A stretch of 64,000 nt of DNA from Kineococcus endophyticus (GTDB taxonomy: Bacteria > Actinomycetota > Actinomycetes > Actinomycetales > Kineococcaceae): contig NZ_JBFNQN010000004.1 in NCBI RefSeq assembly GCF_040796495.1, positions 1 through 64,000 of the forward strand. Reading direction: 5' to 3'. Below, piece after piece: positions 1 through 64,000 of the stretch. The notes under the pieces were generated by a model. The model saw nothing but the letters and a program-made list of their open reading frames with translations. It had not been told where the DNA came from and ran no database searches. Each line of letters starts with the position of its first letter. The first letter of the stretch is position 1. A program made the position numbers and the translations under genes.

Positions 1-467
1 ACCGCGTCGTGCGTGCGGCGGCCGGGCCCGCCGCACGCACCGGCGCCCTCGTCGGGTCGCACACGACGGACGGGCGGGTCGTCCTGGGGCAGATCGACCT
101 CGCCGTGGCCGAGGGCCTGCCGCCGGACCGGTTCCTGTCCATCCACACGCAGACCGTCGGGGACGCGGCGGTGCGGCAGGAGATCGTCGACCGCGGTGCG
201 TGGATCGAGTTCGACGACGTCGGGCAGGGCGACGACACCCGCACGCTGGAACTGGTGCTCGGCAGCCTGGCGGCGGGGCAGGGGGACCGGTTGCTGGTCT
301 CCCACGACGCGGGGTGGTTCGACCCGGCCCTGCCGGGTGGCGGGGCTCCCCGCCCGTTCACCGAGCTGACGACGACGTTCCTGCCGGCGCTGCGGGCGGC
401 GGGTGTGGGCCCGGACGTCGTCGACGACCTCTGCGTCCGCAACCCGTTCCGCGCGTTCGCGCGGTGA
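1..467 (+). CDS. Phosphotriesterase-family metal hydrolase, C-terminal part (cut by window edge)
   Basis: The frame is open from the left edge (codons start at base 3) to TGA at 465-467, so about 154 C-terminal residues are visible and the true start lies outside. The stretch SHTTDGRVVLGQIDL followed by LSIHTQTV matches the pattern of phosphotriesterase/PTE-like lactonase TIM barrels, where His residues at strand ends bind the two metals. LLVSHDAGW carries the conserved metal-binding Asp near the C terminus. Substrate (lactone, phosphotriester or other ester) cannot be told from this fragment. Transcribed toward the PAS gene on the other strand, with only 23 bp between the two ends. Confidence 0.72.
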   Translation, partial: RVVRAAAGPAARTGALVGSHTTDGRVVLGQIDLAVAEGLPPDRFLSIHTQTVGDAAVRQEIVDRGAWIEFDDVGQGDDTRTLELVLGSLAAGQGDRLLVSHDAGWFDPALPGGGAPRPFTELTTTFLPALRAAGVGPDVVDDLCVRNPFRAFAR

Positions 468-490
468 GTTCCATCGCCTGACTGCCGGAC

Positions 491-1177
491 CTACGGGCTG
501 GGCATCGTGAAACCGACGATCTGCTCGGTGTCGCCGTCCTCCCCGGTGAGGGCGTGCCCGACCGTGGACAGCCACCGGACCGAGCCGTCGGACTGCAGCA
601 CGCGGAAGCGCAGGCTGAGCGAGGACGCCTTGGCGAACGCTTCGCGGGTCGTCTTCGACACCCGCTCCTGGTCCTCCGGGTGGACGTGCCGGAGGGTGTC
701 GTCCCAGGACAACCGGTGCTGGCGGGAGGGGAACCCGAGCAGGCCGCTGACGCGTTCGTCGAGGTCGACGACCTCGGGCGACAGGTGCATGGCGAAGGCG
801 CCGGAGGGGGTCTGGGGCAACCCCCGCGTCGCCGTCCACGCGCGGAAGCCGACCGGGTCGACGGTCGCGGCGGCGAGGTCGATGCGGGCGCGCACCGAGG
901 CCGGCAGCTCGGGGATCACGGCCTGCCCCAGCGGGCTCGTCAGCATCAACCGGACGAGCACGTGGAAGGGGACGGCGTCCCCCTGCACGAGCAGCCCGAG
1001 CTGGCGGCCGTGGTCGTCGTCGAGGGCGAGGCTGTCGACGAGCGACGTCATCTCGGGGTCCGGTCCGGGGGGTGGTTCGTCCCCCCAGAGGTCGGCGAGG
1101 TCCGCCCGCACCTGTTCCGCCCGTCGCCGGACGTGGTGCTCGCGCGACAGGCTGTCGTCGTCGCTGATCGGACCCAC
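491..1177 (-). CDS. PAS-domain sensory protein (stand-alone)
   Basis: 228 residues from a GTG start. The C-terminal half (about 115-226) is a PAS_3-type fold: a VDLDERVSGLLG-like entry helix, WDDTLRHVHPEDQERV, then the closing strands LRFRVLQSDGSVRWLSTVG and DTEQIVGFT. The N-terminal half is helical with no recognised domain. There is no kinase, GGDEF or HTH output, so it probably acts by protein-protein contact. The GTG is preceded by GGGAG about 11 bases upstream. It lies downstream of the sipW/TasA-like genes on the same strand, separated by 66 bp holding an inverted repeat, so it may have its own promoter. Confidence 0.75.
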   Translation of the reverse strand: MGPISDDDSLSREHHVRRRAEQVRADLADLWGDEPPPGPDPEMTSLVDSLALDDDHGRQLGLLVQGDAVPFHVLVRLMLTSPLGQAVIPELPASVRARIDLAAATVDPVGFRAWTATRGLPQTPSGAFAMHLSPEVVDLDERVSGLLGFPSRQHRLSWDDTLRHVHPEDQERVSKTTREAFAKASSLSLRFRVLQSDGSVRWLSTVGHALTGEDGDTEQIVGFTMPSP

Positions 1178-1235
1178 CCCCCGTGAACGCTCCCACCTAG
1201 CGCACAGGATGTCGCAGAGAGCGCTCTCGCACCAC

Positions 1236-1256
1236 GGTGAACCTCACGAGTTCACC
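1236..1256. promoter_or_regulatory. Inverted repeat GGTGAAC-N7-GTTCACC upstream of the PAS gene
   Basis: Perfect 7-bp arms (1236-1242 and 1250-1256) overlap the 3' end of the upstream secreted-protein gene and lie about 60 bp before the PAS gene start. The arms equal the GTTCACC heptamer of actinobacterial PHO boxes but are inverted, not repeated at 11 bp. It may therefore be an operator of another kind or a weak terminator. Confidence 0.35.
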
Positions 1257-1756
1257 GAACGGGCCGCAGGGGCGGTGGCGAGGGCCTGCAGTGTGACGCC
1301 GGTAGCCAGGAGGCCGCTCACCTTGAGGTACCAAGTCTGACCGGGGCTCGGTGGTGGCGTGCTCCCGCCGGCGGTGTAGGTCGGGTTCGTGCTGGAGAAC
1401 GGGACCACTTGGGTGCAGTTGCCCAGCACCCACGGCACGCGGCAGATCGACAAGCTCGCCAGGAGGTCCAGGTCGACGCCCGCCGTGAGGGTCATGGACC
1501 CGGGCACGACCGACCCGGTGTTCGTCAACGTCAGGTAGGCGGGGGTCAGTACCGTGACGCTGAAGGGGACGGCCGCGGTCGGACCGGTCGCCGGGGACGT
1601 GCCCGGCACGACGACGACCGACCAGGTGGCCACGCCGACGACCTGGGCCGTCGTGTTGTGCGCGCGGGCGTTCGGGGCGGCCGACGCCGGTGCGGCGCCG
1701 AGGAAGGCGAGCACCACACCGGCGGCGGCCGCCCACCGTCGGCGGGTGGCGGCCAC
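1244..1756 (-). CDS. Exported TasA-like small protein
   Basis: 170 residues if started at GTG 1756, which places a clean signal peptide at the N terminus: ATRRRW, then a hydrophobic run ending FLGAAPASA before APN. The frame extends upstream, but that part overlaps the preceding gene and is Arg/Pro-rich shadow. The mature part is a beta-rich, Thr/Val/Ser-rich domain with a single cysteine pair (SICRVPW...GNCTQVV). A QTWYLKVSGLL motif parallels QYYKVSLGL in the neighbouring TasA-like protein, and both end in Ser-Val-(Ser-Leu-)Asn-Ser, so the two look like paralogues. It starts only 7 bp after the neighbour's stop, in one operon with sipW. Likely an extracellular fibre or matrix component; that role is inference. 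Confidence 0.65.
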   Translation of the reverse strand: MAATRRRWAAAAGVVLAFLGAAPASAAPNARAHNTTAQVVGVATWSVVVVPGTSPATGPTAAVPFSVTVLTPAYLTLTNTGSVVPGSMTLTAGVDLDLLASLSICRVPWVLGNCTQVVPFSSTNPTYTAGGSTPPPSPGQTWYLKVSGLLATGVTLQALATAPAARSVNS

Positions 1757-1763
1757 CGACGGC

Positions 1764-2441
1764 TCAGCTGTTGAGCGAGACGGACGCGCGCTGGTCCATG
1801 GTGAAGGTCCACCGCAGCGAGGACGACAGGCCCTGGACGGACCCCGGTGCCACGACACCGTTGGTCGACACCTCGGAGATGCTCGCGGGCAGGCCGAGGG
1901 ACACCTTGTAGTACTGCGTGCCGCCCGCGGCGAAGGTGGGCGCCAGGGTTTGAGCGGTCGCCTTGAAGGTCGCGGCCGGCTGGGCGATGGCGGCGCCGGC
2001 CGTCCCGCTGCACGCCGGCGTGCCGGACGGCGTCCACGTCCAGGCGACCGTGCAGGACTGGACGGTGACCTGCAGGCCCTTCACCGCGTCGGTGGTCAAG
2101 GCGGTCACCGTGGACTGGTCCGACAGGGCGAGGTTCAGGTTGGCGCCGTCGAGCGTCCCGGTGTTGGCGACCTGGACGAAGCGCGTCGCGACGTCCCCGG
2201 GGGCGAGGTTCGCGATGGCCTGCGAGAAACCGACGCTGCTGCCGCTGGAGCCGAGGGTCAGCAGCAGGGTTCCGGCGCTGACCTGCTCGGCGGTGCTGTT
2301 GAAGGCTTCCGCCTTGAGCAGGGCGTAGACCCCGCTGGACGTGATGGCGATGCCGGCGACCGCGGTGGCGGCGATGCCGGCGACGGTCTTGAGCACGCCC
2401 GCGTGACGGGCGGCGCCGGTCGCGGTCTGCTTGCGGCTCAT
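1764..2441 (-). CDS. SipW-dependent-type TasA/CalY-like exported protein
   Basis: 225 residues from ATG 2441, with AGGAG 6 bases upstream. The N terminus has the TasA/CalY arrangement: a short basic lead (MSRKQ...KTVAG), a long hydrophobic segment (GIAATAVAGIAITSSGVYALL), then KAEAFNSTAEQVSAGTLLL. That is the usual beginning of camelysin/TasA-family matrix proteins, which are cut by SipW-type signal peptidases. The rest is a beta-sandwich-like Ser/Thr/Ala-rich domain with one Cys pair. The ATG overlaps the sipW stop in an ATGA tetranucleotide, so translation is coupled to the peptidase expected to process it. TasA forms fibres in Bacillus biofilms; fibre formation here is inferred. Confidence 0.78.
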   Translation of the reverse strand: MSRKQTATGAARHAGVLKTVAGIAATAVAGIAITSSGVYALLKAEAFNSTAEQVSAGTLLLTLGSSGSSVGFSQAIANLAPGDVATRFVQVANTGTLDGANLNLALSDQSTVTALTTDAVKGLQVTVQSCTVAWTWTPSGTPACSGTAGAAIAQPAATFKATAQTLAPTFAAGGTQYYKVSLGLPASISEVSTNGVVAPGSVQGLSSSLRWTFTMDQRASVSLNS

Positions 2442-3082
2442 CGGATCTCCTCGGTGTGCAGGGCGGGGTCGAGGTGCTGGGGGGCGTGCCGGTCGCGGCA
2501 GCGCTCGCAGGTGCAGTCGCGCAGCCGCACGTACTGCCGGCGGACGGCCCACGCCGTCAGCCCCAGTCCGCCGAGGCCGATGGCCAGGGCCGCGGGCAGG
2601 GGGTTGGCGTGCAGGGCGGCCACGGCGGCGGTGACGGGGGCGGGCACGGCGGGTGCCGTCGCGAGGACCACGGGGACCGGTGCCTCGGCGTCGATCGACG
2701 TCCACAGGTCGGTCGCGGTGTTGGCGTCACCACGGGTCAGGACGCGGACGATGCCGCGTTCGGGCAGGACCTGGAGGATGCGGTGGGCGCGGGTGGTGCC
2801 GTCGGCGAAGGTCAGCAGCGGCACCTGCCCGGCCCGCAGCGACAGGGCGTCGCGCTCGACGGTCACGAGGTGGTCGCCGGCGGCGAAGCTGGGCTTCATC
2901 GAGTCGGACAGGACCGCGTGCAGCGTCAGGCCGGTGACGAGGTGCGCGCACACCAGCGTCGTGGCGAAGAGCAGCAGACCGACCTGGACGGTCGTCAGCA
3001 GGGCTCGGCCCACGGGACGCAGCGTGCGCCGGGCGGAGGCCCGCGGAGCGACGGGGACGACGACCACCGGGACCACCTCCAT
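2438..3082 (-). CDS. sipW: SipW-type (ER-type) signal peptidase I
   Basis: 214 residues from ATG 3082. A first membrane segment (TTVQVGLLLFATTLVCAHLV) is followed by AVLSDSMKPSFAAGDHLV, the box B catalytic Ser of signal peptidase I, and by TTRAHRILQV. The latter has His where typical bacterial enzymes use Lys; the Ser-His pair defines the ER/SipW type. A second membrane segment lies near 165-190, and the tail is basic with a cluster of four cysteines (CTCERC). No Shine-Dalgarno precedes the ATG. An internal GTG at codon 6, preceded by GGAGG, is an alternative start. It overlaps the TasA-like gene by 4 bases, a classic peptidase-substrate operon. A 10-bp palindrome lies 11 bp upstream. Confidence 0.8.
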   Translation of the reverse strand: MEVVPVVVVPVAPRASARRTLRPVGRALLTTVQVGLLLFATTLVCAHLVTGLTLHAVLSDSMKPSFAAGDHLVTVERDALSLRAGQVPLLTFADGTTRAHRILQVLPERGIVRVLTRGDANTATDLWTSIDAEAPVPVVLATAPAVPAPVTAAVAALHANPLPAALAIGLGGLGLTAWAVRRQYVRLRDCTCERCRDRHAPQHLDPALHTEEIR

Positions 3083-3092
3083 GACTAGATGA

Positions 3093-3102
3093 CTTCTAGA
3101 AG
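3093..3102. promoter_or_regulatory. Palindrome CTTCTAGAAG in front of sipW
   Basis: Perfect 10-bp palindrome 11 bp upstream of the sipW start, in an A/T-rich pocket that is rare in this G+C-rich sequence. The TTCTAGA core recurs at the starts of both diguanylate-cyclase genes in the window (8028 and 21901). The binding protein is unknown. Confidence 0.4.
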
Positions 3103-3197
3103 CACTGTGGGCTTCGGTCGGCCGGAGAGGACCCTTGAGGCCCCGCGGTTGGTGCGTCCGGGTGATGCACGTCCCCCGGTGGGAGCATGGGAGGGCC

Positions 3198-5762
3198 ATG
3201 ACGACCCTCGCGCCCACGCTCCCCGAGCTCCTGCCCACCCCGACCGACGGCACGGCCGCCGACCCCGACGCCGTCCTGGAGGCCTTCACCGAGTGGGTCA
3301 GCGGTCGCGGCATCGCGCTCTACCCCGCGCAGGAGGAGGCGCTGCTCGAGGTGGTCTCCGGGGCCAACGTCGTGCTCGCCACCCCCACCGGGTCCGGCAA
3401 GTCCCTCGTCGCCGCCGGCGCCCACGCCGCGGCGCTCGCGGCGGGGATCCGCTCGTTCTACACGGCGCCGCTCAAGGCGCTGGTGAGCGAGAAGTTCTTC
3501 GCCCTCATCGAGGTCTTCGGCGCGCAGAACGTCGGGATGATGACGGGCGACGCGTCCGTGAACCCGGGCGCGCCGATCGTCTGCTGCACCGCCGAGGTCC
3601 TCGCGAACCTCGCGCTGCGCTCGGGCGCCTTCGCCGACGTCGGCCAGGTCGTCATGGACGAGTTCCACTTCTACGCCGACCCCGACCGCGGCTGGGCCTG
3701 GCAGGTCCCGCTGATCGAGCTGCCGCAGGCGCAGTTCCTCCTGATGTCCGCGACCCTCGGCGACGTCACCGCGCTGCGCGACGACCTCAGCCGCCGCACG
3801 GGCCGCGCGACCGCGCTCGTGACGTCGGTGGAACGGCCCGTCCCGCTGCACTACTCCTACGCCACGACGCCGCTGCAGGAGACGGTCGAGGAACTCCTCC
3901 AGACCGACCGCGCCCCCGTCTACGTCGTGCACTCCACGCAGGCCGCGGCCGTCGAGCAGGCGCAGGCCCTCACGAGCGCGAAGATCGCCACCCGAGAGCA
4001 GCGCGACGCCATCGCCGAGGCCATCGGCGCGTTCCGGTTCGCCGCCGGGTTCGGCAAGGTCCTGTCCCGGTTGCTGCGGATGGGCGTCGGCGTCCACCAC
4101 GCCGGGATGCTGCCCAAGTACCGCCGGCTCGTGGAGACGCTGGCCCAGGCCGGGCTGCTCAAGGTGATCTGCGGCACCGACACGCTCGGCGTCGGGATCA
4201 ACGTCCCCATCCGCACCGTGCTGTTCGGGGGGCTGACGAAGTTCGACGGCCGCCGCAACCGGCACTACCGGGTGCGGGAGTTCCACCAGATCGCCGGCCG
4301 CGCCGGCCGCGCCGGGTTCGACACCGCCGGTACCGTCGTCGTGCAGGCCCCCGAGCACGAGGTCGAGAACGCGCGCCGCGTCGCCAAGGCCGGGGACGAC
4401 CCGAAGAAGCAGAAGCGCGTCCAGCGGGTCAAGGCGCCGGAGGGTTTCATCTCCTGGTCGCAGCAGACGATGGACAAGCTCGTCACGGGGGAACCCGAGC
4501 AGCTCACCTCCCACTTCCGGGTGACCACCTCGATGCTGCTGAACGTCCTGCAGCGGCCGGGGAACCCCGTGGAGGCCGCGCGGCACCTGCTGCTGGACAA
4601 CCACGAACCCCGCAAGAACCAGCTCAAGCACGTCCGCCGCGCCGTGGAGCTGTTCCGCGCGCTGCTCGACGCCGGCATCGTGGAGACGCTGCCCGAACCC
4701 CTGGCCGACGGCCGGCAGGTGCGGCTCGTCGCCGACCTGCAGCTCGACTTCGCCCTCAACCAGCCGCTGTCGCCGTTCGCGCTCGCCGTCGTCGACGACC
4801 TGCTGGACCCCGCGTCACCGACGTACGCGCTCGACGTCGTGTCCGTCATCGAGGCGACGCTCGACGAACCGATGAAGGTGCTGCTGGCCCAGAAGTCGAA
4901 GGCCAAGGGCGATGCGGTGCAGCGCATGAAGGCCGACGGCATCGAGTACGAGGAGCGCATGGAACTCCTCGAGGACGTCGAGTGGCCGCAGCCGCTGGCC
5001 GAGGAACTGCGCGCGGCGTACGAGACGTACCGGTCCGGGAACCCCTGGGTCGGCGACTACGAGGTGCGCCCCAAGTCCGTCGTGCGCGACATGTACGAGC
5101 GGGCCATGACGTTCGGCGACTACGTCGCGTACTACCAGCTCGCCCGTTCCGAGGGCCTCGTCCTGCGGTACCTGTCCGACGCCTACAAGGCGCTCAAGCA
5201 GACCGTCCCCGACGACGCCCGCACCGAGGAGCTCACCGACCTCGTCGAGTGGCTCGGGGAAGTGGTGCGGCAGACCGACTCCTCGCTCCTCGCCGAGTGG
5301 GAGGCGCTGCGCGACGGCGTCGACGTCGCCGAGGTGGAGAACGTCGTCGCGCCGCAGGAGGACGAGGCCCCGCCCGTCACCGCCAACGCGCGCGCCTTCC
5401 GCGTCCTGGTGCGCAACGGGATGTTCCGGTTCGTCGAGCTGTGCGCCCTGGACCGCCCCGCCGCCCTCGCCGCGCTCGACGGGTCCCCCGACGAGGACAC
5501 GTGGGCCGACCAGCTCGACGCGTACTACGAGGAGCACGAGACGATCGGGACCGGCCCCGACGCGCGCGGCCCGCACCTGCTGCAGGTCGACGACGGGTCC
5601 GGCCCGGACCCGAAGGGTTCCGCCCGGAACTGGTACGTGCGGCAGGTCCTGGAGGACCCGGCCGGCGACCGCGACTGGGGGATCGTCGCCGAGGTGGACC
5701 TCGACGCCTCCGACGAGGCCGGCACGGCCGTCCTCCGCGTCGCGGGCCTCCTGCGCCTCTGA
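3198..5762 (+). CDS. DEAD/DEAH-box helicase with DUF3516 C-terminal region
   Basis: 854 residues from ATG 3198, with GGGAGGG just upstream; a longer frame exists but lacks a ribosome site. Helicase signatures in order: Walker A ATPTGSGKS at about 61-69, DEFH (motif II) at 154-157, SAT (motif III) at 184-186, a helicase-C domain with GVGINVPIRTVLF, and QIAGRAGRAGFD (motif VI). The C-terminal half (from about residue 410) matches the actinobacterial DUF3516 helicases related to Mtr4/Ski2 in overall plan. These are presumed RNA helicases in RNA turnover or ribosome work; the precise substrate is not known. Length is normal for the family, with no sign of damage. Confidence 0.88.
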   Translation: MTTLAPTLPELLPTPTDGTAADPDAVLEAFTEWVSGRGIALYPAQEEALLEVVSGANVVLATPTGSGKSLVAAGAHAAALAAGIRSFYTAPLKALVSEKFFALIEVFGAQNVGMMTGDASVNPGAPIVCCTAEVLANLALRSGAFADVGQVVMDEFHFYADPDRGWAWQVPLIELPQAQFLLMSATLGDVTALRDDLSRRTGRATALVTSVERPVPLHYSYATTPLQETVEELLQTDRAPVYVVHSTQAAAVEQAQALTSAKIATREQRDAIAEAIGAFRFAAGFGKVLSRLLRMGVGVHHAGMLPKYRRLVETLAQAGLLKVICGTDTLGVGINVPIRTVLFGGLTKFDGRRNRHYRVREFHQIAGRAGRAGFDTAGTVVVQAPEHEVENARRVAKAGDDPKKQKRVQRVKAPEGFISWSQQTMDKLVTGEPEQLTSHFRVTTSMLLNVLQRPGNPVEAARHLLLDNHEPRKNQLKHVRRAVELFRALLDAGIVETLPEPLADGRQVRLVADLQLDFALNQPLSPFALAVVDDLLDPASPTYALDVVSVIEATLDEPMKVLLAQKSKAKGDAVQRMKADGIEYEERMELLEDVEWPQPLAEELRAAYETYRSGNPWVGDYEVRPKSVVRDMYERAMTFGDYVAYYQLARSEGLVLRYLSDAYKALKQTVPDDARTEELTDLVEWLGEVVRQTDSSLLAEWEALRDGVDVAEVENVVAPQEDEAPPVTANARAFRVLVRNGMFRFVELCALDRPAALAALDGSPDEDTWADQLDAYYEEHETIGTGPDARGPHLLQVDDGSGPDPKGSARNWYVRQVLEDPAGDRDWGIVAEVDLDASDEAGTAVLRVAGLLRL

Positions 5763-5796
5763 CCGGACCCGTGTTCCCCGCGCCGGGCCTGGTTGG

Positions 5797-6969
5797 ATGC
5801 GCACCGTGACGCTCACCTGGGCCCTCGACCCGTCCGTCCGGCACCTCAACCACGGCTCGTTCGGCGCCGTCCCGCAGCCCGCGCTCGACGCGCAGAGCGC
5901 GTACCGCGACCTCATGGAGGGCGCGCCGGTGCGCTGGTTCGTCGGGGTTCCCGACCGCATCGCGGCGGCGCGGGAGCGCGTCGCGCCGCACCTGCGGGTC
6001 GACGCGGACGACCTCGCGTTCGTGCCCAACGCCAGCGCCGGCGCGACGGTCGTGTTCTCCTCGTTGCGGGCCGAGGCCGGTGGCGAGGTCGTCGTCACCG
6101 ACCACGGGTACGGCGCGGTGACGATGGGCGCGCAGCGCTTCGCGCGGCGCTGGGGGTGCACGGTGCGGACGGCGCACGTCCCGCTGGCGGCCGGCCCGCA
6201 GGAGGCGGCCGAGGCGGTCACCGCGGAGTTCTCCGACCGGACGGTCCTCGTCGTCGTCGACCACGTCACGTCCCCGACGGGCCGGTTCCTCCCGGTGGAC
6301 CGGGTGAGCGCCGCGGCTCGGGCCCGCGGCATCCCCGTCCTCGTCGACGGCGCGCACGTCCCGCTCATGCTCGACGATCCCCTCGCGGGCGTCGACTGCG
6401 ACGTGTGGGTCGGGAACCTGCACAAGTTCGGCTGCGCGCCGCGGGGTTCGGGGGTGCTCGTCGCCCGCGGTCCGCTGCGCGGAGAACTCGACCCGCTCGT
6501 CGACTCGTGGGGCGTCGGGAAACCGTACCCGGCGAACTTCGACGAGCAGGGAACGCAGGACTTCACGAGCTGGCTCGCCGCCCCCGACGCCCTCGACGCG
6601 GTCGAGCGCGAGATCGGCTGGGAACGCGTCCGCGCCGACGCCTCCGAGCTCGTCGAACGCGCCGCGGACCTCGTCGCGGACGCGTTCGCGGCCCGGACGG
6701 GGCAGGACCACCGCGTCGAGGTCGGAACCCCGGCGGTCCCGTTCCGGCTCGTCCGGCTGCCGGGCCGGCTCGGGTTCGGCCCCGGTGGGGGGAACGCGCT
6801 GCGCGACCGGGTCCTGGCCGAGTTCTCCGTCGAGTGCGCGTTCACGGCCTTCGGCGACGAGGCGTTCCTGCGGCTGTCCGCCCACGCGTACAACACCCTC
6901 GACGACTACGCCGACTTCGCCGACCGCTGCGTCCCCGCCCTGGTGGAGTGGTCGCGCGACCCGGCGTGA
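5797..6969 (+). CDS. Class V aminotransferase-like PLP enzyme (isopenicillin N epimerase-like)
   Basis: 390 residues. HLNHGSFGAVP near the N terminus and a small-domain C terminus resemble the epimerase/cysteine-desulfurase branch of fold-type I PLP enzymes. The cofactor site is visible: ASAGATVVF (phosphate contact), VDGAHVPL (Asp to the pyridine nitrogen) and VGNLHKFGCAPRGSG with the Schiff-base Lys. The ATG is 34 bp after the helicase stop without a clear ribosome site; GTG at 5806 is an alternative start. No beta-lactam genes are nearby, so the epimerase name describes similarity only. The real substrate is unknown. Confidence 0.78.
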   Translation: MRTVTLTWALDPSVRHLNHGSFGAVPQPALDAQSAYRDLMEGAPVRWFVGVPDRIAAARERVAPHLRVDADDLAFVPNASAGATVVFSSLRAEAGGEVVVTDHGYGAVTMGAQRFARRWGCTVRTAHVPLAAGPQEAAEAVTAEFSDRTVLVVVDHVTSPTGRFLPVDRVSAAARARGIPVLVDGAHVPLMLDDPLAGVDCDVWVGNLHKFGCAPRGSGVLVARGPLRGELDPLVDSWGVGKPYPANFDEQGTQDFTSWLAAPDALDAVEREIGWERVRADASELVERAADLVADAFAARTGQDHRVEVGTPAVPFRLVRLPGRLGFGPGGGNALRDRVLAEFSVECAFTAFGDEAFLRLSAHAYNTLDDYADFADRCVPALVEWSRDPA

Positions 6970-6988
6970 GCCCTCGTAGGGTCGGGAC

Positions 6989-7969
6989 GTGCAGACGAGG
7001 ACACTGGGCAGGACGGGCCGCGACGTCGGCGTCGTCGGGATGGGTTGCTGGCAGATCGGCGGCAGCTGGGGGACGGTCGACGAGGACGCCGCGCTCGGGA
7101 CGTTGCAGGCCGCGGCCGACGCGGGCGTCACGTTCTTCGACACCGCGGACGTCTACGGCGACGGCCGCAGCGAGCAGCTGCTCGGGCGCTTCCTGCCGAC
7201 CGCACCGGAGGGCGTCGTCGTCGCGACGAAGATGGGCCGGCGCGCCGACCCGCACGTCGCCGAGGCCTACACGCTCGACGCGTTCCGCGCCTGGAACGAC
7301 CGCAGCCGCGAGAACCTGGGCGTCGACACGCTCGACCTCGTCCAGCTGCACTGCCCGCCGAGCGACGTCCTCCACACCGACGCCGTGTTCGACGCGCTCG
7401 ACACCCTGGTGCAGGAGGGCCGCACCCGCGCCTACGGGGTGTCGGTGGAGACGGTCGCCGAGGGCCTGGCCGCGGTCGCCCGCCCGCACGTCGCGAGCGT
7501 CCAGATCATCCTCAACCCCCTGCGCCTGAAGCCGGTGACGGAGTTCCTGCCGGCCGCCGCCGAAGCCGGGGTCGGTGTCGTCGTCCGCGTCCCGCTCGCC
7601 TCCGGGCTGCTGACCGGGCGCATCGACGAGTCGACGACGTTCCCCGCCGACGACCACCGCAACTTCAACCGCAACGGTGAGAGCTTCGACGTGGGGGAGA
7701 CCTTCGCGGGCGTCCCGCTGCACGCCGGGGTCGCCGCGGCGAAGCGCCTCGCGCAGGTCGCCGGGGACACGCCGCTCGCGGCCTTCACGCTGCGGTGGAT
7801 CGTCGAGCAGCCCGGCGTCAGCGTCGTCATCCCCGGCGCCCGCTCGCCCGAGCAGGCGCGCGGCAACGCCGCGGCGGCGGACCTCCCCGCGCCCACCGCG
7901 GCGCAGCTCGACGCCGTCGAGGAGGTCTACCGCGACCTCGTCGCGGAGCACGTGCACCACCGCTGGTGA
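6989..7969 (+). CDS. Aldo/keto reductase
   Basis: 326 residues from GTG 6989, 19 bp after the PLP enzyme. It is an NADPH-dependent (alpha/beta)8 barrel with the catalytic tetrad visible: Asp and Tyr in FFDTADVYGDG, Lys in VVATKMG and His in LVQLHCPP. IPGARSPEQARGNAAAADL near the C terminus is the cofactor-binding signature. It resembles the YdjG/Tas-like general-stress branch. Probably co-transcribed with the PLP gene; substrate unknown. A GC-rich hairpin follows the stop. Confidence 0.85.
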   Translation: MQTRTLGRTGRDVGVVGMGCWQIGGSWGTVDEDAALGTLQAAADAGVTFFDTADVYGDGRSEQLLGRFLPTAPEGVVVATKMGRRADPHVAEAYTLDAFRAWNDRSRENLGVDTLDLVQLHCPPSDVLHTDAVFDALDTLVQEGRTRAYGVSVETVAEGLAAVARPHVASVQIILNPLRLKPVTEFLPAAAEAGVGVVVRVPLASGLLTGRIDESTTFPADDHRNFNRNGESFDVGETFAGVPLHAGVAAAKRLAQVAGDTPLAAFTLRWIVEQPGVSVVIPGARSPEQARGNAAAADLPAPTAAQLDAVEEVYRDLVAEHVHHRW

Positions 7970-7977
7970 GGCACGAC

Positions 7978-8017
7978 GCGGCGGGCGGGTGATCTTCCTC
8001 AAGGGTCCGCCCGCCGC
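7978..8017 (+). terminator. GC-rich hairpin after the aldo/keto reductase
   Basis: Arms GCGGCGGGCGG (7978-7988) and CCGCCCGCCGC (8007-8017) pair perfectly over 11 bp with an 18-base loop. There is no U-tract, as is common for actinobacterial terminators. It lies between the reductase stop and the GGDEF gene. Confidence 0.45.
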
Positions 8018-8027
8018 CGCCGATGTG

Positions 8028-8034
8028 TTCTAGA
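8028..8034. promoter_or_regulatory. TTCTAGA site at the start of the GGDEF gene
   Basis: TTCTAGA runs into the ATG of the TPR-GGDEF gene (context CGATGTGTTCTAGATGACG). It has the same core as the palindromes before sipW (3093) and before the PAS-GGDEF-EAL gene (21901). A protein bound here could block initiation. Confidence 0.35.
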
Positions 8035-9593
8035 TGACGCGTCCGCCGGTGGGGAGCGCGCTCCTGGACCAGGTGCGCGCTCTCGAGCGATCCCGCGGGT
8101 ACGACCTGCTGGAGCAGGTGCCCCACGCCACCGACCTCGAGGAGCAGGCCCTCGCGGTCGGGGACCTGGTGACGGCCGCCCGCGCGACCCTCGTCCGCGC
8201 CGACGTCGCGTGCTCGGCGGGGGCGCTGGACCAGGCGAGCACGATCGTGACCGCGGCGCTGCGCGTCGCCGAGGAGTCCGGCGACGGTGAGCTCCTCGCG
8301 CGCACCCACTACATCCGCTCCCTCATGCACCTGCAGGCCGGTGACCTCGCCGAGGCGCGCTGGCACGGTGTGCGGTCCCTGGAGGAGCTGCCTCCGGACG
8401 CCCCCGCCTGGCTGCGGGCCGAGCACCTGCTGGGCCTGAGCGTCGTCCTGGACCGCTCCACCGACTCCTACGAGAACGTCATCGCCGAGGTCCTGGCCAT
8501 CGCGGCGACCGAGGACGACCACTGGCTCGAGCTCTTCGCCCTCAACAACGCCGCGTGGGACCACGTGGACCGCGGGTTCGTCGACGAGGCCGTGCGGCTG
8601 GCCGGCCGGATGCGGCGGGTGTCCCTCCAGAACGGCCTGCGGTTGCGCAGCGCCGACCTGGACACGATCGCCACGATCGAGATGCGCGCCGGGCGGCTCG
8701 AGGACGCCTGGGACACCATCAGCCACGCGTTCCTGCCGGGAACCCCCGACGTCGGCGCCGACCACGAGCCCATCGTCCGGCTCACGGCGTTCCGCATCCT
8801 CATCGGCCTCGGCCGCCCCCAGGAGGCGCTCGAACAGCTCCACCTCGCCCGCACCGTCGGGACCGAGCGGCACCTGCCGGGCGTCCTCGCCGACGTGGAG
8901 GAGGCGGACGCGACCTACCGTGCGGCGCAGGGGGACTGGGAGGGGGCCTACCGCGCCCACGTGCGCTTCCACGACGAGCACGTGCGGTTGCAGGGTCGGC
9001 AGGACGCGGCCCGTGCGATGCTCGCGCAGGCCCAGTTCGACGCCGTCACGGCCCGCCGCGACCGCGACCGGTTCCGGACGCTCGCGTTCACCGACTCCCT
9101 CACCGGCCTGCCCAACCGCCGCGCCGTGGAGGACCACGTCCGCGAGGTGCTGGAGGGTCCCGGGCCGGTGGCGGTCGCCATCGTCGACCTCGACCACTTC
9201 AAGCGCATCAACGACGAACGTTCCCACGACGCCGGCGACGCCGTCCTGCGCGACCTGGGCCACCTGCTCACCGAGTACGTCGTCGGTTCCCCCGGGAAGT
9301 TCGTCGCGCGCCTGGGCGGGGAGGAGTTCGTCGTCGTCTGGGACGGCTGGGCCGCCGGATCCGTCGTGGCGTCGGCCGAGACGTTGCGCGGTCTCGTCGC
9401 CGCGCACGACTGGTACGGCTGCACCACGGGTCTGCCCGTGACCGTCAGCATCGGTTTCGCGAGCACCGAGGAGTCGTGCTCGACCTGGTCGGACCTCATG
9501 GCGCGCGCCGACGAGCGGCTCTACGACGCCAAGCGCGGCGGCCGCAACCGCGTCGTGGGGCCGGCGGGCCTGCTGCAGGGCCAGGGCGCCTGA
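8034..9593 (+). CDS. TPR-like sensor with C-terminal GGDEF diguanylate cyclase
   Basis: 519 residues. The first 340 or so are antiparallel helix pairs with the spacing of TPR repeats (for example ARATLVRADVACSAGALDQA and LARTHYIRSLMHLQAGDLAEA). The C-terminal 170 are a GGDEF domain with DSLTGLPNRRA, VDLDHFKRIND and an intact active site GGEEF at 428-432, so c-di-GMP synthesis is expected. No RxxD inhibitory site lies five residues upstream, so product inhibition through the I-site is not predicted. There is no membrane segment, so it is cytoplasmic. No Shine-Dalgarno precedes the ATG, which overlaps the TTCTAGA site; GTG 8049 is an alternative start. Confidence 0.87.
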   Translation: MTRPPVGSALLDQVRALERSRGYDLLEQVPHATDLEEQALAVGDLVTAARATLVRADVACSAGALDQASTIVTAALRVAEESGDGELLARTHYIRSLMHLQAGDLAEARWHGVRSLEELPPDAPAWLRAEHLLGLSVVLDRSTDSYENVIAEVLAIAATEDDHWLELFALNNAAWDHVDRGFVDEAVRLAGRMRRVSLQNGLRLRSADLDTIATIEMRAGRLEDAWDTISHAFLPGTPDVGADHEPIVRLTAFRILIGLGRPQEALEQLHLARTVGTERHLPGVLADVEEADATYRAAQGDWEGAYRAHVRFHDEHVRLQGRQDAARAMLAQAQFDAVTARRDRDRFRTLAFTDSLTGLPNRRAVEDHVREVLEGPGPVAVAIVDLDHFKRINDERSHDAGDAVLRDLGHLLTEYVVGSPGKFVARLGGEEFVVVWDGWAAGSVVASAETLRGLVAAHDWYGCTTGLPVTVSIGFASTEESCSTWSDLMARADERLYDAKRGGRNRVVGPAGLLQGQGA

Positions 9594-9599
9594 GGTCGG

Positions 9600-10118
9600 T
9601 CAGTCGGCCAACCGGAACGCCAGTTCGGTGTCCCACAGGTCCATCCGCGGTTCCTCCGCCGGGTCGGTGAGGTAGTGATCCACCCGGCACCCCCACACCT
9701 CGCCCTCGGGGGAGGGACGGACGTCGAACCGCAGGCCCTGGGCCTGCGTCCAGGCCAGCAGGTCCGCGGTGGCCCCGACGAGGGTGTCCGGGTGGCCGCG
9801 GTGGACGACCGTGACGTAGCGCCCGGCGGGCAGGACGTCCCGGTGCACGTCGTCGACGCGGGCGGCCAGGTCGAGCGCGTCCTCGGGGACGGGGACCCCC
9901 GCCACGACGACCATCTCGTGCGCCATGTCGATGACCTCGTAGCGCAGGAGCACGGGCCCCGTCGGGACCACGTCGTGCGCGAGGACGACGTCGACGAGGC
10001 CGGAGATGCGGTCGGCCACCAGGTGCATCGACGTCATGGTGACGGTTCGTCGGGAGCCGAGGTAGGGGACGGCGGGACGGTCCTCGACCGTCGGGTCGTG
10101 GCGCAGGGTCGTGTGCAT
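9600..10118 (-). CDS. GyrI-like effector-binding domain protein
   Basis: 172 residues if started at ATG 10118; ATG 10151 would add 11. The sequence has the GyrI/AraC-effector (SOUL/BmrR C-domain) layout: PAVPYLGSRRTVTM, a long amphipathic helix, DVLPAGRYVTVVHRGHPDTL, and a C-terminal DHYLTDPAEEPRMDLWDTELAFRL strand pair. The conserved acidic residue of the binding pocket (DPAEEP) is present. There is no HTH, so it is a stand-alone small-molecule binder, as often found for GyrI-like proteins. It converges on the GGDEF gene, leaving only 6 bp between the stops. Confidence 0.72.
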   Translation of the reverse strand: MHTTLRHDPTVEDRPAVPYLGSRRTVTMTSMHLVADRISGLVDVVLAHDVVPTGPVLLRYEVIDMAHEMVVVAGVPVPEDALDLAARVDDVHRDVLPAGRYVTVVHRGHPDTLVGATADLLAWTQAQGLRFDVRPSPEGEVWGCRVDHYLTDPAEEPRMDLWDTELAFRLAD

Positions 10119-10199
10119 GCCGGGTGGACCGTCCGGACCCGGGGAACTCATCGGTCTGGCACGGTTTCCCCGGGACCGGTCGGCGGGCAGTGTGGGGGG

Positions 10200-10544
10200 A
10201 TGGAGCCGCTCAGCGCCGAGGAGGCCCTGGACGCCGTGCAGGCGGTGCTGCGCGCACGGGGCGTCGTTCGTGGGGAGCCGTGGCGCAACGACATCACCGC
10301 CACCGACGACGGCGCCTGGACGGTGCGGACGTGGACCGGCGCCGACACCCCGGGGCCACCCGACCACGTGCACCGCGTGTCCCCAGCGCCTGGAGGTGCG
10401 GCCCCGCGTGTCGAGCGGGTGTTCCCGGTGCGGGCGCCGCGCCGGGCGAGGGCGTCGCGGAAGCTCGACCACTCCGCCCCCGGAACCCTCCACGAGCCTC
10501 CGCCGTGGCCGGCGCGGGAGGACCTGCCGCCGCGGTCCGACTGA
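10200..10544 (+). CDS. Hypothetical protein (doubtful)
   Basis: 114 residues from ATG 10200, preceded by GGGGGG. The first 60 residues (LSAEEALDAVQAVLRARG, then WRNDITATDDGAWTVRTW) look like real protein, with a helix followed by strands. The rest is Arg/Pro-rich and resembles non-coding shadow. It is divergent from the GyrI-like gene and ends 10 bp before the MOSC gene's 3' end. I do not recognise a family. Confidence 0.4.
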   Translation: MEPLSAEEALDAVQAVLRARGVVRGEPWRNDITATDDGAWTVRTWTGADTPGPPDHVHRVSPAPGGAAPRVERVFPVRAPRRARASRKLDHSAPGTLHEPPPWPAREDLPPRSD

Positions 10545-10554
10545 GACCGGCCCG

Positions 10555-11205
10555 TCAGCCGCGCTCCAGCCGCTGCTCGACCGCCTCGGCGTCCTCGCGG
10601 GGCAGTTCGGGGACGTCGCGCAGCAACGGCAGCAGCGCGGGTTCGGTCGTGAAGGCGGCGAACGCCGTCGCGACGGTGACGCCGTGCGCGGGCACGTCGA
10701 CGACGCGGACGGGGGAGCCGCCGGTGAGCGTGCCCGGGTTCAGGACCCGCAGGTACGCCCCCGGCACCCGGGCCCGTGTGAAGCGCGGTACCCACTTCTG
10801 CTCGCCGAGCCACACCGCGAACGTCACGCACGGGATCCGCGGGCACGAGACCTGCAGGACGACGTCGCCGACCACCCAGTGTTCGCCGATCACCGCCCCG
10901 GTGACGTCGATCCCCGCGGTCGTCAGGTTCTCGCCGAAGGTGCCGTTCGCCAACGGGCGACCCAGTTCCCGCTCCCAGGCGTCGAGGTCCTCCCGGGCGT
11001 AGGCGTAGACGGCCTGGTCGTCACCGCCGTGGTTGGCGGTGTCGCTGATGTGGTCGCCCACGAGCCCGCTGCCGCCGACCCCCTTGGGGCCCGGTGCCCG
11101 CACCTCCACCGGCCCGTCGACGGGGCGCTTGTCGATGCCGCTCGTGCCCGACTTCGCCGCGATGGCCCGGCGCTCGCCGACGTTGACGCTGAGGATGCTC
11201 GACAC
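10555..11205 (-). CDS. MOSC-domain protein (YiiM-like)
   Basis: 216 residues. It begins with the MOSC beta-barrel (SILSVNVG, then DKRPVDGPVEVRAPG) and continues with GDDQAVYAYAREDLDAWERELG and ANGTFGENLTTAG, signature segments of the YiiM/YuaD branch. The conserved Cys is in VSCPRIPC, the residue that in MOSC proteins carries persulfide or contacts molybdenum cofactor. YiiM-type proteins reduce or detoxify N-hydroxylated bases; that role is only inferred. It follows the two-helix membrane protein gene by 9 bp on the same strand. Confidence 0.8.
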   Translation of the reverse strand: MSSILSVNVGERRAIAAKSGTSGIDKRPVDGPVEVRAPGPKGVGGSGLVGDHISDTANHGGDDQAVYAYAREDLDAWERELGRPLANGTFGENLTTAGIDVTGAVIGEHWVVGDVVLQVSCPRIPCVTFAVWLGEQKWVPRFTRARVPGAYLRVLNPGTLTGGSPVRVVDVPAHGVTVATAFAAFTTEPALLPLLRDVPELPREDAEAVEQRLERG

Positions 11206-11214
11206 CCCGCCACC

Positions 11215-11655
11215 CTAGGAACTCGTCGGGCCACCGGACAGCGGGTTTCCTCCGGGGCCCCGGGTGTCGAGGCCGTCGACCAGGTTCTTCGCGTCCAGCA
11301 GGCTCAGCCGCGGGTCGGCCGTGCGGAGGGCCTTGATGAGTGCGACCCGGTCGTCGCGGGTCCCGATGTCCACTCCCCGGTCCCGGGCGAGGCCCAGGAG
11401 CCGCTCGGCGGGCCACTCCAGAGCGGCGGCGCGGGACACCCTGCGGCGCTGCTCGTCCGCGGTGGAGGGCCCGCGCCGGAGAACTCTCCGCAGTCCACGC
11501 ACGGCGACGCCGAAGGCCGCGACCGCCAGGGCGGCCCGGATCCACTCCCGGTCGTGGCCGTACCCGATGGCCAGGACGACGGTGCTGCCCGTCAGCAGGG
11601 CCCAGCCGGTCACCTCGAGGCGGTGGGCCCAGACGGGGAGGCGGGGGGCGGTCAC
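11215..11655 (-). CDS. Small membrane protein of unknown function
   Basis: 146 residues. Two hydrophobic segments (about 14-32 and 39-55: VTGWALLTGSTVVLAIGYG and AALAVAAFGVAVRGL) are followed by a charged cytoplasmic tail. The tail contains DDRVALIKALRTADPRLSLLDAKNLVDGL, a helical pattern reminiscent of the ribosomal L7/L12 C-terminal fold seen in some actinobacterial membrane proteins. No enzyme motif. It lies between the APH-fold kinase and MOSC genes, all on one strand with 9-12 bp gaps, so probably an operon. Confidence 0.6.
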   Translation of the reverse strand: MTAPRLPVWAHRLEVTGWALLTGSTVVLAIGYGHDREWIRAALAVAAFGVAVRGLRRVLRRGPSTADEQRRRVSRAAALEWPAERLLGLARDRGVDIGTRDDRVALIKALRTADPRLSLLDAKNLVDGLDTRGPGGNPLSGGPTSS

Positions 11656-11667
11656 CGACCGAGGATG

Positions 11668-12657
11668 TCAGCCGGGAACGTCCGCGAGCACCTTCCCCAG
11701 GTTGTGCTCGGCGATCTCCTCCATGACCCCGGCGTCGGGGAAGCCCTGGGCGACGAGCCGGAGCGGACCCTCGACGAGCGACAGGTGCAGGGCCAGCCGG
11801 TAGAGCGCCAGGCGCGCCGGATCGAGGCCTGGGAGCCGCAGTCGCGCGTAGTGCTCGCCGAACCGCAGGTCCAGGAAGGCGTGCTCCCACTCCACGTCCG
11901 CCCACATCAGCCCCTCGAGGTCGACGAGCACCGGGCGTCCCGTCGCGTCGATCAGGACGTGGTCCGGGCCGAGTTCCCCGTGGACGAGGCCGTGGGTGAC
12001 GGGTTCGCGGACGCCCACCGCTGCGACGCGGTCCAGCAGGAGCGCCTCGACCCGGTCGGCTGCGGCCGCCAACCGGGGCTCGTGGGCCGAAGCGGCCGTG
12101 AGGTGCCGGCGCGCCTGGTGGGCGACGACCTCGTGGAACGGGGGTTGCGGCCCGGCGGGGGAGCCGGTGTGCAGGACCTTGCCCCAGCGCGTGGCCGTCG
12201 TCGTGGCCATCCGGCTCAGGTGGCCGTGCAGTTCCGCCAGGGCGGGAACCGCCGCCTCCGCGTCGGACGCCAGGAGGTCCTGCAGGGAACCTCCGGCGAC
12301 GTCCTCGACGACCGCGCAGTCCACCGGGAGCTCCGCACCGCGACGTTCGACGTGCAGGATCCGCGGAACCCGGACGCCGATGCCGGTCAGCAGGTCGTGA
12401 GCTCCCGTCAGGAGTTCGAGCCCGTTGGCCGCCGTGAACGGTTCGACGTCCGCGGCGGGGTCCTCCGACCCGTGCCACCAGTCCTCGTCCTCGTGCCACA
12501 CGTAGAGGACCACCGGCGGACCGCCCGAGGTCGTGACCCGGAAGACGCCCTTCTTCGTCCCGCCCCGCAGCCGGTGCACGTCGTGGACGCGCACCGGCCG
12601 GCCGAGGGCCTCGCGGCACAGTCGTTCGACCGTCCCCGGGTCCAGCGGCCCGGTCAC
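11668..12657 (-). CDS. APH-fold phosphotransferase coupled to the aspartyl-tRNA synthetase
   Basis: 329 residues from GTG 12657, whose GTG overlaps the synthetase TGA in a GTGA tetranucleotide. It is an aminoglycoside phosphotransferase/choline kinase fold: a nucleotide loop LRGGTKKGVFRVTT, VVLYVWHED, the catalytic loop HGLVHGELGPDHVLID and the metal-binding LVDLEGLMWADVEWE. The usual HxD of the catalytic loop reads HGE here (HGELGPDHVL), with Glu in place of Asp. That is seen in part of the family and leaves activity uncertain. Co-translation with an aminoacyl-tRNA synthetase paralogue is unusual and may reflect a shared substrate or resistance role. Confidence 0.75.
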   Translation of the reverse strand: MTGPLDPGTVERLCREALGRPVRVHDVHRLRGGTKKGVFRVTTSGGPPVVLYVWHEDEDWWHGSEDPAADVEPFTAANGLELLTGAHDLLTGIGVRVPRILHVERRGAELPVDCAVVEDVAGGSLQDLLASDAEAAVPALAELHGHLSRMATTTATRWGKVLHTGSPAGPQPPFHEVVAHQARRHLTAASAHEPRLAAAADRVEALLLDRVAAVGVREPVTHGLVHGELGPDHVLIDATGRPVLVDLEGLMWADVEWEHAFLDLRFGEHYARLRLPGLDPARLALYRLALHLSLVEGPLRLVAQGFPDAGVMEEIAEHNLGKVLADVPG

Positions 12658-13946
12658 GGGGTCAGCCGGTGCAGGTCGCGGGGGAACAACGTGCTGCGCC
12701 GGATGTTGTCGAGCCCGGTCAGCCGCGCCACCCACCGTTCGAGCCCCAGGGCGAAACCCCCGTGCGGGGGCATGCCGTGGGAGAACGTGTCGAGGTAGCC
12801 GCGGTAGTCCTCCGGGTCCATCCCCCGTTCCGTCAGCGCGCGGACGTAGGCGGCGTGCTCGTGCAGACGCTGCCCACCCGTCACCAGTTCCAGCCCTCGG
12901 AACAGCAGGTCGAACGAGTTCGTCCACCGCGGGTCGCCCGGTTGGGGGTGGGTGTAGAACGGCCGCTTCGCCGACGGGTAGCCCTCGACAGCGAGGAACT
13001 CGCTGCCGTGCTCCTGCACCGCCCACCGGCTGAGTGCGCGCTCGTGCTCGGGCGCGAGGTCGGGTTCGTCGGGGGAGGCGCCGACGAGGCGGAGCGCCTC
13101 GCTGAAGTGCACGACCGGGACCTCCTCCGGGACGACGGGCAGGTCCAGGCCGGCCGGACTCGTCCCCGTCAGTTCCCCGACCGCGCCGACCATCCCGGCG
13201 AGCACCTCGCGCAGCACGGCCAGCACGTCGCGGTGGTCGTCGATGAAACCGAGTTCCACGTCCAGCGAGGTGTACTGCGCGAGGTGCCGGACGGTGTCGT
13301 GGGGTTCGGCGCGGAACACCGGGCCCGTCTCGTACACCCGCTCGAAGACGCCGACCAGGGCCTGCTTGGAGAACTGCGGCGACTGCGCCAGGAACGCGGG
13401 ACGCCCGAACCAGTCCACTGCGAAGACGCCGGCGCCGGACTCGGTCGCCGTGGCGGTCACCTTCGGCGTGGCGATCTCCGTGAAACCCGCGGCGTCCAGG
13501 GTGCGCCGGAAACCCCGAAGGGACGCCGCCGCCACCTGCCACACCGCGTTCTGCGCCGGGTGCCGCCAGGAGAGGGCGCCGTGGTCGAGCAGCGTGGGCA
13601 GGGACGCGTCCAGTTCGGGACGCCACAGCTCCAGGGGCGACGGGGCCGCCGGTGGGCTGAGGGCGGTGATGACGGGTGCCGTCACCTCCACTCCGCCGGG
13701 GGCCCGCGAGTTCGCCGTCGCGGTGCCCTCCACGCGGACGACCGTCTCCTCCGGCAGCGCTGCGATCTGCCGGCGCGCGGCGCCGTCGGTGACGACGGTC
13801 TGGGACAGCCCCGACCGGTCGCGCAGCACGAGGAACGTGCGGTCCGCGAACGTGCGGCGCCGGTGGACCCAGCCCTCGACCCGCACGGGTCCTCCGGCGT
13901 GGGTGGGGAGAGCGGCGTTCAGAGTTCTCACGGGTCGTCGTGGCAC
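12654..13946 (-). CDS. aspS: Short archaeal-type (non-discriminating-like) aspartyl-tRNA synthetase
   Basis: 430 residues from GTG 13946, chosen because GGAGG lies 5 bases upstream. An N-terminal OB fold (VRVEGWVHRRRTFADRTFLVLRD) binds the anticodon. The class II catalytic core shows motif 2 (FRAEPHDTVRHLAQYTSLDVE) and motif 3 (GGFALGLERWVARLTGLDNIRRSTLFPRD). FDLLFRGLELVTGGQRLHEH is the aspartate-type signature, not the asparagine type. The usual actinobacterial AspRS is about 590 residues with a GAD insert. This is the shorter archaeal/eukaryotic kind, which in bacteria can charge both tRNA-Asp and tRNA-Asn. Either a second synthetase or a biosynthetic or resistance paralogue. Confidence 0.82.
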   Translation of the reverse strand: MPRRPVRTLNAALPTHAGGPVRVEGWVHRRRTFADRTFLVLRDRSGLSQTVVTDGAARRQIAALPEETVVRVEGTATANSRAPGGVEVTAPVITALSPPAAPSPLELWRPELDASLPTLLDHGALSWRHPAQNAVWQVAAASLRGFRRTLDAAGFTEIATPKVTATATESGAGVFAVDWFGRPAFLAQSPQFSKQALVGVFERVYETGPVFRAEPHDTVRHLAQYTSLDVELGFIDDHRDVLAVLREVLAGMVGAVGELTGTSPAGLDLPVVPEEVPVVHFSEALRLVGASPDEPDLAPEHERALSRWAVQEHGSEFLAVEGYPSAKRPFYTHPQPGDPRWTNSFDLLFRGLELVTGGQRLHEHAAYVRALTERGMDPEDYRGYLDTFSHGMPPHGGFALGLERWVARLTGLDNIRRSTLFPRDLHRLTP

Positions 13947-14388
13947 GGGCACCTCCAGGAGTTCCAGCCCCGGGAGGTGTGGGCGATCGGGTTGCTCGCG
14001 GTGCCACCACACCTTCACCGGCCCGGGTCGGGCCGGCCTCGTCGGTCCGGTGACGGGGACCAATCGTGCGGCTCGGAGGTCGTCACGCTCGTCGACGCCG
14101 CGGGGACAACTGTAGGGACACGTCCGGCTGTCCGTCGAGAGCGTTTCGCGGGGCGTCGGTGACGCGCGCAGCCGTCGTGGCCGCCGTGGCGATCGCGCTC
14201 ACCGGGCGGTACGTCACCGACCTCTGGCTGCCGCACCGGCCGAGCACCATCGCCGCCAGCCTCGTCGTGGCCGTCTGCCTCGGTGTCTTCCGCCTCGGCC
14301 GCCCCCGCGTCCGCGAGGAACCACATGCCCGTCGAGACCGTGCCCACGGCGAGTTCCCAGGCGGTCGGGGCGCTGCGACCATCCTCAC
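13947..14388. other. Divergent intergenic region between aspS-like and methyltransferase genes
   Basis: About 440 bp that must hold promoters for both flanking genes. On the plus strand a frame from GTG 14159 encodes roughly 50 hydrophobic residues (two possible helices) but stays open far into the methyltransferase gene, so I do not call it a gene. No tRNA, strong hairpin or repeat was seen. Confidence 0.4.
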
Positions 14389-15138
14389 GTGGAGTCGAGA
14401 CCCTCGGTCGCCCGCCCGTTCTACAGCACCTTCGCCGATCTGTACGACCACGTCGTCACGGACCCCGTCGGCCCGTGGACCGAGGCCGTCGAGGGGGCGC
14501 TCGCGTCGCGTGGCGTGGAGCGGGGAACCCTCCTGGACGCCGGGTGCGGCACGGGACGGCACGCCGCGGCGTTCGCGGCCCTCGGCCACCGCGTCACGCT
14601 CCTCGACGCCTCGGCCGAACTCCTCGCCGTGGCGTCCACCCGCTGTCCGGGCGCCCCGGCCCACCTCGGCGACGTGCGCGATCCCCACCTGCCCGGGTCC
14701 TTCGACGTGCTCACCTGCCGCGGGGTCCTCAACGACCTCCTGGGGGACGCCGACCGCGACGCCGCGGTTCGCTCCTCGGCCAGGCTCCTGCGGCCCGGTG
14801 GGATGCTGGCTCTCGACGTGCGGGACGTCGGCCGCTCCCGGGAGAGGACGGACGACACGCCGCGCAGCACGACCGTCCACCGCGACACGGGCAGCGCCGT
14901 GACGTTCACCCACCGGTCGCGGTGGGAGGACGGACTCCTCGTCGTGGCCGAGGAACACCGCGAACGCAGCCCTGACGGTTCGGTCGACGTGCAGGAGTTC
15001 ACGTTCCGCATGCGCCCGTGGACGGAGCAGGAGGTGCACGAGAGGTTGGGCCGCGCCGGGTTCGCCGACGTCGTCACGGGCCCCGGCGTCGGCGGGCGGT
15101 GGGACCGGCTGTTCGTGACAGCCGTCCGGCGAGCCTGA
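14389..15138 (+). CDS. Class I SAM-dependent methyltransferase
   Basis: 249 residues from GTG 14389. The SAM-binding motif I is LLDAGCGTGRHAA, motif II VTLLDAS, and motif IV DVLTCRGVLNDL. A C-terminal beta strand pair (WTEQEVHERLGRAGF, then WDRLFVTAVRR) completes the Rossmann-like fold. The N terminus (FYSTFADLYDHV) is typical of small-molecule methyltransferases. The substrate cannot be read from sequence. It stands alone, converging on the anti-sigma-like gene. Confidence 0.82.
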   Translation: MESRPSVARPFYSTFADLYDHVVTDPVGPWTEAVEGALASRGVERGTLLDAGCGTGRHAAAFAALGHRVTLLDASAELLAVASTRCPGAPAHLGDVRDPHLPGSFDVLTCRGVLNDLLGDADRDAAVRSSARLLRPGGMLALDVRDVGRSRERTDDTPRSTTVHRDTGSAVTFTHRSRWEDGLLVVAEEHRERSPDGSVDVQEFTFRMRPWTEQEVHERLGRAGFADVVTGPGVGGRWDRLFVTAVRRA

Positions 15139-15170
15139 CCCGTCAGGTGCCACCCACGGCCGCCGGGGCG

Positions 15171-15584
15171 CTACCGCGGCAGGTCGAACCAGATCGTCTT
15201 CCCGCGCGCGTCCGGCCGCACGCCCCAGTCCCCGGCGAGCACGTCGACGATCGCCATGCCCCGTCCGTGCACGGCGGAGGAGTCGGGGTGCCGGACGGCG
15301 GGCAGGGACGCGTTCTGGTCGCCCACTTCGACGTGCACCCGCACCGAGCTGACCGCCACGGCCAGCCGCACCCGGCTGCGGGCGTGCTCCACCGCGTTGG
15401 TCACGAGTTCGCTCACCAGCAGCACCGCGGTGTCGCAGACGGTCTCCGCGACCTGGAACTGCGCGCAGTGGTCCCGCACGAACGCGCGCGCTCGCGCCAC
15501 GGCGCGGCGGTCGCGTTCCAGGTCCACCGAGGGGGGCACCGACGAGGGCACCGACCGGGCGATCACGGCACGATGGTGGACCAT
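15171..15584 (-). CDS. RsbW-like ATP-binding anti-sigma/serine kinase domain protein
   Basis: 137 residues from ATG 15584. It is a stand-alone GHKL ATPase of the actinobacterial RsbW/SpoIIAB type: N box VSELVTNAVEHA, G1 region VHVEVGDQNASLPAV and G2 RGMAIVDVLAGDWGV. In Streptomyces such proteins phosphorylate anti-sigma antagonists or simply modulate regulators. No antagonist (STAS) gene is next to it. The start overlaps the 3' end of the DUF2200 gene by 22 bp, so the two are translated together. Confidence 0.8.
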   Translation of the reverse strand: MVHHRAVIARSVPSSVPPSVDLERDRRAVARARAFVRDHCAQFQVAETVCDTAVLLVSELVTNAVEHARSRVRLAVAVSSVRVHVEVGDQNASLPAVRHPDSSAVHGRGMAIVDVLAGDWGVRPDARGKTIWFDLPR

Positions 15585-15973
15585 CGACCGCCGGCCCGCG
15601 CGGGTGGGGCGGCGTTCGGCGCGCCCCCGCGCAGGATCGACGACGTGCGCTTGCCGCGGGCCACCTCGTCGACGAGCTCGTGCATCCAGCGGATCCGCTG
15701 CAGGAGCGGGTCCTCGATCTCCTCGACGCGGTGGCCGCAGACGACGCCGGTGATGAGCGAGGCGTCCGGGTTCATCCGCGGTGCCCGGGCGGAGAAGGTC
15801 TCCAGGTCGACGCCCTCGGCGGCCGCGCGGCGCAGGCGGTCGGCGTCGTAGCCGGTGAGCCAGGTGATGACCTGGTCGACGTCCCGGGCGTCGCGTCCCT
15901 TGCGCTGCACCTTCGCGACGTGGAGGGGGTGGATGTCGGCGAACGGCACGCCGAAGATCCGCTGTCGCGCCAC
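15563..15973 (-). CDS. DUF2200-family protein
   Basis: 136 residues from GTG 15973, preceded by an excellent AGGAGG ribosome site 9 bases upstream. It opens with RIFGVPFADIHPLHVAKVQRKGR and continues WLTGYD and ITGVVCGHRVEEIEDPLLQRIRWMHELVDEVARGK, the pattern of the compact DUF2200 family (usually about 118 residues). Function unknown in the family. The C-terminal 18 residues beyond the family end overlap the following anti-sigma-like gene by 22 bp. Confidence 0.78.
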   Translation of the reverse strand: MARQRIFGVPFADIHPLHVAKVQRKGRDARDVDQVITWLTGYDADRLRRAAAEGVDLETFSARAPRMNPDASLITGVVCGHRVEEIEDPLLQRIRWMHELVDEVARGKRTSSILRGGAPNAAPPARAGGRWSTIVP

Positions 15974-16090
15974 GGTGTCCTCCCTCCTGTGGACCCTCCG
16001 GTGGGCGTGGAGCCAGTCTGGGCCTCCTCGGCGGGCGGTGACCAGGCCCGGACCGCTCAAGGCGCACCCCGCGACGCTCGATGGGAGGGG

Positions 16091-16459
16091 GTGGATCCCC
16101 TCGCGTCCGCCCCGGACTGCCCGCAGTGCGGTCGCGTCCTGCGCCCGGGGGACGCGTGGTGCTCCCTCTGCTTCGCACCCGCCCCGTCCCGGACGTTCAG
16201 CGGGCCCCTGGCGACGCACCGCTCCGACGACCCCGCGCCGGTGGCGCGGGTGCAGCACCGGACGTCGCGGTGGGCCGGCAGCAGCGTCACCTTCGGTCCC
16301 GTCGGCCGGGTGGTGGTGACCCTGCTGCTGCTGTGCGTCGGTCCGGCCGTGCTGGTGTGGGGCGGGCCGGGGAGCCTGGTGGCCGCGATCCTGTGGATCG
16401 CCGTCGTCCTGCCGTGGGCGCTGCGCGACGTCTGGCGCAAGGTGCGCGTCGGGCGCTGA
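16091..16459 (+). CDS. Zinc-ribbon membrane protein
   Basis: 122 residues if started at GTG 16091. The N terminus carries two CxxC knuckles (CPQCG and CSLC), a small zinc ribbon. After a charged linker come two hydrophobic helices (VVVTLLLLCVGPAVLVWGG and LVAAILWIAVVLPWAL) and a basic tail. GGGAGGGG lies almost against the GTG, so the exact start is uncertain. Unknown function; the arrangement suggests a cytoplasmic zinc-binding head anchored by a hairpin of helices. Confidence 0.6.
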   Translation: MDPLASAPDCPQCGRVLRPGDAWCSLCFAPAPSRTFSGPLATHRSDDPAPVARVQHRTSRWAGSSVTFGPVGRVVVTLLLLCVGPAVLVWGGPGSLVAAILWIAVVLPWALRDVWRKVRVGR

Positions 16460-16476
16460 CGGCCCACGCTGGCGGG

Positions 16477-16845
16477 GTGACGACGCTCCGGCTGACCGCG
16501 ACCGTCCTCGACACGCCCGACCCGCCGGCCCTGGCGCGGTTCTACCGCCACCTGCTCGGCTTCGAGACGGTGTCGGAGGACCCGGACTGGGTGGTCCTGC
16601 GGGGCCCGGACGGGCAGGGGCTGTCGTTCCAGCGCGAGTCCGGGTACTCCCGGCCGGCCTGGCCGGCGGCGCAGGGGGAGCAGCAGATGCAGGACCACCT
16701 CGACATCGCGGTGGACGACCTGGAAGCTGCTGTCGCGCACGCCGTCTCGGGCGGGGCTCAGGTGGAGGAGTTCCAGCCGCAGGAGACGGTGCGCGTGGTG
16801 CGGGACCCGCACGGGCACCTGTTCTGCCTCTACCTGCCGGACTGA
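16477..16845 (+). CDS. VOC (glyoxalase/bleomycin-resistance) family protein
   Basis: 122 residues from GTG 16477. Two beta-alpha-beta-beta-beta modules: the first begins TATVLDTPDPPALARFYRHLLGF, the second MQDHLDIAVDDLEAAVAHAVSGGA and ends VRVVRDPHGHLFCLY. Putative metal ligands are the first-module Thr/His position, DHLDI His and the Glu/His near HGHLFCLY. Enzyme or binding role unknown. It starts 17 bp after the zinc-ribbon protein gene. Confidence 0.8.
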   Translation: MTTLRLTATVLDTPDPPALARFYRHLLGFETVSEDPDWVVLRGPDGQGLSFQRESGYSRPAWPAAQGEQQMQDHLDIAVDDLEAAVAHAVSGGAQVEEFQPQETVRVVRDPHGHLFCLYLPD

Positions 16846-16874
16846 CCAGGGAGGCTGACGCGTCGAGGGGGGTT

Positions 16875-17105
16875 GCCTGGTGGCCGACCCCCCGGCCACC
16901 AGGCTGTCACCCCTACGCCCGCGAGTCCGATGCGTCCTCTCCGACCCCCCGGTCGAGACGCACCCCCCGGACTCCCGGGTCCAGCTGCCCGGCTGTCGAC
17001 CCCCCGACCGCCGGACTCAGGCCTTGCGCACTGCGTTCCCCCCGAGTCCGTCGCGCCACCAGGCCCCCCGACCAGGACACGCCCCCCGGACTCACCCGCG
17101 ACATC
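16875..17105. repeat. C-rich intergenic repeat block
   Basis: The 279-bp space between the VOC and kinase genes contains at least six copies of a CCCCCC core flanked by GA/GGACTC. Examples are CACCCCCCGGACTC, TCGACCCCCCGACCGCCGGACTC and GCCCCCCGGACTC, spaced irregularly about 20-45 bp apart. GCCACCAGGC occurs twice. No open frame with protein-like composition spans it. The role is unknown; it could be a degenerate repeat element or a structured 3' region of the convergent transcripts. Confidence 0.4.
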
Positions 17106-17124
17106 GCTGCACGCACCGCGAGCG

Positions 17125-17697
17125 TTACACCCGTTCGGACGTGTCCTGGGTCACACACAGGAACGACCCTGCCGACGGGTCGAAGCCGGGCCAGCGACGG
17201 CTCGCCCAGCCGGCCCAGGACTGCCCGGCGGGAGGTGCGGGGACCGGCCCGCCGCCGAGCTCGGACTCCTCGGGCGCCTCGAAGGAGGCCCGCCACGCGA
17301 CGAGCTCGTCGCCGGAGATGGGGAAGGTGTCCTGCGGTCGCTCCCGCCACCGGCGCGCCACGCGCTCGCGCTGGACGTCGGCCTCGACGGCCAGGTGCTC
17401 GACGACGCAGGCCACCCCCGCGGCGCCGAAGACGTGCCGCAGGGCGTCGCGCTCGTCGCGCGACCAGAACCCGAAGTCGAGGACCACGTCGACGCCGAGC
17501 GCCGCGGCCCGCAGACCCGTGGTGAGCAGCAGTCCCTCGACGGCGTCGCGTTCCGGTGCGGGGTTGGCCCCGCCGAACAGCCGCACCATCCACGCGTCGG
17601 TCGTCAGGCGCAGCGCGGGTCTCTCGCGCTCCAGGACGCGGGCGCGGGTCGTCTTGCCGGCGGCGGGGAGCCCGACCAGGAGGAACGCGGTGGCCAC
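17125..17697 (-). CDS. P-loop kinase (zeta-toxin/predicted-kinase type AAA)
   Basis: 190 residues. Walker A GLPAAGKTT at 9-17, a TTDAWMVRLFGG segment after strand 2, VVLDFGFWSRDERDALR (Walker B-like with a base-sensing Arg) and RERVARRWRERP as the lid. This matches the single-domain predicted kinases related to polynucleotide kinase, chloramphenicol phosphotransferase and zeta toxins. The substrate is unknown. No antitoxin-like partner is adjacent, which argues against a toxin-antitoxin pair. The C-terminal 40 residues are Pro/Trp-rich and lineage-specific. Confidence 0.75.
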   Translation of the reverse strand: MATAFLLVGLPAAGKTTRARVLERERPALRLTTDAWMVRLFGGANPAPERDAVEGLLLTTGLRAAALGVDVVLDFGFWSRDERDALRHVFGAAGVACVVEHLAVEADVQRERVARRWRERPQDTFPISGDELVAWRASFEAPEESELGGGPVPAPPAGQSWAGWASRRWPGFDPSAGSFLCVTQDTSERV

Positions 17698-17760
17698 GCG
17701 ACCAGCCTGCCGCCGGGTCCGCGACCGCGCGAGGGTTCACCCCGGTCACGCGGAAGGGCT

Positions 17761-17805
17761 TCGTCGCCTCCCCGAGGTCGGTCATCGACCCCGGGGAGGC
17801 GACGA
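17761..17805 (-). terminator. Perfect 14-bp stem after alkaline phosphatase
   Basis: TCGTCGCCTCCCCG (17761-17774) pairs with its exact complement at 17792-17805 across a 17-base loop, 24 bp beyond the phosphatase stop. No U-tract. Confidence 0.7.
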
Positions 17806-17828
17806 GGCCCCAGCGGAACGGCGGTGCG

Positions 17829-19877
17829 TCAGCTGACGAGCGCGCCCGTCGTCGCGGCGGGGGCGGACGTCGTGGTCTCGGCGGCGGCCACCTCGGTCTC
17901 GGCGAGCTTGCCGGCGGTGCTCTTGAGCGAGTACGTGGGGATCTGCAGCCCCAGCGCAGCGCAGATGGTGTGGAACACCTCGGTGTTGTCGAGCAGCGTG
18001 GCGAAACCCTGCGAACCGGGGCCGGAGGCACCGATGAAGACGTCCTCGACCGTGTGCACGCAGTTCGTCTCGTCGAGCGGCAGGTTGCCGATCTGGACGA
18101 CCGAACCGGGGTCGCGGGCGGGGTTCGGGTAGGCCCGCTCGGTCACCGGGTCCTCCAGGGCCGGCTGCTCCAGGACGGCGTTGTGCGCGAAGTCGTCCGG
18201 GTGGTCCGGGTGGTTGGACCAGCCGAAGAACAGCTGCACGTCGGGGTTCGGGTCGTCGGGGAACCCGTCGCCGTTGGAGTCGACGTACGTCGGGAACCCG
18301 GCGTCGGCGTACACGCCGTTCTGCTGGCGTGCGGGCGAACCCTCCTTGGAGAGGGTGTGCGTCCCGGCGATGCTCATGGCGTGGTTGTGGTCGGCGGTGA
18401 TGACGATGAGGGTGTCGTCGCGGTCCTTCGCCCACTCCTTGACGGCGGCGAGCGCCTGGTCCAGCTCGATCGTGTCGTAGACCGCGCGGGGGCCGTCGAG
18501 CGGGTGCTCGGACTTGTCGATGGACGCACCCTCCACCATGAGGAAGAAGCCCTTGTCGTTCTTCTCCAGGACCTTCAGGGCGGCCTGTGTCATCTCGACC
18601 AGGCCGGGCTGGTCGGTGAAGTCGCCGAGGACCTGCGGGTTCGGCGTGACCTGGCGGTCGATGTAGACGTTGAGGTGGCTCAGGGTGAAGGTGCCCAGCA
18701 GCTTGTCGGGGGTCCCGGCCGCCATGACGGCGGCGAGTTCGGTCCGGGTCCCGGCGTAGGCGAAGCCCTTGTCCTTGAACTCCTCGATGAGGTTCCGGTC
18801 GTCCTTGCGCTTGGAGCCCTTCTCCGACTGCGGCAGGAAGGTCGCCCGGCCACCGCCCATGAAGACGTCGGGCATCTGGCCGGGCTCGAGGGCCTGGTCC
18901 ATGATGCTGACGTACTCGGACCGGCGACGCGTGTGCGCGAACACCGCGGCCGGGGTGGCGTCCTGCACCTCGGCGGTGGTGACGATGCCGACGGACATGC
19001 CGCGGGCCCTCTTGAGGACCTCGGCCATCGTCTCGACGTGCGGGCTCGCGGCGGGGTCCTCGGAGTTCCCGGGGTACACGCCCATCGCGTTGACCGCGGA
19101 CTTGTGGCCGGTCATGTAGGCGGACATGGAGTTCGCCGAGTCGGTGGCGATGGAGTCGCAGCCCGACGTCGTGACGTTCCCACGGTGCTCCATGGTGTCC
19201 ATCTCGAGCAGGGCCTTGTACTTGCCTTCCACGATGCCCTTGGACAGGATGCGCGCGCCGGTGATGGCGGCCTGGCCCATGCCGTCGCCGAGCAGGAAGA
19301 CGACGTTCTTGGCGGTCTTCCCCTTCGCGTCGGACAGGACGACCTCGTGGACGACCTCCTGCGAGGCCGACCCCTTCGAGGAGCTGACGGCGGCGGCGAT
19401 GCGGTAGGTGCCCGCGGCGGGGTAGACGAGGTTCTTGAACGTCACCTCGACCGAGTCGGATGCCGAGCTGGTGCGGACCGGGGCGGGGCTCAGGAGCGGG
19501 GCGGGGCCGCTGCCGTCGCTGACCTTGATGACGATCTTGGTCGTCTCCGGGTCGACGCCGGTCGCCTCGATGCGCAGGTCGAAGGTGGCGCCGACCTGGA
19601 ACTTCGCACGGTCGATGGGCAGGATCCGCACGGCGGAGCCGGTCGAGGTCGCGGCCTGGACGATCCGCCGCACCGTGGTGCCGAAGTGGGCGTCCTTGAC
19701 GTGGAGCTGGGCCGGGACGTACGCCGGCGCGGCCGACGCCGAGGAGGCGTCCACCAGACCCTTGCCGAAGACGACGGCGGTCGCGAGACCGCCGGTGCCG
19801 AGCAGGCCGCGGCGGGTGAAGAACCCGCGCCGTTCCTGCGTTCCGTCCTCGGTGGGGGTGTTCTGCGTGTCGGACAC
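17829..19877 (-). CDS. Secreted alkaline phosphatase (PhoA superfamily)
   Basis: 682 residues from GTG 19877, with GAGAGG 6 bases upstream. The N terminus has a twin-arginine signal (FFTRRGLLGTGG, then a mild hydrophobic stretch to SASAAP). A beta-sandwich-like region (about 55-190) precedes the catalytic domain, which starts NVVFLLGDGMG (metal Asp). The nucleophile Ser is in ATDSANSMSAYMTGHKS, and the metal ligands are in EGASIDKSEH and VITADHNHA. An EF-hand-like DSNGDGFPDD may bind calcium. It releases phosphate from organic esters outside the cell. PHO-box-like repeats lie 70-113 bp upstream. Longer than E. coli PhoA because of the extra N-terminal domain and C-terminal Ala/Thr tail. Confidence 0.88.
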   Translation of the reverse strand: MSDTQNTPTEDGTQERRGFFTRRGLLGTGGLATAVVFGKGLVDASSASAAPAYVPAQLHVKDAHFGTTVRRIVQAATSTGSAVRILPIDRAKFQVGATFDLRIEATGVDPETTKIVIKVSDGSGPAPLLSPAPVRTSSASDSVEVTFKNLVYPAAGTYRIAAAVSSSKGSASQEVVHEVVLSDAKGKTAKNVVFLLGDGMGQAAITGARILSKGIVEGKYKALLEMDTMEHRGNVTTSGCDSIATDSANSMSAYMTGHKSAVNAMGVYPGNSEDPAASPHVETMAEVLKRARGMSVGIVTTAEVQDATPAAVFAHTRRRSEYVSIMDQALEPGQMPDVFMGGGRATFLPQSEKGSKRKDDRNLIEEFKDKGFAYAGTRTELAAVMAAGTPDKLLGTFTLSHLNVYIDRQVTPNPQVLGDFTDQPGLVEMTQAALKVLEKNDKGFFLMVEGASIDKSEHPLDGPRAVYDTIELDQALAAVKEWAKDRDDTLIVITADHNHAMSIAGTHTLSKEGSPARQQNGVYADAGFPTYVDSNGDGFPDDPNPDVQLFFGWSNHPDHPDDFAHNAVLEQPALEDPVTERAYPNPARDPGSVVQIGNLPLDETNCVHTVEDVFIGASGPGSQGFATLLDNTEVFHTICAALGLQIPTYSLKSTAGKLAETEVAAAETTTSAPAATTGALVS

Positions 19878-19946
19878 GAGGGTCCTCTCGTCTGGGGTTC
19901 ACCCGGCGCTGGGCGCCGGCTCCGGGGGCAGGCACAAGCTGACAGG

Positions 19947-19990
19947 GCACCGGAAATGGTGGGCGAACTCACCGCGAACGCCGGGTGCAC
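19947..19990 (-). promoter_or_regulatory. PHO-box-like direct repeats upstream of alkaline phosphatase
   Basis: Read on the minus strand from 19990, four consecutive 11-mers start GTGCACC, GTTCGCG, GTTCGCC and ATTTCCG. The 11-bp period and GTTCACC-like heptamers match the PhoP boxes known from Streptomyces. The box ends 70 bp before the phosphatase start, a position suited to activation. The repeats are degenerate, so confidence rests on period and gene function. Confidence 0.65.
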
Positions 19991-20018
19991 GGTGGGTGCC
20001 CCGAGCAACTCGGACGGG

Positions 20019-21863
20019 TCAGGCGCGGGGTCGGGGTGGTGCCAGGTCCGGGACGGGCCGGAACCACAGGAACCCCTGCGCGTAGCCGCAGCCCCGGTCC
20101 CGCAGGAAGTCCGCCTGCTCGACCGTCTCGACGCCCTCGGCCACGGTGTGCAGGTCGAGCGCCCGCGCGATCGCCAGGACCGCTTCGACGAGCGCTTCGT
20201 CGCCGCGGTCCCGGCCGATCCCCGAGACGTACGACCGGTCGAGCTTGAGGCAGTTGAAGGGCAGTTCCCGCAGGTAGGCCAGCGAGGAGTAGCCGGTGCC
20301 GAAGTCGTCGAGGGACAGGCCGACGCCCAGGTCCCTCAACGCCGCCATCTCGCGCTGGATCGCCGGTGCGGCGGACATGAACTGCGTCTCGGTGATCTCC
20401 AGGTGCAGCTCGCCGGGCTGCAGCTCGTTGTCCTCCAGGACGCGCTCGACGAGCGGCCGCAGCTGCCCGCTCGTCACCTGGCGCACCGAGGCGTTGACGG
20501 AGACGGCCAGCCGTGCGGACGAGGGGACGGCGGCACGGCGGAGCGCAGGGGTCACGCGCCCGCCGTCGCGCTGCCACCGGGCGAGCCAGGCGCACGCCTC
20601 GGCCAGGACCCACCCACCGAGGTCGACGACGAGGTCGCTCTGCTCGGCGACGTCGATGAACTCGACGGGCGGCAGCAGACCGCGCAGGGGGTGCTGCCAC
20701 CGGACGAGGGCCTCGGCGCCGGCGACCGAACCGTCCCTCAGGTCGACGATGGGTTGGTAGTGCACCCGCAGTTCCTCTTCCTGCAGCGCGGCGCGCAGGT
20801 CCTCCTCGACGTCGAGGCGGCGGTGCGCCGCGGTCCGCAAGGCGGTGGTGAACCCCGCGCTGCGCCCCTTGCCGGCGGTCTTCGCCTCGTACAGCGCCGA
20901 GTCGGCCTCGCTCAGCAGGACCTCCGCGGTCCGCGACTCGTGGTGGTCGCAGATCGCGATGCCGATGCTGAGGCGCGGCGAGATCGTCCTGCCGCGCAGC
21001 TGCAGCGGGGCGGTCACGCTGTCCATGACGCGGTCCGCGACCGCCTGCGCCTCGGCCTCGGCGCGCAGTCCCTCGCAGACGACGACGAACTCGTCGCCGC
21101 CGTAGCGCGCGGCGGTGTCGGTCTCGCGGACCGCGCGCCGCAGACGCTGTCCGACGACCACCAGGAGCTCGTCGCCGGCCTGGTGGCCGAGCACGTCGTT
21201 GACGTCCTTGAAGTCGTCGAGGTCGAGGAACAGCAAGGCCGTCGTCGCGTGGTCCCGGCGCCCGCGCGCGAGCGCCGCGTCGAGGTGGTCGTCGAGCAGG
21301 TAGCGGTTCGGCAGCCCCGTCAGCGGGTCGTGCAGCGCGAGGTGCAGGAGTTGCTGTTCGGCGCGGTGCCGTTCGGTGACGTCCTCGAAGTGGGTGATGA
21401 GGTAGCCCGCACCGACGGACGTGCGCACACGCCCCTTGCGCACCTGGGCCCGGACCTCGGACCCGTCGGGCCGCAGGTAGCGGCGCTGCCCCTCCCACCT
21501 CTCGAGGTCGCCGCGGGCCAGCGCCGCGAGCACGGCGGCGACGTCGGCGCGTTCGGTCGGCACCACGAACTCGTCGGTCCGGTGCCCCACGAGGTCCTCG
21601 GCGCGGCGGCCGAGCAGCGAGCAGAGCGCGTCGTTGACCCGCAGGATCCCACCGGGGCCTCCGGGTTCTCGCGGGTCGAGTCCCTCGATGGCCATGCCGA
21701 CCAGGGAGACGTCGAAGGCGAGTCGGAAGCGTTCCTCCTCCTCGCGCAGCCGGTCCGTCAGGGAGCGGTGGTGGTCCAGCTCGTCGCGCAGCGACCGCAG
21801 GTGGAGGCGCAGGTCGGGGTCGTCGGGGCCGACTGCCCGCGTACCGGTGCCGGGTGCGTCCAT
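20019..21863 (-). CDS. PAS-GGDEF-EAL c-di-GMP turnover protein
   Basis: 614 residues from ATG 21863 (GCGAGG ribosome site). A short coiled coil (22-45) is followed by a PAS domain (45-165) with PDGSEVRAQVRKG and a C-terminal cap. The GGDEF domain (170-335) has HDPLTGLPNRYLL, an intact YGGDEF site (255-259) and a canonical RxxD inhibitory site RETD at 246-249. The EAL domain (350-605) has EALVRW at 384-389 and DDFGTGYSS at 519-527, so both activities may be intact. No membrane helix, so a cytosolic sensor. A GTCTCGG/CCGAGAC hairpin and a TTCTAGAA palindrome lie in its upstream region. Confidence 0.9.
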   Translation of the reverse strand: MDAPGTGTRAVGPDDPDLRLHLRSLRDELDHHRSLTDRLREEEERFRLAFDVSLVGMAIEGLDPREPGGPGGILRVNDALCSLLGRRAEDLVGHRTDEFVVPTERADVAAVLAALARGDLERWEGQRRYLRPDGSEVRAQVRKGRVRTSVGAGYLITHFEDVTERHRAEQQLLHLALHDPLTGLPNRYLLDDHLDAALARGRRDHATTALLFLDLDDFKDVNDVLGHQAGDELLVVVGQRLRRAVRETDTAARYGGDEFVVVCEGLRAEAEAQAVADRVMDSVTAPLQLRGRTISPRLSIGIAICDHHESRTAEVLLSEADSALYEAKTAGKGRSAGFTTALRTAAHRRLDVEEDLRAALQEEELRVHYQPIVDLRDGSVAGAEALVRWQHPLRGLLPPVEFIDVAEQSDLVVDLGGWVLAEACAWLARWQRDGGRVTPALRRAAVPSSARLAVSVNASVRQVTSGQLRPLVERVLEDNELQPGELHLEITETQFMSAAPAIQREMAALRDLGVGLSLDDFGTGYSSLAYLRELPFNCLKLDRSYVSGIGRDRGDEALVEAVLAIARALDLHTVAEGVETVEQADFLRDRGCGYAQGFLWFRPVPDLAPPRPRA

Positions 21864-21900
21864 GGTGCCTCGCCTGTCTCGGGAGCACCGAGACGCTACT

Positions 21901-21908
21901 TTCTAGAA
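21901..21908. promoter_or_regulatory. Palindrome TTCTAGAA upstream of the PAS-GGDEF-EAL gene
   Basis: Lies 38-45 bp before the ATG of the c-di-GMP gene, just past the 3' end of the Lrp gene. On the coding strand the context is CGATGTTCTAGAAAG, close to CGATGTGTTCTAGATG at the other diguanylate-cyclase gene. Confidence 0.4.
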
Positions 21909-21928
21909 CATCGAGTGTCGACCCAGGA

Positions 21929-22384
21929 TCACGACAACAGGTGGTCCATCCGGTACCCCAGGAGCTCGCGCAGGACGATCGACGTGGAGGTCCGCCGGAT
22001 CCCGCGGCAGCGCATGATCCGCTGGGTGATGTCGTAGACGTGGTCGGCGTCGCGCGCCGCGATCTGGATCATGAGGTCCGAGTCGCCGGAGATGCCGAGG
22101 CACTCGACCACCTCGGGGATGCGCGCGATGTCCTCGATGAGCCCGGTGAACTCGCTCTGCTCGACACCCGCTGTGACCAACGCGCGCATGGGCAGTCCGA
22201 CGCGACCGGGGTCCAGGCGGGTCGAGTTCGCCCGAAGCACCCGCTCTGCGCCCAGGCGTTCGAGCCGGCTGTGGACGGTGCCCCGGGCCAGTCCCAGGGT
22301 CAGGGCGAGCTGGGCCACGGTCGCCCGCGGATCGCGGTCCAGCGCGAGGAGGATGCGCCGGTCCGTGTCGTCGAGGGTGGTCAC
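21929..22384 (-). CDS. Lrp/AsnC-family transcriptional regulator
   Basis: 151 residues from GTG 22384 (GTG 22393 would add three). N-terminal winged HTH: LDDTDRRILLALDRDPRATVAQLALTLGLARGTVHSRLERL. The C-terminal RAM/AsnC ligand domain contains ALVTAGVEQSEFTGLIEDIARIPEVVECLGISGDSDLMIQI. These proteins form octamers and sense amino acids or keto acids. It is divergent from the TPP-dependent decarboxylase, and 103 bp between them hold an inverted repeat. Control of the decarboxylase by an aromatic or branched amino acid is the natural inference. Confidence 0.85.
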   Translation of the reverse strand: MTTLDDTDRRILLALDRDPRATVAQLALTLGLARGTVHSRLERLGAERVLRANSTRLDPGRVGLPMRALVTAGVEQSEFTGLIEDIARIPEVVECLGISGDSDLMIQIAARDADHVYDITQRIMRCRGIRRTSTSIVLRELLGYRMDHLLS

Positions 22385-22419
22385 GTCGACCACCCTAGGT
22401 GCATGATCCGCTGCCGGAC

Positions 22420-22434
22420 TGGTCGGATCGACCA
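22420..22434. promoter_or_regulatory. Inverted repeat TGGTCG-GAT-CGACCA between Lrp and decarboxylase genes
   Basis: Six-base perfect arms with a 3-base centre, 36 bp from the Lrp start and 53 bp from the decarboxylase start. Size and position fit an Lrp-family operator serving both divergent promoters. Confidence 0.5.
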
Positions 22435-22486
22435 ACGTGACGCGTGTCTCTTGTGCGTTCCGACCGGCTGTCGTGTCATCAGTCCC

Positions 22487-24163
22487 ATGACCCCCACCGT
22501 CACCGTCGGCACCTACCTCGCCCGCCGGCTGGAGCAGCTCGGACTGCGCCACCTCTTCGGCCTGCCGGGCGACTTCAACCTCGGACTGCTCGACGAGATG
22601 CTCGGCGGATCGGGTCTGCGGTGGGTCGGGTCGAGCAACGAGCTGAACGCCGGGTACGCCGCCGACGGTCACGCACGGTTGCGACGCGGGCCCGCCGCCT
22701 TCGTCACCACCTTCGGCGTCGGGGAGCTGTCCGCGGTCAACGCGACGGCCGGCAGCCGCGCCGAGGACGTCCCCGTCGTGCACGTCGTGGGCCTGCCGGC
22801 CACCCGCGCGATGGCGGACGGGGCCCTGCTGCACCACTCCCTCGCCGACGGCGACTTCGGGCACTTCGTCCGGATCGCGGCCGAGGTCAGCGCGTCCGCC
22901 GTCGTCGTCCGCGCGCAGAACGCGGGCACGGCCGTCGACCGCGCCCTCCTGACCGCCGTCGGGTCCTCCCAGCCCGTCTACCTCGGCGTCCCGGCCGACG
23001 TCGCCGTCGCGCAGGTGTCCGCGGCGCCGCTGGCCCGGCCGCTGCGCGTCCTGCACAGCGACCCGGCCGTGGCCGAGGACTTCCGCGAGGCCCTCGCCGA
23101 GTTCCTCGGGGGCGCCGAGGAGGTCACGGTCCTGGCCGGGCCGCGGCTGCACCGCCGCCACCTCGAGGACCGGGTCCGGGCGCTCGCGGCCCAGAACGGC
23201 GTCCGGATCGCGACGCAGTCGGCGTCCAAGGCGATGCTCGACGAGTCGCACCCGGCCAACCTCGGCGTCTACGCCGGAACGTTCACGCGCGACCCCGAGA
23301 CCCGGCGGCGCGTCGACGGGGCCCGGCCGCTCGTGCTCGCCGGGGTCGTCATGACGGACTTCCTCACGGGGTCCTTCACCCACGGGTTCGACCCCGACGC
23401 CGCCGTCGACCTGCACCTCGACCACGCGCGGATCGCCGGCGCCGCGTTCTACGGCCTGTTCCTCGAGGAGTCGCTGCGCATCCTCGAGGAGGTCCTCGAG
23501 GCCCGGTCGCCGCGTCCGGCGCCGCTGCCGCGCCGTGCCGTCGCGCCGACGGTCGTGCACACGCCCGCCGACCCCGACGGCCCCCTGACCCACGCGGACC
23601 TGTGGCCGTTGCTGCAGGACTGGCTGACCCCCGGGACCCTCGTCGTCGCCGAGGCCGGGACGTCCTTCTACGGCGCCCTCGAACTCACCCTCCCCGACGG
23701 CTGCGACCTGCTCGGGCAGCCGGTGTGGAGTTCCATCGGGTACACGCTGCCCGCGACGCTCGGCGCCATGCTCGCTGCGCCGGAACGGGAGACGGTCCTC
23801 GTCATCGGGGACGGCTCCGCGCAGCTGACGGTGCAGGAACTCGGGCGGTTGCTGACCCTGGGCCTCACCCCGACGGTGCTGCTCGTCAACAACTCCGGCT
23901 ACACCGTCGAACGCGCCATCCGCAGTCCCGAGGCGCCGTACCAGGACATCGTCGAGTGGGACTGGACCCGGCTCCCCGCGGCGCTCGGTGCTCCCGGGAC
24001 GCCCGTGTTCCAGGCCCGAACCCCCGCCGACCTCGTCGAGGTCCTCGCGAAGGTCCGCGCCGACCGCGACTCCGGCGGGGGGCACGCGCACTTCGTGGAA
24101 CTGTTCCTGCCCCGCGACGACGCGCCCGACTCCCTCGTGCAGCTGGCGCGGTCGGTGCGCTGA
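22487..24163 (+). CDS. TPP-dependent 2-keto acid decarboxylase (indolepyruvate/pyruvate decarboxylase-like)
   Basis: 558 residues from ATG 22487. It has the three-domain ThDP plan. Catalytic Glu52 in SNELNAGYAADG activates the cofactor. Adjacent His116-His117 in LLHHSLADGDFG mark the pyruvate/indolepyruvate/phenylpyruvate decarboxylase branch, and GDG at 441-443 with NN at 468-469 is the TPP-Mg motif. It would convert a 2-keto acid to aldehyde plus carbon dioxide; indolepyruvate (auxin route) or branched keto acids are both possible. The divergent Lrp regulator supports an amino-acid-derived substrate. Length is normal for the family. Confidence 0.85.
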   Translation: MTPTVTVGTYLARRLEQLGLRHLFGLPGDFNLGLLDEMLGGSGLRWVGSSNELNAGYAADGHARLRRGPAAFVTTFGVGELSAVNATAGSRAEDVPVVHVVGLPATRAMADGALLHHSLADGDFGHFVRIAAEVSASAVVVRAQNAGTAVDRALLTAVGSSQPVYLGVPADVAVAQVSAAPLARPLRVLHSDPAVAEDFREALAEFLGGAEEVTVLAGPRLHRRHLEDRVRALAAQNGVRIATQSASKAMLDESHPANLGVYAGTFTRDPETRRRVDGARPLVLAGVVMTDFLTGSFTHGFDPDAAVDLHLDHARIAGAAFYGLFLEESLRILEEVLEARSPRPAPLPRRAVAPTVVHTPADPDGPLTHADLWPLLQDWLTPGTLVVAEAGTSFYGALELTLPDGCDLLGQPVWSSIGYTLPATLGAMLAAPERETVLVIGDGSAQLTVQELGRLLTLGLTPTVLLVNNSGYTVERAIRSPEAPYQDIVEWDWTRLPAALGAPGTPVFQARTPADLVEVLAKVRADRDSGGGHAHFVELFLPRDDAPDSLVQLARSVR

Positions 24164-24167
24164 CCGG

Positions 24168-25142
24168 TCAGCGGGTCGGGGCCCCCCGGCGCGCCCGCCG
24201 CCAGAGCGCGTGCTGCAGGCGCAGCGTGACCACGGCGGCCAGCAGGATGCAGGCCAGGTTCAGCACGAGCTGACCGAGGGCGCCCAGAGCGGTGTCGTAC
24301 TGGGCCGTGACGACGCCCGCCGCGAAGTCGGCCGCGGCGGGCACCGTCGTGACGCTGATGAACACCCCGACGAGGGGCCCCGACTTCGCCGACGTCAGCG
24401 AGAGCGTGCCCGCGATCCCCGCCAGCACGGCGACGATGACGGAGAACTCGTCGGGGGAGGCGACGAACGACGTCAGCGGGCGGCGGCCGTCGAGGAACTC
24501 CTGCGGCACGAGCCCGACGGCGTCCAGCAGCGCGACCCCCGCCGCGGTGACGACCATCGCCAGGGGGAAACCCAGCCCCAGCGCGCGCAGGGGGCCGGGC
24601 ACCAGGTCCCGCCGGCGCCGGACCACCGCGACGGCGAGCGCGGCGAGCGGACCGAACTCCGGGCCGAGCACCATGGCGCCGACGATGAGCACCTGCGAGT
24701 CGGTGAGCAGCCCGACGGCGGCGATGAGGGTCGCCAGGACCAGGAACGCGTAGAACGTCGCGGACGCCGTGGCGCCCCCGTCCGCGGCGCGCTCGACCTG
24801 TTCCCAGATGAGGGCGTCGTCGCCCTCGCCCGGGGCCGCCGCCTCGGCCCGCGCGACGTCGTCCCCGAGCGCGGTGTCCACCGCCTCCAGGACGATCGAC
24901 CCCGACCGTTCCAACCCCAGCGCCTGCAACCCGTCGACCACGGAGTCGACGGCCTCGCGCGCCACGTCGGCCTCGACGAGGTCCGCCGGCGGACCTCCCT
25001 CACGAGCGCCGACCTCACGAGCGCCGACCACGACCGAGCGGTGCAGGACGAGGTTGGTGACCCCGGCGTCGGCGCGCAGGACGGTCAGGACGTCGTCGGT
25101 CGCGGAGGCGGGGGTGACGACGCGCAGGTGCAGGACGCTCAC
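24168..25142 (-). CDS. DUF389-family membrane protein
   Basis: 324 residues. A cytoplasmic ACT-like N-terminal domain (LHLRVVTPASATDDVLTVLRA, then VADGLQALGL-type helices) precedes about six membrane helices. These include ATLIAAVGLLTDSQVLIVGAMVLGPEFGPLAALAVAVV, the diagnostic DUF389 stretch. Function unknown; a transport role is often guessed. A 15-bp tandem duplication in the N-terminal domain gives the peptide VGAREVGARE. It converges on the decarboxylase gene with 4 bp between stops. Confidence 0.82.
   Translation of the reverse strand: MSVLHLRVVTPASATDDVLTVLRADAGVTNLVLHRSVVVGAREVGAREGGPPADLVEADVAREAVDSVVDGLQALGLERSGSIVLEAVDTALGDDVARAEAAAPGEGDDALIWEQVERAADGGATASATFYAFLVLATLIAAVGLLTDSQVLIVGAMVLGPEFGPLAALAVAVVRRRRDLVPGPLRALGLGFPLAMVVTAAGVALLDAVGLVPQEFLDGRRPLTSFVASPDEFSVIVAVLAGIAGTLSLTSAKSGPLVGVFISVTTVPAAADFAAGVVTAQYDTALGALGQLVLNLACILLAAVVTLRLQHALWRRARRGAPTR
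24999..25028. repeat. 15-bp tandem duplication in the DUF389 gene
   Basis: CTCACGAGCGCCGAC occurs twice without interruption and keeps the frame, adding five residues in a loop after the first strand-helix unit. It looks like a recent replication-slippage event. Confidence 0.8.
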
Positions 25143-25169
25143 CTCGTGATCGTGGCAGGCCGGGACACC

Positions 25170-26471
25170 TCACGGGGCGCAGAGGTCGTCGGCGAGGAGG
25201 TCGAGGCGCTCGGGGCGCGAGGCCTTGACGAGCAGGACGTCGTCGCGGCGCAGCGTGCGCCGCACCAGGTCCGCGGCCGCGGACCGGTCGGGGACCCACG
25301 TCCCTCCCAGCACCTGCGCGCCCTCGCCGACGGCCACCAGGTCGACCCCGGACCGGCGGGCGGCGGCCGCGACGGCGCGGTGCGCCCGGTCGTGCGCGTC
25401 GCCCAGTTCCCGCATCGGCCCGAGCGCGGCGAAGCGGCGGCCCGCAGGCGCGACCGCCGCGAGGGTCCGCAGGGCGGCCACCACCGAGGCGGGGGAGGCG
25501 TTGTAGGAGTCGTCCAGCAGCAGGCCGCCGTCGTGCCGTCGCCGGCGTTGCAGCCGGTGCGGACCGGGTCCGTCCGCGCGTTCCAGCCCGGCCACGACCT
25601 GCTCCAGCCCGGCGCCGGCCCGCAACGCCACGGCTGCGGCGCAGCACGCGTTCGCCACCTGGTGCTCGCCCAGGACGCGCAGCCGGACGCGAGCGCGTCC
25701 GCCCGGGGTGCGCAGGGTGAACCGGGCCCGGCCGTCCGCCCCGAGGCGCACGTCCTCCGGGCCGACGTCCCCGCTCCGCCCGAACGTGGTGACGCGTGCC
25801 CACGTCCGCTCGGCCATCGCCAGGACCCGCGGGTCGTCGGCGGCCAGCACGCACTCCCCGCTCGTGGCCTGCGGCAGTTCGGCCTTCGCCGCCGCGAGCA
25901 GTTCCGGTGACCCGAAACGACCCAGGTGCGCGTGGCCGAGGGCGGTGACGGCGCTGATGCGGGGTGGCGCGATGCCCGCGAGGTAGGTGAGGTGCCCGAC
26001 CGCCCGGGCTCCCATCTCCACGACGAGGTCGCCGCCCCCGACGGGCAGGCGGGTCGCCGTGAGCGCGACGCCGAGTTCGTTGTTCTCGTTCCCCCGCGTC
26101 GCGGTGGCGTCCGGCAGGACGGCGGCGAGGAACTCCTTCACCGACGTCTTGCCGTGCGACCCGGTGACGGCGATCACCCGGACCGGGCGGGTGTCGACGA
26201 CGTGCCGGGCGAGCCGGCCGAGGGCCACGGTCACGTCCGGGACGACGACCGTGGGAGCAGTCGTGGGCCGGGTCCCCAGCACGGCCCGGGCGTCACGAAC
26301 GTGGTCGTGGCCGTCGGTGCGCGCACCCGCCAGGGCGACGAACAACCCCCCGGGTCCGGGATCGCGGCTGTCGAGGTAGGCGGGGCCGGGCACGGGCACG
26401 CCACCGGCCGGGGCGCCGGTCACGCGGCCGCCGGTGACGTGGGCGATCTGCTGCAGGGTGGTGGCGAGCAC
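25170..26471 (-). CDS. murF: UDP-MurNAc-tripeptide:D-Ala-D-Ala ligase (MurF)
   Basis: 433 residues if started at GTG 26471 (starting LATTLQQIAHVTGGRV). GTG 26504, sitting directly against a GGGGAGGAG, would add 11 codons. Mur ligase order is complete: N-terminal UDP-binding domain with YLDSRDPGPGGLFVAL, ATP loop VTGSHGKTSVKEF, ENNELGVALTATRL, metal-site VEMGARAVGHL and HAHLGRFGS, and a C-terminal domain with LLDDSYNASPASV. It adds D-Ala-D-Ala to the stem peptide precursor in the cytoplasm. It is not in a division/cell-wall cluster but faces alr and ddl, which make its substrate. Confidence 0.85.
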   Translation of the reverse strand: MLATTLQQIAHVTGGRVTGAPAGGVPVPGPAYLDSRDPGPGGLFVALAGARTDGHDHVRDARAVLGTRPTTAPTVVVPDVTVALGRLARHVVDTRPVRVIAVTGSHGKTSVKEFLAAVLPDATATRGNENNELGVALTATRLPVGGGDLVVEMGARAVGHLTYLAGIAPPRISAVTALGHAHLGRFGSPELLAAAKAELPQATSGECVLAADDPRVLAMAERTWARVTTFGRSGDVGPEDVRLGADGRARFTLRTPGGRARVRLRVLGEHQVANACCAAAVALRAGAGLEQVVAGLERADGPGPHRLQRRRRHDGGLLLDDSYNASPASVVAALRTLAAVAPAGRRFAALGPMRELGDAHDRAHRAVAAAARRSGVDLVAVGEGAQVLGGTWVPDRSAAADLVRRTLRRDDVLLVKASRPERLDLLADDLCAP

Positions 26472-26577
26472 GGCACGACGGTTCCGCGCCGCCGGGTCCG
26501 CCACCTCCTCCCCGGGGACCGTTCCGCGGTACCTGCGGTGGATCTCGCGGATGGCCCCGCACCGAGACGGTGGAACG

Positions 26578-27708
26578 GTGATCCCCCTCGTGGCACCACC
26601 CCAGCGCCGCCCCGTCGACCGTGCCCTGGACGGGCCCCGGCTCGACCTCGACCTCGACGCCGTGGCCCGCAACACCCGCGCCGTCGCGTCCGCCACCGGG
26701 GCCGCCGTGATGGCCGTCGTGAAGGCCGACGGGTACGGCGCGGGGGCCGCGGCGCTCGCGCGGACCGCCCTGGCCAACGGTGCGACGTGGTGCGGCGTCA
26801 CGGGTCTCGACGAGGCCCTCGCCCTGCGCGCGGCCGGCGTCACCGCCCCCGTGCTGGCGTGGTCGCACCCGCCGCGTGCTGACCTGCGCCGGGCCGTCCC
26901 CGCCGACGTCGACCTGGCCGTCACGTCACCGGCGGGTCTGCTCGCCGTGCCGCCCGGCGCCCGCGTCCACCTGCACCTCGACACCGGGCTGGCGCGGGAG
27001 GGGGCCACGGGGGCCGAGTGGCCGCTGCTGTGCGCCGAGGCCGCCCACGCCGAACGCCTCGGCCGGCTGCGCGTCGTCGGCCTCATGAGCCACCTCGCGT
27101 GCGCCGACGAGCCCCACGACCCCGCAAACTCCCTGCAGCGCCGACGGTTCGACGAGGGTGTGCGCATCGCGCGGGCGGCCGGGTTGCGGCCGTCGGTGGT
27201 GCACCTCGCCGCCACCGCGGGTTTCTCGCGGCCCGGGGACCACCTCGACCTCGTGCGCACCGGCGCGGCTCTGCTGGGCATCGACCCGCTGGGCCGGGAC
27301 CGGTGGCAGCCGGCCGTGTCGTTCCAGGCGCCGCTCGTCGGGGTGCGTCCGGTGCGCGCGGGAACCCCCGTCGGCTACGGGCACACCTGGACCGCGCCGC
27401 ACGACACCGTCCTCGGGCTCCTGCCCGTCGGGTACGCCGACGGTGTGCCGCGCACGTCCGGCGGCAGGGTCCGGATCGCCGGCCGCGACCGCCCCCTCGT
27501 CGGCCGCGTGTCGATGGACCAGACCGTCGTCGACCTCGGCCCGCTCCCGCGACCCGGCCTCCTCGTGGGGGAGACGGCAGGGTTCTTCGGGTCCGGCGGA
27601 CCCCGGCTGGCGGAGTGGGCCCGCTGGAGCGACCGGCTCGAGGCCGAGCTGCTCGTCGGGCTCGGGCCGCGGGTGCGGCGGACGACCTCGACGGGCGCGG
27701 CCGCGTGA
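26578..27708 (+). CDS. alr: Alanine racemase
   Basis: 376 residues from GTG 26578; ATG 26551 would add nine. PLP Lys in VMAVVKADGYGAGA, the barrel segments VVGLMSHLACAD and LHLDTGLAREG, the partner catalytic Tyr in GTPVGYGHTWTAP and the C-terminal beta domain VGRVSMDQTVVDLG are all present. It makes D-alanine for the ligase downstream. The stop overlaps the ddl GTG in a GTGA, so the pair is translationally coupled. Only about 105 bp separate it from the divergent murF start. Confidence 0.88.
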   Translation: MIPLVAPPQRRPVDRALDGPRLDLDLDAVARNTRAVASATGAAVMAVVKADGYGAGAAALARTALANGATWCGVTGLDEALALRAAGVTAPVLAWSHPPRADLRRAVPADVDLAVTSPAGLLAVPPGARVHLHLDTGLAREGATGAEWPLLCAEAAHAERLGRLRVVGLMSHLACADEPHDPANSLQRRRFDEGVRIARAAGLRPSVVHLAATAGFSRPGDHLDLVRTGAALLGIDPLGRDRWQPAVSFQAPLVGVRPVRAGTPVGYGHTWTAPHDTVLGLLPVGYADGVPRTSGGRVRIAGRDRPLVGRVSMDQTVVDLGPLPRPGLLVGETAGFFGSGGPRLAEWARWSDRLEAELLVGLGPRVRRTTSTGAAA

Positions 27709-28712
27709 GCGGGGTGGACCGGGTGACCCGCGTCGCCGTCGTGGGGGGCGGACGGGCCGCGGAGCACGACGTGTCCCTCGCCTCCGCCGCGGCCGTGGCC
27801 GAGGGGTTGCGGGCGGCCCGCGAGCAGTTCGACGTCGTCCCGCTCACCGTCGGCCGCGACGGCGTCTGGCGCGACGAGGAACTGCGTCCCCTCGGTCTCG
27901 CGGGCGCCGTGCGCGTGCTGCAGAGCTGCGACGTCGCGTTCCCCGCCCTGCACGGCACCCTCGGCGAGGACGGCACGCTCGCGGCGCTGTGCGAACTCGC
28001 CGAGGTCCCGTACGTCGGTTCCGGCACCGCCGCCGGTGCGGCCGCGATGGACAAGTGGGTCACCAAGCTCGTCGCGGAGGCCGTCGGCGTGCGGACGGCG
28101 CGCGGCCGCCTCCTGCGGGCCGGGGAGGACCCGGGGTCGTGGACCGGGCCGGTCGTCGTCAAACCCGTCACGGCGGGGTCGAGCCTCGGGGTCTCCCTCG
28201 TCCGCGACCCGGCCGACCTGCCGGCGGCGCTGGCGGTCGCGTCCGCGTTCGACGAGCGCGTCCTCGTCGAGGAGTTCGTCGTGGGCCGGGAGGTCTGCGT
28301 GGCGGTGCTGGGTCGCGCGGACGGGTCGCGGACGGTCGCCCCCGTGGAGGAGGTGCTGCGCGACGGCGTGTTCGACCACGAGGCCAAGTACTCCGGACGC
28401 GCGCGGTTCGTCCTGCCCGCGGTCCTCGACGAGGCCGTCCACGCCGCACTCGTCGCGGCCGCGCTGCGCGTGCACGACGCGCTGGGCTGCCGGGGGCTGG
28501 TGCGCCTCGACTTCTTCCTGCCGAGCGACGGGGAGGAGGGCGTGGTCCTCAACGAGGTGAACAGCACCCCGGGCCTCACCGAGCACTCCGCCGCACCGCT
28601 GATGTTCGCCGCGGCCGGGGTCCCGCACCCGGAACTGCTCGCCGGGCTCGTCCACGACGCCCTCGCGACCCCACGGTCCTGGACGGCGGAACCCCTAGGG
28701 TGGGCCGGGTGA
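27705..28712 (+). CDS. ddl: D-alanine--D-alanine ligase
   Basis: 335 residues from GTG 27705. ATP-grasp enzyme with RVAVVGGGRAAEHDVSLASA, PALHGTLGEDG, MDKWVTKLVAEAVGV, VKPVTAGSSLGVS, VEEFVVGREV, LVRLDFF and LNEVNSTPGLTEHS. The omega loop reads FDHEAKYSG, with the Tyr typical of true D-Ala-D-Ala ligases and not the loop of D-lactate-using VanA types. Internal GTGs at 27714 and 27723 are alternative starts. Coupled to alr (GTGA) and to the histidine kinase (GTGA). Confidence 0.87.
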   Translation: MSGVDRVTRVAVVGGGRAAEHDVSLASAAAVAEGLRAAREQFDVVPLTVGRDGVWRDEELRPLGLAGAVRVLQSCDVAFPALHGTLGEDGTLAALCELAEVPYVGSGTAAGAAAMDKWVTKLVAEAVGVRTARGRLLRAGEDPGSWTGPVVVKPVTAGSSLGVSLVRDPADLPAALAVASAFDERVLVEEFVVGREVCVAVLGRADGSRTVAPVEEVLRDGVFDHEAKYSGRARFVLPAVLDEAVHAALVAAALRVHDALGCRGLVRLDFFLPSDGEEGVVLNEVNSTPGLTEHSAAPLMFAAAGVPHPELLAGLVHDALATPRSWTAEPLGWAG

Positions 28713-29953
28713 CGCACGGTTCCACGCCCGGGGTCGAGGACGGACCGGCGCCCGGCGGGGGAGCGCGGTGGTCCTGGCGCGACCACGTCCCCGACCTGCT
28801 CGCCGGGGTCGTCGGCGCCGGGATCGGTGCCGCGGAACTCTCGCTGCGCGCCACCTGGGGGTACGAGTCCACCAGCGCCGTGTTCGTCGCGCTGGTCGCG
28901 GTGAGCGTCGTCCTCGCCCGGCCGCTGCCGGGGGTCGCGCTGGCGCTGGTCTGGTCGACGGGGGCTCTCCACCTCGCGACGGGCGACCCGGTGCTCCTGA
29001 CCGAACTGCTCCTGGCCTACGTCGCCTTCGCCGGCGCGCGCTGGGGCAACCGCGTGGTGCTGGCGCTCAGCGGTGCCTCGATCCCGGCCGGGGTGCTCGT
29101 CGGCGGGTTCGCGGTGCTGGCGACCGGTTACTCACCGGGGATCGTCGTCGTGCAGGGCGTGCGGAACCTGCAGGACGGCCTCAGCCTCTCCCTCCTCGCG
29201 GCCGTGCCGGTCGCGCTGCTCCTGCTGGCCGCCGCCTGGTTCGGCGGGCTGGCCCTGCGGTTCGCGGGGAACGCGACCGTCTCCCGTCGTCAGCGCGAGC
29301 TGGCGGAACGGGAATCGGCTCGGGCGCAACGGGAAGCAGCGCAGGCTCACGAGATCGCCCGGCTGCGCGACGAGCAGGCGCGCATGGCGCGCGACGTGCA
29401 CGACGTCGTCGGGCACTCCCTGGCCGTGATCCTCGCCCAGGCCGAGTCGGGGCAGTTCCTGCCCGACACGGATCCGGCCGCTCTGAAGACGACGCTGGCC
29501 ACCATCGCGGGCACCGCACGCTCGTCCCTGCAGGACGTCCAGGCCGTGCTGTCCTCGACGCCCGTCCCGCCCGGGCGGTTGCAGGCGCTGGTGGACAGTG
29601 CCGGGTCGACGGGTTTCCCGGTCGAGTCGCGGTGCGGCGGAACTCCCCGGCCGCTGCCGCCGGACCTCGCGGCCGTCGCCTACCGCGTCCTGCAGGAGAT
29701 GCTGACGAACGCCCTCAAGCACGGGGACCGGGCCGTCCCCCTCGTCGTGGAGCAGCGGTGGCCCGAGGGGGTGGGGGAGGAGCTGGAGCTGTCCGTGACG
29801 AACGGGATCCCGCTCGCACCCACCGCCCCGCGCAGCGGGGGCCGCGGTCTGGAGGGCATGCGCCGCAGGCTCGAGGGGGTCGGCGGACGGTTGTCGACGA
29901 CGGGTGACGGCACGCGCTTCACGGCGACGGCGCGGGTTCCGGTGCGCTCGTGA
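28709..29953 (+). CDS. NarL-type sensor histidine kinase
   Basis: 414 residues from GTG 28709, overlapping the ddl stop by GTGA. The N-terminal half has five or six membrane helices with short loops, so it probably senses within or near the membrane. A coiled segment (QRELAERESARAQREAAQAHEIARLRDEQ, about 195-223) leads to HisKA_3: ARDVHDVVGHSLA with phosphoacceptor His231. The ATPase N box is VLQEMLTNALKHG and the G box SGGRGLEGMRRRLEGVGG. Paired with the next gene. Its position behind ddl suggests it reports on cell-wall precursors or wall-active compounds. Confidence 0.88.
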   Translation: MTHGSTPGVEDGPAPGGGARWSWRDHVPDLLAGVVGAGIGAAELSLRATWGYESTSAVFVALVAVSVVLARPLPGVALALVWSTGALHLATGDPVLLTELLLAYVAFAGARWGNRVVLALSGASIPAGVLVGGFAVLATGYSPGIVVVQGVRNLQDGLSLSLLAAVPVALLLLAAAWFGGLALRFAGNATVSRRQRELAERESARAQREAAQAHEIARLRDEQARMARDVHDVVGHSLAVILAQAESGQFLPDTDPAALKTTLATIAGTARSSLQDVQAVLSSTPVPPGRLQALVDSAGSTGFPVESRCGGTPRPLPPDLAAVAYRVLQEMLTNALKHGDRAVPLVVEQRWPEGVGEELELSVTNGIPLAPTAPRSGGRGLEGMRRRLEGVGGRLSTTGDGTRFTATARVPVRS

Positions 29954-30624
29954 CGGGCGGCCCGGGCGCCATCCGCGTGCTGCTGGTGGACGACCAGGAC
30001 CTGTTCCGCGCCGGCGTGCAGGTGATCCTCGACGCGCAGGACGGCATCGAGGTCGTCGGCAGCGCGGGCGACGGGCTGGAGGCCCTGCGGCTCGTCGAGG
30101 AACTGCGTCCCGACGTCGTGCTCATGGACCTGCGGATGCCGGAGGTGGACGGCGTCGAGGCCACCCGGCAGGTGTTCCTGCCCGAACGGGTCGCCCGTCG
30201 CGAGCGTCCCGTCCGCGTCGTGGTGCTGACGACGTTCGACCTCGACGACCGGGCGGCGACGGCCATCCGCCACGGCGCCAGCGGTTTCCTGCTCAAGGAC
30301 ACGACGCCGGCCCAGCTCGCCGACGCGATCCGCACCGTCCACGCCGGGAACGCCGTGCTGTCGCCGGGGAACCTCGCGCAGCTGCTCGAGCGGAACCTCG
30401 TCGCGCCGGCGCCCGCCCCGCCGGAGTTCGCGACCCTGACCGCCAAGGAGCGCGAGGTGTTCGAGGCCGTCGCCCGGGGGTTGTCCAACGCGGAGATCGG
30501 GGCCCGGGTGTTCGCCTCGGAGTCAACGGTGAAGACGCACGTGGGGGCGATCCTGCGCAAGCTCGGGTTGCGCGACCGCGTGCAGATCGTGGTCTTCGCG
30601 CACGAGAACGGGTTGCTGCCCTGA
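29950..30624 (+). CDS. LuxR/NarL-family response regulator
   Basis: 224 residues from GTG 29950, overlapping the kinase stop by 4 bases. The receiver domain has the acidic pair VDDQD, phosphoacceptor Asp60 in VLMDLRMPEVDG and Lys in LLKDTTP. The C-terminal LuxR HTH (about 160-224) is LTAKEREVFEAVARGLSNAEIGARVFASESTVKTHVGAILRKLGLRDRVQ. Standard partner of HisKA_3 kinases. Last gene of the alr-ddl-kinase-regulator chain, all joined by GTGA overlaps. Confidence 0.9.
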   Translation: MTGGPGAIRVLLVDDQDLFRAGVQVILDAQDGIEVVGSAGDGLEALRLVEELRPDVVLMDLRMPEVDGVEATRQVFLPERVARRERPVRVVVLTTFDLDDRAATAIRHGASGFLLKDTTPAQLADAIRTVHAGNAVLSPGNLAQLLERNLVAPAPAPPEFATLTAKEREVFEAVARGLSNAEIGARVFASESTVKTHVGAILRKLGLRDRVQIVVFAHENGLLP

Positions 30625-30678
30625 GGTGACCCCGGCGTGTTCCCGGGTTACCGTGGTGGCAGTGCCGGAACCCGGCGC

Positions 30679-30720
30679 CCGGACGAGCCCGCCGTACCCG
30701 GTCCGCGACAAGACGGTGGG
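30679..30720 (+). promoter_or_regulatory. Guanidine-III riboswitch (mini-ykkC relative, ykkC-III)
   Basis: The segment begins CCGGACGAG, continues GCCGTACCCGGTC and ends GACAAGACGG, the conserved boxes of the guanidine-III aptamer as I recall them from the Thermobifida fusca structure. CCCGCCGT (30688-30695) pairs with ACGGTGGG (30713-30720) with one wobble, giving the closing helix of the pseudoknot. The aptamer abuts the Shine-Dalgarno GGAGGA at 30721-30726, so ligand-dependent control of translation is likely. The downstream gene is a Gdx-type SMR exporter, the classic partner. Confidence 0.9.
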
Positions 30721-30732
30721 GGAGGATTCCCC

Positions 30733-31047
30733 GTGTCCTGGATCGTGCTCGTGGTCTCCGGTGTCCTGGAAGCCGTGTGGGCCACCGCCCTCGGCAAGTC
30801 CGAGGGTTTCACCCGCCCCTGGCCCACCGTGGTGTTCGGCGTCACCGTCGTCCTCAGCATGGTCGGTCTCGCGTGGGCGATGCGCTCCATCCCCACCGGG
30901 ACGGCCTACGCGGTGTGGGTCGGCATCGGGGCCGCCCTGACCGTCGGCTACGCCATGGCGACCGGTGTCGAGGCCGTCTCGCTCGTGAAGGTCCTGCTGA
31001 TCCTCGGGCTGGTGGGCTGCGTCGTGGGGCTCAAGCTGGTGCACTGA
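30733..31047 (+). CDS. gdx: Guanidinium exporter (Gdx/SugE-type SMR protein)
   Basis: 104 residues from GTG 30733, with GGAGGA 6 bases upstream. Four helices: the first carries the proton/substrate-coupling Glu13 in SGVLEAVWATALGKSEGFT. AMRSIPTGTAYAVWVGIGA is the Gdx/SugE signature that separates guanidinium exporters from EmrE-type multidrug pumps. It works as an antiparallel dimer exchanging guanidinium for protons. The guanidine-III riboswitch just upstream makes the substrate assignment unusually firm. Confidence 0.93.
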   Translation: MSWIVLVVSGVLEAVWATALGKSEGFTRPWPTVVFGVTVVLSMVGLAWAMRSIPTGTAYAVWVGIGAALTVGYAMATGVEAVSLVKVLLILGLVGCVVGLKLVH

Positions 31048-31060
31048 CCCCGGTGACCGG

Positions 31061-31597
31061 TCAGCGCGGCAGGTGCGCGGCGTAGGCCGCGCGCAGTTCC
31101 CGCAGTCGCAGGTTCGTCGCCGTCCCCCACGCGCTCCAGTCGACCGAACCCCCGTCGAGCGCCACCTCGAGCTGCTCGAGGTGCAGGTGCCAGGCCGCCA
31201 GGGACATGGGGACCCAGGCGTCCTCGCCCTCGAGGTCGTTCGTCAGGCGCAACCGGGTGCGGGCGCGCAGCGCGCCGGCGTCGAGGGGTTCGAGCTCCCA
31301 GCGCAGCAGGCCGTGCTCGGAGTTCGTGTGCTCCAGCAGCCGCGGCGGGTCGAGCGCGGTGATCTGCCCGGGCCACCACTCCAGCTCCCCCGGGGGGCCG
31401 GTGAGCCACTCCAGCGAGAACTCACCGCCCGGGCGGAGGTCGGCGCGCAGGTCGGCCCACCACAGCCGGGTGAGCGTCCGGTCCGTGAGCGCCGTCCACA
31501 GCGTCGCGACGGAGTGCGGGTACTCGCGCGCCAGCCGCAGCGTCGCGCGGTCCCCGCCGTGCAGGACGGCGTCACCGAGGAGTTCCACGGTGCCCAT
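31061..31597 (-). CDS. SRPBCC (START-like) family protein
   Basis: 178 residues from ATG 31597. The helix-grip pattern is clear: ATLRLAREYPHSVATLWTALTDRTLTRLWWADLRADLRPGG, alternating strands, then a long C-terminal helix (WVPMSLAAWHLHLEQLEVALDGG). It resembles the AHSA1-type SRPBCC proteins common in actinobacteria that bind hydrophobic ligands. No specific function can be given. It converges on gdx with 13 bp between stops. Confidence 0.78.
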   Translation of the reverse strand: MGTVELLGDAVLHGGDRATLRLAREYPHSVATLWTALTDRTLTRLWWADLRADLRPGGEFSLEWLTGPPGELEWWPGQITALDPPRLLEHTNSEHGLLRWELEPLDAGALRARTRLRLTNDLEGEDAWVPMSLAAWHLHLEQLEVALDGGSVDWSAWGTATNLRLRELRAAYAAHLPR

Positions 31598-31619
31598 CCT
31601 CCCCGACGCCCCCGGGTGC

Positions 31620-32807
31620 TCAGGCGTGGGCGTCGCGGCGGGGGACCAGGGGCAGCGCCGCCAGCGGGGCCAGGGCGACGACGGCGACCGCGCCGCCGAA
31701 CCCGACGAGCGGGACGAGCGCGCCGATCCCGGGTCCGACCGCGGACGCGGCGAGGAACTGCCCCGTGTTCTGCACCCCCAGGGCCCGGCCGGACCAGCGC
31801 GAGCCGGCCGCCTCGGCGACGGACGTGAAGGCGAGACCGTTGTCCGCGACGGAGATCGTCGTCGCGAGGACGAGCACGACACCCGTGAGCAGCGGGACGT
31901 GGGTGGCTCCGGCGAGCGCCAGCACGAGCAGGGCCAGCACCCCCGCGACCGCGACCCAGCGCAGGACGCGGACCCGGCTGCCGACGTGGTCGCTGAGCGC
32001 TCCGACGGCGATGCGGCCGACGGCGCCGACGAACTGCGCCGCGCCCACGAGGACCCCGGCGACCGTCGGGTCCCAGCCCAGGCCGACGGTCAGCCAGACG
32101 AGCCCGAACGTCGACAGCGTGAACTGGGGGACGACCAGCAGCAGCGAGACGGCGTGGACGCGCCACAGGAACCCGTCGCGGCGGTAGGGGTTCGGGGTCG
32201 TGGTCGTCTCCGCGCGGGCGGCCCGCGGCGGGTTCCGGACGCCGAGGGCGCAGGCGACGGCGAGGACGCGCAGTCCGGCACCGGCCAGCAGGAGCGGGGC
32301 GCCGGTGCCGTGGCGCGCGGCGAGCGGGGGGACGACGACGGCGGCGACGGCCACCCCGAGGGGCTGGGAGACCTGCCGGACGCCCATCGCCAGTCCGCGC
32401 CGCCGTGCCGGGAACCAGCCCACGACGACCCTCCCGCTCGCGGCGTTGGTGCTCGCCGAGGCGGCACCGCCCAGGGCGAGCAGCACGCCGAGCAGGACGA
32501 GGTCGTCGACGGGGGCGGCGACCAGGGCGGCCACCGCCGTCAGACCCAGGCCGCCGGCGATGACCCAGCGCTCACCGAACCGGTCGGCCAGGGCACCCCA
32601 CGCGACGAGCGTCAGGACCATCCCGAAGGTCGGGGCGGCGGCCAGCGTCCCGGCCCGGGACAGCGACAGTCCGTCGCGCTCGTGCAGGAGCGGGATGAGG
32701 TACACCGGCGTGCTCACGAGGAAGGTCCCGGCGGCCTGCGCGGCGACGCCGAGACCGAGCATCCGCCACGCGGCCCGCGGGACGGCGACGTCGGTGTAGG
32801 TTGGCAT
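31620..32807 (-). CDS. Major facilitator superfamily transporter
   Basis: 395 residues, twelve predicted helices. MFS loop 2-3 motif in WGALADRFGERWVIAGG, and its second-half counterpart GALSDHVGSRVRVLRW. The plan recalls the oxalate/formate or nitrate-like MFS group (monocarboxylate-type). The ATG at 32807 lies inside a 12-bp palindrome and has no ribosome site, so the transcript may be leaderless. It is divergent from a GntR/FCD regulator whose operator overlaps both gene starts, so it is almost certainly controlled by it. Confidence 0.82.
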   Translation of the reverse strand: MPTYTDVAVPRAAWRMLGLGVAAQAAGTFLVSTPVYLIPLLHERDGLSLSRAGTLAAAPTFGMVLTLVAWGALADRFGERWVIAGGLGLTAVAALVAAPVDDLVLLGVLLALGGAASASTNAASGRVVVGWFPARRRGLAMGVRQVSQPLGVAVAAVVVPPLAARHGTGAPLLLAGAGLRVLAVACALGVRNPPRAARAETTTTPNPYRRDGFLWRVHAVSLLLVVPQFTLSTFGLVWLTVGLGWDPTVAGVLVGAAQFVGAVGRIAVGALSDHVGSRVRVLRWVAVAGVLALLVLALAGATHVPLLTGVVLVLATTISVADNGLAFTSVAEAAGSRWSGRALGVQNTGQFLAASAVGPGIGALVPLVGFGGAVAVVALAPLAALPLVPRRDAHA

Positions 32808-32825
32808 GCCAACTTGGTATACCAC
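32801..32825. promoter_or_regulatory. Double palindromic operator TTGGCATGCCAA / TGGTATACCA
   Basis: Perfect palindromes TTGGCATGCCAA (32801-32812) and TGGTATACCA (32815-32824) lie side by side. The MFS start codon is inside the first and the GntR ribosome site begins 10 bp beyond the second. TGGTATACCA is the form typical of FCD-type GntR operators. TATACC on the minus strand may also serve as a -10 element. Confidence 0.75.
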
Positions 32826-32847
32826 TTCTGTCGAGGGGGAGGACGTC

Positions 32848-33510
32848 GTGGGTGAGGCGTACGAGGTGCTGCGCCGGGCCGTGCTGACGATGGAGCTGCT
32901 GCCCGGGCAGGCCCTCAGCGAACGCGGCCTGGAGTCCCTGGCCGGCGCCTCCCGGACGCCCGTGCGCGCCGCGCTGGTGCGGCTGGCGCACGAGGGGCTG
33001 ACCGTCCGGGACGGCCGCGGCTGGCGCGTCGCACCGCTGGACCTCGACGAGGTGCGCGCCGTGGTCGAGCACCGCGAGGTCGTCGAGTGCGGCGCCGTCG
33101 CCCTCGCCGTCGAACGCGCCACCCCTGCCGGGCTCGACGCCGTCCAGGTGCTCGCGGAGTCCGCCGCCGACGACGCCGACACCGGTCTGCGCGACGGCGC
33201 GCAATTCCACGTCGCCCTGGCCCGGCTGTCCTGCAACGACTTCCTCGCCGACGCCGTGGAGGGGGCGCTGACCAGGCTGGCCCGGACGCGGTGGCTGGAG
33301 GTGCGGTCGGGGGCGTCCCGGGAGCAGGCGCGCAGCGAGCACCTCGAGATCCTGGCCGCCGTCCGGGCGGGCGACGCCGACCGGGCGGTGGAGCTCGTGC
33401 GCGAGCACGCCCGCGGGACCCGCGACCGCCTCCTCGCCCACCTCGAGGCCGACCGCCTCGGGCTGCGGAGCCGCGGGGTCGACGTCGTGGGGTCGGGTCC
33501 GGTGGGGTGA
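32848..33510 (+). CDS. GntR-family regulator with FCD ligand domain
   Basis: 220 residues from GTG 32848, chosen for GGGGGAGG 5 bases upstream; ATG 32806 lies in the operator and is less likely. The winged HTH covers about 5-65 (AYEVLRRAVLTMELLPGQALSERGLESLAGASRTPVRAALVRLAHEGL). The FCD domain is all-helical, with metal-ligand positions in HREVVECGAVALAVE, GAQFHVALARLSCN and SEHLEILAAVRAGDADRAVELVREHARG. Such regulators bind carboxylic acids. Likely represses both itself and the MFS gene through the palindromes between them. Confidence 0.88.
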   Translation: MGEAYEVLRRAVLTMELLPGQALSERGLESLAGASRTPVRAALVRLAHEGLTVRDGRGWRVAPLDLDEVRAVVEHREVVECGAVALAVERATPAGLDAVQVLAESAADDADTGLRDGAQFHVALARLSCNDFLADAVEGALTRLARTRWLEVRSGASREQARSEHLEILAAVRAGDADRAVELVREHARGTRDRLLAHLEADRLGLRSRGVDVVGSGPVG

Positions 33511-33774
33511 CGTCGGGGACCTCCGGGGGCACCGCCCGGGGACACCCATCGGTGTCACCACGTGGAGTGAGCTGTGGGTGTCCCGATCACGTCGCCCTGA
33601 CGACGTCGAGGGGACACCCACGGGTGGTCCCACGCTCGTGTCCGCCCCCACGCCCGGTCCGACGTGGGTGCACCCGTGGGACCGGCTCGCCGGTCGTGAT
33701 CGCGACGCCCCCACCGTCCCCACGCCCGGTCCCACGCCGCCCCCACGCCCGGCTCGCGCCGAGCGTCGGCGAGG
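33511..33774. repeat. Intergenic block of inverted and direct short repeats
   Basis: A 264-bp space without a credible gene. GTGGGTGTCCC (33574-33584) is matched by its exact complement at 33611-33621. A further GGGACACCCAT lies near 33538. CCCACGCCCGG occurs three times (from about 33650, 33720 and 33740). GGTCCCACGGG-like and CCCGTGGGACC segments can also pair. It looks like a mosaic of folded elements between the convergent regulator and thioesterase genes. Confidence 0.45.
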
Positions 33775-34209
33775 TCAGGCCGTCGTCATCGTGCTGGGGA
33801 TCCGGTCGCGGTCGTAGGTGATCGTCGAGTACCCGTGGGGGAGCGGCTGCCCGTCGGGGCCGAGGTTGACGAAGACGATCTTCTCGATGGTCAGGATGCT
33901 CTGGCGCGTGATCATGTTCCGCACCTCGGCGCGCATCGTCAGGGACGTCCGCCCGAAGCGGGTGGCGCGCAGCCCCATCTCGACCAGGTCGCCCTGCTGC
34001 GCGGACGACACGAAGTTGATCTCGGAGATGTACTTGGTCACGACCTTGCCGTTGCCGAGCTGGAGGATCGCGTAGATCGCGGCCTCCTCGTCGATCCAGC
34101 GCAGCAGACTGCCGCCGAACAGGGTGCCGTTGGCGTTCAGGTCCTCGGGCCGGACCCACTTCCGCGTCCGGAAGTTGATGTCGTCCTCGCCGGGCGTGGT
34201 GGGTTCCAT
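33775..34209 (-). CDS. Hotdog-fold acyl-CoA thioesterase
   Basis: 144 residues. NANGTLFGGSLLRWIDEEAAIYA is the YciA/BFIT-type thioesterase signature, with the catalytic Asn and Asp/Glu on the central hotdog helix. VTKYISEINFVSSAQQGDLVEMG and SLTMRAEVRN form the sheet. It hydrolyses acyl-CoAs, usually medium to long chain. A TCTAGA lies 11 bp before the ATG. No operon partner. Confidence 0.82.
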   Translation of the reverse strand: MEPTTPGEDDINFRTRKWVRPEDLNANGTLFGGSLLRWIDEEAAIYAILQLGNGKVVTKYISEINFVSSAQQGDLVEMGLRATRFGRTSLTMRAEVRNMITRQSILTIEKIVFVNLGPDGQPLPHGYSTITYDRDRIPSTMTTA

Positions 34210-34411
34210 GTCAGGACAATCTAGAGGGTGCTCCGACCGTGGACGGGGCTGCCCCGCGGCGACCCGCGCCGCCGCGTCTCAGCGGGGTCCCAGGGTTCTC
34301 CCGGCGGATCCGCGGGTCCGGCGCGGTCCGTGCCCGCCGGGTCCGGGCCATCCTGGCGAGAGGACCCGCCCGGGTGCCAGGGGGCGGCGACCAGGACGGG
34401 AAGGAGCCGCG

Positions 34412-34999
34412 GTGACGACGCCGGACGACCCTCGACTCCGCAGTGGGCGTGGGACACCCGTCGCGACGCTCGGCCTCGTGCTGGTGGTGACCACCTGCTG
34501 GGTGGCCCAGCTCGTGCACCCCGAACTCCTGCAGGCGCTGCGCCGCGACCCTCCGGCTCTGGCGGCGGGGCAGTGGTGGCGCGTCGCGACCCCGCTCGTC
34601 GTCCAGGACCCGCCGTGGCAGTGGGCCGTCCTCGGGCCGCTGACCCTCGGGCTCGGGGCGGTCGTGGAGCGGTTCTGGGGCGGCCGGACCGTCGTGGGGC
34701 TGTTCGTCGTGACCGGCCTGCTGGGGGAGGCCGTCGGGTACGCGTGGCTCCCCCGGGGTGCCGGGTCGTCCGTGGGAGCGGCCGGGCTCCTGGGCGTCCT
34801 GGTCGCGTGGAGCCTCTCCCCGGCGGCGCGCGTCCTGCCCGCGGTCCTCGTTCCCCGGGTGCGCACCGCCGCTGTGGTGACGCTCGCCGCCTCCGTCGCC
34901 AGCGTGGTCCTGCACGACGTCCACGGCCTGCCGTTGCTCGCCGGCGTCGCGGCCGGTGGGTTCCTGCTCGCGAAGGACCGCCGCGAGGACGCGGCGTGA
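34412..34999 (+). CDS. Rhomboid-fold membrane protein lacking catalytic residues
   Basis: 195 residues from GTG 34412, with AAGGAG 5 bases upstream. Six hydrophobic segments; GQWWRVATPLVVQ is the rhomboid entry motif (GQ.WR..T), and the helix-4 region reads GSSVGAAGLLGVL. Active rhomboids have Gly-x-Ser-Gly here; this protein has Gly-Ala-Ala-Gly. The helix-6 His is also missing (HGLPLLAGVAAGGFL). It is therefore a pseudoprotease, perhaps binding membrane proteins as iRhoms do. No obvious partner; ppk2 follows after 84 bp with its own PHO box. Confidence 0.75.
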   Translation: MTTPDDPRLRSGRGTPVATLGLVLVVTTCWVAQLVHPELLQALRRDPPALAAGQWWRVATPLVVQDPPWQWAVLGPLTLGLGAVVERFWGGRTVVGLFVVTGLLGEAVGYAWLPRGAGSSVGAAGLLGVLVAWSLSPAARVLPAVLVPRVRTAAVVTLAASVASVVLHDVHGLPLLAGVAAGGFLLAKDRREDAA

Positions 35000-35019
35000 G
35001 ACCGCGTCGGCAGGCAGGA

Positions 35020-35041
35020 GTTCGCCCCGTGTTCACCCACC
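35020..35041 (+). promoter_or_regulatory. PHO box upstream of ppk2
   Basis: Two adjoining 11-mers, GTTCGCCCCGT (35020-35030) and GTTCACCCACC (35031-35041), form the classic PhoP direct repeat. They end 42 bp before the ppk2 ATG. Confidence 0.75.
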
Positions 35042-35083
35042 GGCCACCTCGGCGCCCTCCCGCGACGCCCGTCCGGGAGTTCC

Positions 35084-35983
35084 ATGCTGGCCGTGCAGCT
35101 GACCCCTGACCTGGGCATGTCCGTCCGGGACGACGAGGACGAACCCGAACTCCTGCTGGCCGACGGCCGTGCGGTCGACACCTGGCGGGAGGACTACCCC
35201 TACGACGCCAGGCTCGGCCGCGCCGAGTACGAGCACGACAAGCGGCTCCTGCAGATCGAACTGCTCAAGCTGCAGCGCTGGCTCAAGGAGTCCGGCGAAC
35301 GGCTCGTCGTCCTGTGCGAAGGGCGCGACGCAGCCGGCAAGGGCGGCACCATCAAGCGGTTCATGGAGCACCTGAACCCCCGCGGGGCGCGGGTCGTGGC
35401 CCTGGAGAAACCGTCGGAGCGCGAGTCCACGCAGTGGTACTTCCAGCGCTACGTGCAGCACCTCCCGGCCGCCGGGGAGTTCGTCCTGTTCGACCGGTCC
35501 TGGTACAACCGCGCGGGCGTCGAACGCGTCATGGGGTTCGCCACCCCGCAGGAGTACGACCGGTTCACAGCGCAGGTCCCGTTGTTCGAACGGATGCTCG
35601 TCGACGACGGGATCCACCTCGTGAAGTTCTGGTTCTCGGTGACGCGCGCCGAGCAGCGCACGCGCTTCCTCATCCGGCAGATCGACCCGGTGCGGCAGTG
35701 GAAGCTGTCGCCGATGGACCTCGCGAGTCTGGACCGCTGGGACGACTACACCGCGGCCAAGGAGGCGATGTTCGAACGCACGGACACCGACGTCGCGCCG
35801 TGGACGGTCGTCAAGACCAACGACAAGAAGCGCGCCCGGTTGGCCGCCATGCGTCACGTGCTGGCGCGGTTCGACTACACCGACAAGGACACCGAGGTCG
35901 TCGGGCAGCCCGACCCGCTGCTCGTCGTGCACGCCCGGACGATCCTCGAGGCGGACCGCCGCCCGGAGACTCCCGCCCTCTGA
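35084..35983 (+). CDS. ppk2: Polyphosphate kinase 2 (class I PPK2)
   Basis: 299 residues. One PPK2 domain: Walker A CEGRDAAGKGGTIKRF, Walker B VLFDRSWYNRAGVE, and a lid with Arg residues (SVTRAEQRTRFLIRQIDPVRQWKLS). The closing DLASLDRWDDYTAAKEAMFERT and PWTVVKTNDKKRARL are also present. Class I enzymes use polyphosphate to phosphorylate nucleoside diphosphates (or the reverse). The PHO box upstream and the phosphate transporter operon downstream place it in the phosphate response. Confidence 0.9.
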   Translation: MLAVQLTPDLGMSVRDDEDEPELLLADGRAVDTWREDYPYDARLGRAEYEHDKRLLQIELLKLQRWLKESGERLVVLCEGRDAAGKGGTIKRFMEHLNPRGARVVALEKPSERESTQWYFQRYVQHLPAAGEFVLFDRSWYNRAGVERVMGFATPQEYDRFTAQVPLFERMLVDDGIHLVKFWFSVTRAEQRTRFLIRQIDPVRQWKLSPMDLASLDRWDDYTAAKEAMFERTDTDVAPWTVVKTNDKKRARLAAMRHVLARFDYTDKDTEVVGQPDPLLVVHARTILEADRRPETPAL

Positions 35984-36002
35984 CGTCACCGCGCAGCCGG
36001 CC

Positions 36003-36044
36003 GTTCACCCGGAGTTCCCGGACCCGGGTGAACAGCCGGTGAAC
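36003..36044 (+). promoter_or_regulatory. Double PHO box upstream of pit
   Basis: On the plus strand GTTCACCCGGA (36003-36013) is followed at once by GTTCCCGGACC (36014-36024). On the minus strand GTTCACC occurs at 36044-36038 and again exactly 11 bp on at 36033-36027. Two facing PhoP repeat pairs thus lie 62-103 bp before the permease GTG. Confidence 0.8.
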
Positions 36045-36105
36045 TCTCCCCGGGAACCCGGATCCCGGCCCCCGGGGCCCCCGGAACGGGTGCAGCCTTC
36101 TCCTC

Positions 36106-37323
36106 GTGGAGACCGCAACCGTCATCCTCGTGCTCGTCGTGGTGGTCGCTCTCTCGTTCGACTTCACCAACGGCTTCCACGACACCGCCAACGCGATGGC
36201 CACCTCCATCGCCACCGGAGCGCTCAAGCCCAAGACGGCTGTCGCTCTCTCCGGGATCCTCAACCTCGTCGGAGCGTTCCTGTCGGTCGAGGTCGCCCTC
36301 ACCGTCACCAACGCCGTCGTGAAGATCCAGGCCAAGGACGGGTCACCGAAACCCGAACTCCTCCAGGGCGGCGGGTCCGCCCTCCTGCTCATCGTCCTCG
36401 CGGGCCTCGTCGGCGCCATCGTCTGGAACCTGCTGACGTGGCTGGTGGGCCTGCCGTCCAGTTCCTCGCACGCCCTGTTCGGCGGCCTCATCGGCTCGAC
36501 CGTGGCCGGCCTGGGCTGGGCGGGCGTGAACTGGAACGGCGACGGCAGCAAGATCGACGGCGTGGTCGGGAAGGTCATCATCCCGGCCATCGCGTCCCCG
36601 GTGCTCGCGTGCATCGTGGCGACCGTCGGCACCTGGATGGTCCACCGCGTGGTCTCGGGCGTCGCGCAGCGCTTCACCGACCAGGGTTTCCGGTGGGGCC
36701 AGATCGGTTCCGCCTCCCTCGTCTCCCTCGCCCACGGCACCAACGACGCCCAGAAGACGATGGGTGTCATCACCCTCGGCCTCATCGCCTCGGGGCACTG
36801 GAGCGACACCGGGTCGGTCCCGTTCTGGGTCAAGGCCGCGTGCGCCCTCGCCATCGCCTCCGGCACCTACCTCGGCGGCTGGCGCATCATCCGCACCCTC
36901 GGCAAGGGCCTGGTGGAGATCTCCCCGGCGCAGGGCATGTCCGCGGAGACGTCCTCCGGCGCGGTCATCCTCATCTCCAGCCACCTGGGTTTCGCCCTGT
37001 CGACGACCCACGTGACGACGGGTTCCGTCCTCGGCTCCGGCCTGGGCAAGCCCGGGGCCACCGTCCGCTGGCGGGTCGCCGGACGCATGGTCGTCGCCTG
37101 GGTCACCACCATCCCGGCCGCCGGTCTCGTCGGCGCCCTCATGTGGTGGATCGGCCACACGCTCGGCGGCGGCGTCGTCGGTGCGCTGGTCATCAGCCTG
37201 GCGCTGCTCGGGTTCGCGGTCGTCGTCATGCGGCACTCGCGCAAGAACCCGGTCCACGCGGACAACGTCAACGACGAGTGGGACGCGACCGCGGGTGCCG
37301 AGCGCACCCCGGCTGCCGTCTGA
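36106..37323 (+). CDS. pit: Low-affinity inorganic phosphate transporter (Pit family)
   Basis: 405 residues from GTG 36106; no clear ribosome site, so possibly leaderless. The duplicated Pit signature is intact: FDFTNGFHDTANAMATSIATG in the first half and SLAHGTNDAQKTMGVITLG in the second, with ISSHLGFALSTTHVTTGSVLGSG. About ten membrane helices. It moves metal-phosphate with protons. First gene of a three-gene operon under a double PHO box, which is notable because Pit is constitutive in many bacteria. Confidence 0.9.
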   Translation: METATVILVLVVVVALSFDFTNGFHDTANAMATSIATGALKPKTAVALSGILNLVGAFLSVEVALTVTNAVVKIQAKDGSPKPELLQGGGSALLLIVLAGLVGAIVWNLLTWLVGLPSSSSHALFGGLIGSTVAGLGWAGVNWNGDGSKIDGVVGKVIIPAIASPVLACIVATVGTWMVHRVVSGVAQRFTDQGFRWGQIGSASLVSLAHGTNDAQKTMGVITLGLIASGHWSDTGSVPFWVKAACALAIASGTYLGGWRIIRTLGKGLVEISPAQGMSAETSSGAVILISSHLGFALSTTHVTTGSVLGSGLGKPGATVRWRVAGRMVVAWVTTIPAAGLVGALMWWIGHTLGGGVVGALVISLALLGFAVVVMRHSRKNPVHADNVNDEWDATAGAERTPAAV

Positions 37324-37343
37324 CCCGAGCAGGAGGAACGCAC

Positions 37344-37643
37344 GTGACGCAGAACCTCGTCCTCGTCGGGGACGCCCTCTGGAAGATCCTGCTGGCCGCC
37401 CTCGTGCTCGGTGCGGGCCTGCCGGTCCTGTTCTCCGCCGGGGTCCGGGCCATGGCCTACGGCGCAGGCGGTGACGCCGAGACGGACCACGCCCCGGGCC
37501 ACCCGGTCGGCAAGGTCCTGGCCGTCGTCTGCTTCGCCGTCGTGGTGGCGGCCGTGGCCCTCGGCATCACGTTCATCGTCGCCAGCGGTTTCGGCAAGGC
37601 GCTGAGCTTCGAGCACGTCTACCCGACCATCGTCGACAAGTGA
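37344..37643 (+). CDS. Pit-associated small membrane protein
   Basis: 99 residues from GTG 37344, with AGGAGGA 7 bases upstream. Two hydrophobic helices (LWKILLAALVLGAGLPVLFSAGV and KVLAVVCFAVVVAAVALGITFIV) flank a cytoplasmic or exposed loop rich in Asp/His (AETDHAPGHPVG). Small proteins of this shape follow pit in many actinobacteria; function unknown, presumably an accessory to the transporter. Confidence 0.7.
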   Translation: MTQNLVLVGDALWKILLAALVLGAGLPVLFSAGVRAMAYGAGGDAETDHAPGHPVGKVLAVVCFAVVVAAVALGITFIVASGFGKALSFEHVYPTIVDK

Positions 37644-37653
37644 GGGCAGCCTG

Positions 37654-37959
37654 ATGACCTCCCCGACCCTCGCCGGTCGCGTCCTGGACTGGCTGCGCGC
37701 CGGCTACCCCAGCGGCGTCCCGCAGCAGGACTACGTCGTGCTGCTCGGCCTGCTGCGCCGCAAGCTCACCGACACCGAGGTGCGCGAGATCGCGGCCGAG
37801 ATCGTCGGCCTCGCCCGGCAGGGCGAGGTGACGACCGTCGCCGACGTCGAGCGCCTCGTCAACGCGGCGACCCTCGACGACCCGTCCGAGGCCGACGTCG
37901 CCCGCGTCTCCTCGCACCTGGCCGCCGGGGGCTGGCCGCTGGCCGACCGTCCCTTCTGA
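37654..37959 (+). CDS. DUF3349-family protein
   Basis: 101 residues, starting 11 bp after the small membrane protein. RVLDWLRAGYPSGVPQQDYVVLLGLLRRKLTDTEVREIAAEI matches the DUF3349 fold, a small helical bundle common in mycobacteria and relatives. No known function; helical and soluble. Position at the end of the pit operon suggests a phosphate link. Confidence 0.78.
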   Translation: MTSPTLAGRVLDWLRAGYPSGVPQQDYVVLLGLLRRKLTDTEVREIAAEIVGLARQGEVTTVADVERLVNAATLDDPSEADVARVSSHLAAGGWPLADRPF

Positions 37960-37994
37960 CCGGCCCACCTGACCGGCCCTCCTGACCGGCCCAC
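37956..37994. repeat. Three 13-bp tandem repeats after the pit operon
   Basis: CTGACCGGCCCAC is repeated three times (the middle copy ends CTC), the first overlapping the DUF3349 stop codon. It lies just before a terminator hairpin. Confidence 0.75.
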
Positions 37995-38015
37995 CGGCAC
38001 CGCCACCCGTCCACC

Positions 38016-38048
38016 GAGCCCCCTCCCGCCGCCCGCGGGAGGGGGCTC
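38016..38048 (+). terminator. Terminator hairpin after the pit operon
   Basis: GAGCCCCCTCCCGC (38016-38029) pairs perfectly with 38035-38048 over 14 bp with a 5-base loop. No U-tract follows. Confidence 0.75.
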
Positions 38049-38107
38049 CGTCGTCCCGCGGCCCAGGGGACGGTCCGGTCGGACCGGCCTGTGGGAACCT
38101 GGCGCGC

Positions 38108-38512
38108 GTGAGGGCACCGCACCGAGATCCGCGCCTCGTCCTGCTGGTCGGCGCCGGTGGTGCGGCCGGGACGCTGCTGCGCTGGGCGGTCTCGGAGGTC
38201 GTGCCCGCCGCCGACGGGTTCCCCCTCGCGACGCTGGCGGTCAACGTCGTCGGGTCCTTCGTCCTCGGCCTGCTGCTCGAACGGTTGTCGCGCCGCGGCC
38301 CCGAGACCCCCGCCGCGCTGCGCTGGCGCCTCGGGGTGGGGACGGGGTTCTGCGGCGGACTGACGACGTGGTCGAGCTTCGCCGTCGAGGTCGACCGGCT
38401 CACGAGCACCGGATCGGTCGGGACGGCCGCCGGGTACGTGCTCGTCTCCCTCGCAGCCGGGCTCCTCGCCGTCGTGGCGGGGATCGCGCTCGCCGCGCGG
38501 AGGGCCCGGTGA
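38108..38512 (+). CDS. crcB: Fluoride channel subunit CrcB/Fluc, first copy
   Basis: 134 residues from GTG 38108. GAGGAAGTLLRWAVSE, AVNVVGSFVLGLLLERL and VGTGFCGGLTTWSSFAVEV are the three Fluc signature stretches. The Asn and Phe residues that line the pore and the central Gly-Thr-Thr break are present. Four helices; such proteins assemble as dual-topology dimers that leak fluoride out. It is coupled by GTGA to a second, diverged copy, the heteromeric arrangement. I saw no fluoride riboswitch in the 59 bp after the terminator. Confidence 0.88.
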   Translation: MRAPHRDPRLVLLVGAGGAAGTLLRWAVSEVVPAADGFPLATLAVNVVGSFVLGLLLERLSRRGPETPAALRWRLGVGTGFCGGLTTWSSFAVEVDRLTSTGSVGTAAGYVLVSLAAGLLAVVAGIALAARRAR

Positions 38513-38871
38513 TCCTCCTCCTCACCCTCGCCGGCGGCCTGGGGGCGGCGGCCCGGTTCGTCCTCGACGGAGCGGTCCGCACGCGGTGGCCGTCGCGCTT
38601 CCCCTGGGGGATCCTCCTCGTCAACGTCCTGGGGTCCCTCGTCCTGGGCTTCCTCACGGGGCTGGTGCTGAACGGGGCGGACCCGCAGTGGCGGCTCGTG
38701 CTCGGCGTGGGGTTCTGCGGCGGGTTCACGACGTTCAGCACCGCGATGACGGACACCGTGCGCCTCGCCCGGGACGGCTCCGTGCGCCTCGGTCTCCTGA
38801 ACCTGCTCGGGACGCTGGGGGCGACGGTCACGGCGGCCGCCTTCGGGCTCGGCCTGGCCGTCCTCCTCTGA
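38509..38871 (+). CDS. crcB: Fluoride channel subunit CrcB/Fluc, second copy
   Basis: 120 residues from GTG 38509, overlapping the first copy by 4 bases. AGGLGAAARFVLDG, LVNVLGSLVLGFLTGL and VGFCGGFTTFSTAMTDT are diagnostic. The two copies differ clearly, which fits a heterodimer with fixed opposite topologies instead of one dual-topology protein. Detoxifies cytoplasmic fluoride. Confidence 0.88.
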   Translation: MILLLTLAGGLGAAARFVLDGAVRTRWPSRFPWGILLVNVLGSLVLGFLTGLVLNGADPQWRLVLGVGFCGGFTTFSTAMTDTVRLARDGSVRLGLLNLLGTLGATVTAAAFGLGLAVLL

Positions 38872-38881
38872 GCGCAGATCC

Positions 38882-39427
38882 GTGCACCGGAGAGGCAACC
38901 GGACGGCCGCCCCCGTCGTCCTCCCCGGTGTGGGGGAGGAGTTCGAGGAGTTCGTGAGCGCCGGCAGCGACCGCCTGCTGCGGCTCGCGCTGCTGCTCAC
39001 GGGCGACCGCGTGCTCGCGGAGGACCTCCTGCAGGACGTGCTGGAACGCATGTACGTCGGGTGGCGGCGCATCGAGGACCCGCACGCCTACGCGCGCACG
39101 GCCCTGGCGCGCCGCGTCACCGACCGCTGGCGGCAACGGGGCCGGCGCCCGCGCGAGGTCGAGCTCGAGGACTGGCACGGCGAGCCCGTGGCGGACGGCA
39201 CCGCCGCGCGCGCCGAACGGTCCCGGGTCGTCGAGGCGCTGCGGGCCCTGCCGCCGCGGCAGCGCGCGGTCATCGTCCTGCGCTACTTCGAGGACTGGTC
39301 CGAGGAGCAGATCGCCGACCAGCTCGACGTGTCGCGCGGGACCGTCAAGAGCCAGGCGTCCAAGGGGTTGCGGACCCTGCGGACCCTCGTCGGGGAGGAG
39401 GTGGGTGCACGGTGGACGACCAGCTGA
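38882..39427 (+). CDS. SigE-family ECF sigma factor
   Basis: 181 residues from GTG 38882. Region 2 is FEEFVSAGSDRLLRLALLLTGDRVLAEDLLQDVLERMYVGW. Region 4 is VEALRALPPRQRAVIVLRYFEDWSEEQIADQLDVSRGTVKSQASKGLRTLR. This is the SigE group typical of actinobacteria, short and without a C-terminal extension. The stop overlaps the next gene by 16 bp, so sigma and the downstream membrane protein are made together, as for a sigma/anti-sigma pair. Confidence 0.87.
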   Translation: MHRRGNRTAAPVVLPGVGEEFEEFVSAGSDRLLRLALLLTGDRVLAEDLLQDVLERMYVGWRRIEDPHAYARTALARRVTDRWRQRGRRPREVELEDWHGEPVADGTAARAERSRVVEALRALPPRQRAVIVLRYFEDWSEEQIADQLDVSRGTVKSQASKGLRTLRTLVGEEVGARWTTS

Positions 39428-39894
39428 GCGCCTGGGAGGAGCGGCTGCGGCGCGAGCTCGACCAGGCGGTGCGGGAGGTGCGGGCCCCGGACGACCTCGT
39501 CGCCTCGGCGCGTGCGGGCGGGCGGCGGCGCGTGAGTCGCCGGCGGGCCCTCGTGGCCGTCCCGGTGGTGGTCGCCGCGGGCGGGGCGGCGTGGGCCGGG
39601 TGGGCCGGCCGGACCCCGGAGCCGGTGACCCCCGCCGCCCCGTCCGCGTCCCCACCCCCGTCCCCACCCCCGTCCGAGCCGCCGGTCTCGCCCGAGGTCC
39701 CCGTCCCCACGACGCCGGACCCGCAGGCGGCCGCGGCGGCCGCCGAGATGACGGCCGTCGACCGGTTCCTGGACGAGTACCGGTACGCCGACGCGGAGCG
39801 ACTGGCGGAGCTGTGGAAGGTGGACACGTGGGAGGCCAAGGTCAAGGGCGGTCGGCTCCTGCTGTCGGGCGCCGAGATCCCGGCGACGTCGTGA
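39412..39894 (+). CDS. Membrane protein, likely partner of the ECF sigma factor, with C-terminal W-x-D-x2-EAK module
   Basis: 160 residues from GTG 39412. The cytoplasmic N terminus (LSAWEERLRRELDQAVREVRAPDDLVASARAGGRRR) has the start typical of SigE-partner proteins. It is followed by one membrane helix (LVAVPVVVAAGGAAWAGWAG), a Pro/Ser-rich spacer (about 70-108) and a terminal module of about 45 residues. The module runs RFLDEYRYADAERLAELWKVDTWEAK and ends GGRLLLSGAEIP. The same module occurs twice in the next gene's product. I infer an anti-sigma or sensor role from position and topology; no zinc anti-sigma motif is visible. Confidence 0.65.
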   Translation: MDDQLSAWEERLRRELDQAVREVRAPDDLVASARAGGRRRVSRRRALVAVPVVVAAGGAAWAGWAGRTPEPVTPAAPSASPPPSPPPSEPPVSPEVPVPTTPDPQAAAAAAEMTAVDRFLDEYRYADAERLAELWKVDTWEAKVKGGRLLLSGAEIPATS

Positions 39895-39938
39895 CGTCGG
39901 CGGGCAACCCAGGACGGCGCCCCGTCGTCTGGACGGGC

Positions 39939-40514
39939 ATGAGCGAAACTCCGCACCGCACCCCCGCCCAGCGCCGCGCCGCCCGCGTCGTCACGGCCAC
40001 CGTCGTCGCGAGCGGCCTGGCCCTGGCCGGCGGCAGCGCCTACGCCCAGGCCCGCGACTCCTCGACGGACCGGCCCGTGCCGGTCGCGGCGGAACCCGTC
40101 GCAGGACCCGCCGCGGAACCCGTCGCGGAACCCGTCGCGGAACCCGTCGCCGCCCCGCTGCCGGCCGACGACGCCGCCCGGCAGACGTACTTCGCCGCGG
40201 GCTACACCTACGACGACGCCGTCGTCCTCGGCGCCCAGTGGAACCTCGACCCGTTCGAGGCCAAGGCGGAGGCCGGGCGGAAGCTGGCGGCGGGCCAGAC
40301 CCTGCCGGTCGCCCCGGGTTCGAGCCCCGTCGCGGAACCGGCCCCCGTGGAGGACGACGGGTCCGCAGCGGCGGTGGACGCGTTCTTCGCGGCGGGGCAC
40401 GACTACGACGACGCGGTCGCGCTGGCGGCGGTCTGGAACGTCGACCCCTTCGAGGCCAAGGTCACCGCGGGGCAGCGGATCCTGGCCGGGGAGACCCTGC
40501 CGGTGGCGCCCTGA
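39939..40514 (+). CDS. Exported protein with two copies of the W-x-D-x2-EAK module
   Basis: 191 residues from ATG 39939. Signal peptide RRAARVVTATVVASGLALAGGSAYAQA, an Ala/Glu/Pro/Val linker made by 12-bp repeats, then two modules. The first is YFAAGYTYDDAVVLGAQWNLDPFEAK...LPVAP and the second FFAAGHDYDDAVALAAVWNVDPFEAK...LPVAP. The shared pattern with the upstream membrane protein is Y/H-x-Y-x-DA-x2-LA-x2-W-x-x-D-x-x-EAK-x3-G. I know no named family for it. Probably secreted and interacting with, or competing with, the membrane protein's module. Confidence 0.7.
   Translation: MSETPHRTPAQRRAARVVTATVVASGLALAGGSAYAQARDSSTDRPVPVAAEPVAGPAAEPVAEPVAEPVAAPLPADDAARQTYFAAGYTYDDAVVLGAQWNLDPFEAKAEAGRKLAAGQTLPVAPGSSPVAEPAPVEDDGSAAAVDAFFAAGHDYDDAVALAAVWNVDPFEAKVTAGQRILAGETLPVAP
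40089..40148. repeat. Five 12-bp tandem units encoding an EPVA linker
   Basis: GCGGAACCCGTC repeated five times (the second copy diverged), giving repeated Ala-Glu-Pro-Val in the spacer between signal peptide and first module. Copy number is likely to vary between strains. Confidence 0.8.
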
Positions 40515-41500
40515 ACGAGCTGCCCCGCACCGGGTTCGAGGTCGAGCTGCTCGCCCCTCGGGGGGCGAGCAGGCTCGACCTCGCCGTCGACCTGGCCCGG
40601 CGCTGCGGCGGACGGGTCGTCCGGCGGTTCCACGTGGACACCGAGTCCTCCGCGACCCCGGGCGTCCGTGCGTTCTGGCACCTGACACCCGCGTTCGACG
40701 TCGTCGACGACGCCGGGAACCTGCGCTGCTCCCTCGTGGACGACACCACGATCGTCGCCGACCTCGACGCGAGCGCACCGGCGCGGCCGGGGTGGTTCCG
40801 CGTGCTCAGCGACGACCCGCGGCTGCTGCGCCTCGTCCTGCGGTACGCCGACCCGGCGGAGGGGATCGGGTCGGTGCTCACCCCGGTCGCGGCGGTGTTC
40901 GGCTCGCAGGTGGTCGAGGTCGCCGGCGTGCACCGGCTCGACGACTCCGCCGGGGCCACGATCGCCCTCGCCGCACCCCTGCCGGGGGAACGTGAACGTC
41001 CGTGCGAACTCGTGACGCCGCCGTTCACCGACCGCCACGACGAACGCCTCGAGGAACTGCTGGCAGCGGCTCGCGACCTGGGTTTCTCGGTGCCGCGGGA
41101 GGCGGCCGTCCACGTGAACCTCGACGCCGCGGGTTTCCGTGACGTCGCGCGGTTCCGTCAGGTCGTGGAGTTCTTCGCGGCGCGGGAGGACCTGCACCGG
41201 CGGTTCGCGACGAACCCGCACTGCCGCCGGCTGGGACCGCTGCCCGCCGACCTCGTCGACCTCGTGGGGCGAGACTGGCCGGACTGGGAGTCCCTGCGCG
41301 CCGCGGCGGCACGGACTGCGGTGACGAAGTACGCCGACGTCGACGTGACGCGGGTGCTGCGAGTGCGGCCGGGGCCGGACGTGCTGGAGGTGCGTTTGCT
41401 GCCGGGGTCGGTCGACGGGGTGGCGATCGCCCGGCAGGCGGCTCAGCTCTGGGGGTCCTTGCGCTCGGCCGGGCGGTCGGCCGGTCGTTCCACCAGGTAG
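40511..41500 (+). CDS. Putative amidoligase-family enzyme (start codon uncertain)
   Basis: About 329 residues. TGFEVELLAPRGASRLDLAVDLARR is the opening of the amidoligase (glutamine-synthetase-like/COOH-NH2 ligase) fold, and ELVTPPF plus AAVHVNLDAAGF and NPHCRRL contain the expected acidic, His and Asn positions. No ATG or GTG lies near the domain start. CTG 40511 overlaps the previous stop as CTGA, mimicking the GTGA couplings elsewhere. It would join an amine to a carboxylate. The 3' end overlaps a convergent small gene by 58 bp. Confidence 0.65.
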   Translation: MNELPRTGFEVELLAPRGASRLDLAVDLARRCGGRVVRRFHVDTESSATPGVRAFWHLTPAFDVVDDAGNLRCSLVDDTTIVADLDASAPARPGWFRVLSDDPRLLRLVLRYADPAEGIGSVLTPVAAVFGSQVVEVAGVHRLDDSAGATIALAAPLPGERERPCELVTPPFTDRHDERLEELLAAARDLGFSVPREAAVHVNLDAAGFRDVARFRQVVEFFAAREDLHRRFATNPHCRRLGPLPADLVDLVGRDWPDWESLRAAAARTAVTKYADVDVTRVLRVRPGPDVLEVRLLPGSVDGVAIARQAAQLWGSLRSAGRSAGRSTR

Positions 41501-41730
41501 GTGTGGCCGTTCCGCGTGACGCGCTCCCACTGGGCGTACCCGGCCTGCGCCTCGGCCTCGGTGCGCGGGCCGCGCTGGGGGCCCTCCTCGTGCGAGACCT
41601 GCGCGGGGCCGGTGAAGCTGAACACGGCGTCCAGGAAGAGGTCGACCCACTTGTTCTTCGACGTCGGCCGGCGCAGCCGGGCCGGGGTCCGGGCGTCCCG
41701 GGGATCCGGCGCAGACGATTGTTCGCGCAT
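41443..41730 (-). CDS. Small hypothetical protein
   Basis: 95 residues from ATG 41730. The middle (KNKWVDLFLDAVFSFTGPAQVSHEEGPQ) and C-terminal GYAQWERVTRNGHTYLVERP are protein-like and not shadow composition; the ends are charged and disordered. No family recognised. Its 3' end overlaps the amidoligase frame by 58 bp on the opposite strand. Confidence 0.55.
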   Translation of the reverse strand: MREQSSAPDPRDARTPARLRRPTSKNKWVDLFLDAVFSFTGPAQVSHEEGPQRGPRTEAEAQAGYAQWERVTRNGHTYLVERPADRPAERKDPQS

Positions 41731-41793
41731 GAATCATTAGTGTACGCGGGGTCCCGGGCCCGTCAACGCGAGCCGCGTCACGTCCGGCGCCCG

Positions 41794-41808
41794 TTGCCGG
41801 AGCGGCAA
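41794..41808. promoter_or_regulatory. Operator TTGCCG-GAG-CGGCAA upstream of the methyltransferase
   Basis: Six-base perfect arms (seven with flanking G/C) around a 3-base centre, ending 41 bp before the methyltransferase ATG. Same arms and spacer length as the site at 50860-50874 between the FAD oxidoreductase and XRE-cupin genes. Confidence 0.72.
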
Positions 41809-41849
41809 CGGTCCTCGACGCCCGCCCCGTGCCTGCGCAGGATCGGGGC

Positions 41850-42518
41850 ATGAGCCGCTTCGACCCCACCGCCCGCGACGCCGAGGAACTGTGGGAGCGC
41901 ATGTACGCCGCCCACGGCGGGCACGTCTGGACGGGACGCCCCAACGCCGCCCTCGTGGACGCCACCGCCGACCTCACGCCGGACACCACCACCAGCACCG
42001 CCCTGGACCTCGGCTGCGGCGAGGGCGGCGACGTCCTGTTCCTCGCCTCCCGCGGGTGGCGCGTGACGGGCGTCGACGTCTCGGGCACCGCCCTGGACCG
42101 GGCCCGCGCCCACGCCGAGGAGGCGGGCGTCGCCGACCGCACGCGGTTCGAGCGGCACGACCTCGGCGTCTCCTTCCCGGACGGGACCTTCGACCTCGTG
42201 GCGGCCTCCTTCCTGCACTCCTACGCCTTCCTCGACCGCGCCGCCGTCCTGCGCCGGGCCGCGGAGGCCGTCGCGGCCGGCGGGTCCCTCCTCGTCGTCG
42301 GGCACGTCAGCCGCCCCGAGCAGCTCGGTCCGCTGGGGGAGGACTTCCCGGGCGCGGACGTCGCGCTGCCGGACCCGGACGAACTCCTCTCCACGCTCGC
42401 CCTGCCGTCGCAGGACTGGACGGTCGCCCGCAAGGAACTGCTCGAGCGCACGACGACGTTCGAGGACGGCAGCGAGGGCGTCTGGCGCGACGGGGTCCTG
42501 CGCCTGGACCGCCGGTGA
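41850..42518 (+). CDS. Class I SAM-dependent methyltransferase (oxidoreductase-associated type)
   Basis: 222 residues from ATG 41850. Motif I ALDLGCGEGGDVLFLA, motif II VTGVDVSGTALDRAR, motif III RFERHDLGVSFPDGTFDLVAASFLHSY, motif IV GGSLLVVGHV. The opening FDPTARDAEELWERMYAAHGGHVWTGRPNAAL is that of the methyltransferase half of actinobacterial bifunctional NAD(P)/FAD oxidoreductase/methyltransferase proteins. Here the oxidoreductase is a separate gene 8 kb away (49840-50817), but both promoters share the same inverted repeat. Methyl acceptor unknown. Confidence 0.82.
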   Translation: MSRFDPTARDAEELWERMYAAHGGHVWTGRPNAALVDATADLTPDTTTSTALDLGCGEGGDVLFLASRGWRVTGVDVSGTALDRARAHAEEAGVADRTRFERHDLGVSFPDGTFDLVAASFLHSYAFLDRAAVLRRAAEAVAAGGSLLVVGHVSRPEQLGPLGEDFPGADVALPDPDELLSTLALPSQDWTVARKELLERTTTFEDGSEGVWRDGVLRLDRR

Positions 42519-42597
42519 TTCCGGTACCCCGGCCCTGACGAGCCCCTGACCTGCAGCGATGGTGGTCCGTTCACCCCTCCGTGGTAGGTCTTTGCCC

Positions 42598-44196
42598 ATG
42601 CCGTCCCCTCGCCTGGCCCTCACCCGCACCTACCTCGCGCCCACCCCCGGGTCGGCACCGGAGTCGGCGCTCGAGTCGGCGCCCGGCGGCGGGGAGCTGC
42701 CCGGCGTCGCCGACGTGCGCCCCGAGGTCGAGGTCACGAGCGAGGAGACGCACTGGGACACCAGCGACCTCGCGCTGGCCGCCGCCGGTGTCTCCGTGCG
42801 CCGCCAGACCGCTGAGCGCACGAGCCCGGCCCCGCGCGGCTGGGTGCTGGAACTGCCGGGCCGGGGCCCCCGCACGCACGAGGTCCGCCAGGCGCTGGGT
42901 CGTGCCGTCCGCACCGCACCGGCTGCGCTGCAGCGGCTCACGTGGGCCGCGGCCCGCGGGCGCTCGCTCGGCCCGGTCCTGGAGCTGTCGACGAGCGCGC
43001 GGCAGCGCGACCTGCTCGACGCCGAGGGCGACGTCGTCGCGCGGCTGACGACCCGGCAGGTGCAGGCGCGCGCCCTGGCACCCGAGGACTCCTCCCCGCA
43101 GACGTGGGCCGAGTGGCAGGTCGAGGTCGTCGACGGTCGCCGCGACCTGCTGGACGCCATCACCGACGCGTGGGAGGCCCTCGGCGCCGAGGAGTCCGAC
43201 CGCACCGCGCAGCTGCGCACCGTCCTCGACGGCCCCGACGACGAGGACGGCTTCGACGCCGTGTCGGTCGACGACAGCGCCGGTGCCGTCGTCCTGGCCC
43301 GCCTCGCCCAGGACGTCGGCTGGCTCCTGTCGCAGGACCCGCTGGCCCGCATCGACGCCCCCGACGCCGTCCGCTCCCTGCGCATCGCCGCCCGCCGCCT
43401 GCACAGCGTCCTGACGACGACGGCACCGCTGTTCGCCGAGGGCGCCACGGAGGAGCTGCGGACCGAGCTCGCGTGGATCACCGGGGTCACCACGCCGGTC
43501 CGGGACCTCGACGTGCTGGCCGAGAAGCTGCTGGAGGACCTCGACGAGGAGGCCGCCGGGCACACGGCCGGCTCCGGGACGGGGGACCCGGCCGTCGTCG
43601 CCGACCGCGTCCGCGCCGTCCTCGCCGACCGGGCCGTCGCCGCGCACGCCGCGGTGCTGGAGGCCCTGGACTCCCAGCGCTACCGCGACCTCGTCGCCAC
43701 GCTCGAGGCGTTCGTCGCCGACCCGCCGACCCTCAAGGCCGCCCGCCGCGAGGCCCGCAAGGTGCTGCTGCCCCTCGTCGCCGACGCCCACCGCGCCGCG
43801 CGCGACGCCTACCGGGACGTCGACCTCGACACCGACCTCGAGATCGACCACGACGTCGACCACGTGACCGCCGACGACGCCGACGCCCTGGCGCGCCTGC
43901 GCGACGCCGTCGCCGCCGCCCGGGACGCGGCCGGTGTCGTCGCCCCCAAGGTCGGCGAGGCCGCGGAGGAGTACGTCGACGTCCTGAAGGAACTGCTCGA
44001 CCTGCTCGACGAGCACGCCGACACCGTCCTGGCCCGCGAGTTCCTCGCCGGTCTCGTCGAGGAGTTCGGTTCCGGCGCCTTCGTCCTCGGGCGCCTGCAC
44101 GCGCTCGAGGAGGTCCGTTCCGCCGTGGCCTTCCACGACGTCGAGGAGGCGTGGGACGCCGCGAACCGCAAGAAGCTGCGCAAGTTCCTCAAGTGA
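42598..44196 (+). CDS. CHAD-domain protein with degenerate CYTH-like N terminus
   Basis: 532 residues from ATG 42598. The N-terminal 190 or so follow the CYTH strand order, but the ExExK-type motif is absent, so triphosphatase activity is doubtful. The CHAD domain (about 235-525) is helical with conserved basic/His patches (DAVRSLRIAARRLHSVL, AARREARKVLLPLVADAHR) that in CHAD proteins bind polyphosphate. A single GTTCACC at 42569 is one half of a PHO-like box. Given ppk2 and pit in the window, a polyphosphate-related role is reasonable. Confidence 0.82.
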   Translation: MPSPRLALTRTYLAPTPGSAPESALESAPGGGELPGVADVRPEVEVTSEETHWDTSDLALAAAGVSVRRQTAERTSPAPRGWVLELPGRGPRTHEVRQALGRAVRTAPAALQRLTWAAARGRSLGPVLELSTSARQRDLLDAEGDVVARLTTRQVQARALAPEDSSPQTWAEWQVEVVDGRRDLLDAITDAWEALGAEESDRTAQLRTVLDGPDDEDGFDAVSVDDSAGAVVLARLAQDVGWLLSQDPLARIDAPDAVRSLRIAARRLHSVLTTTAPLFAEGATEELRTELAWITGVTTPVRDLDVLAEKLLEDLDEEAAGHTAGSGTGDPAVVADRVRAVLADRAVAAHAAVLEALDSQRYRDLVATLEAFVADPPTLKAARREARKVLLPLVADAHRAARDAYRDVDLDTDLEIDHDVDHVTADDADALARLRDAVAAARDAAGVVAPKVGEAAEEYVDVLKELLDLLDEHADTVLAREFLAGLVEEFGSGAFVLGRLHALEEVRSAVAFHDVEEAWDAANRKKLRKFLK

Positions 44197-44238
44197 TCGA
44201 CCGGTAGGGCGGGAGCGTCGCGTCGGTAGGGTCGCGGG

Positions 44239-44841
44239 GTGAGCGAGATCGCGACCCCCGTGCCCCTGTCCGGAGAGCGCGTCGCGCTGGAGCCCCTGTC
44301 GGCCGCCCACGCCGAGGGCCTGCGGGCCGTCGTCGCCGAGGGGGACCTGCACCGCACCTGGTACACGAGCGTCCCCGCGCCCGAGCAGGTCGACGCCGAG
44401 GTCGAGCGGCGGCTGCGGTTGCAGCGCGAGGGGGTGATGGCGCCCTGGGCCGTGCGCCGGCTCGACACCGGTGCGGTCTGCGGCGCCACCACGTACATGA
44501 ACGTGCAGGCCGACGTGCCGCGGCTCGAGATCGGCTCGACGTTCTACGCGCCGAGCGCCCAGCGCACCGGGATCAACGCCGAGACCAAGCTCCTGCTGCT
44601 CACGCGCGCCTTCGAGGACCTGCGCTGCATCGCGGTGGAGTTCCGCACGCACTGGCACAACCACCAGTCCCGCACGGCGATCGCGCGCCTCGGCGCCCGC
44701 CAGGACGGGGTGCTGCGCAGCCACCAGGTGCTGCCCGACGGTTCCCTGCGCGACACCGTCGTGTTCTCCATCACCGCCGCCGAGTGGCCCGCCGTCCGCA
44801 CCGACCTGCGGTACCGGCTGGCGCGCGGGGGTGTCCGGTGA
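44239..44841 (+). CDS. GNAT-family N-acetyltransferase (RimJ/RimL type)
   Basis: 200 residues from GTG 44239. The GNAT core is visible: SGERVALEPLSAAHAEGL, strand 4 RLEIGSTFYAPSAQRTGINAETKLLLLTRAFEDL and the V/I-E-F-R-THWHNHQSRTAIARLGARQDG segment typical of the RimJ/RimL subgroup. It acetylates an amine on a protein or small molecule; the substrate is unknown. The stop overlaps the ABC ATPase GTG (GTGA), so the three following genes may share a purpose with it. Confidence 0.8.
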   Translation: MSEIATPVPLSGERVALEPLSAAHAEGLRAVVAEGDLHRTWYTSVPAPEQVDAEVERRLRLQREGVMAPWAVRRLDTGAVCGATTYMNVQADVPRLEIGSTFYAPSAQRTGINAETKLLLLTRAFEDLRCIAVEFRTHWHNHQSRTAIARLGARQDGVLRSHQVLPDGSLRDTVVFSITAAEWPAVRTDLRYRLARGGVR

Positions 44842-45596
44842 CCGCCGCGGAACCGGCGCTGGTCCTGCGCGGCCTGTGCAAGCGCTTCGGCGAGAAGGTG
44901 GCCGTCGACCACCTCGACCTCGACGTGCCCGCGGGCTCCTTCTACGGCGTCGTCGGCCCCAACGGGGCGGGCAAGACGACCACGCTGTCGATGGCCACCG
45001 GGCTGCTGCGCCCCGACGCCGGCCGCGCGTTCGTCGCCGGCGCCGACGTGTGGGCCGACCCGGTCGGAGCCAAACGCGCCCTCGGCGTCCTGCCCGACGG
45101 GGTCCGGTTGTTCGACCGCCTCTCCGGGCTGGAACTCGTGCGCTACTCGGGCCTGCTGCGAGGCATGCCGCGCGCGGTCGTCGAGGAACGTTCCCGTGAA
45201 CTCCTCGACGCCCTCGGTCTCACCGAGGCCGGCAACACCCTCGTCGTCGACTACTCCGCGGGCATGACGAAGAAGGTCGCGCTCGCCTGCGCCCTGGTCC
45301 ACGCGCCCCGCGTCCTCGTCCTCGACGAACCCTTCGAGGCCGTCGACCCCGTGAGCGGGGCGACCATCCGCAGCATCCTCACCGGGTACGTCGGCGGCGG
45401 TGGCACGGTCGTGCTGTCCAGCCACGTCATGGACCTCGTCGAACGGCTCTGCACCCACGTCGCCGTCATCGCCGGCGGCCGCGTGCTCGCCGCGGGCGAC
45501 CTCGCCACCGTCCGCGGGACGGGAACCCTGGAACAGCGGTTCGTCGACCTCGTCGGCGGGACCCGCGACGTCACCGGGCTGGACTGGTTGCGGTGA
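44838..45596 (+). CDS. ABC transporter ATP-binding protein
   Basis: 252 residues. Walker A VVGPNGAGKTTTLSMA, Walker B RVLVLDEPFEAVDP, switch His in VLSSHVMDL. The signature motif is DYSAGMTKK in place of LSGGQ, as in one branch of drug/lantibiotic and unknown exporters. Coupled by GTGA to the acetyltransferase before it and to the permease after it. Substrate unknown. Confidence 0.85.
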   Translation: MTAAEPALVLRGLCKRFGEKVAVDHLDLDVPAGSFYGVVGPNGAGKTTTLSMATGLLRPDAGRAFVAGADVWADPVGAKRALGVLPDGVRLFDRLSGLELVRYSGLLRGMPRAVVEERSRELLDALGLTEAGNTLVVDYSAGMTKKVALACALVHAPRVLVLDEPFEAVDPVSGATIRSILTGYVGGGGTVVLSSHVMDLVERLCTHVAVIAGGRVLAAGDLATVRGTGTLEQRFVDLVGGTRDVTGLDWLR

Positions 45597-47227
45597 CCGC
45601 GACCGCGGAACCCGCCCCCGCGACGGCGCAGCCCGGCGTCGGGACGTTCGTCCGCCTCAAGCTGACGCTGCTGCGCAACGGGTTCCGGCGCAGCCCGTGG
45701 CAGGTCGTGGCCTTCGTCCTCGGCGCCGTGTGGGCCGCGGGCGTCGTCGCGCTCGTCGGCGCCGGCCTCGTCGCCCTGCGGTTCAGCGCGACCGACGTGG
45801 CCGGGCCGGTCGTCGTCGGCGGAGGCGCGCTCCTCGTCCTCGGCTGGGCCCTCGTCCCGCTCGTGGCGTTCGGCGTCGACGAGACCCTCGACCCCTCCCG
45901 GTTCGCGACGTTCGGGGTGCAACGCCGCCGGCTGGTCCCGGGCCTGCTGGTGTCCGGCCTGCTCGGCCTCCCGGGCGCGGTCACCGTGCTCCTCGGCGCC
46001 GGGGCGGTCGTCACGTTCTCGAGGACGCCGGCCGCCACGGCGTTCGCGGTCCCGGCGCTCGCGGTCACCGTGCTGACCGCGGTGGCCGCCTCGCGGATGA
46101 CGACCACGGCCGCCGCGGCGCTGCTGCGCCGCCGTCGCACGCGGGACGCCCTCGTCGTCCTCGGCGGTCTGCTGCTGGTGTCCTTCGGGCCGCTGTTCAA
46201 CGTCGTCGTCGGCCGCGCGAGCACCGGGCTGGCCGGGCTGGGCCGCACCGTGGCGGGGGTCGCCGGCTGGACCCCGCCGGGCTACGGGGTGGCGGCCGCC
46301 GCCGACGCGGCCGCCGGCCGCTGGGGCCTGGCCGCGTTGCGGCTGCTCCTGGCGCTGGTCGTCCTCGCGCTCGTCGTCCTCGTCTGGGCCGTCGCCCTCG
46401 GACCGGCCGGGACCGGACCGGCCGGGCAGGCCGCGGCCTCGGCGCCCGCCGACGAGCGCCGCCACCCGCTCCTGGACCGGTTGCCGGACACCCCGGTGTG
46501 GGCGCCCGTGACCGCCGTCGCCGTCCGGTGCGCGCGCTACTGGCGCCGGGACCCGCGCTACCTCGTGAGCGCCGCCTCGCTCGTCGTCATCCCGCTGCTC
46601 CTCGTCGTGCTCCCGCTCTCCCAGGGCGGCTCGGTCGGGCTCTGGCCCGTGGCGGCGGGCCCGGCGATCGCCTTCGTCATGGGCTGGTCCCTGCACAACG
46701 ACGTCGCGTACGACCACTCGGCGTTCGCCCTGCACGTCGCGACCGGGCTGCGCGGCCGCGACGACCGCGCGGGCCGGGTCCTCGCGGCCGGGCTGTGGCA
46801 GCTGCCGCTGCTGCTCGTCGCCGGCGTCGCCGGGTGCCTCCTGACCGGTCGCGGCGACCTCCTGCCCGCCGTGGTCGGGGTGAGCCTGGCGTTGTTCGGG
46901 GCCTCGCTGGGGGTGTCCTCGGTGGCCAGCGCCCTCGTGCCGTACCCGGCCCCGGCGCCGGGCGCCAACCCGTTCCAGACCCCCAAGGGCGCCTCGGCCG
47001 CCACGGTCGGCGTGCAGTTCGGGACGTCGGCCGCGACGACCGTGCTGGCGCTGCCGACGCTCGTGCCGGCCGTCGTCGCTCTCGTCGGGCCGTCGTGGGT
47101 GGGCTGGATCGCCTTGCCCGTGGGGCTGGTGACGGGGATCGTCCTGCCGTGGGTCGGGATCGTCCAGGGCGGGGCCGTCCTGGACCGCCGCGCCCCGGAG
47201 GTGCTGGCGCGGGTCAGCTCCTCGTGA
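45593..47227 (+). CDS. ABC transporter permease
   Basis: 544 residues from GTG 45593, overlapping the ATPase stop. About 12-14 hydrophobic segments (for example WQVVAFVLGAVWAAGVVALVGAGLVAL and PRYLVSAASLVVIPLLLVVLPL) arranged in two similar halves. Both halves sit in one polypeptide, so a single gene can supply the whole membrane part with two copies of the ATPase. ABC-2-like exporter; substrate unknown. Confidence 0.8.
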   Translation: MTATAEPAPATAQPGVGTFVRLKLTLLRNGFRRSPWQVVAFVLGAVWAAGVVALVGAGLVALRFSATDVAGPVVVGGGALLVLGWALVPLVAFGVDETLDPSRFATFGVQRRRLVPGLLVSGLLGLPGAVTVLLGAGAVVTFSRTPAATAFAVPALAVTVLTAVAASRMTTTAAAALLRRRRTRDALVVLGGLLLVSFGPLFNVVVGRASTGLAGLGRTVAGVAGWTPPGYGVAAAADAAAGRWGLAALRLLLALVVLALVVLVWAVALGPAGTGPAGQAAASAPADERRHPLLDRLPDTPVWAPVTAVAVRCARYWRRDPRYLVSAASLVVIPLLLVVLPLSQGGSVGLWPVAAGPAIAFVMGWSLHNDVAYDHSAFALHVATGLRGRDDRAGRVLAAGLWQLPLLLVAGVAGCLLTGRGDLLPAVVGVSLALFGASLGVSSVASALVPYPAPAPGANPFQTPKGASAATVGVQFGTSAATTVLALPTLVPAVVALVGPSWVGWIALPVGLVTGIVLPWVGIVQGGAVLDRRAPEVLARVSSS

Positions 47228-47242
47228 GCGCGCGGGGCTGAC

Positions 47243-48016
47243 GTGGACCGCTCGGTGGTGCCGGTCGCGCTGGCGGTGGTGCTGCTGGCCGGCGTCGCCG
47301 TCGGTGTCGGTGCCCTGGGCGGGATCCGGCAGGGCCGGGACGTCGTCACCGCGGTGCTCCGGGCGGTGGTGCAGATCGTCGTCGTGGGCCTCGTGCTCGG
47401 GCTGGTGCTGCGCACGCCCGCGCTCGCCCCGTTCTACCTCGCACTGGCGCTCGGGGTGGCGAGCTGGACCTCCGCGCGCCGGCTGGGCAGCGGTGGCGTC
47501 GGCGTGCGGCGGGTGTGGCCGGTGACCGTCCTGGCGATCGGCGCGGGCGCCGGGAGCGCGGCCGGGATCGTGTTCGCCGTCGGGGCCCTGCCGCCGCACG
47601 TGCTGCAGGTGGTGCCCTTCACCGCGCAACTGATCGGCGGGTCGATGACCGCCACGACGCTCGCCGGCCGCCGGATGCTCGACGACGTCGACGCGGGGTG
47701 GCACGAGGTCGAGGGCTGGCTGGCGATCGGGGCCCGGACCGCCCAGGCGGTCGCTCCGCTGGGCCGGACCGCGGCGGCTCGCGCCCTCGCCCCGGCGCTG
47801 GACCAGACGCGGACGGTGGGGCTCGTGACGCTGCCCGGCGCGTTCGTGGGGCTGCTGCTCGGCGGGGCGAGCCCCTGGGAGGCGGCCCGCGTCCAGCTGC
47901 TGGTGCTCGTGGGGTTGCTGGCCGCCGAGACCGTCGCGGTGGTCGTCGTCACGCGGGGGATCGGAGGGTTCCTGCAAGGGCGTCCCGGTGCGCGGAACCC
48001 GTCCGGGAGCCCGTGA
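47243..48016 (+). CDS. FetB/YbbM-like (UPF0014) membrane permease
   Basis: 257 residues from GTG 47243. Several membrane helices. RAVVQIVVVGLVLGLVL, VVPFTAQLIGGSMTATTLAGRRMLDDV and TRTVGLVTLPGAFVGLLLGGASPWEAARVQLLVLVGLLAAE are the UPF0014 signatures. In E. coli FetAB of this family exports iron. No dedicated ATPase is adjacent other than the upstream exporter's, 1.6 kb away. It ends at a strong bidirectional terminator. Confidence 0.82.
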   Translation: MDRSVVPVALAVVLLAGVAVGVGALGGIRQGRDVVTAVLRAVVQIVVVGLVLGLVLRTPALAPFYLALALGVASWTSARRLGSGGVGVRRVWPVTVLAIGAGAGSAAGIVFAVGALPPHVLQVVPFTAQLIGGSMTATTLAGRRMLDDVDAGWHEVEGWLAIGARTAQAVAPLGRTAAARALAPALDQTRTVGLVTLPGAFVGLLLGGASPWEAARVQLLVLVGLLAAETVAVVVVTRGIGGFLQGRPGARNPSGSP

Positions 48017-48033
48017 ACCCCGTCAGGGACGAC

Positions 48034-48068
48034 GAAGGGCTCCCACCCGGACGGGGTGGGAGCCCTTC
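48034..48068. terminator. Bidirectional terminator between FetB-like and cold-shock genes
   Basis: GAAGGGCTCCCACCC (48034-48048) pairs perfectly with 48054-48068, a 15-bp stem with a 5-base loop between convergent genes. Confidence 0.85.
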
Positions 48069-48089
48069 GCGTGCACTGCCGTCAGCAGG

Positions 48090-48293
48090 TCAGAGCGCGA
48101 CGACCGACTCGGCCTGCGGACCCTTCTGGCCCTGGGTCACCTCGAACTCCACGCGCTGGTTCTCCTCCAGCGAGCGGTAGCCGTTGCCGCCGATGGCGGA
48201 GTAGTGCACGAAGACGTCGGGGCCGCCGCCGTCCTGTTCGATGAACCCGTAGCCCTTCTCGGCGTTGAACCACTTGACGGTGCCCTGAGCCAT
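48090..48293 (-). CDS. cspA: Cold-shock domain protein
   Basis: 67 residues from ATG 48293, with GGAGA 7 bases upstream. Single OB fold with RNP1 KGYGFIEQ and RNP2 VFVHYSAI, opening [16 protein letters not shown]. Binds single-stranded RNA and DNA as a chaperone. Of the roughly 236 bp up to the next gene, a leader of unknown length precedes it, with a weak AGTCCC/GGGACT hairpin near 48323-48344. Long leaders are usual for cold-shock mRNAs. Confidence 0.93.
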
Positions 48294-48529
48294 GCTTTCT
48301 CCAACACGTTTCCAGTCGGTCAAGTCCCACGCGTCTGCGGGACTCGGGCTGAGTGGAACGCCACGCCGACCGGTCACCCGGCCGGCGCGACGCCCGCAAC
48401 ACACTCCGCGGGCGTTCAGAACGATCGAGGAGCTGCGGTGAGCTGCAGCCGTGGGGAAGCTAACACGCAAGGTGCAACCGTGCGCAAGACCTTCACGCGC
48501 CTTGATCACCTGTGGAGCAGCGGTGCCCC

Positions 48530-49744
48530 TCACCCGCGGCCGAGCGTGTCGACGGCCAGCACGACGCACGCCGCGGTCCACCCCAGGGGCGCCGGACCGG
48601 CCGGGGAGCCGTCCGGCAGCACCTTCTCCGGCAGGCTGCCCCACGCGGTCAGGTGCGCGCCCAGCCAGGTCAGCCACGCCTCGGCCTGCGCGGTGCGGCC
48701 GCACGACGCCGCGGCCAGTGCGACGAGCGCCGTCTCGGGCGTCCAGGAGATCCCGTCCTGACGCCACCCCGCCCCGGGCGCCAGCCCACCGGCCGGCCGC
48801 CGCGCGGCCACCTCGTAGACCTCCAGGGCCTGCAGGACGTCGTGGTCGGCCCGCGGCGCGAACGGCGGGAGGCAGAACGTCACGGCGGCGTCCACGGCGT
48901 CACCGCGCCCCCCGGCGCAACGGGTCCACCCCGCCGGCGCGAAGCGCTCGCGGACGAGTCCTGCGAGCGTCCCGGCGGCCGCCGAGACCGTGCGGGCGCG
49001 TCGGCGGTCCCGCAGCCGCGACAGGACGGCGGCGCCCGCGCGCAGGCCGGCGACCAGCGGCGCGACGGCCCCGAGGGTGAGGAGCCGCTCGGACCGTTCC
49101 CAGTAGTCCGGGGAGGGGTCCGGCAACCGCGTCCCGTCGGCCGTCCGGTCGAGGGTGAACTCCAGCGCGCGCTCGAGCAGCCCCCGGTGCTCCTGCGCCC
49201 GGTCCCGGGCGGAGGCGGCGTCGGGGTCGGCGTCGAGCGCGGCCCGCAGCGCCCACAGCGACCAGCCGGCCCCGTCGTCCTGGCGGCGGCGGTCGTCGGG
49301 GGTGCCGCGGCCGTCGAGCAGGTAGCGGGCCTCGAAACCGCCGTCCGGCAGCTGGACGCGGGACAGGAACCGCAGGATCCGGTCGGCGTCGTCGAGGTGT
49401 CCCGTGCGGGCCAGCGCGGCGGCCGCGAAGGCCGAGTCGCGCGGCCAGGCGTACGCCCAGGACGGCGCCGGGCCGGCCGCGACGGCCCCGTCCGGGCCCG
49501 TCAGCGCCCGCAGGTCGAGCAGCGCCCGTCGCACGAGACCGCCGTACGGGCCGGCGTCGCCGGGGACCCGGCCCGTGGCCAGCCAGGCCGACTCGGCCCG
49601 CGGGTCGGCGTCGTACCACCCGGGTCCGGACAGGAGCCGGGGCAGCGGTGCGGCCTCGGTGCGGTCCGGCAGCATCGTCGCGCCCACCGTCCCCACGCCG
49701 AGCACGGAGGCACCCCCGGCCGCCAGCAACCACCGTCGCCGCAC
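48530..49744 (-). CDS. Exported GH15-like (glucoamylase-type) glycoside hydrolase
   Basis: 404 residues from GTG 49744. A short basic lead and hydrophobic stretch ([21 protein letters not shown]) export it. The (alpha/alpha)6 core has [18 protein letters not shown] and [15 protein letters not shown], family-15 substrate-site motifs. Candidate catalytic Glu residues are in DYWERSERL and near [11 protein letters not shown]. It lacks the N-terminal beta domain of typical bacterial glucoamylases, so it is a minimal form acting on an unknown alpha-glucoside. Confidence 0.75.
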
Positions 49745-49839
49745 CCCGCACCCCCTCGTGACGTCCTCCCTCCGACCGTAACCCGGGCTCGAACGGCGTG
49801 GGGACGAGTCGCGCGTTCTCCTGCCCGCACGTCACGGGC

Positions 49840-50817
49840 TCAGGCCCGGAACGTGGCGACGGCGGCCGCCGTCTCCTCCGCGATCAGGTCCGCGTTCACC
49901 GCGGCCCCGGCCAGGAGTCCCGCGCCGGCGGCGGTGACGACCTGCGCCTGCGGGTCGGTGACGTTCCCCGCCAGGTGCACGCCCGGCACGCTCGTCTCGC
50001 CGCCGGGGCCGGAGGGGTAGCGGTCCCCGACCTCCACGCCGCCCACCACGACGGGTTCCCGCACGATCCCGAGGTCGTCCAGCACGGGGGAGGACACGCG
50101 CACGGGCGCGCCGACGACGAGGACCTCGCGGTCGACGACGGTGCCGTCCGCCAGGCGGACGCCCCGCACCCGCCCGTCGGCCGCCAGGACCTCGCGGACC
50201 TCCCCGTCGACGATCCGGGTTCCGCGGGCCAGGAGTTCCGCACGGCGTTCGGCCGTCAGCGGGGGAGCGGTGTGCGAGAAGTACACGAGGTCGGCGCTCC
50301 ACTGGCGGAACAACCAGGCCTGGTGGCCCGACAGGGCCGACGTGGCGAGGACGCCGATCGCGCGGTCGGCGACCTCGTACCCGTGGCAGTACGGGCAGTG
50401 GACGACGTCACCTCCCCAGTGCTCCCGCAGGCCCGGGACCTCGGGCAGGTCGTCGACGAGCCCGGTGGCGACGACGAGGCGGCGGGCGTGGAACTCCCCG
50501 GCGGAGCCGACGACGGTGAACGAGCCGTCGGAGTTCCGGGTCGCACCGGTCGCGGTGGCCGCCACGACCGTCCCGCCGTAGCGGCGGACCTCCTCGGAAC
50601 CGCTGCGCTGCAGCTCGAACGGGTCGACGCCGTCGCGGGTCAGGAAGTTGTGGACGCCGTGCGCGGGGGCGTTGCGGGGGTTCTGCGCGTCGAGCACGGT
50701 CACGCGCCGCCGGGCGCGGCCGAGGGCGACGGCGGCGGACAGGCCGGCGGCGCCACCGCCGACGACGAGGACGTCGAGCAGGTCGGGGTTCGGGGTTCCA
50801 GGCACGGGACGAGGCAT
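49840..50817 (-). CDS. NAD(P)/FAD-dependent oxidoreductase (thioredoxin-reductase-like)
   Basis: 325 residues from ATG 50817. FAD-binding VLVVGGGAAGLSAAVALGRA, the disulfide candidate HCPYCHGYEV, a second dinucleotide fold starting RAIGVLATSALSGHQAW, and the FAD-closing PGVHLAGNVTDPQAQVVTAAGAG. This is the subgroup often next to XRE-cupin regulators, and in other actinobacteria fused to a methyltransferase like the one at 41850. Redox partner unknown. The divergent regulator and shared operator show how it is controlled. Confidence 0.85.
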   Translation of the reverse strand: MPRPVPGTPNPDLLDVLVVGGGAAGLSAAVALGRARRRVTVLDAQNPRNAPAHGVHNFLTRDGVDPFELQRSGSEEVRRYGGTVVAATATGATRNSDGSFTVVGSAGEFHARRLVVATGLVDDLPEVPGLREHWGGDVVHCPYCHGYEVADRAIGVLATSALSGHQAWLFRQWSADLVYFSHTAPPLTAERRAELLARGTRIVDGEVREVLAADGRVRGVRLADGTVVDREVLVVGAPVRVSSPVLDDLGIVREPVVVGGVEVGDRYPSGPGGETSVPGVHLAGNVTDPQAQVVTAAGAGLLAGAAVNADLIAEETAAAVATFRA

Positions 50818-50859
50818 GGCAGGAGGGTCGCCCGGGGACGACCGCGACGACCAGCTCGC

Positions 50860-50874
50860 TTGCCGATCCGGCAA
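50860..50874. promoter_or_regulatory. Operator TTGCCG-ATC-CGGCAA between FAD oxidoreductase and XRE-cupin genes
   Basis: Perfect six-base arms with a 3-base centre, 43 bp before the oxidoreductase and 13 bp before the regulator start. Same architecture as the site at 41794-41808. Confidence 0.78.
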
Positions 50875-50886
50875 CGACGGGGTCGG

Positions 50887-51513
50887 ATGTCCGGTGTGAC
50901 CGGGAGACTCGAGGACGTGGCGGTGGACGACGTGGCGGCGACGACCGCCGCGGTGGGGCCGAGGCTGCGGCGGTTGCGGACGGACGCCGGCCGCACGCTC
51001 GCCGAGGTCGGCGCGGCGACGGGGATCTCCGTGAGCACCCTGTCGCGGCTGGAGTCGGGCGGCCGGAAGGTGACCCTGGAACTCCTGCTGCCGCTCGCCG
51101 AGCACTTCGAGGTGGGGCTCGACGAACTCGTGCGCCCCGCGCGTCCGGCGTCCCGGGCCGCTCGGCGGACGGTGCACCGGGGGATGACGTACCTGCCGCT
51201 CACGGCGGCCCCGGGTGGGTTGCGGGCCTACAAGCAGGTGCTCGACCCCGGTGCGGGGGAGGAGTCGGACGAGCAGAACGTCCACGAGGGGTACGAGTGG
51301 ATCTACGTCATGGCGGGGCGGTTGCGGATGCGCCTCGGGGACGACGACTTCGTCGTGGCGGCCGGGGAGGCGGCCGAGTTCGACACCCGGCTGCCGCACC
51401 GCGTCAGCAACCCCGGCACGGTCCCGACGGAGTGCCTCGTCCTGTTCGGTCGGCAGGGGGAACGGATGCACGTGCGGGCGCGGCCCCGCGCCCCGCGCGT
51501 CAGGTCGCGGTGA
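50887..51513 (+). CDS. XRE-family regulator with C-terminal cupin domain
   Basis: 208 residues from ATG 50887. HTH at about 24-82: VGPRLRRLRTDAGRTLAEVGAATGISVSTLSRLESGGRKVTLELLLPLAEHF. The cupin is at about 105-200 (EGYEWIYVMAGRLRMRLGDDDFVVAAGEAAEFDTRLPHRVSN). The cupin would sense a small ligand or metal. Divergent from the oxidoreductase with the TTGCCG-N3-CGGCAA site between, so it is the probable binder of that site and of the one at 41794. Confidence 0.87.
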   Translation: MSGVTGRLEDVAVDDVAATTAAVGPRLRRLRTDAGRTLAEVGAATGISVSTLSRLESGGRKVTLELLLPLAEHFEVGLDELVRPARPASRAARRTVHRGMTYLPLTAAPGGLRAYKQVLDPGAGEESDEQNVHEGYEWIYVMAGRLRMRLGDDDFVVAAGEAAEFDTRLPHRVSNPGTVPTECLVLFGRQGERMHVRARPRAPRVRSR

Positions 51514-52051
51514 GTTCCCGCACGACGACCGTGCTCAGCGGTCGGTCGGCGTAGAGCAGGCGGACGGCGGCCGGATCGGGGTTCCCCGCGTCCGGCCCCT
51601 GCCACACGAGGTGCAAGCCCGCGCGCTCCGCGGCGGCCTTGGAGCGGACGTTGTGCTCCAGCAGGTACGCCGTGATCGGGAGGTCGAACCGCACCCGCCG
51701 GGCGGCGGCGACGGCGGCGCGGATGAGTTCCTGCGCGTACCCCTGGCCCCAGGAGGCCCGGGCCAGCCGGTAGCCGAGGTTCCACGCCAGGCCGAGGCGC
51801 AGGTCGCACCCCCCGGTGCCCACGAGGGCCCCGTCGGCGTCGCGCGCCACCCAGCTGCCCAGCCCCACGAGCTGCCAGCTCTCGTCGACGGCGTCGAGCA
51901 GTCCGCGCGTCGTCGCGGGGTCGGTGTGGCGGCGGCTGGGGAAGTGCTCCCACACCGCCGGGTCGGAGTAGAGGGTGAACACGTCGTCGAGGTCGGCGGG
52001 CACCGGCCGGGTCAGGACGAGCCGGTCGGTGCGGACGTTCTCCTCGCTCAC
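51500..52051 (-). CDS. GNAT-family N-acetyltransferase
   Basis: 183 residues from GTG 52051, preceded by GGGAGGG. RTDRLVLTRPVPADLDDVFTLYSDPAVWEHFP is the RimJ/RimL-type opening. LGYRLARASWGQGYAQELIRAAVAAARR holds the acetyl-CoA loop (R-x-x-x-G-x-G/A), followed by LLEHNVRSKAAAERAGLHLV. Substrate unknown. Its 3' end overlaps the XRE-cupin gene's 3' end by 14 bp on the opposite strand. Confidence 0.82.
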   Translation of the reverse strand: MSEENVRTDRLVLTRPVPADLDDVFTLYSDPAVWEHFPSRRHTDPATTRGLLDAVDESWQLVGLGSWVARDADGALVGTGGCDLRLGLAWNLGYRLARASWGQGYAQELIRAAVAAARRVRFDLPITAYLLEHNVRSKAAAERAGLHLVWQGPDAGNPDPAAVRLLYADRPLSTVVVRELTAT

Positions 52052-52179
52052 CCCACCACCCTCCCACCCCGCTGGTCCCCCGTGGAGGACACTCCCTCCG
52101 CCCCCAGGGGTGCCCCGGGTGCCTGGACGCGCGTCGCGGAGCACACTGGAACCGTTGCTCGAGGACACGGGAGGACGAC

Positions 52180-52944
52180 ATGCGCACCGCTCGCACGCGA
52201 GGACTCGCCCTGGCGTCGCTGGCCGTCGCAGCGGTGGTGGCGGGGTGCTCCGACACCGCGTCCGTGAGCGTGGGCTCGGAGACGAGCTCGTCCCCGTCGA
52301 GCGCGTCCCCGTCGAGCGCGTCCCCGTCGAGCACTTCCACCACCCGGTCCGCGGGACCCACCGCGGGGGTTCCCGACGGGGCCGGTACCGCGACGACGGT
52401 CGACCTCGACGGGGACGGGCGACCGGACACGGTGTGGATCGCCGACGACGCCGAGGGGCACCGAAACCTCGGCGTCACGACGACGTCGCACGGCACGGTC
52501 TTCACGGGCTTCACCTCCGCCGCACCGCAGGCGGCGTCGGCGACGGCCGCCGTCCTCGCGTCCGGGGCTCCGGTCGTGTTCCTGGACACCGGACGTTCGG
52601 TCGAGCTGTACGTCTACCGCGTCGAGGGCCCGAGCCTGGGCGTCGTGCGCGGCGTCACGGGTGACCCGTACTCGTTCAGCCTGGGGTTCACGGACTACGG
52701 GACGGGCCTGACCTGCCGGCCGGAGGCGGACGGTCTGCACCTGTTCGGGGAGAACGCCGTCGCGGGTTCGGGGAACACGTTCACGGTGACGCGCACCGAG
52801 GTGACCGTGAGCGCCGAGCACTCCGTGGCGCAGAACGGCGCACGGACGACGGTGGGCACCGGGTTGTCCGCCGACGACCCGCGGGTGCAGGCGGGGCGGG
52901 GGACGACGTGCGGCGACGGCGGGGTCGCGCGCGAACCGCAGTGA
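52180..52944 (+). CDS. Lipoprotein with calcium-binding-like VDLDGDGRPD motif
   Basis: 254 residues. Lipobox VVAGC places the lipidated Cys at residue 23. A Ser/Pro-rich spacer made by 15-bp repeats follows, then a single FG-GAP/EF-like loop VDLDGDGRPDTVWI and a beta-rich domain. Two cysteines (TCRPE and TTCGD) may form a disulfide. Surface-anchored; function unknown. Confidence 0.78.
   Translation: MRTARTRGLALASLAVAAVVAGCSDTASVSVGSETSSSPSSASPSSASPSSTSTTRSAGPTAGVPDGAGTATTVDLDGDGRPDTVWIADDAEGHRNLGVTTTSHGTVFTGFTSAAPQAASATAAVLASGAPVVFLDTGRSVELYVYRVEGPSLGVVRGVTGDPYSFSLGFTDYGTGLTCRPEADGLHLFGENAVAGSGNTFTVTRTEVTVSAEHSVAQNGARTTVGTGLSADDPRVQAGRGTTCGDGGVAREPQ
52291..52335. repeat. Three 15-bp tandem units in the lipoprotein spacer
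   Basis: TCCCCGTCGAGCGCG twice exactly and a third diverging copy, encoding repeated Ser-Pro-Ser-Ser-Ala in the linker after the lipobox. Confidence 0.8.
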
Positions 52945-52960
52945 CCCTCGCGCCGGCGCG

Positions 52961-53740
52961 TCAGCGGAACCGGCGGCCCTGGTCCCGGCGGATGGCCCAC
53001 ACGGCGACGGCGCCGAACACGACGGCCCAGCCGACGAGGACGGGCACGACGCGGGTCCCGACGTCCAGCCCCGTGACGGCGCTGGTCACCAGGTCGCGTC
53101 CGGCGCGGGTCGGGGTCCAGACGGAGATGGACTGCAACCAGTCCGGCATCGTCTCCGGCGGCAGGAACAACCCGCCGGCGAACGCGAGCGGCAGCAGCAC
53201 GACCTGCGCCAGCGCCAGCGCGGCCTTGGCGGGGAGCGAGTAGCCGATCGCCAACCCCAGCGCCAGCAACGGGACACCGGCGGCGAGCAGCGCGACGAGG
53301 CCCTCGAGGAACCGGGCCACGGACACGGTCGCGTCCGTGAGCAGGGCCGAGAGCGCGACGAGCGGCACCAGCCCGAGGAGGGTGAAGAACGCCCCCATGA
53401 GGACGCGCGCGAGGAACCGCGGCGCGGCACCGACGGGCAGGGTGCGCAGGTGCGTGTCCCACGGCAGCGCCCGGTCCTCGGCGATCCCCGCGCCGTGGGT
53501 GAACAGGGCCGTGCTCATGGCCGAGAACACCGCGAGCTGCGCCGTCGCGGCCGTCGCGGCGAGGGGGCTCATCGCCCCCGCCTGCGGCACGACGAAGACC
53601 GTGAAGATGAGGGCGGGGAACACCGCGGTGCTGACGACGACGACGGGCACCCGCAGGGTTTCGAGCACCTGGTAGCGGGTGTGCAACCACGTGAGCCGGG
53701 CGGGACCGACCGTGCGCGAGGGGGCGGCGGCGTGCGTCAC
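52961..53740 (-). CDS. ABC-2 type transporter permease
   Basis: 259 residues from GTG 53740, overlapping the ATPase stop by 4 bases. Six hydrophobic helices in the ABC-2 layout, with PVVVVSTAVFPALIFTVFVVPQ after the first amphipathic helix and LAQVVLLPLAFAGGLFLPPETMPDWLQSISVWTPTRAGRDLV, a typical ABC-2 C-terminal segment. Works with the ATPase just upstream. Drug or lipid efflux is the usual role of this type. Confidence 0.83.
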   Translation of the reverse strand: MTHAAAPSRTVGPARLTWLHTRYQVLETLRVPVVVVSTAVFPALIFTVFVVPQAGAMSPLAATAATAQLAVFSAMSTALFTHGAGIAEDRALPWDTHLRTLPVGAAPRFLARVLMGAFFTLLGLVPLVALSALLTDATVSVARFLEGLVALLAAGVPLLALGLAIGYSLPAKAALALAQVVLLPLAFAGGLFLPPETMPDWLQSISVWTPTRAGRDLVTSAVTGLDVGTRVVPVLVGWAVVFGAVAVWAIRRDQGRRFR

Positions 53741-54645
53741 CGGGAGACCTCCTCCGGCGTCGTCGCCCCGGAGGTGAGGGCGAGGAACGCCTCCTCGAGC
53801 GAGGCCGTCGCCACCTCCAGGTCCCGGAAGGAGACCTCGCGGCGCACGAGGTCGCGGACCAGACCGTCGGCGTCGGGGACGAGGAGTTCGACGCGGTCGC
53901 CGTCGCGGACGAGCACCTCCGCGCCCACCAGCAGGTCGTCGGGGACGGAGTCGGCGCGGAAGCGGACGCGGCGCACCTCGGTGCGGCCGCGGACCTCCTC
54001 GACCGTGCCGGACACCAGCACCCGGCCGTGGTCGACGACGACCACGCGGTGGGCGAGCGCCTCGACCTCCTCGAGGTGGTGCGACGTCAGCAGCAGCGTG
54101 CCGCCGTCGGCGACGAACCCGCGCACGGCCTCCCACAGCGACAGGCGGGCCGGCACGTCGAGCCCGGTCGTCGGTTCGTCGAGGAGCACGACGCGCGGCC
54201 GCCCGACGAAGGCGAGCGCCACCGCGACCCTGCGTTGCTGACCGCCGGACAGCCCGCCGCACTGCCGGCCGGCGAGGTCGGTCAGCCCGAACCGTTCCAG
54301 CAGTTCGGGTCGCGGCACGGGATCGCGGTGGTGGCCCGCGGCGAAGTCGACGACCTCGCGGACCTTGAGGGTCTGCGGCAGTCCGGTGGCCTGCGGGGTG
54401 ACGCCGATGCGGGCGCGGGCGCCCGGGTCCCGGGGGTCGCCCCCCGCCACGCGGACCGTGCCGCGGTCGGGTCGGCGCAGACCGGCCAGCAACGACAGCA
54501 GCGTCGACTTCCCGGCGCCGTTCGGGCCGAGGACGCCCACGGCCTCCCCGGCCTCGACCTCGAGGCTGACGTCGTCGAGCGCGGTGAGGGGCCCGAACGT
54601 GCGCGTGACGTGGTCGACCTCGACGGCGGCGGCGGGTGCGGGCAC
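53737..54645 (-). CDS. ABC transporter ATP-binding protein (ABC-2 exporter)
   Basis: 302 residues from GTG 54645. Walker [20 protein letters not shown], signature [16 protein letters not shown], Walker [14 protein letters not shown], switch His in [13 protein letters not shown]-terminal DUF4162-like domain of about 70 residues ([16 protein letters not shown] onward) follows the core, as in drug-exporter ATPases. Coupled to the permease by a GTGA. Confidence 0.88.
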
Positions 54646-54690
54646 GGCCCCACCCTGCCCCGGGGGTGGTGGGCGGACAACCGCGCCGGG

Positions 54691-54753
54691 GACGGGAAGC
54701 ACACCTCGCGCCCGTGGAGGCCCCTCGGAAGGGCGCGAGGCGTGCTTCCCGTC
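54691..54753 (-). terminator. Long hairpin after rpmE2
   Basis: The 23-base arms 54691-54713 and 54731-54753 pair with a single mismatch, directly after the L31 gene stop (54756) and before the ABC ATPase start. Confidence 0.82.
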
Positions 54754-54755
54754 GT

Positions 54756-55007
54756 TCAGGGGCGGGCGTAGCGGCGGCGGAACTTCTCCACACGGCCCTC
54801 GGTGTCCAGGACGCGGGCGGTCCCGGTCCAGAACGGGTGGCTGGCGGCGGAGACGTCGACGTCCCACACCGGGTACGTGCCGCCGTCCTCCCACTCCACC
54901 GTCGGCAGGTCGCGCGTGACGATCGTCGACCGGGTCAGGAACGCGGTGCCGGCGGACTTGTCGCGGAAGACGACGGCCTCGTAGACGGGGTGGATGGCGG
55001 GGCGCAC
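54756..55007 (-). CDS. rpmE2: Ribosomal protein L31 type B (zinc-free)
   Basis: 83 residues from GTG 55007, with GGAG 6 bases upstream. [24 protein letters not shown] and [32 protein letters not shown] are type-B features. The zinc-binding CxxC pair of the usual L31 is absent. In actinobacteria it replaces zinc L31 when zinc is short. Divergent from the four other zinc-free ribosomal genes, with a Zur-like box between. Confidence 0.93.
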
Positions 55008-55029
55008 GGGGTCTCCTCGCAGAGCTTGT

Positions 55030-55044
55030 CGGGAATGGTTGTCA
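55030..55044. promoter_or_regulatory. Zur-like box between rpmE2 and rpmB
   Basis: CGGGAATGGTTGTCA agrees at 10 of 15 positions with the actinobacterial Zur palindrome TGAAAATGATTTTCA, including the core AATG-TT-TCA. It lies 23 bp from the rpmE2 start and 47 bp from the rpmB start, so one bound Zur could control both directions. Confidence 0.65.
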
Positions 55045-55091
55045 GTAGCGGTAGTGTTGCACAGACCGTACGGCGACCAGGAGGAGATGAC

Positions 55092-55328
55092 GTGTCGGCT
55101 CGATGCCAGGTGACGGGCGCGGAACCCGGGTTCGGGAAGTCCGTCTCCCACTCGCACCGCCGGACCAACCGGCGCTGGGACCCCAACCTCCAGCGCAAGA
55201 AGTACTTCGTGCCCTCGTTGGGACGCACGGTCACGCTGACCGTGTCGGCACGGGGCATCAAGACCATCGACCAGCGCGGCATCGAGTCCGTGGTGGCGCA
55301 GATCCGAGCGCGAGGGGAGCGCATCTGA
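55092..55328 (+). CDS. rpmB: Ribosomal protein L28 (zinc-free paralogue)
   Basis: 78 residues from GTG 55092 with GGAGGAG upstream. [36 protein letters not shown] and [17 protein letters not shown] are L28 signatures. Only one Cys remains, so the zinc knuckle is lost. First of a tight four-gene string (rpmB-rpmG-rpsN-rpmJ). Confidence 0.93.
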
Positions 55329-55495
55329 TGGCGAGGACCGCCGACGTCCGTCCGGTGATCAAGCTGAGGTCGACCGCGGGGACCGGGTACACGTACGTGA
55401 CCCGCAAGAACCGCCGCAACGACCCCGACCGCATGGTCATCCGCAAGTACGACCCCGTCGCGCGCAGGCACGTCGACTTCCGCGAGGAGCGCTGA
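55328..55495 (+). CDS. rpmG: Ribosomal protein L33 (zinc-free paralogue)
   Basis: 55 residues; ATG overlaps the rpmB stop by one base (TGATG). [47 protein letters not shown] is L33, with none of the four zinc cysteines. Same string as rpmB. Confidence 0.93.
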
Positions 55496-55800
55496 TGGCC
55501 AAGACGTCGAAGACCGCCCGCAACGAGCAGCGGCGCGCCGTCGTCGAGCGCTGGGCGCAGCGGCGGGCCGAGCTGAAGCGCACGGTGGCGAACCCGCACC
55601 TGCCCGCCGGGGAACGCGCCGCGGCCCAGCTCGCGCTGCAGAAGCTGCCGCGGGACGCGAGCCCGACGCGGCTGCGCAACCGCGACGCCGCCGACGGCCG
55701 GCCCCGGGGTTTCCTGCGGAAGTTCGGCATCTCCCGCGTCCGCCTGCGGGAGATGGCGCACGCCGGGGAACTGCCCGGAGTCACGAAGTCCAGCTGGTGA
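55495..55800 (+). CDS. rpsN: Ribosomal protein S14 (zinc-free, long form)
   Basis: 101 residues. [27 protein letters not shown] at the start and [33 protein letters not shown] at the end are S14. The CxxC...CxxC of the short zinc form is missing. Overlaps the rpmG stop by one base. Confidence 0.94.
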
Positions 55801-55822
55801 GACCGTTCGGAGAGGTGCTGCG

Positions 55823-55945
55823 GTGAAGGTCGTCAAGTCCCTGAAGTCCCTGAAGCAGAAGGACGGCTCCATCGTCGTCCGGCGGCACGGGAAGGTGTTC
55901 GTCCTCAACAAGCGGAACCCGCGGTGGAAGGCCCGCCAGGGCTGA
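55823..55945 (+). CDS. rpmJ: Ribosomal protein L36 type B (YkgO-like, zinc-free)
   Basis: 40 residues from GTG 55823: [18 protein letters not shown], then [21 protein letters not shown]. None of the zinc-binding Cys residues of ordinary L36 is present. GGAGAGG precedes the start. Last gene of the zinc-free set. Confidence 0.93.
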
Positions 55946-55957
55946 CACGATGACGGG

Positions 55958-56458
55958 GTGAGCGTTCCAGACCTCCCCGTGGACCTGCACGAGGACCTGC
56001 ACGAGGACCTGCACGAGGACCTGCACGAGGAACCGCCCGGTGGACCCGCCGGGCGGTTCCTGCGCACCGCGTTCTGGGCCGAGGCGGCCGCCGCGACCGG
56101 TCTGCCCCTGCAGCAGGGGGCGCCCGCAGCCGACCTCGTCGACCTCGTCCCCCCGCACGGCGCGTTCGTCGTGGCGGGGGAGCGGCGGGGCTGCGTCGGC
56201 GTGCGGACCTTGCCGGACGGGGCGGTCGAGGTGAAGCGCCTGTTCGTCACCCCCGAGGCCCGGGGCAGCGGGCTCGGCCGGTCGCTGCTCACGTGGTGCG
56301 AGGACTGGGCCCGCGCCCGCGGCGCGATCCGGCTGGTGCTCGACACGCACGGTGCCCTCACCGCCGCCCGCGCGCTCTACCTCTCAGCGGGTTTCCGCGA
56401 GGTCGAGCGGTACAACGACAACCCGCACGCGCAGTTGTGGTTCGCGAAGGAGCTGTGA
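55958..56458 (+). CDS. GNAT acetyltransferase with (LHED)n N-terminal repeat
   Basis: 166 residues from GTG 55958, without a convincing ribosome site. The GNAT core is AFVVAGERRGCVGVRTLPDGAVEVKRLFVTPEARGSGLGRSLLTWCEDWARARGA with RGSGLG as the acetyl-CoA loop, then LYLSAGFREVERYNDNP. Before it are about 20 residues of Leu-His-Glu-Asp repeats made by four 12-bp units. The true start may be downstream of the repeat, leaving the repeat untranslated. Confidence 0.75.
   Translation: MSVPDLPVDLHEDLHEDLHEDLHEEPPGGPAGRFLRTAFWAEAAAATGLPLQQGAPAADLVDLVPPHGAFVVAGERRGCVGVRTLPDGAVEVKRLFVTPEARGSGLGRSLLTWCEDWARARGAIRLVLDTHGALTAARALYLSAGFREVERYNDNPHAQLWFAKEL
55982..56029. repeat. Four 12-bp tandem units in the GNAT gene's 5' end
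   Basis: GACCTGCACGAG four times in a row, encoding Asp-Leu-His-Glu repeats. Exact copies indicate recent expansion. Confidence 0.85.
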
Positions 56459-56552
56459 CGGCGCTGGACCGGCCACTGCGTCACGTTCCGACACTCCGTC
56501 GACGGCGGGAGGTCGTGGAACGCACCGCAGTGGCGGGCGTAGCGTCGGCCGT

Positions 56553-57395
56553 ATGCAGGCGTCACAGCGGGACCGCGCCGTCGCGGCGGCGACGGAGATC
56601 GCCACGTCCTCCGGGTTGCCGGTGGACGACGCCGTCGTCCTGCACGCCTCCAACGCGCTGACGCTGCGGCTCCTGCCGTGCGACGTGGTCGCGCGCGTTT
56701 CGGTGCGGGACGTGGAGCAGGCGCAGCGCGAACTCGACCTGGCGACCACCCTGGCGGCCGTGGCGCCGGTCGTCGCGCTCGATCCGAGGGTTCCGGTCCG
56801 GGCGCACGTGCGCGGCGAGTTCGTCGTCACGTTCTGGGCGCACGAGGTGGACTCCGGGCAGCTGCCGACGCCGGACGACTACGCGCACGCTCTGCTCCTG
56901 CTGCACCAGGGGATGCGCAGCCCCGACCTGACGCTGGACGCGCCACGGTTCACCGGACGCGTGGACGCGGCCCGGACCCTGCTGCTCGACCGCACGCGGA
57001 CGCCGGACGCGCCCGACGACGTCCGTGGCACGGTGCTCGACGCCCTGGCCGGCGCGGTCGCGATGATCGACCGGGCCGGGCGCCCCGAACAACTCCTGCA
57101 CGGGGAACCCCACCCCGGCAACGTCCTGTCGACCCCCGCCGGGCTCCGGTTCGTCGACTGGGAGACGTGCTGCCGCGGGCCGGTGGAACTCGACGTCGCC
57201 CACGCCCCGGACGAGGTCGCGCAGCACTACCCGGGGTTGGACCCCGCCGTTCTGCACGCCTGTCGGATCGTCATGTACGCCCTCATCGTGACGTGGCGGT
57301 GGGACCGCGACGACCGGTTGCCGGACCGGGAACGGCTCGCGCGGGTCTGGTTCGCCGAACTGCAGGCGCTCCTGGACGACCCGGCCCCCGGCTGA
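56553..57395 (+). CDS. Aminoglycoside phosphotransferase-fold protein
   Basis: 280 residues from ATG 56553. N-lobe NALTLRLLPCDVVARVSVRD. Catalytic loop LLHGEPHPGNVLSTPAGLRFVDWETCCRGPVELDVAH, with His, Asn and metal Asp in place; the HGD Asp is Glu (HGEPHPGN), as in part of the family. Substrate could be an antibiotic, sugar or amine. Probably a single-gene unit. Confidence 0.8.
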   Translation: MQASQRDRAVAAATEIATSSGLPVDDAVVLHASNALTLRLLPCDVVARVSVRDVEQAQRELDLATTLAAVAPVVALDPRVPVRAHVRGEFVVTFWAHEVDSGQLPTPDDYAHALLLLHQGMRSPDLTLDAPRFTGRVDAARTLLLDRTRTPDAPDDVRGTVLDALAGAVAMIDRAGRPEQLLHGEPHPGNVLSTPAGLRFVDWETCCRGPVELDVAHAPDEVAQHYPGLDPAVLHACRIVMYALIVTWRWDRDDRLPDRERLARVWFAELQALLDDPAPG

Positions 57396-57401
57396 CCCGC
57401 C

Positions 57402-58151
57402 TCACGCGCTGGTGCGGCCGCCGTCGACGAACCACTCGGCACCGCGGACGAAGGCGGAGGCGTCGGAGGCCAGGAACAGCGCGGCCGCGGCGATCTCGTC
57501 GGGTTCCCCGAGCCGTCCGGCCGGCAGGGCGCTGCCCAGCGAGGCGGCGAACTCCTCCCGCTGCTCCTCGGGAACGAGGCCGAGCAGCCCGGGCGTGCGG
57601 GTCGGGCCGGGGCTCAGCACGTTCACGCGGAACCCGTTCTCGGGGGCGTTGAGCGTCCAGCTGCGCGCGAGGGAGCGCACCGCGGCCTTGCTCGCTCCGT
57701 AGACCTCCAGGCCCGCATCGGGGCGGACCGACGCGGTCGACCCCGTGAGGATGACCGAGGCTCCGGGCGAGAGCAGGGGCAACGCCTTCTGCACGGAGAA
57801 GACCGTGCCCTTGACGTTGGTCGAGAACGTCGCGTCGAACTGCTCCTCGGTGATGCCGCCGAGCACCTGCGGTTCGGTCCCGCCGGCGTTCGCGACGAGG
57901 ACGTCGATCCTCCCGGCGCGCTCGCGGACGACGTCGTAGAGGCCGTCGAGGTCGGACAGGACCGCGACGTCGGCGCGCACCCCCATGGCCTGCGGTCCCA
58001 GGTCGGCATCCGCCGCGTCCACCTGCGCCTGCCGGCGCCCGGTGACGAACACCTGCGCCCCTTCCGCGACGAACCGGCGCGCGATGGCCAGCCCGATCCC
58101 GCTCGTCCCCCCGGTGACCACGGCCACCTTGCCGTCCAGCGTCCCGCTCAT
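57402..58151 (-). CDS. Short-chain dehydrogenase/reductase
   Basis: 249 residues from ATG 58151, chosen because AGGAGG lies 6 bases upstream; an ATG two codons earlier sits on the ribosome site. VVTGGTSGIGLAIAR (NADP loop), VANAGG, catalytic Ser in ILTGSTASV, YxxxK as YGASKAA, and C-terminal FVRGAEWFVDGGR. Oxidises or reduces an unknown alcohol/ketone. Divergent from a TetR gene, the usual SDR-repressor pair. Confidence 0.88.
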   Translation of the reverse strand: MSGTLDGKVAVVTGGTSGIGLAIARRFVAEGAQVFVTGRRQAQVDAADADLGPQAMGVRADVAVLSDLDGLYDVVRERAGRIDVLVANAGGTEPQVLGGITEEQFDATFSTNVKGTVFSVQKALPLLSPGASVILTGSTASVRPDAGLEVYGASKAAVRSLARSWTLNAPENGFRVNVLSPGPTRTPGLLGLVPEEQREEFAASLGSALPAGRLGEPDEIAAAALFLASDASAFVRGAEWFVDGGRTSA

Positions 58152-58170
58152 CGTCATCCTCCTGTCGGTT

Positions 58171-58222
58171 CGGTCCACCCGATCTGGAATGGATCGTCCA
58201 CAACGTAGGACGTTCTGGACCG
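58171..58222. promoter_or_regulatory. Candidate TetR operator region
   Basis: Between the SDR and TetR starts there are nested short inverted pairs: CGGTCC (58171-58176) with GGACCG (58217-58222), and CGTCC (58195-58199) with GGACG (58208-58212). Arms are short and centres do not coincide, so the exact site is unsure. Confidence 0.4.
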
Positions 58223-58250
58223 ACCCGTCAACAACGGCTAGGCTGCGGGT

Positions 58251-58874
58251 GTGGCCAGGCCGAGGGAGTTCGACGAGACGAGCGTGCTGACCAGCGCTCG
58301 TGACCAGTTCTGGGCGACGGGGTTCGCCGGGACGAGCATGGACGCGATCGCGAGCGCCACGGGCCTGGGCAAGGGCAGCCTCTACGGGGCGTTCGGGGGT
58401 AAGCGCGAACTGTTCCGCCGCGTGTTCGACGACTACTGCGCCGCCGCAGTCGGTTCCGCGGCCGAGCGGCTGGACGGTGGTGACGACGGCGCGCTGGAAC
58501 GGCTGACCGGGTACCTGCTCGAGCACGCCACGTCCAGCGCGGAACCGGGCCACCGGGCCTGCCTGCTCGCCAAGGGCACGGCTGAGCTCGCGGAGCACGA
58601 CGACGTCGTCGCCGCCCGCTCGCGCGAGGCGTTCGACGGATTGCGCAGCGCCCTCGCCGCCGAACTCGAACGGTGCCGGCGACACGGCGATCTGAGCCCT
58701 GACGCGGACGTGGAGCAGGTGGCGGGGCTCCTGGTCGCCGTCCACCGCGGCATCGAGGCCCTCGGTGAGGCCGGTACCGATGCGGCCACCCTGCGCGGCG
58801 TCGCGCAGTCGGCCCTGGACCTGCTGCCGCGCCCCGCGCCCCGCAGGCGCCGGTCCGCCGCGCCGCGGGACTGA
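58251..58874 (+). CDS. TetR/AcrR-family repressor
   Basis: 207 residues from GTG 58251. The HTH is FDETSVLTSARDQFWATGFAGTSMDAIASATGLGKGSLYGAFGGKRELFRRVFDDY. The C-terminal ligand domain is helical (TetR_C, YxaF/AcrR-like), and ACLLAKGTAELAEHDDVV is typical of that group. Likely represses the divergent SDR; ligand probably a small hydrophobic compound. Confidence 0.88.
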   Translation: MARPREFDETSVLTSARDQFWATGFAGTSMDAIASATGLGKGSLYGAFGGKRELFRRVFDDYCAAAVGSAAERLDGGDDGALERLTGYLLEHATSSAEPGHRACLLAKGTAELAEHDDVVAARSREAFDGLRSALAAELERCRRHGDLSPDADVEQVAGLLVAVHRGIEALGEAGTDAATLRGVAQSALDLLPRPAPRRRRSAAPRD

Positions 58875-58891
58875 CCGGCACCAGGGCGGGC

Positions 58892-59827
58892 TCACTCCAC
58901 CGCGGCGGCCCACCCACCCGGGTCGGACGGCCCCGGCACCGCGCACAGCCCGAACCACAGCACGAGCAGGTCCAGCCACGCACGCTCGGCCGCGTCGAGG
59001 GGCCGCACGGACGCGTACCCCGCCACCAGGGTCCGGCGGACCTGCGGCGGCGTGGGTCGCCAGGCGCGGAACCGGGTCGCGAGGTACACGCTCGCCTGCG
59101 CCAGGTCCTCGACGGGGTGGGCGCGGTGGGCGTCGTCGAGGTCGAGAACCCCGACGACGCGGCTGTCCCGCACGAGGACGTTCGCCGCGCGGAAGTCGCC
59201 GTGCACCACCTGCGGCGCCCCCGAGAGGTCCGGCGCCTGCGAGAGGAGCCGGGCCAGCCGACGGGAGGCGTCGGGGACGTGGCCGGGATCGGCGGCCGTG
59301 AGCCAGGCCCCGACGCGGTCGCGCAGGGTTCCGGCGGCGCGCGGGGGAAGGTCCGTCGTCAGACCGGTGAGCGCCGCGTGGGTGCGGGCCAGCCACGCCC
59401 CCGCGTCGTGGACGGCAGCGGCGTCCGAGACGTCGAGCCAGTCGCCCGCCAGTTCTAGGAAGACCCCCGTGGACAGGTCGCCCCCAGGACCGGCGGCCCG
59501 GACGCGGAAAGTCCCGTCGGGGGTGCGCCGGGGCGCGGCGACGGGGACCCCGGCGCGGGACAGGTGGTCCAGGGCGGTCGTGGTGGCGTCGAGCCGCGCG
59601 AAGCGGTCCGCCGCGCAGGAGAACTTCAGGACGAGCGGACCGACGTCGGCGGCGTGGACCCACGCCACCGCGTTCTCCCCGCTGAGGACGAGGCGGGAGC
59701 AGGGTCCGGCGCGCAGACCCCACGAACGGCGGAGCAGGTCCCCGGCCCAGCCCGACACCTCGTCGAGGTCGGCGAAACCGAACCGCTCCCGCAGGGCCGA
59801 GGTGGCGCCGTCGTCCTCCCACAGCAT
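58892..59827 (-). CDS. Aminoglycoside phosphotransferase-fold protein
   Basis: 311 residues from ATG 59827; GTG about 7 codons earlier is possible. N-lobe SRLVLSGENAVAWVHAADVGPLVLKFS with the ATP Lys. Catalytic loop QVVHGDFRAANVLVRDSRVVGVLDLDDAHRAHPVEDLA has intact HGD and D-x-D. Resembles homoserine/choline kinase-like proteins. Converges on the TetR gene. Confidence 0.8.
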   Translation of the reverse strand: MLWEDDGATSALRERFGFADLDEVSGWAGDLLRRSWGLRAGPCSRLVLSGENAVAWVHAADVGPLVLKFSCAADRFARLDATTTALDHLSRAGVPVAAPRRTPDGTFRVRAAGPGGDLSTGVFLELAGDWLDVSDAAAVHDAGAWLARTHAALTGLTTDLPPRAAGTLRDRVGAWLTAADPGHVPDASRRLARLLSQAPDLSGAPQVVHGDFRAANVLVRDSRVVGVLDLDDAHRAHPVEDLAQASVYLATRFRAWRPTPPQVRRTLVAGYASVRPLDAAERAWLDLLVLWFGLCAVPGPSDPGGWAAAVE

Positions 59828-59917
59828 CGACAACCCCGGCGCCAGCACGGCCCGACCGTAACCGCCGCACCCCGCGGGGGGTGTGCGCGAAGCGTGCGGG
59901 AGGGGTAGGAACTCCTC

Positions 59918-60694
59918 GTGCGCATCGACCTCACGGGCCGCACGGCCCTCGTCACGGGTTCCAGTTCGGGCATCGGCCTCGCCATCGCGCAGGGCCTCGC
60001 GCGGTGCGGGGCGGAGGTGGTGCTGACCGGCCGCGACCCCGGTCGCCTCGAGGCGGCAGCCGCCACGGTCGAGGGCGCGGCCCGCACCGTCGCGGGCGAC
60101 GTCACGACGGAGGCGGGCCACGCCGCGCTCGTCGCCGCGGTCCCGGCCGTCGACGTCCTCGTCAACAACCTCGGCATCTTCGGGTCGGCCGACCCGCTGC
60201 AGATCGACGACGACGAGTGGCGCCGCTACTTCGAGGTCAACGTCCTCACCGCGGTGCGCCTGACGCGGCACTACCTGCCGGGCATGACGGCGAACGGATG
60301 GGGCCGGGTGCTCTACACGTCCAGCGACTCGGCCGTCGTCACCCCGGCCGAGATGATCCACTACGGCGTCTCCAAGACCGCCCTGCTCGGCGTCCACCGG
60401 GGTTTCGCCAAGGCCGTCGCGGGCACGGGCGTGACGGTGAACAGCGTGCTGGCCGGGCCGACCCACACCGGTGGCGTGGAGGGCTTCGTCCGCGAGCTCG
60501 TCGGCGACGGCCCGTGGGAGGAGGCGGAGCGGGAGTTCATGACGCGGTACCGGCCGCAGTCGTTGCTGCAGCGGCTCATCGAACCCGAGGAGATCGCGAA
60601 CATGGTCTGCTACCTCGCCTCCCCGCTGGCCTCGGCGACGACGGGGGCCGCCGTCCGGGTGGACGGCGGCTACGTCGACGCGATCCTGCCCTGA
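59918..60694 (+). CDS. Short-chain dehydrogenase/reductase
   Basis: 258 residues from GTG 59918. ALVTGSSSGIGLAIAQGLA loop, VNNLG (Asn), catalytic Ser in YTSSDSAVV, YGVSK (Tyr and Lys). GAAVRVDGGYVDAIL closes the classical-type fold. NADP preference is suggested by GRDPGRL after strand 2. Unrelated in position to the SDR at 57402. Confidence 0.88.
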   Translation: MRIDLTGRTALVTGSSSGIGLAIAQGLARCGAEVVLTGRDPGRLEAAAATVEGAARTVAGDVTTEAGHAALVAAVPAVDVLVNNLGIFGSADPLQIDDDEWRRYFEVNVLTAVRLTRHYLPGMTANGWGRVLYTSSDSAVVTPAEMIHYGVSKTALLGVHRGFAKAVAGTGVTVNSVLAGPTHTGGVEGFVRELVGDGPWEEAEREFMTRYRPQSLLQRLIEPEEIANMVCYLASPLASATTGAAVRVDGGYVDAILP

Positions 60695-60713
60695 GGCCCG
60701 GCAGGAACCGGGA

Positions 60714-61346
60714 TCAGAGCCGGCGCGCGAGCTCCTGCGCGGCCTCGCGTGCGGCCGCGAACTCGGCGTCGGCGCGCTCGCGCAGGTCGGCGAGGTCCGC
60801 GAGCCGGTCGGCGAGCGTCGCGCTCGTCTGGACGACGTGGACGTCCATGGCGAGGCTGGCGCCGAGGATGATCTGCAGGACGGGGACGCCGTGGTCCCAG
60901 CCCTCGGTCGGGCTGCCCGCGTCGTACGTGGCGCCGCGCGAGCTGACGACGACGGCGGGCCGGCCCGCGAGCGGCTGCGAACCCTCCCCGGCCAGCGCGC
61001 CCGGGATGTGGACGTGGTCGAGCCACACCTTCAGCGTCGAGGGCACCGTGTAGTTGTAGAGCGGAGCGCCCACGAGCAGCACGTCCGCGGCCAGGAGCTC
61101 GGAGTGGATCTGCGCCGTCAGGGCGTCCTGGTCGGCCGGGACCTGCGCCCCGGGCAGGCGGTCGGCCGCGGGCCAGTGCTGCTCGTTGGTGGCGAAGTGC
61201 GGGAGCGGGTCGCGGTGCAGGTCGCGGTGGGTCACCGTGAACTCGGCCCCGCGACCGGTCCAGGCCTGCGCGAAGGCCGCCGTGAGGGCGCGCGACCGCG
61301 ACGTCGCGAGGTCGGCGGAGGAGTCCAGGTGCAACAGGTGCGGCAT
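60714..61346 (-). CDS. azoR: FMN-dependent NADH:quinone reductase/azoreductase
   Basis: 210 residues. Flavodoxin-like fold: LLHLDSSADLATSRSRALTAAFAQAW binds FMN phosphate. VLLVGAPLYNYTVPSTLKVWLDHVHIPG is the AzoR-family flavin motif, and VVVSSRGATYDAGSPTEGWDHGVPVLQIILG follows. Reduces quinones and azo compounds with NADH. Confidence 0.86.
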   Translation of the reverse strand: MPHLLHLDSSADLATSRSRALTAAFAQAWTGRGAEFTVTHRDLHRDPLPHFATNEQHWPAADRLPGAQVPADQDALTAQIHSELLAADVLLVGAPLYNYTVPSTLKVWLDHVHIPGALAGEGSQPLAGRPAVVVSSRGATYDAGSPTEGWDHGVPVLQIILGASLAMDVHVVQTSATLADRLADLADLRERADAEFAAAREAAQELARRL

Positions 61347-61390
61347 GGGCGAAGGCTACCCAGCGCCCCCGCCCCGGGGACGCCGCAGGC

Positions 61391-62302
61391 TCAGACGACC
61401 TCGGCGACGACCGGGCGGGACGCCTCGACCCGGGCCGGCGGCCGGCGCACCCGCGCCACGACCCGGCAGACGAGGTAGATCGTGAACGAGACGGTCGTGA
61501 CGTACGGGCTGATGGGTACCGAGGACCCCAGCGCCAGCAGCATCCCGCCCACCATCGCCGTCAGCGCGAAACCCACCGACAGCAGCGGCACGACGAACGG
61601 CGACGAACTGATCCGCGTCGCGGCCGCGGCCGGCGTGACGAGCAGCGCCAGCACGAGCAGGGCCCCGACGATCTGCACGCTCATCGCGACGGCGAGCCCG
61701 AGGACGAGCATGAACACCGGCGACAGCAGGCGCACGGGAACACCCCGCGCAGCGGCGACGTCGGCGTCGAGGGAGGCGAACAGCAGCGGCCGCCACATGA
61801 CGAGCAGCGCCACCAGGACGACGGCGGACAGCACGGCCAGCGAGACGAGCTGCGGGTTGTCGACCGCCACGATCTGCCCGGTCAGCAACCCGAACTTGTT
61901 CGCGGCCCGCCCCTGGTAGAGCGCCAGGAACAGCACCCCCAGGCCCAGGCCGAACGGCATGAGCACCCCGATGGCGGAGTTGTGCTCGCGCGCGCGGTTC
62001 CCCAGCACCCCGAACAGCACCGCGGCCAGCACCGACCCGACGAGGGAACCCAGGACGACGTTCACGCCGACGAGCAGCGCGAACGCGGCGCCGGCGAAGC
62101 TGAGTTCGGCGATGCCGTGGACGGCGAACGGCAGGTCGCGCGCGACGATGAACACGCCCACCAGCCCGCCGATGAGGCCGAGCAGCGCCCCCGCGTAGAG
62201 GGAGTTGTGCACGAGCGCGAGCAGGGCGCCGTAGTCGGAGAAGTCGAAGACCCGGTCCCACGCGATGGAACCCGGCAGGGCACCGGGGAGGACGCTGTGC
62301 AT
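61391..62302 (-). CDS. znuB: Zinc ABC transporter permease ZnuB
   Basis: 303 residues, eight to nine helices of the ABC-3 family. ALLGLIGGLVGVFIVARDLPFAVHGIAELSFAGAAFALLVG is the family signature, and VQIVGALLVLALLVTPAAAATRI contains the loop facing the ATPase. ATG overlaps the znuC stop by one base. Imports zinc (or manganese) with ZnuC and ZnuA. Confidence 0.9.
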   Translation of the reverse strand: MHSVLPGALPGSIAWDRVFDFSDYGALLALVHNSLYAGALLGLIGGLVGVFIVARDLPFAVHGIAELSFAGAAFALLVGVNVVLGSLVGSVLAAVLFGVLGNRAREHNSAIGVLMPFGLGLGVLFLALYQGRAANKFGLLTGQIVAVDNPQLVSLAVLSAVVLVALLVMWRPLLFASLDADVAAARGVPVRLLSPVFMLVLGLAVAMSVQIVGALLVLALLVTPAAAATRISSSPFVVPLLSVGFALTAMVGGMLLALGSSVPISPYVTTVSFTIYLVCRVVARVRRPPARVEASRPVVAEVV

Positions 62303-63117
62303 CAGGAGGCTTCCTCGTGGTCGTGGGCGTGCGGGTGCTCACTGGGGGCCGCGCCCCCGGCCACGAGCACGCGCCCACCCGAGCGGAGCACCTCGACGGG
62401 CGAGCCGTACAGCTCCGACAACGTCGCCGAGTTCATGACGGCGTCGGGCGGGCCGACGCGGAACCGGCCGCCGGCCAGGTAGAGCACCCGGTCGGCGTAG
62501 GGCAGGACGGGGTTCACGTCGTGCGTGACGAAGACGACGGCCGCGCCCGTGCGCAGCCGCGACTCGTGGAACAACGCGCTGACGGCGGCGGCGTGGTTCA
62601 GGTCCAGGGACAGCAGGGGTTCGTCGGCCAGCAGCAGGTCGGGGTCGCCGACGATGCTCTGCGCGACCCGCAGCCGTTGCTGCTCCCCGCCGGACAACCG
62701 GCCCACGGGGGAGTCGGCGTAGGCGGTGGCGCCGACGGCCTCCAGCACACGGTCGACGCTCGCGCGGGTGCGGCGGGACGGCAGCAGCGGACCCCAGCGG
62801 TGGCCGTCGAGACCGAGGCGGACGAAGTCCCGGGCGCGCAGCGGAGTGGCGGGGTCCAGGCCCTTCTGCTGCGGTACGTACCCGATGCGCCGGTTCCCCC
62901 GCTGGACGGGGCGGCCCGCGACCTCGACCGTGCCGCGTTCGAGGGGCTGCTGGCCGAGGACGACCTTGAGCAGACTGGACTTGCCGGCGCCGTTCGCGCC
63001 GAGGACGGCGATGAACTCGCCGGGGGCCACGTCGAGGTCGAGGCCGGACCAGAGCCGGCGGTCGCCGTAGGCCAGCGACGCGCCGCTCAGGCGGAGGGCG
63101 GGGGTCCCCGACCTCAC
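62302..63117 (-). CDS. znuC: Zinc ABC transporter ATPase ZnuC
   Basis: 271 residues from GTG 63117, overlapping the znuA stop (GTGA). Walker A AVLGANGAGKSSLLKVVLG, signature VGRLSGGEQQRLRVAQ, Walker B DLLLADEPLLSLDL, switch His VFVTHDVNP. The tail SEHPHAHDHEEAS is His-rich, as in metal transporters, and might sense cytoplasmic zinc. Confidence 0.9.
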   Translation of the reverse strand: MRSGTPALRLSGASLAYGDRRLWSGLDLDVAPGEFIAVLGANGAGKSSLLKVVLGQQPLERGTVEVAGRPVQRGNRRIGYVPQQKGLDPATPLRARDFVRLGLDGHRWGPLLPSRRTRASVDRVLEAVGATAYADSPVGRLSGGEQQRLRVAQSIVGDPDLLLADEPLLSLDLNHAAAVSALFHESRLRTGAAVVFVTHDVNPVLPYADRVLYLAGGRFRVGPPDAVMNSATLSELYGSPVEVLRSGGRVLVAGGAAPSEHPHAHDHEEAS

Positions 63118-64000
63118 TTCCCGCTCAGCGCCGCGGTGATCGCGTCGGCGTTCCCGGTCATCCACGTCGTGTAGTCCTTGCCCTCGGGGAGCGTCTCGGT
63201 CACCGGCACCACCGCGATGCCGTTGCTCTTGGCGGCGTCGAGGACCTTCTCGGTCTGCGGGCCGGTCGTCTGCTCGTTGTAGACCAGCGCCTGGACCTGG
63301 TGTCCGCTGAAGAGTGCCAGGGTCTCCTGCAGCACGTCGACCGGGACGTCGGTCTCCTCCTCGATGGCCTCGGAGAACTTCTCCGGCGTCCTGTTCTCGG
63401 CACCGAGCGCCTCGAGCAGGTACCCCGGGACGGGTTCGGTGATCGCGACGGCCTTGCCCTGCGTGGAGGCCTTGTCCGTCTCGATCTTCTGCTCGAGGGT
63501 GTCCAGGCCGCTCTCGAAGCTCTTGAGGTTCGCCTCGAAGGTGGCGGCGTCGTCCGGGGCGGCCTTCGCGAGGGAGGCCTCGATCTCCTGGGCGACCTTG
63601 CGGACGGTCTCGACGTCGTACCAGACGTGCTCGTTGAGCTCCTCGCCCGCGGCGGCCTGCTTGCCGGAGATGTCCACGGCGTTCAGGACGGTCGCCTTGG
63701 CGGAGGCCGCCTTCAGCATGGTGTCGACGAAGTCGTCGTAGCCGCCGCCGTTCTCCACGACGAGGGTCGCCTTGGACAGCTCCAGCTGCGTGCGGGTGTT
63801 CGCCTCGTAGCTGTGCGGGTCCGCGCTGGGGTCGCTGATGATCGACGTGACGGTCGCGTCGTCCCCGGCGATGGAGCTCGCGACCGAGCCCCACACGTTG
63901 GTCGAGGCGACGATGCTCAGACCGGTGCCTCCGCTGGCGGAGGCGGCGGCCGGCGAGGCGCTGTCGCTGCCGCCGCCGCAGGCGGACAGGGCGACGACGG
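63114..64000 (-). CDS. znuA: Zinc-binding lipoprotein ZnuA (5' end cut by window edge)
   Basis: 295 codons visible; the start lies beyond the right edge. The visible N terminus contains a lipobox (LSAC, then GGGSDS) and a Ser/Ala spacer. The cluster A-I fold shows metal ligands DPHSYEANTR and NEHVWYDV, and a long backbone helix lies between the lobes. VYNEQTTGPQTEKVLDAAKSNGIAVVPVTETLPEGKDYTTWM closes it. There is no long His-rich loop. A Zur box would be expected upstream, outside the window. Confidence 0.9.
   Translation of the reverse strand, partial: VVALSACGGGSDSASPAAASASGGTGLSIVASTNVWGSVASSIAGDDATVTSIISDPSADPHSYEANTRTQLELSKATLVVENGGGYDDFVDTMLKAASAKATVLNAVDISGKQAAAGEELNEHVWYDVETVRKVAQEIEASLAKAAPDDAATFEANLKSFESGLDTLEQKIETDKASTQGKAVAITEPVPGYLLEALGAENRTPEKFSEAIEEETDVPVDVLQETLALFSGHQVQALVYNEQTTGPQTEKVLDAAKSNGIAVVPVTETLPEGKDYTTWMTGNADAITAALSGK

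Follow-up and report, generated by a model that had tools for sequence, protein, structure and literature searches.

We analysed a 64,000-nucleotide stretch of DNA from Kineococcus endophyticus (hereafter the window; genome size, 5.04 Mb), in which four genes form a cluster at 38882–41500, all on the forward strand (Table 1). Re-reading the window, we found the gene order that a first-pass annotation had described: a sigma factor, a membrane protein, a secreted protein and, directly 3' of the secreted-protein gene, an amidoligase. The sigma and membrane-protein genes indeed overlap, by 16 bases (39412–39427), and the membrane protein has the single hydrophobic segment ascribed to it. The module of ~45 residues that was said to occur once in the membrane protein and twice in the secreted protein is present in all three places, with profile E-values (1.1e-16, 1.6e-23 and 3.6e-24) far beyond chance.

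Table 1. Features of the sigma factor, module and amidoligase cluster in the window
Feature	Coordinates	Strand	Basis and remarks
Predicted ECF-type promoter P1	38894..38932	+	GGCAACC-N16-CGTC-N9-GTG; pattern match in own genome; possible leaderless sigma start
SigE-family ECF sigma factor	38930..39427	+	TIGR02983; PF08281/PF04542; probable start GTG 38930
Single-pass membrane module protein (P0002), putative anti-sigma	39412..39894	+	Equal layout in relatives; topology by eye
Module 1 (within membrane protein)	39754..39888	+	Profile E 4.3e-18, whole-genome search
Predicted ECF-type promoter P2	39903..39941	+	GGCAACC-N16-CGTC-N9-ATG; possible leaderless start of secreted module gene
Secreted module protein (P0004)	39939..40514	+	Start ATG 39939; orthologues known in relatives
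Module 2	40176..40316	+	Profile E 2.7e-22, whole-genome search
Module 3	40371..40511	+	Profile E 3.3e-23, whole-genome search
Amidoligase (P0003), GS-like carboxylate-amine ligase	40511..41500	+	PF12224; probable CTG start overlaps module stop

The sigma factor scored 165.9 bits against TIGR02983, above the cut-off of 141.55, and so belongs to the SigE family, as the first reading of the sequence had it. Its reading frame is open from 38882, and a promoter-like element falls within the first 16 codons of that frame, so translation probably starts at the downstream GTG codon. The membrane protein is predicted to have its N-terminus inside and its C-terminus outside, with a cytoplasmic part of ~45 amino acids and a transmembrane segment at about 39547–39609 (judged by eye from the sequence). 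Searches of Pfam and NCBIfam with this protein gave no match to an anti-sigma domain; its position and topology fit a membrane anti-sigma factor, and we infer from the gene position that it restrains the sigma factor. The secreted protein begins with what looks by eye like a signal peptide (about 39939–40046; cleavage between AYA and QA). Tat-type export was considered and rejected, as secreted versions of the protein do not consistently have the RR motif (by eye). A search of the window genome with the secreted protein found modules at this cluster only. The third match in that search (C12; E 0.004) covered residues 15–77, N-terminal to the modules.

The fourth gene product matched PF12224 (Amidoligase_2) with an E-value of 6.4e-12 and 46.3 bits, above the curated cut-off of 22, and all 18 members of the amidoligase alignment (A3) matched this family at E 0.1 or better. 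A single weak PHROG amidoligase hit (E 0.00061) was also recorded. The CTG start codon assigned earlier is plausible rather than proven: in the window, no in-frame ATG, GTG or TTG follows the module stop before the conserved RTGFE core is reached, and the nearby start codon in a close relative (L028) is likewise CTG only. Elsewhere, a GTG, ATG or TTG stands near the module stop in 59 of 78 loci and is missing in 19. An AlphaFold2 model of the enzyme (60 alignment rows) reached a pLDDT of 94.8 and a pTM of 0.91. Foldseek alone returned nothing below E 0.001 for this model. VIA-align, a structural realignment of Foldseek's top 1000 chains, aligned it best to the S. coelicolor glutamine synthetase (GS) 4bax (Z 11.1, rmsd 3.6, 181 of 329 residues), with YbdK (Z 9.5) and the depupylase Dop (Z 8.9) lower in the list; the best 50 entries were all GS, YbdK-type or Dop chains, and the model thus has a GS fold. 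Invariant across the 60 rows were the motifs ExE, H and ExR, including E10, E12, H201, E293 and R295; glutamine synthetase has similar residues for metal and nucleotide. By eye, no signal peptide was visible, so the enzyme should be cytoplasmic; since the modules are exported, it would act either before export or on something else. A role as a mobile element or in defence was set aside, there being no amidoligase match in phages or plasmids and no PADLOC hit.

Over 46–47 columns, module 3 shares 64% identity with module 2 and 43% with module 1. Iterated profile searching of the window and 14 related loci yielded 48 domain hits, and further loci brought the collection to 324 modules. Of these, 286 are distinct, but many belong to related species and do not count as independent. 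Their consensus is [DE]AF[FW]xAGYxx[DE]DAxxLAxLWxxxDxxEAKxxAGxKLLAGxxLPVxP. The tryptophan (285/285) and P57 (283/283) are invariant, and column 43 holds lysine in 282 of 285 modules, glutamine in two, threonine in one and arginine in none. An acidic residue (D/E) lies ~16 residues ahead of this lysine; column 14 is D or E in 267 of 284 modules, N in 11 and another residue in six, so the acid is not invariant. Nearby basic columns mix lysine and arginine (63 and 59 in one, 81 and 80 in the other), and all columns except 43 together hold 525 lysines and 357 arginines; positive charge alone is therefore insufficient to explain the near-invariant lysine. Its role could be structural, for example in a buried salt bridge. 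Two of the three modules without the lysine (of 285) lie in one Frigoribacterium protein that adjoins an amidoligase (L138).

The first-pass annotation had called the module unnamed, and neither Pfam nor NCBIfam gave a match above chance: against Pfam, three families were each hit by one of 29 members (best E 0.028), and against NCBIfam the best E-value was 0.0029, in one of 81. None of the PDB sequences matched. Structure prediction of paired modules, which had been proposed as a check, was run with AlphaFold2 (81 rows) and yielded two three-helix bundles (helices at residues 2–11, 16–26 and 30–42, and at 67–76, 81–91 and 95–107), with a mean pLDDT of 83 (~80–90 within the modules), a low-confidence linker and a pTM of 0.48. 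Fold searches with this model gave no significant match (best Foldseek E 0.7; VIA-align Z at most 3.3 on 55 chains). The three-helix arrangement may be UBA-like, a likeness also considered from sequence. A resemblance to LysM, raised from sequence alone, is unlikely because the module model is all-helical; the LysM fold is beta-alpha-alpha-beta. Within the modelled pair, the lysine (residue 34) should lie on one face with the invariant glycine 38, and by helix spacing this glycine should be level with acid 18 of the neighbouring helix.

To follow the genes across genomes, we searched 297 genomes of the order at E 1e-5. The amidoligase profile was found in 19 genomes and the module profile in 20, all 19 amidoligase genomes had modules, and 277 genomes had neither. 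The only genome with modules alone (G812) is 76% complete and split into ~610 contigs. Thirteen of the 19 genomes had fed the profiles; in the six that had not (G717, G733, G776, G793, G889 and G918), modules adjoin the amidoligase too. Among 296 genomes sampled from the class, the five with PF12224 were the same five with strong module hits, four of them from outside the module profile; three weak module hits (E 0.001–0.008) were set aside as chance. Among 396 genomes sampled from the phylum, PF12224 was found at E 1e-5 in four: the window genome, G595, which has four modules, G580 and G498. The G580 gene lies beside a gamma-glutamylcyclotransferase-like ORF and the G498 gene in a virus-like stretch (both by eye), and no module was present in the 2–3 kb around either. 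Thus, the pairing seems to be a property of this amidoligase subfamily, not of PF12224 at large.

A scan of genome contigs with the secreted protein as query gave no match. Named genomes scanned with the amidoligase alignment yielded 232 relatives, and we kept the best-scoring 80 (from the Actinoplanes group, Cellulomonas, Promicromonospora, Kineosporia, Kineococcus and others). Among these best 80 of 232 loci, modules lay on the same strand as the amidoligase in 80 and directly upstream of it in 78, counts for which the amidoligase was itself the query, so that the order survey is the unbiased comparison. In L085 and L125, modules were downstream only, and L125 is cut by a contig end. The first-pass annotation had asked whether the module always co-occurs with both the sigma factor and the amidoligase: in the order survey, 19 of the 20 genomes with modules also had the amidoligase, and the sigma factor was present in 69 of the best 80 loci. 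Three loci without it (L074, L075 and L109) end 88–211 bases past the amidoligase match, leaving 69 of 77 with enough sequence; the eight others indicate that sigma control is not essential to the pair of module and amidoligase. When ORFs of at least 80 amino acids from 21 loci were clustered, the sigma factor appeared in 15 loci and the module protein and amidoligase in 21 each. These were the only clusters in at least four of the 21 loci that read as real genes, the remaining shared clusters being antisense, apart from one in another reading frame across the sigma gene. The neighbourhood, on whose conservation the earlier reading depended, recurs widely, with sigma factor, modules and amidoligase usually in one unit with shared promoter elements.

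The layout of this unit varied. Module proteins were sorted by eye into membrane and secreted types according to how long the N-terminus is ahead of the hydrophobic stretch. In 42 sigma-first loci, the sigma gene is followed by a membrane-type protein with two to five modules (mostly two or three) and then by the amidoligase. Another 27 loci have, as a rule, a secreted-type module protein, the amidoligase, the sigma factor and a membrane-type module protein in that order, and 11 have a module protein (mostly of secreted type) and an amidoligase with no sigma factor within the stretch covered. The window layout is a further form, sigma-first with both a membrane and a secreted protein, and was also present in five close relatives (L023, L027, L028, L030 and L031). 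Several loci (Kineosporia, an Egibacteraceae MAG) have a module protein of secreted type only and no sigma factor within the stretch covered. A paralogue from the same genus (L029) consists of a sigma factor and a two-module membrane-type protein with no amidoligase in 14 kb, and one of its two modules has lost the lysine.

Upstream of these genes, we found recurrent ECF-type promoter elements. The element GGCAACS-N16-CGTC-N9-ATG precedes the secreted gene in 6 out of 6 Kineococcus loci of the window layout, and the same element with GTG precedes the sigma gene in 5 out of 6 Kineococcus genomes of that layout, including the window (P1). In G007, the elements before these two genes are the sole matches genome-wide. 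Across 11 genomes, the strict pattern with a start codon gave 34 hits (11 at the cluster and 23 elsewhere), compared with two in the reversed control. The 23 hits elsewhere look by eye like coding sequence. The clusters of G003, G009 and G010 have other layouts and lack the strict pattern. By eye, G009 (also L068) has GGCAAC-N17-CGTC with a shorter gap, and in G002 the contig ends before the sigma gene. A looser pattern (GGCAACS-N16-CGTCT) had four matches in the window genome, one of them P2, versus three in the reversed control.

In other lineages, TGCACR-N16/17-CGTC-N8/9-RTG precedes the sigma gene in 27 of the 42 sigma-first loci, against 0.003 expected from mononucleotide shuffles and with none elsewhere in 0.89 Mb, although all promoter patterns were written after viewing the same sequences and the loci share ancestry; this strict form was missing before the sigma gene in the other 15. 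Of 28 Cellulomonas-type loci, 27 have a relaxed motif, C[TC][GC]CACA-N15-18-CGTY, ahead of the secreted gene, where shuffles predict 0.17; there are 24 further matches in 0.57 Mb. CGTC is a common ECF -10 element; the -35-like half is GGCAAC in Kineococcus versus T/S-S-CACA in the others. In Kineococcus and Actinoplanes, the start codon follows the element at a short distance, which is suggestive of leaderless transcripts. That the unit is headed by ECF-type elements in three lineages fits self-activation by the resident sigma factor, and we infer that it uses them. When the Actinoplanes pattern was searched in 16 genomes, chosen because their sigma factor carries it, there were 54 hits versus 23 in the control and no recurrent second target was evident.

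Taking these results together, our analysis suggests that many soil actinomycetes carry a small exported repeat protein and a GS-like enzyme dedicated to it, usually beside a sigma factor, and that the enzyme marks or cross-links the repeats before export. In our preferred reading, which we rate at about an even chance of being right, the locus is a self-contained envelope system. The sigma factor would switch on its own sensor together with an exported repeat protein, and the cytoplasmic ligase would modify that protein, with the module lysine as the probable site. The genes transcribed by the ECF sigma factor would be its own and those of the secreted module protein and the amidoligase, the latter two either within the same operon or from a second promoter. 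The membrane protein, to judge from its position, would hold the sigma factor by its cytoplasmic N-terminus and display the same modules outside. The amidoligase would be the dedicated writer of the modules, with ATP activating a carboxylate that is then joined to an amine before export. That amine would most likely be the near-invariant lysine, and its partner an acidic residue of the module (the D/E ~16 residues before) or a small acid. More speculatively, modified modules would work at or beyond the cell surface, and the membrane copies might let the sigma factor read their state. In the stronger form of this proposal, every module receives an ATP-driven isopeptide bond, made within it or onto it by the GS-fold ligase, and the ECF sigma factor monitors the product through the module of its membrane partner; this form is tentative and perhaps somewhat unlikely. 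The amidoligase was earlier said to make or tag a ligand; because the constant pair is module protein and amidoligase, tagging fits better than making a ligand, and both remain proposals.

The amidoligase might instead make a small amide, such as a glutamyl or other amino acid amide or a modified cell-wall precursor, that the modules bind outside and the membrane copy senses. Most of the structure list consists of glutamine synthetases, YbdK and gamma-glutamylmethylamide synthetase, all of which act on small molecules, and an enzyme that looks cytoplasmic with modules outside also suits this idea. We nevertheless regard it as unlikely: among ORFs of at least 80 amino acids, no transporter, peptidase or other metabolic gene is common to the loci of the pair, and a lysine never replaced by arginine, together with one enzyme per one module family, points to direct contact. 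We think it quite unlikely that the modules serve as structural or adhesive repeats on the surface and that the amidoligase, controlled by the same sigma factor, acts only on a different cell-wall component. Exported tandem repeats with a low-confidence linker would agree with such a role, as would the fact that ECF sigma factors often serve envelope stress, but it leaves unexplained the near-absolute pairing and its persistence at loci without a sigma factor.

The first-pass annotation proposed that the secreted repeats compete with or bind the membrane module and thereby inform the sigma factor of something outside. In the competition form of this idea, both kinds of module would vie for one partner, which would tune the sigma factor, and the amidoligase would be a passenger of the regulon. 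The Kineococcus loci of the window type and the Cellulomonas-type loci do have both versions, with a common promoter element or operon. As a general rule, however, competition is not supported, because many relatives have one version only: the protein before the amidoligase is membrane-type in the 42 sigma-first loci, and several loci have the secreted type alone. The amidoligase is also the more constant partner, present even where the sigma factor is not, and we consider this explanation very unlikely.

If the module is the substrate, the locus would offer a novel means of cross-linking or tagging proteins for export. To our knowledge, the GS fold has so far been known mainly for small-molecule amides and pupylation; modification of the lysine, if true, would be ribosomal-peptide cross-linking chemistry in that fold. 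For a branch of a poorly characterised amidoligase family, the results name a specific protein partner that can be tested and in which one lysine is suspect; the branch occurs in environmental genera including Kineococcus, Cellulomonas and Actinoplanes. The results also point to an ECF sigma factor whose clearest predicted targets are its own genes. A literature search of titles and abstract openings, with most subscription papers outside its reach, found no description of this system.

PafA and Dop, both enzymes of the GS fold, form or cleave isopeptide bonds to lysine. The amidoligase resembles the Pup ligase PafA and the depupylase Dop in its GS fold, Dop being in the VIA-align list, but, unlike in pupylation, the suspected substrate is an exported repeat. 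No Pup-like modifier was seen among the shared neighbours, a comparison of ORFs of at least 80 amino acids; Pup is shorter than that. Like known ECF sigma factors with membrane anti-sigma factors (SigE family, TIGR02983), the locus combines the sigma family with an overlapping gene for a single-pass protein and a promoter element at its own gene; unlike those pairs, its sensor part is an amidoligase-linked module, and no known anti-sigma domain was detected. Amidoligase_2 was reportedly predicted by Iyer et al. in 2009 to be among the GS-like COOH-NH2 ligases. That paper is cited in PMC8939145 and PMC4431377. The enzyme resembles PF12224 in sequence family and in a GS-like model with the ExE...H...ExR residues, and differs from PF12224 at large in being tied to one exported repeat domain, G580 and G498 having no module in a short stretch. 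In graspetides, as the accessible parts of PMC8939145 and PMC5934393 describe them, a dedicated ATP-using ligase lies beside a ribosomal substrate, sometimes with repeated cores. Like these multi-core graspetides, our locus places a dedicated ligase beside a ribosomal, repeated candidate substrate; unlike them, as far as these parts go, its ligase is GS-like (PF12224) rather than ATP-grasp, and it has predicted folded modules of ~45 amino acids, membrane-anchored copies and an ECF sigma factor.

In the stretch 38882-38932, the sigma ORF opened at 38882 probably carries a wrong start, because a promoter element lies within its first 16 codons; the position of this element points to GTG 38930 as a possible leaderless start of the sigma gene. 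The CrcB-like pair of the window likewise stands immediately upstream of sigma in the close Kineococcus relative L028, and a CrcB match was found about 5-6 kb from sigma in two further relatives, L023 and L031.

Features located in the window and in loci from other genomes
Feature	Locus	Coordinates	Context
Two adjoining CrcB-like genes (PF02537)	window	38108-38868	immediately upstream of sigma
Paralogous sigma and two-module membrane-type protein	L029	5698-7283	same-genus genome G006
Third module protein, two modules	L076	7718-8038	Cellulomonas chitinilytica; after the membrane module protein

Since a third module protein is present in L076, the family can expand in tandem. The paralogous pair in L029 has no adjoining amidoligase, and in the second module of its protein the near-invariant lysine is replaced by Q. 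In genome G776, the amidoligase match consisted of two neighbouring pieces in different frames (C3:163001-163989), still adjoined by modules; this gene may be broken or mis-sequenced.

PF12224 matches were also observed elsewhere. In L067 (G498, an assembly of the same phylum), the match fell within a long ORF having lysine/arginine-rich repeats, in a stretch that looked virus-like by eye. In L065 (G580), a further PF12224 amidoligase lay close to an ORF judged by eye to be gamma-glutamylcyclotransferase-like, a context of the family unlike the module-linked one.
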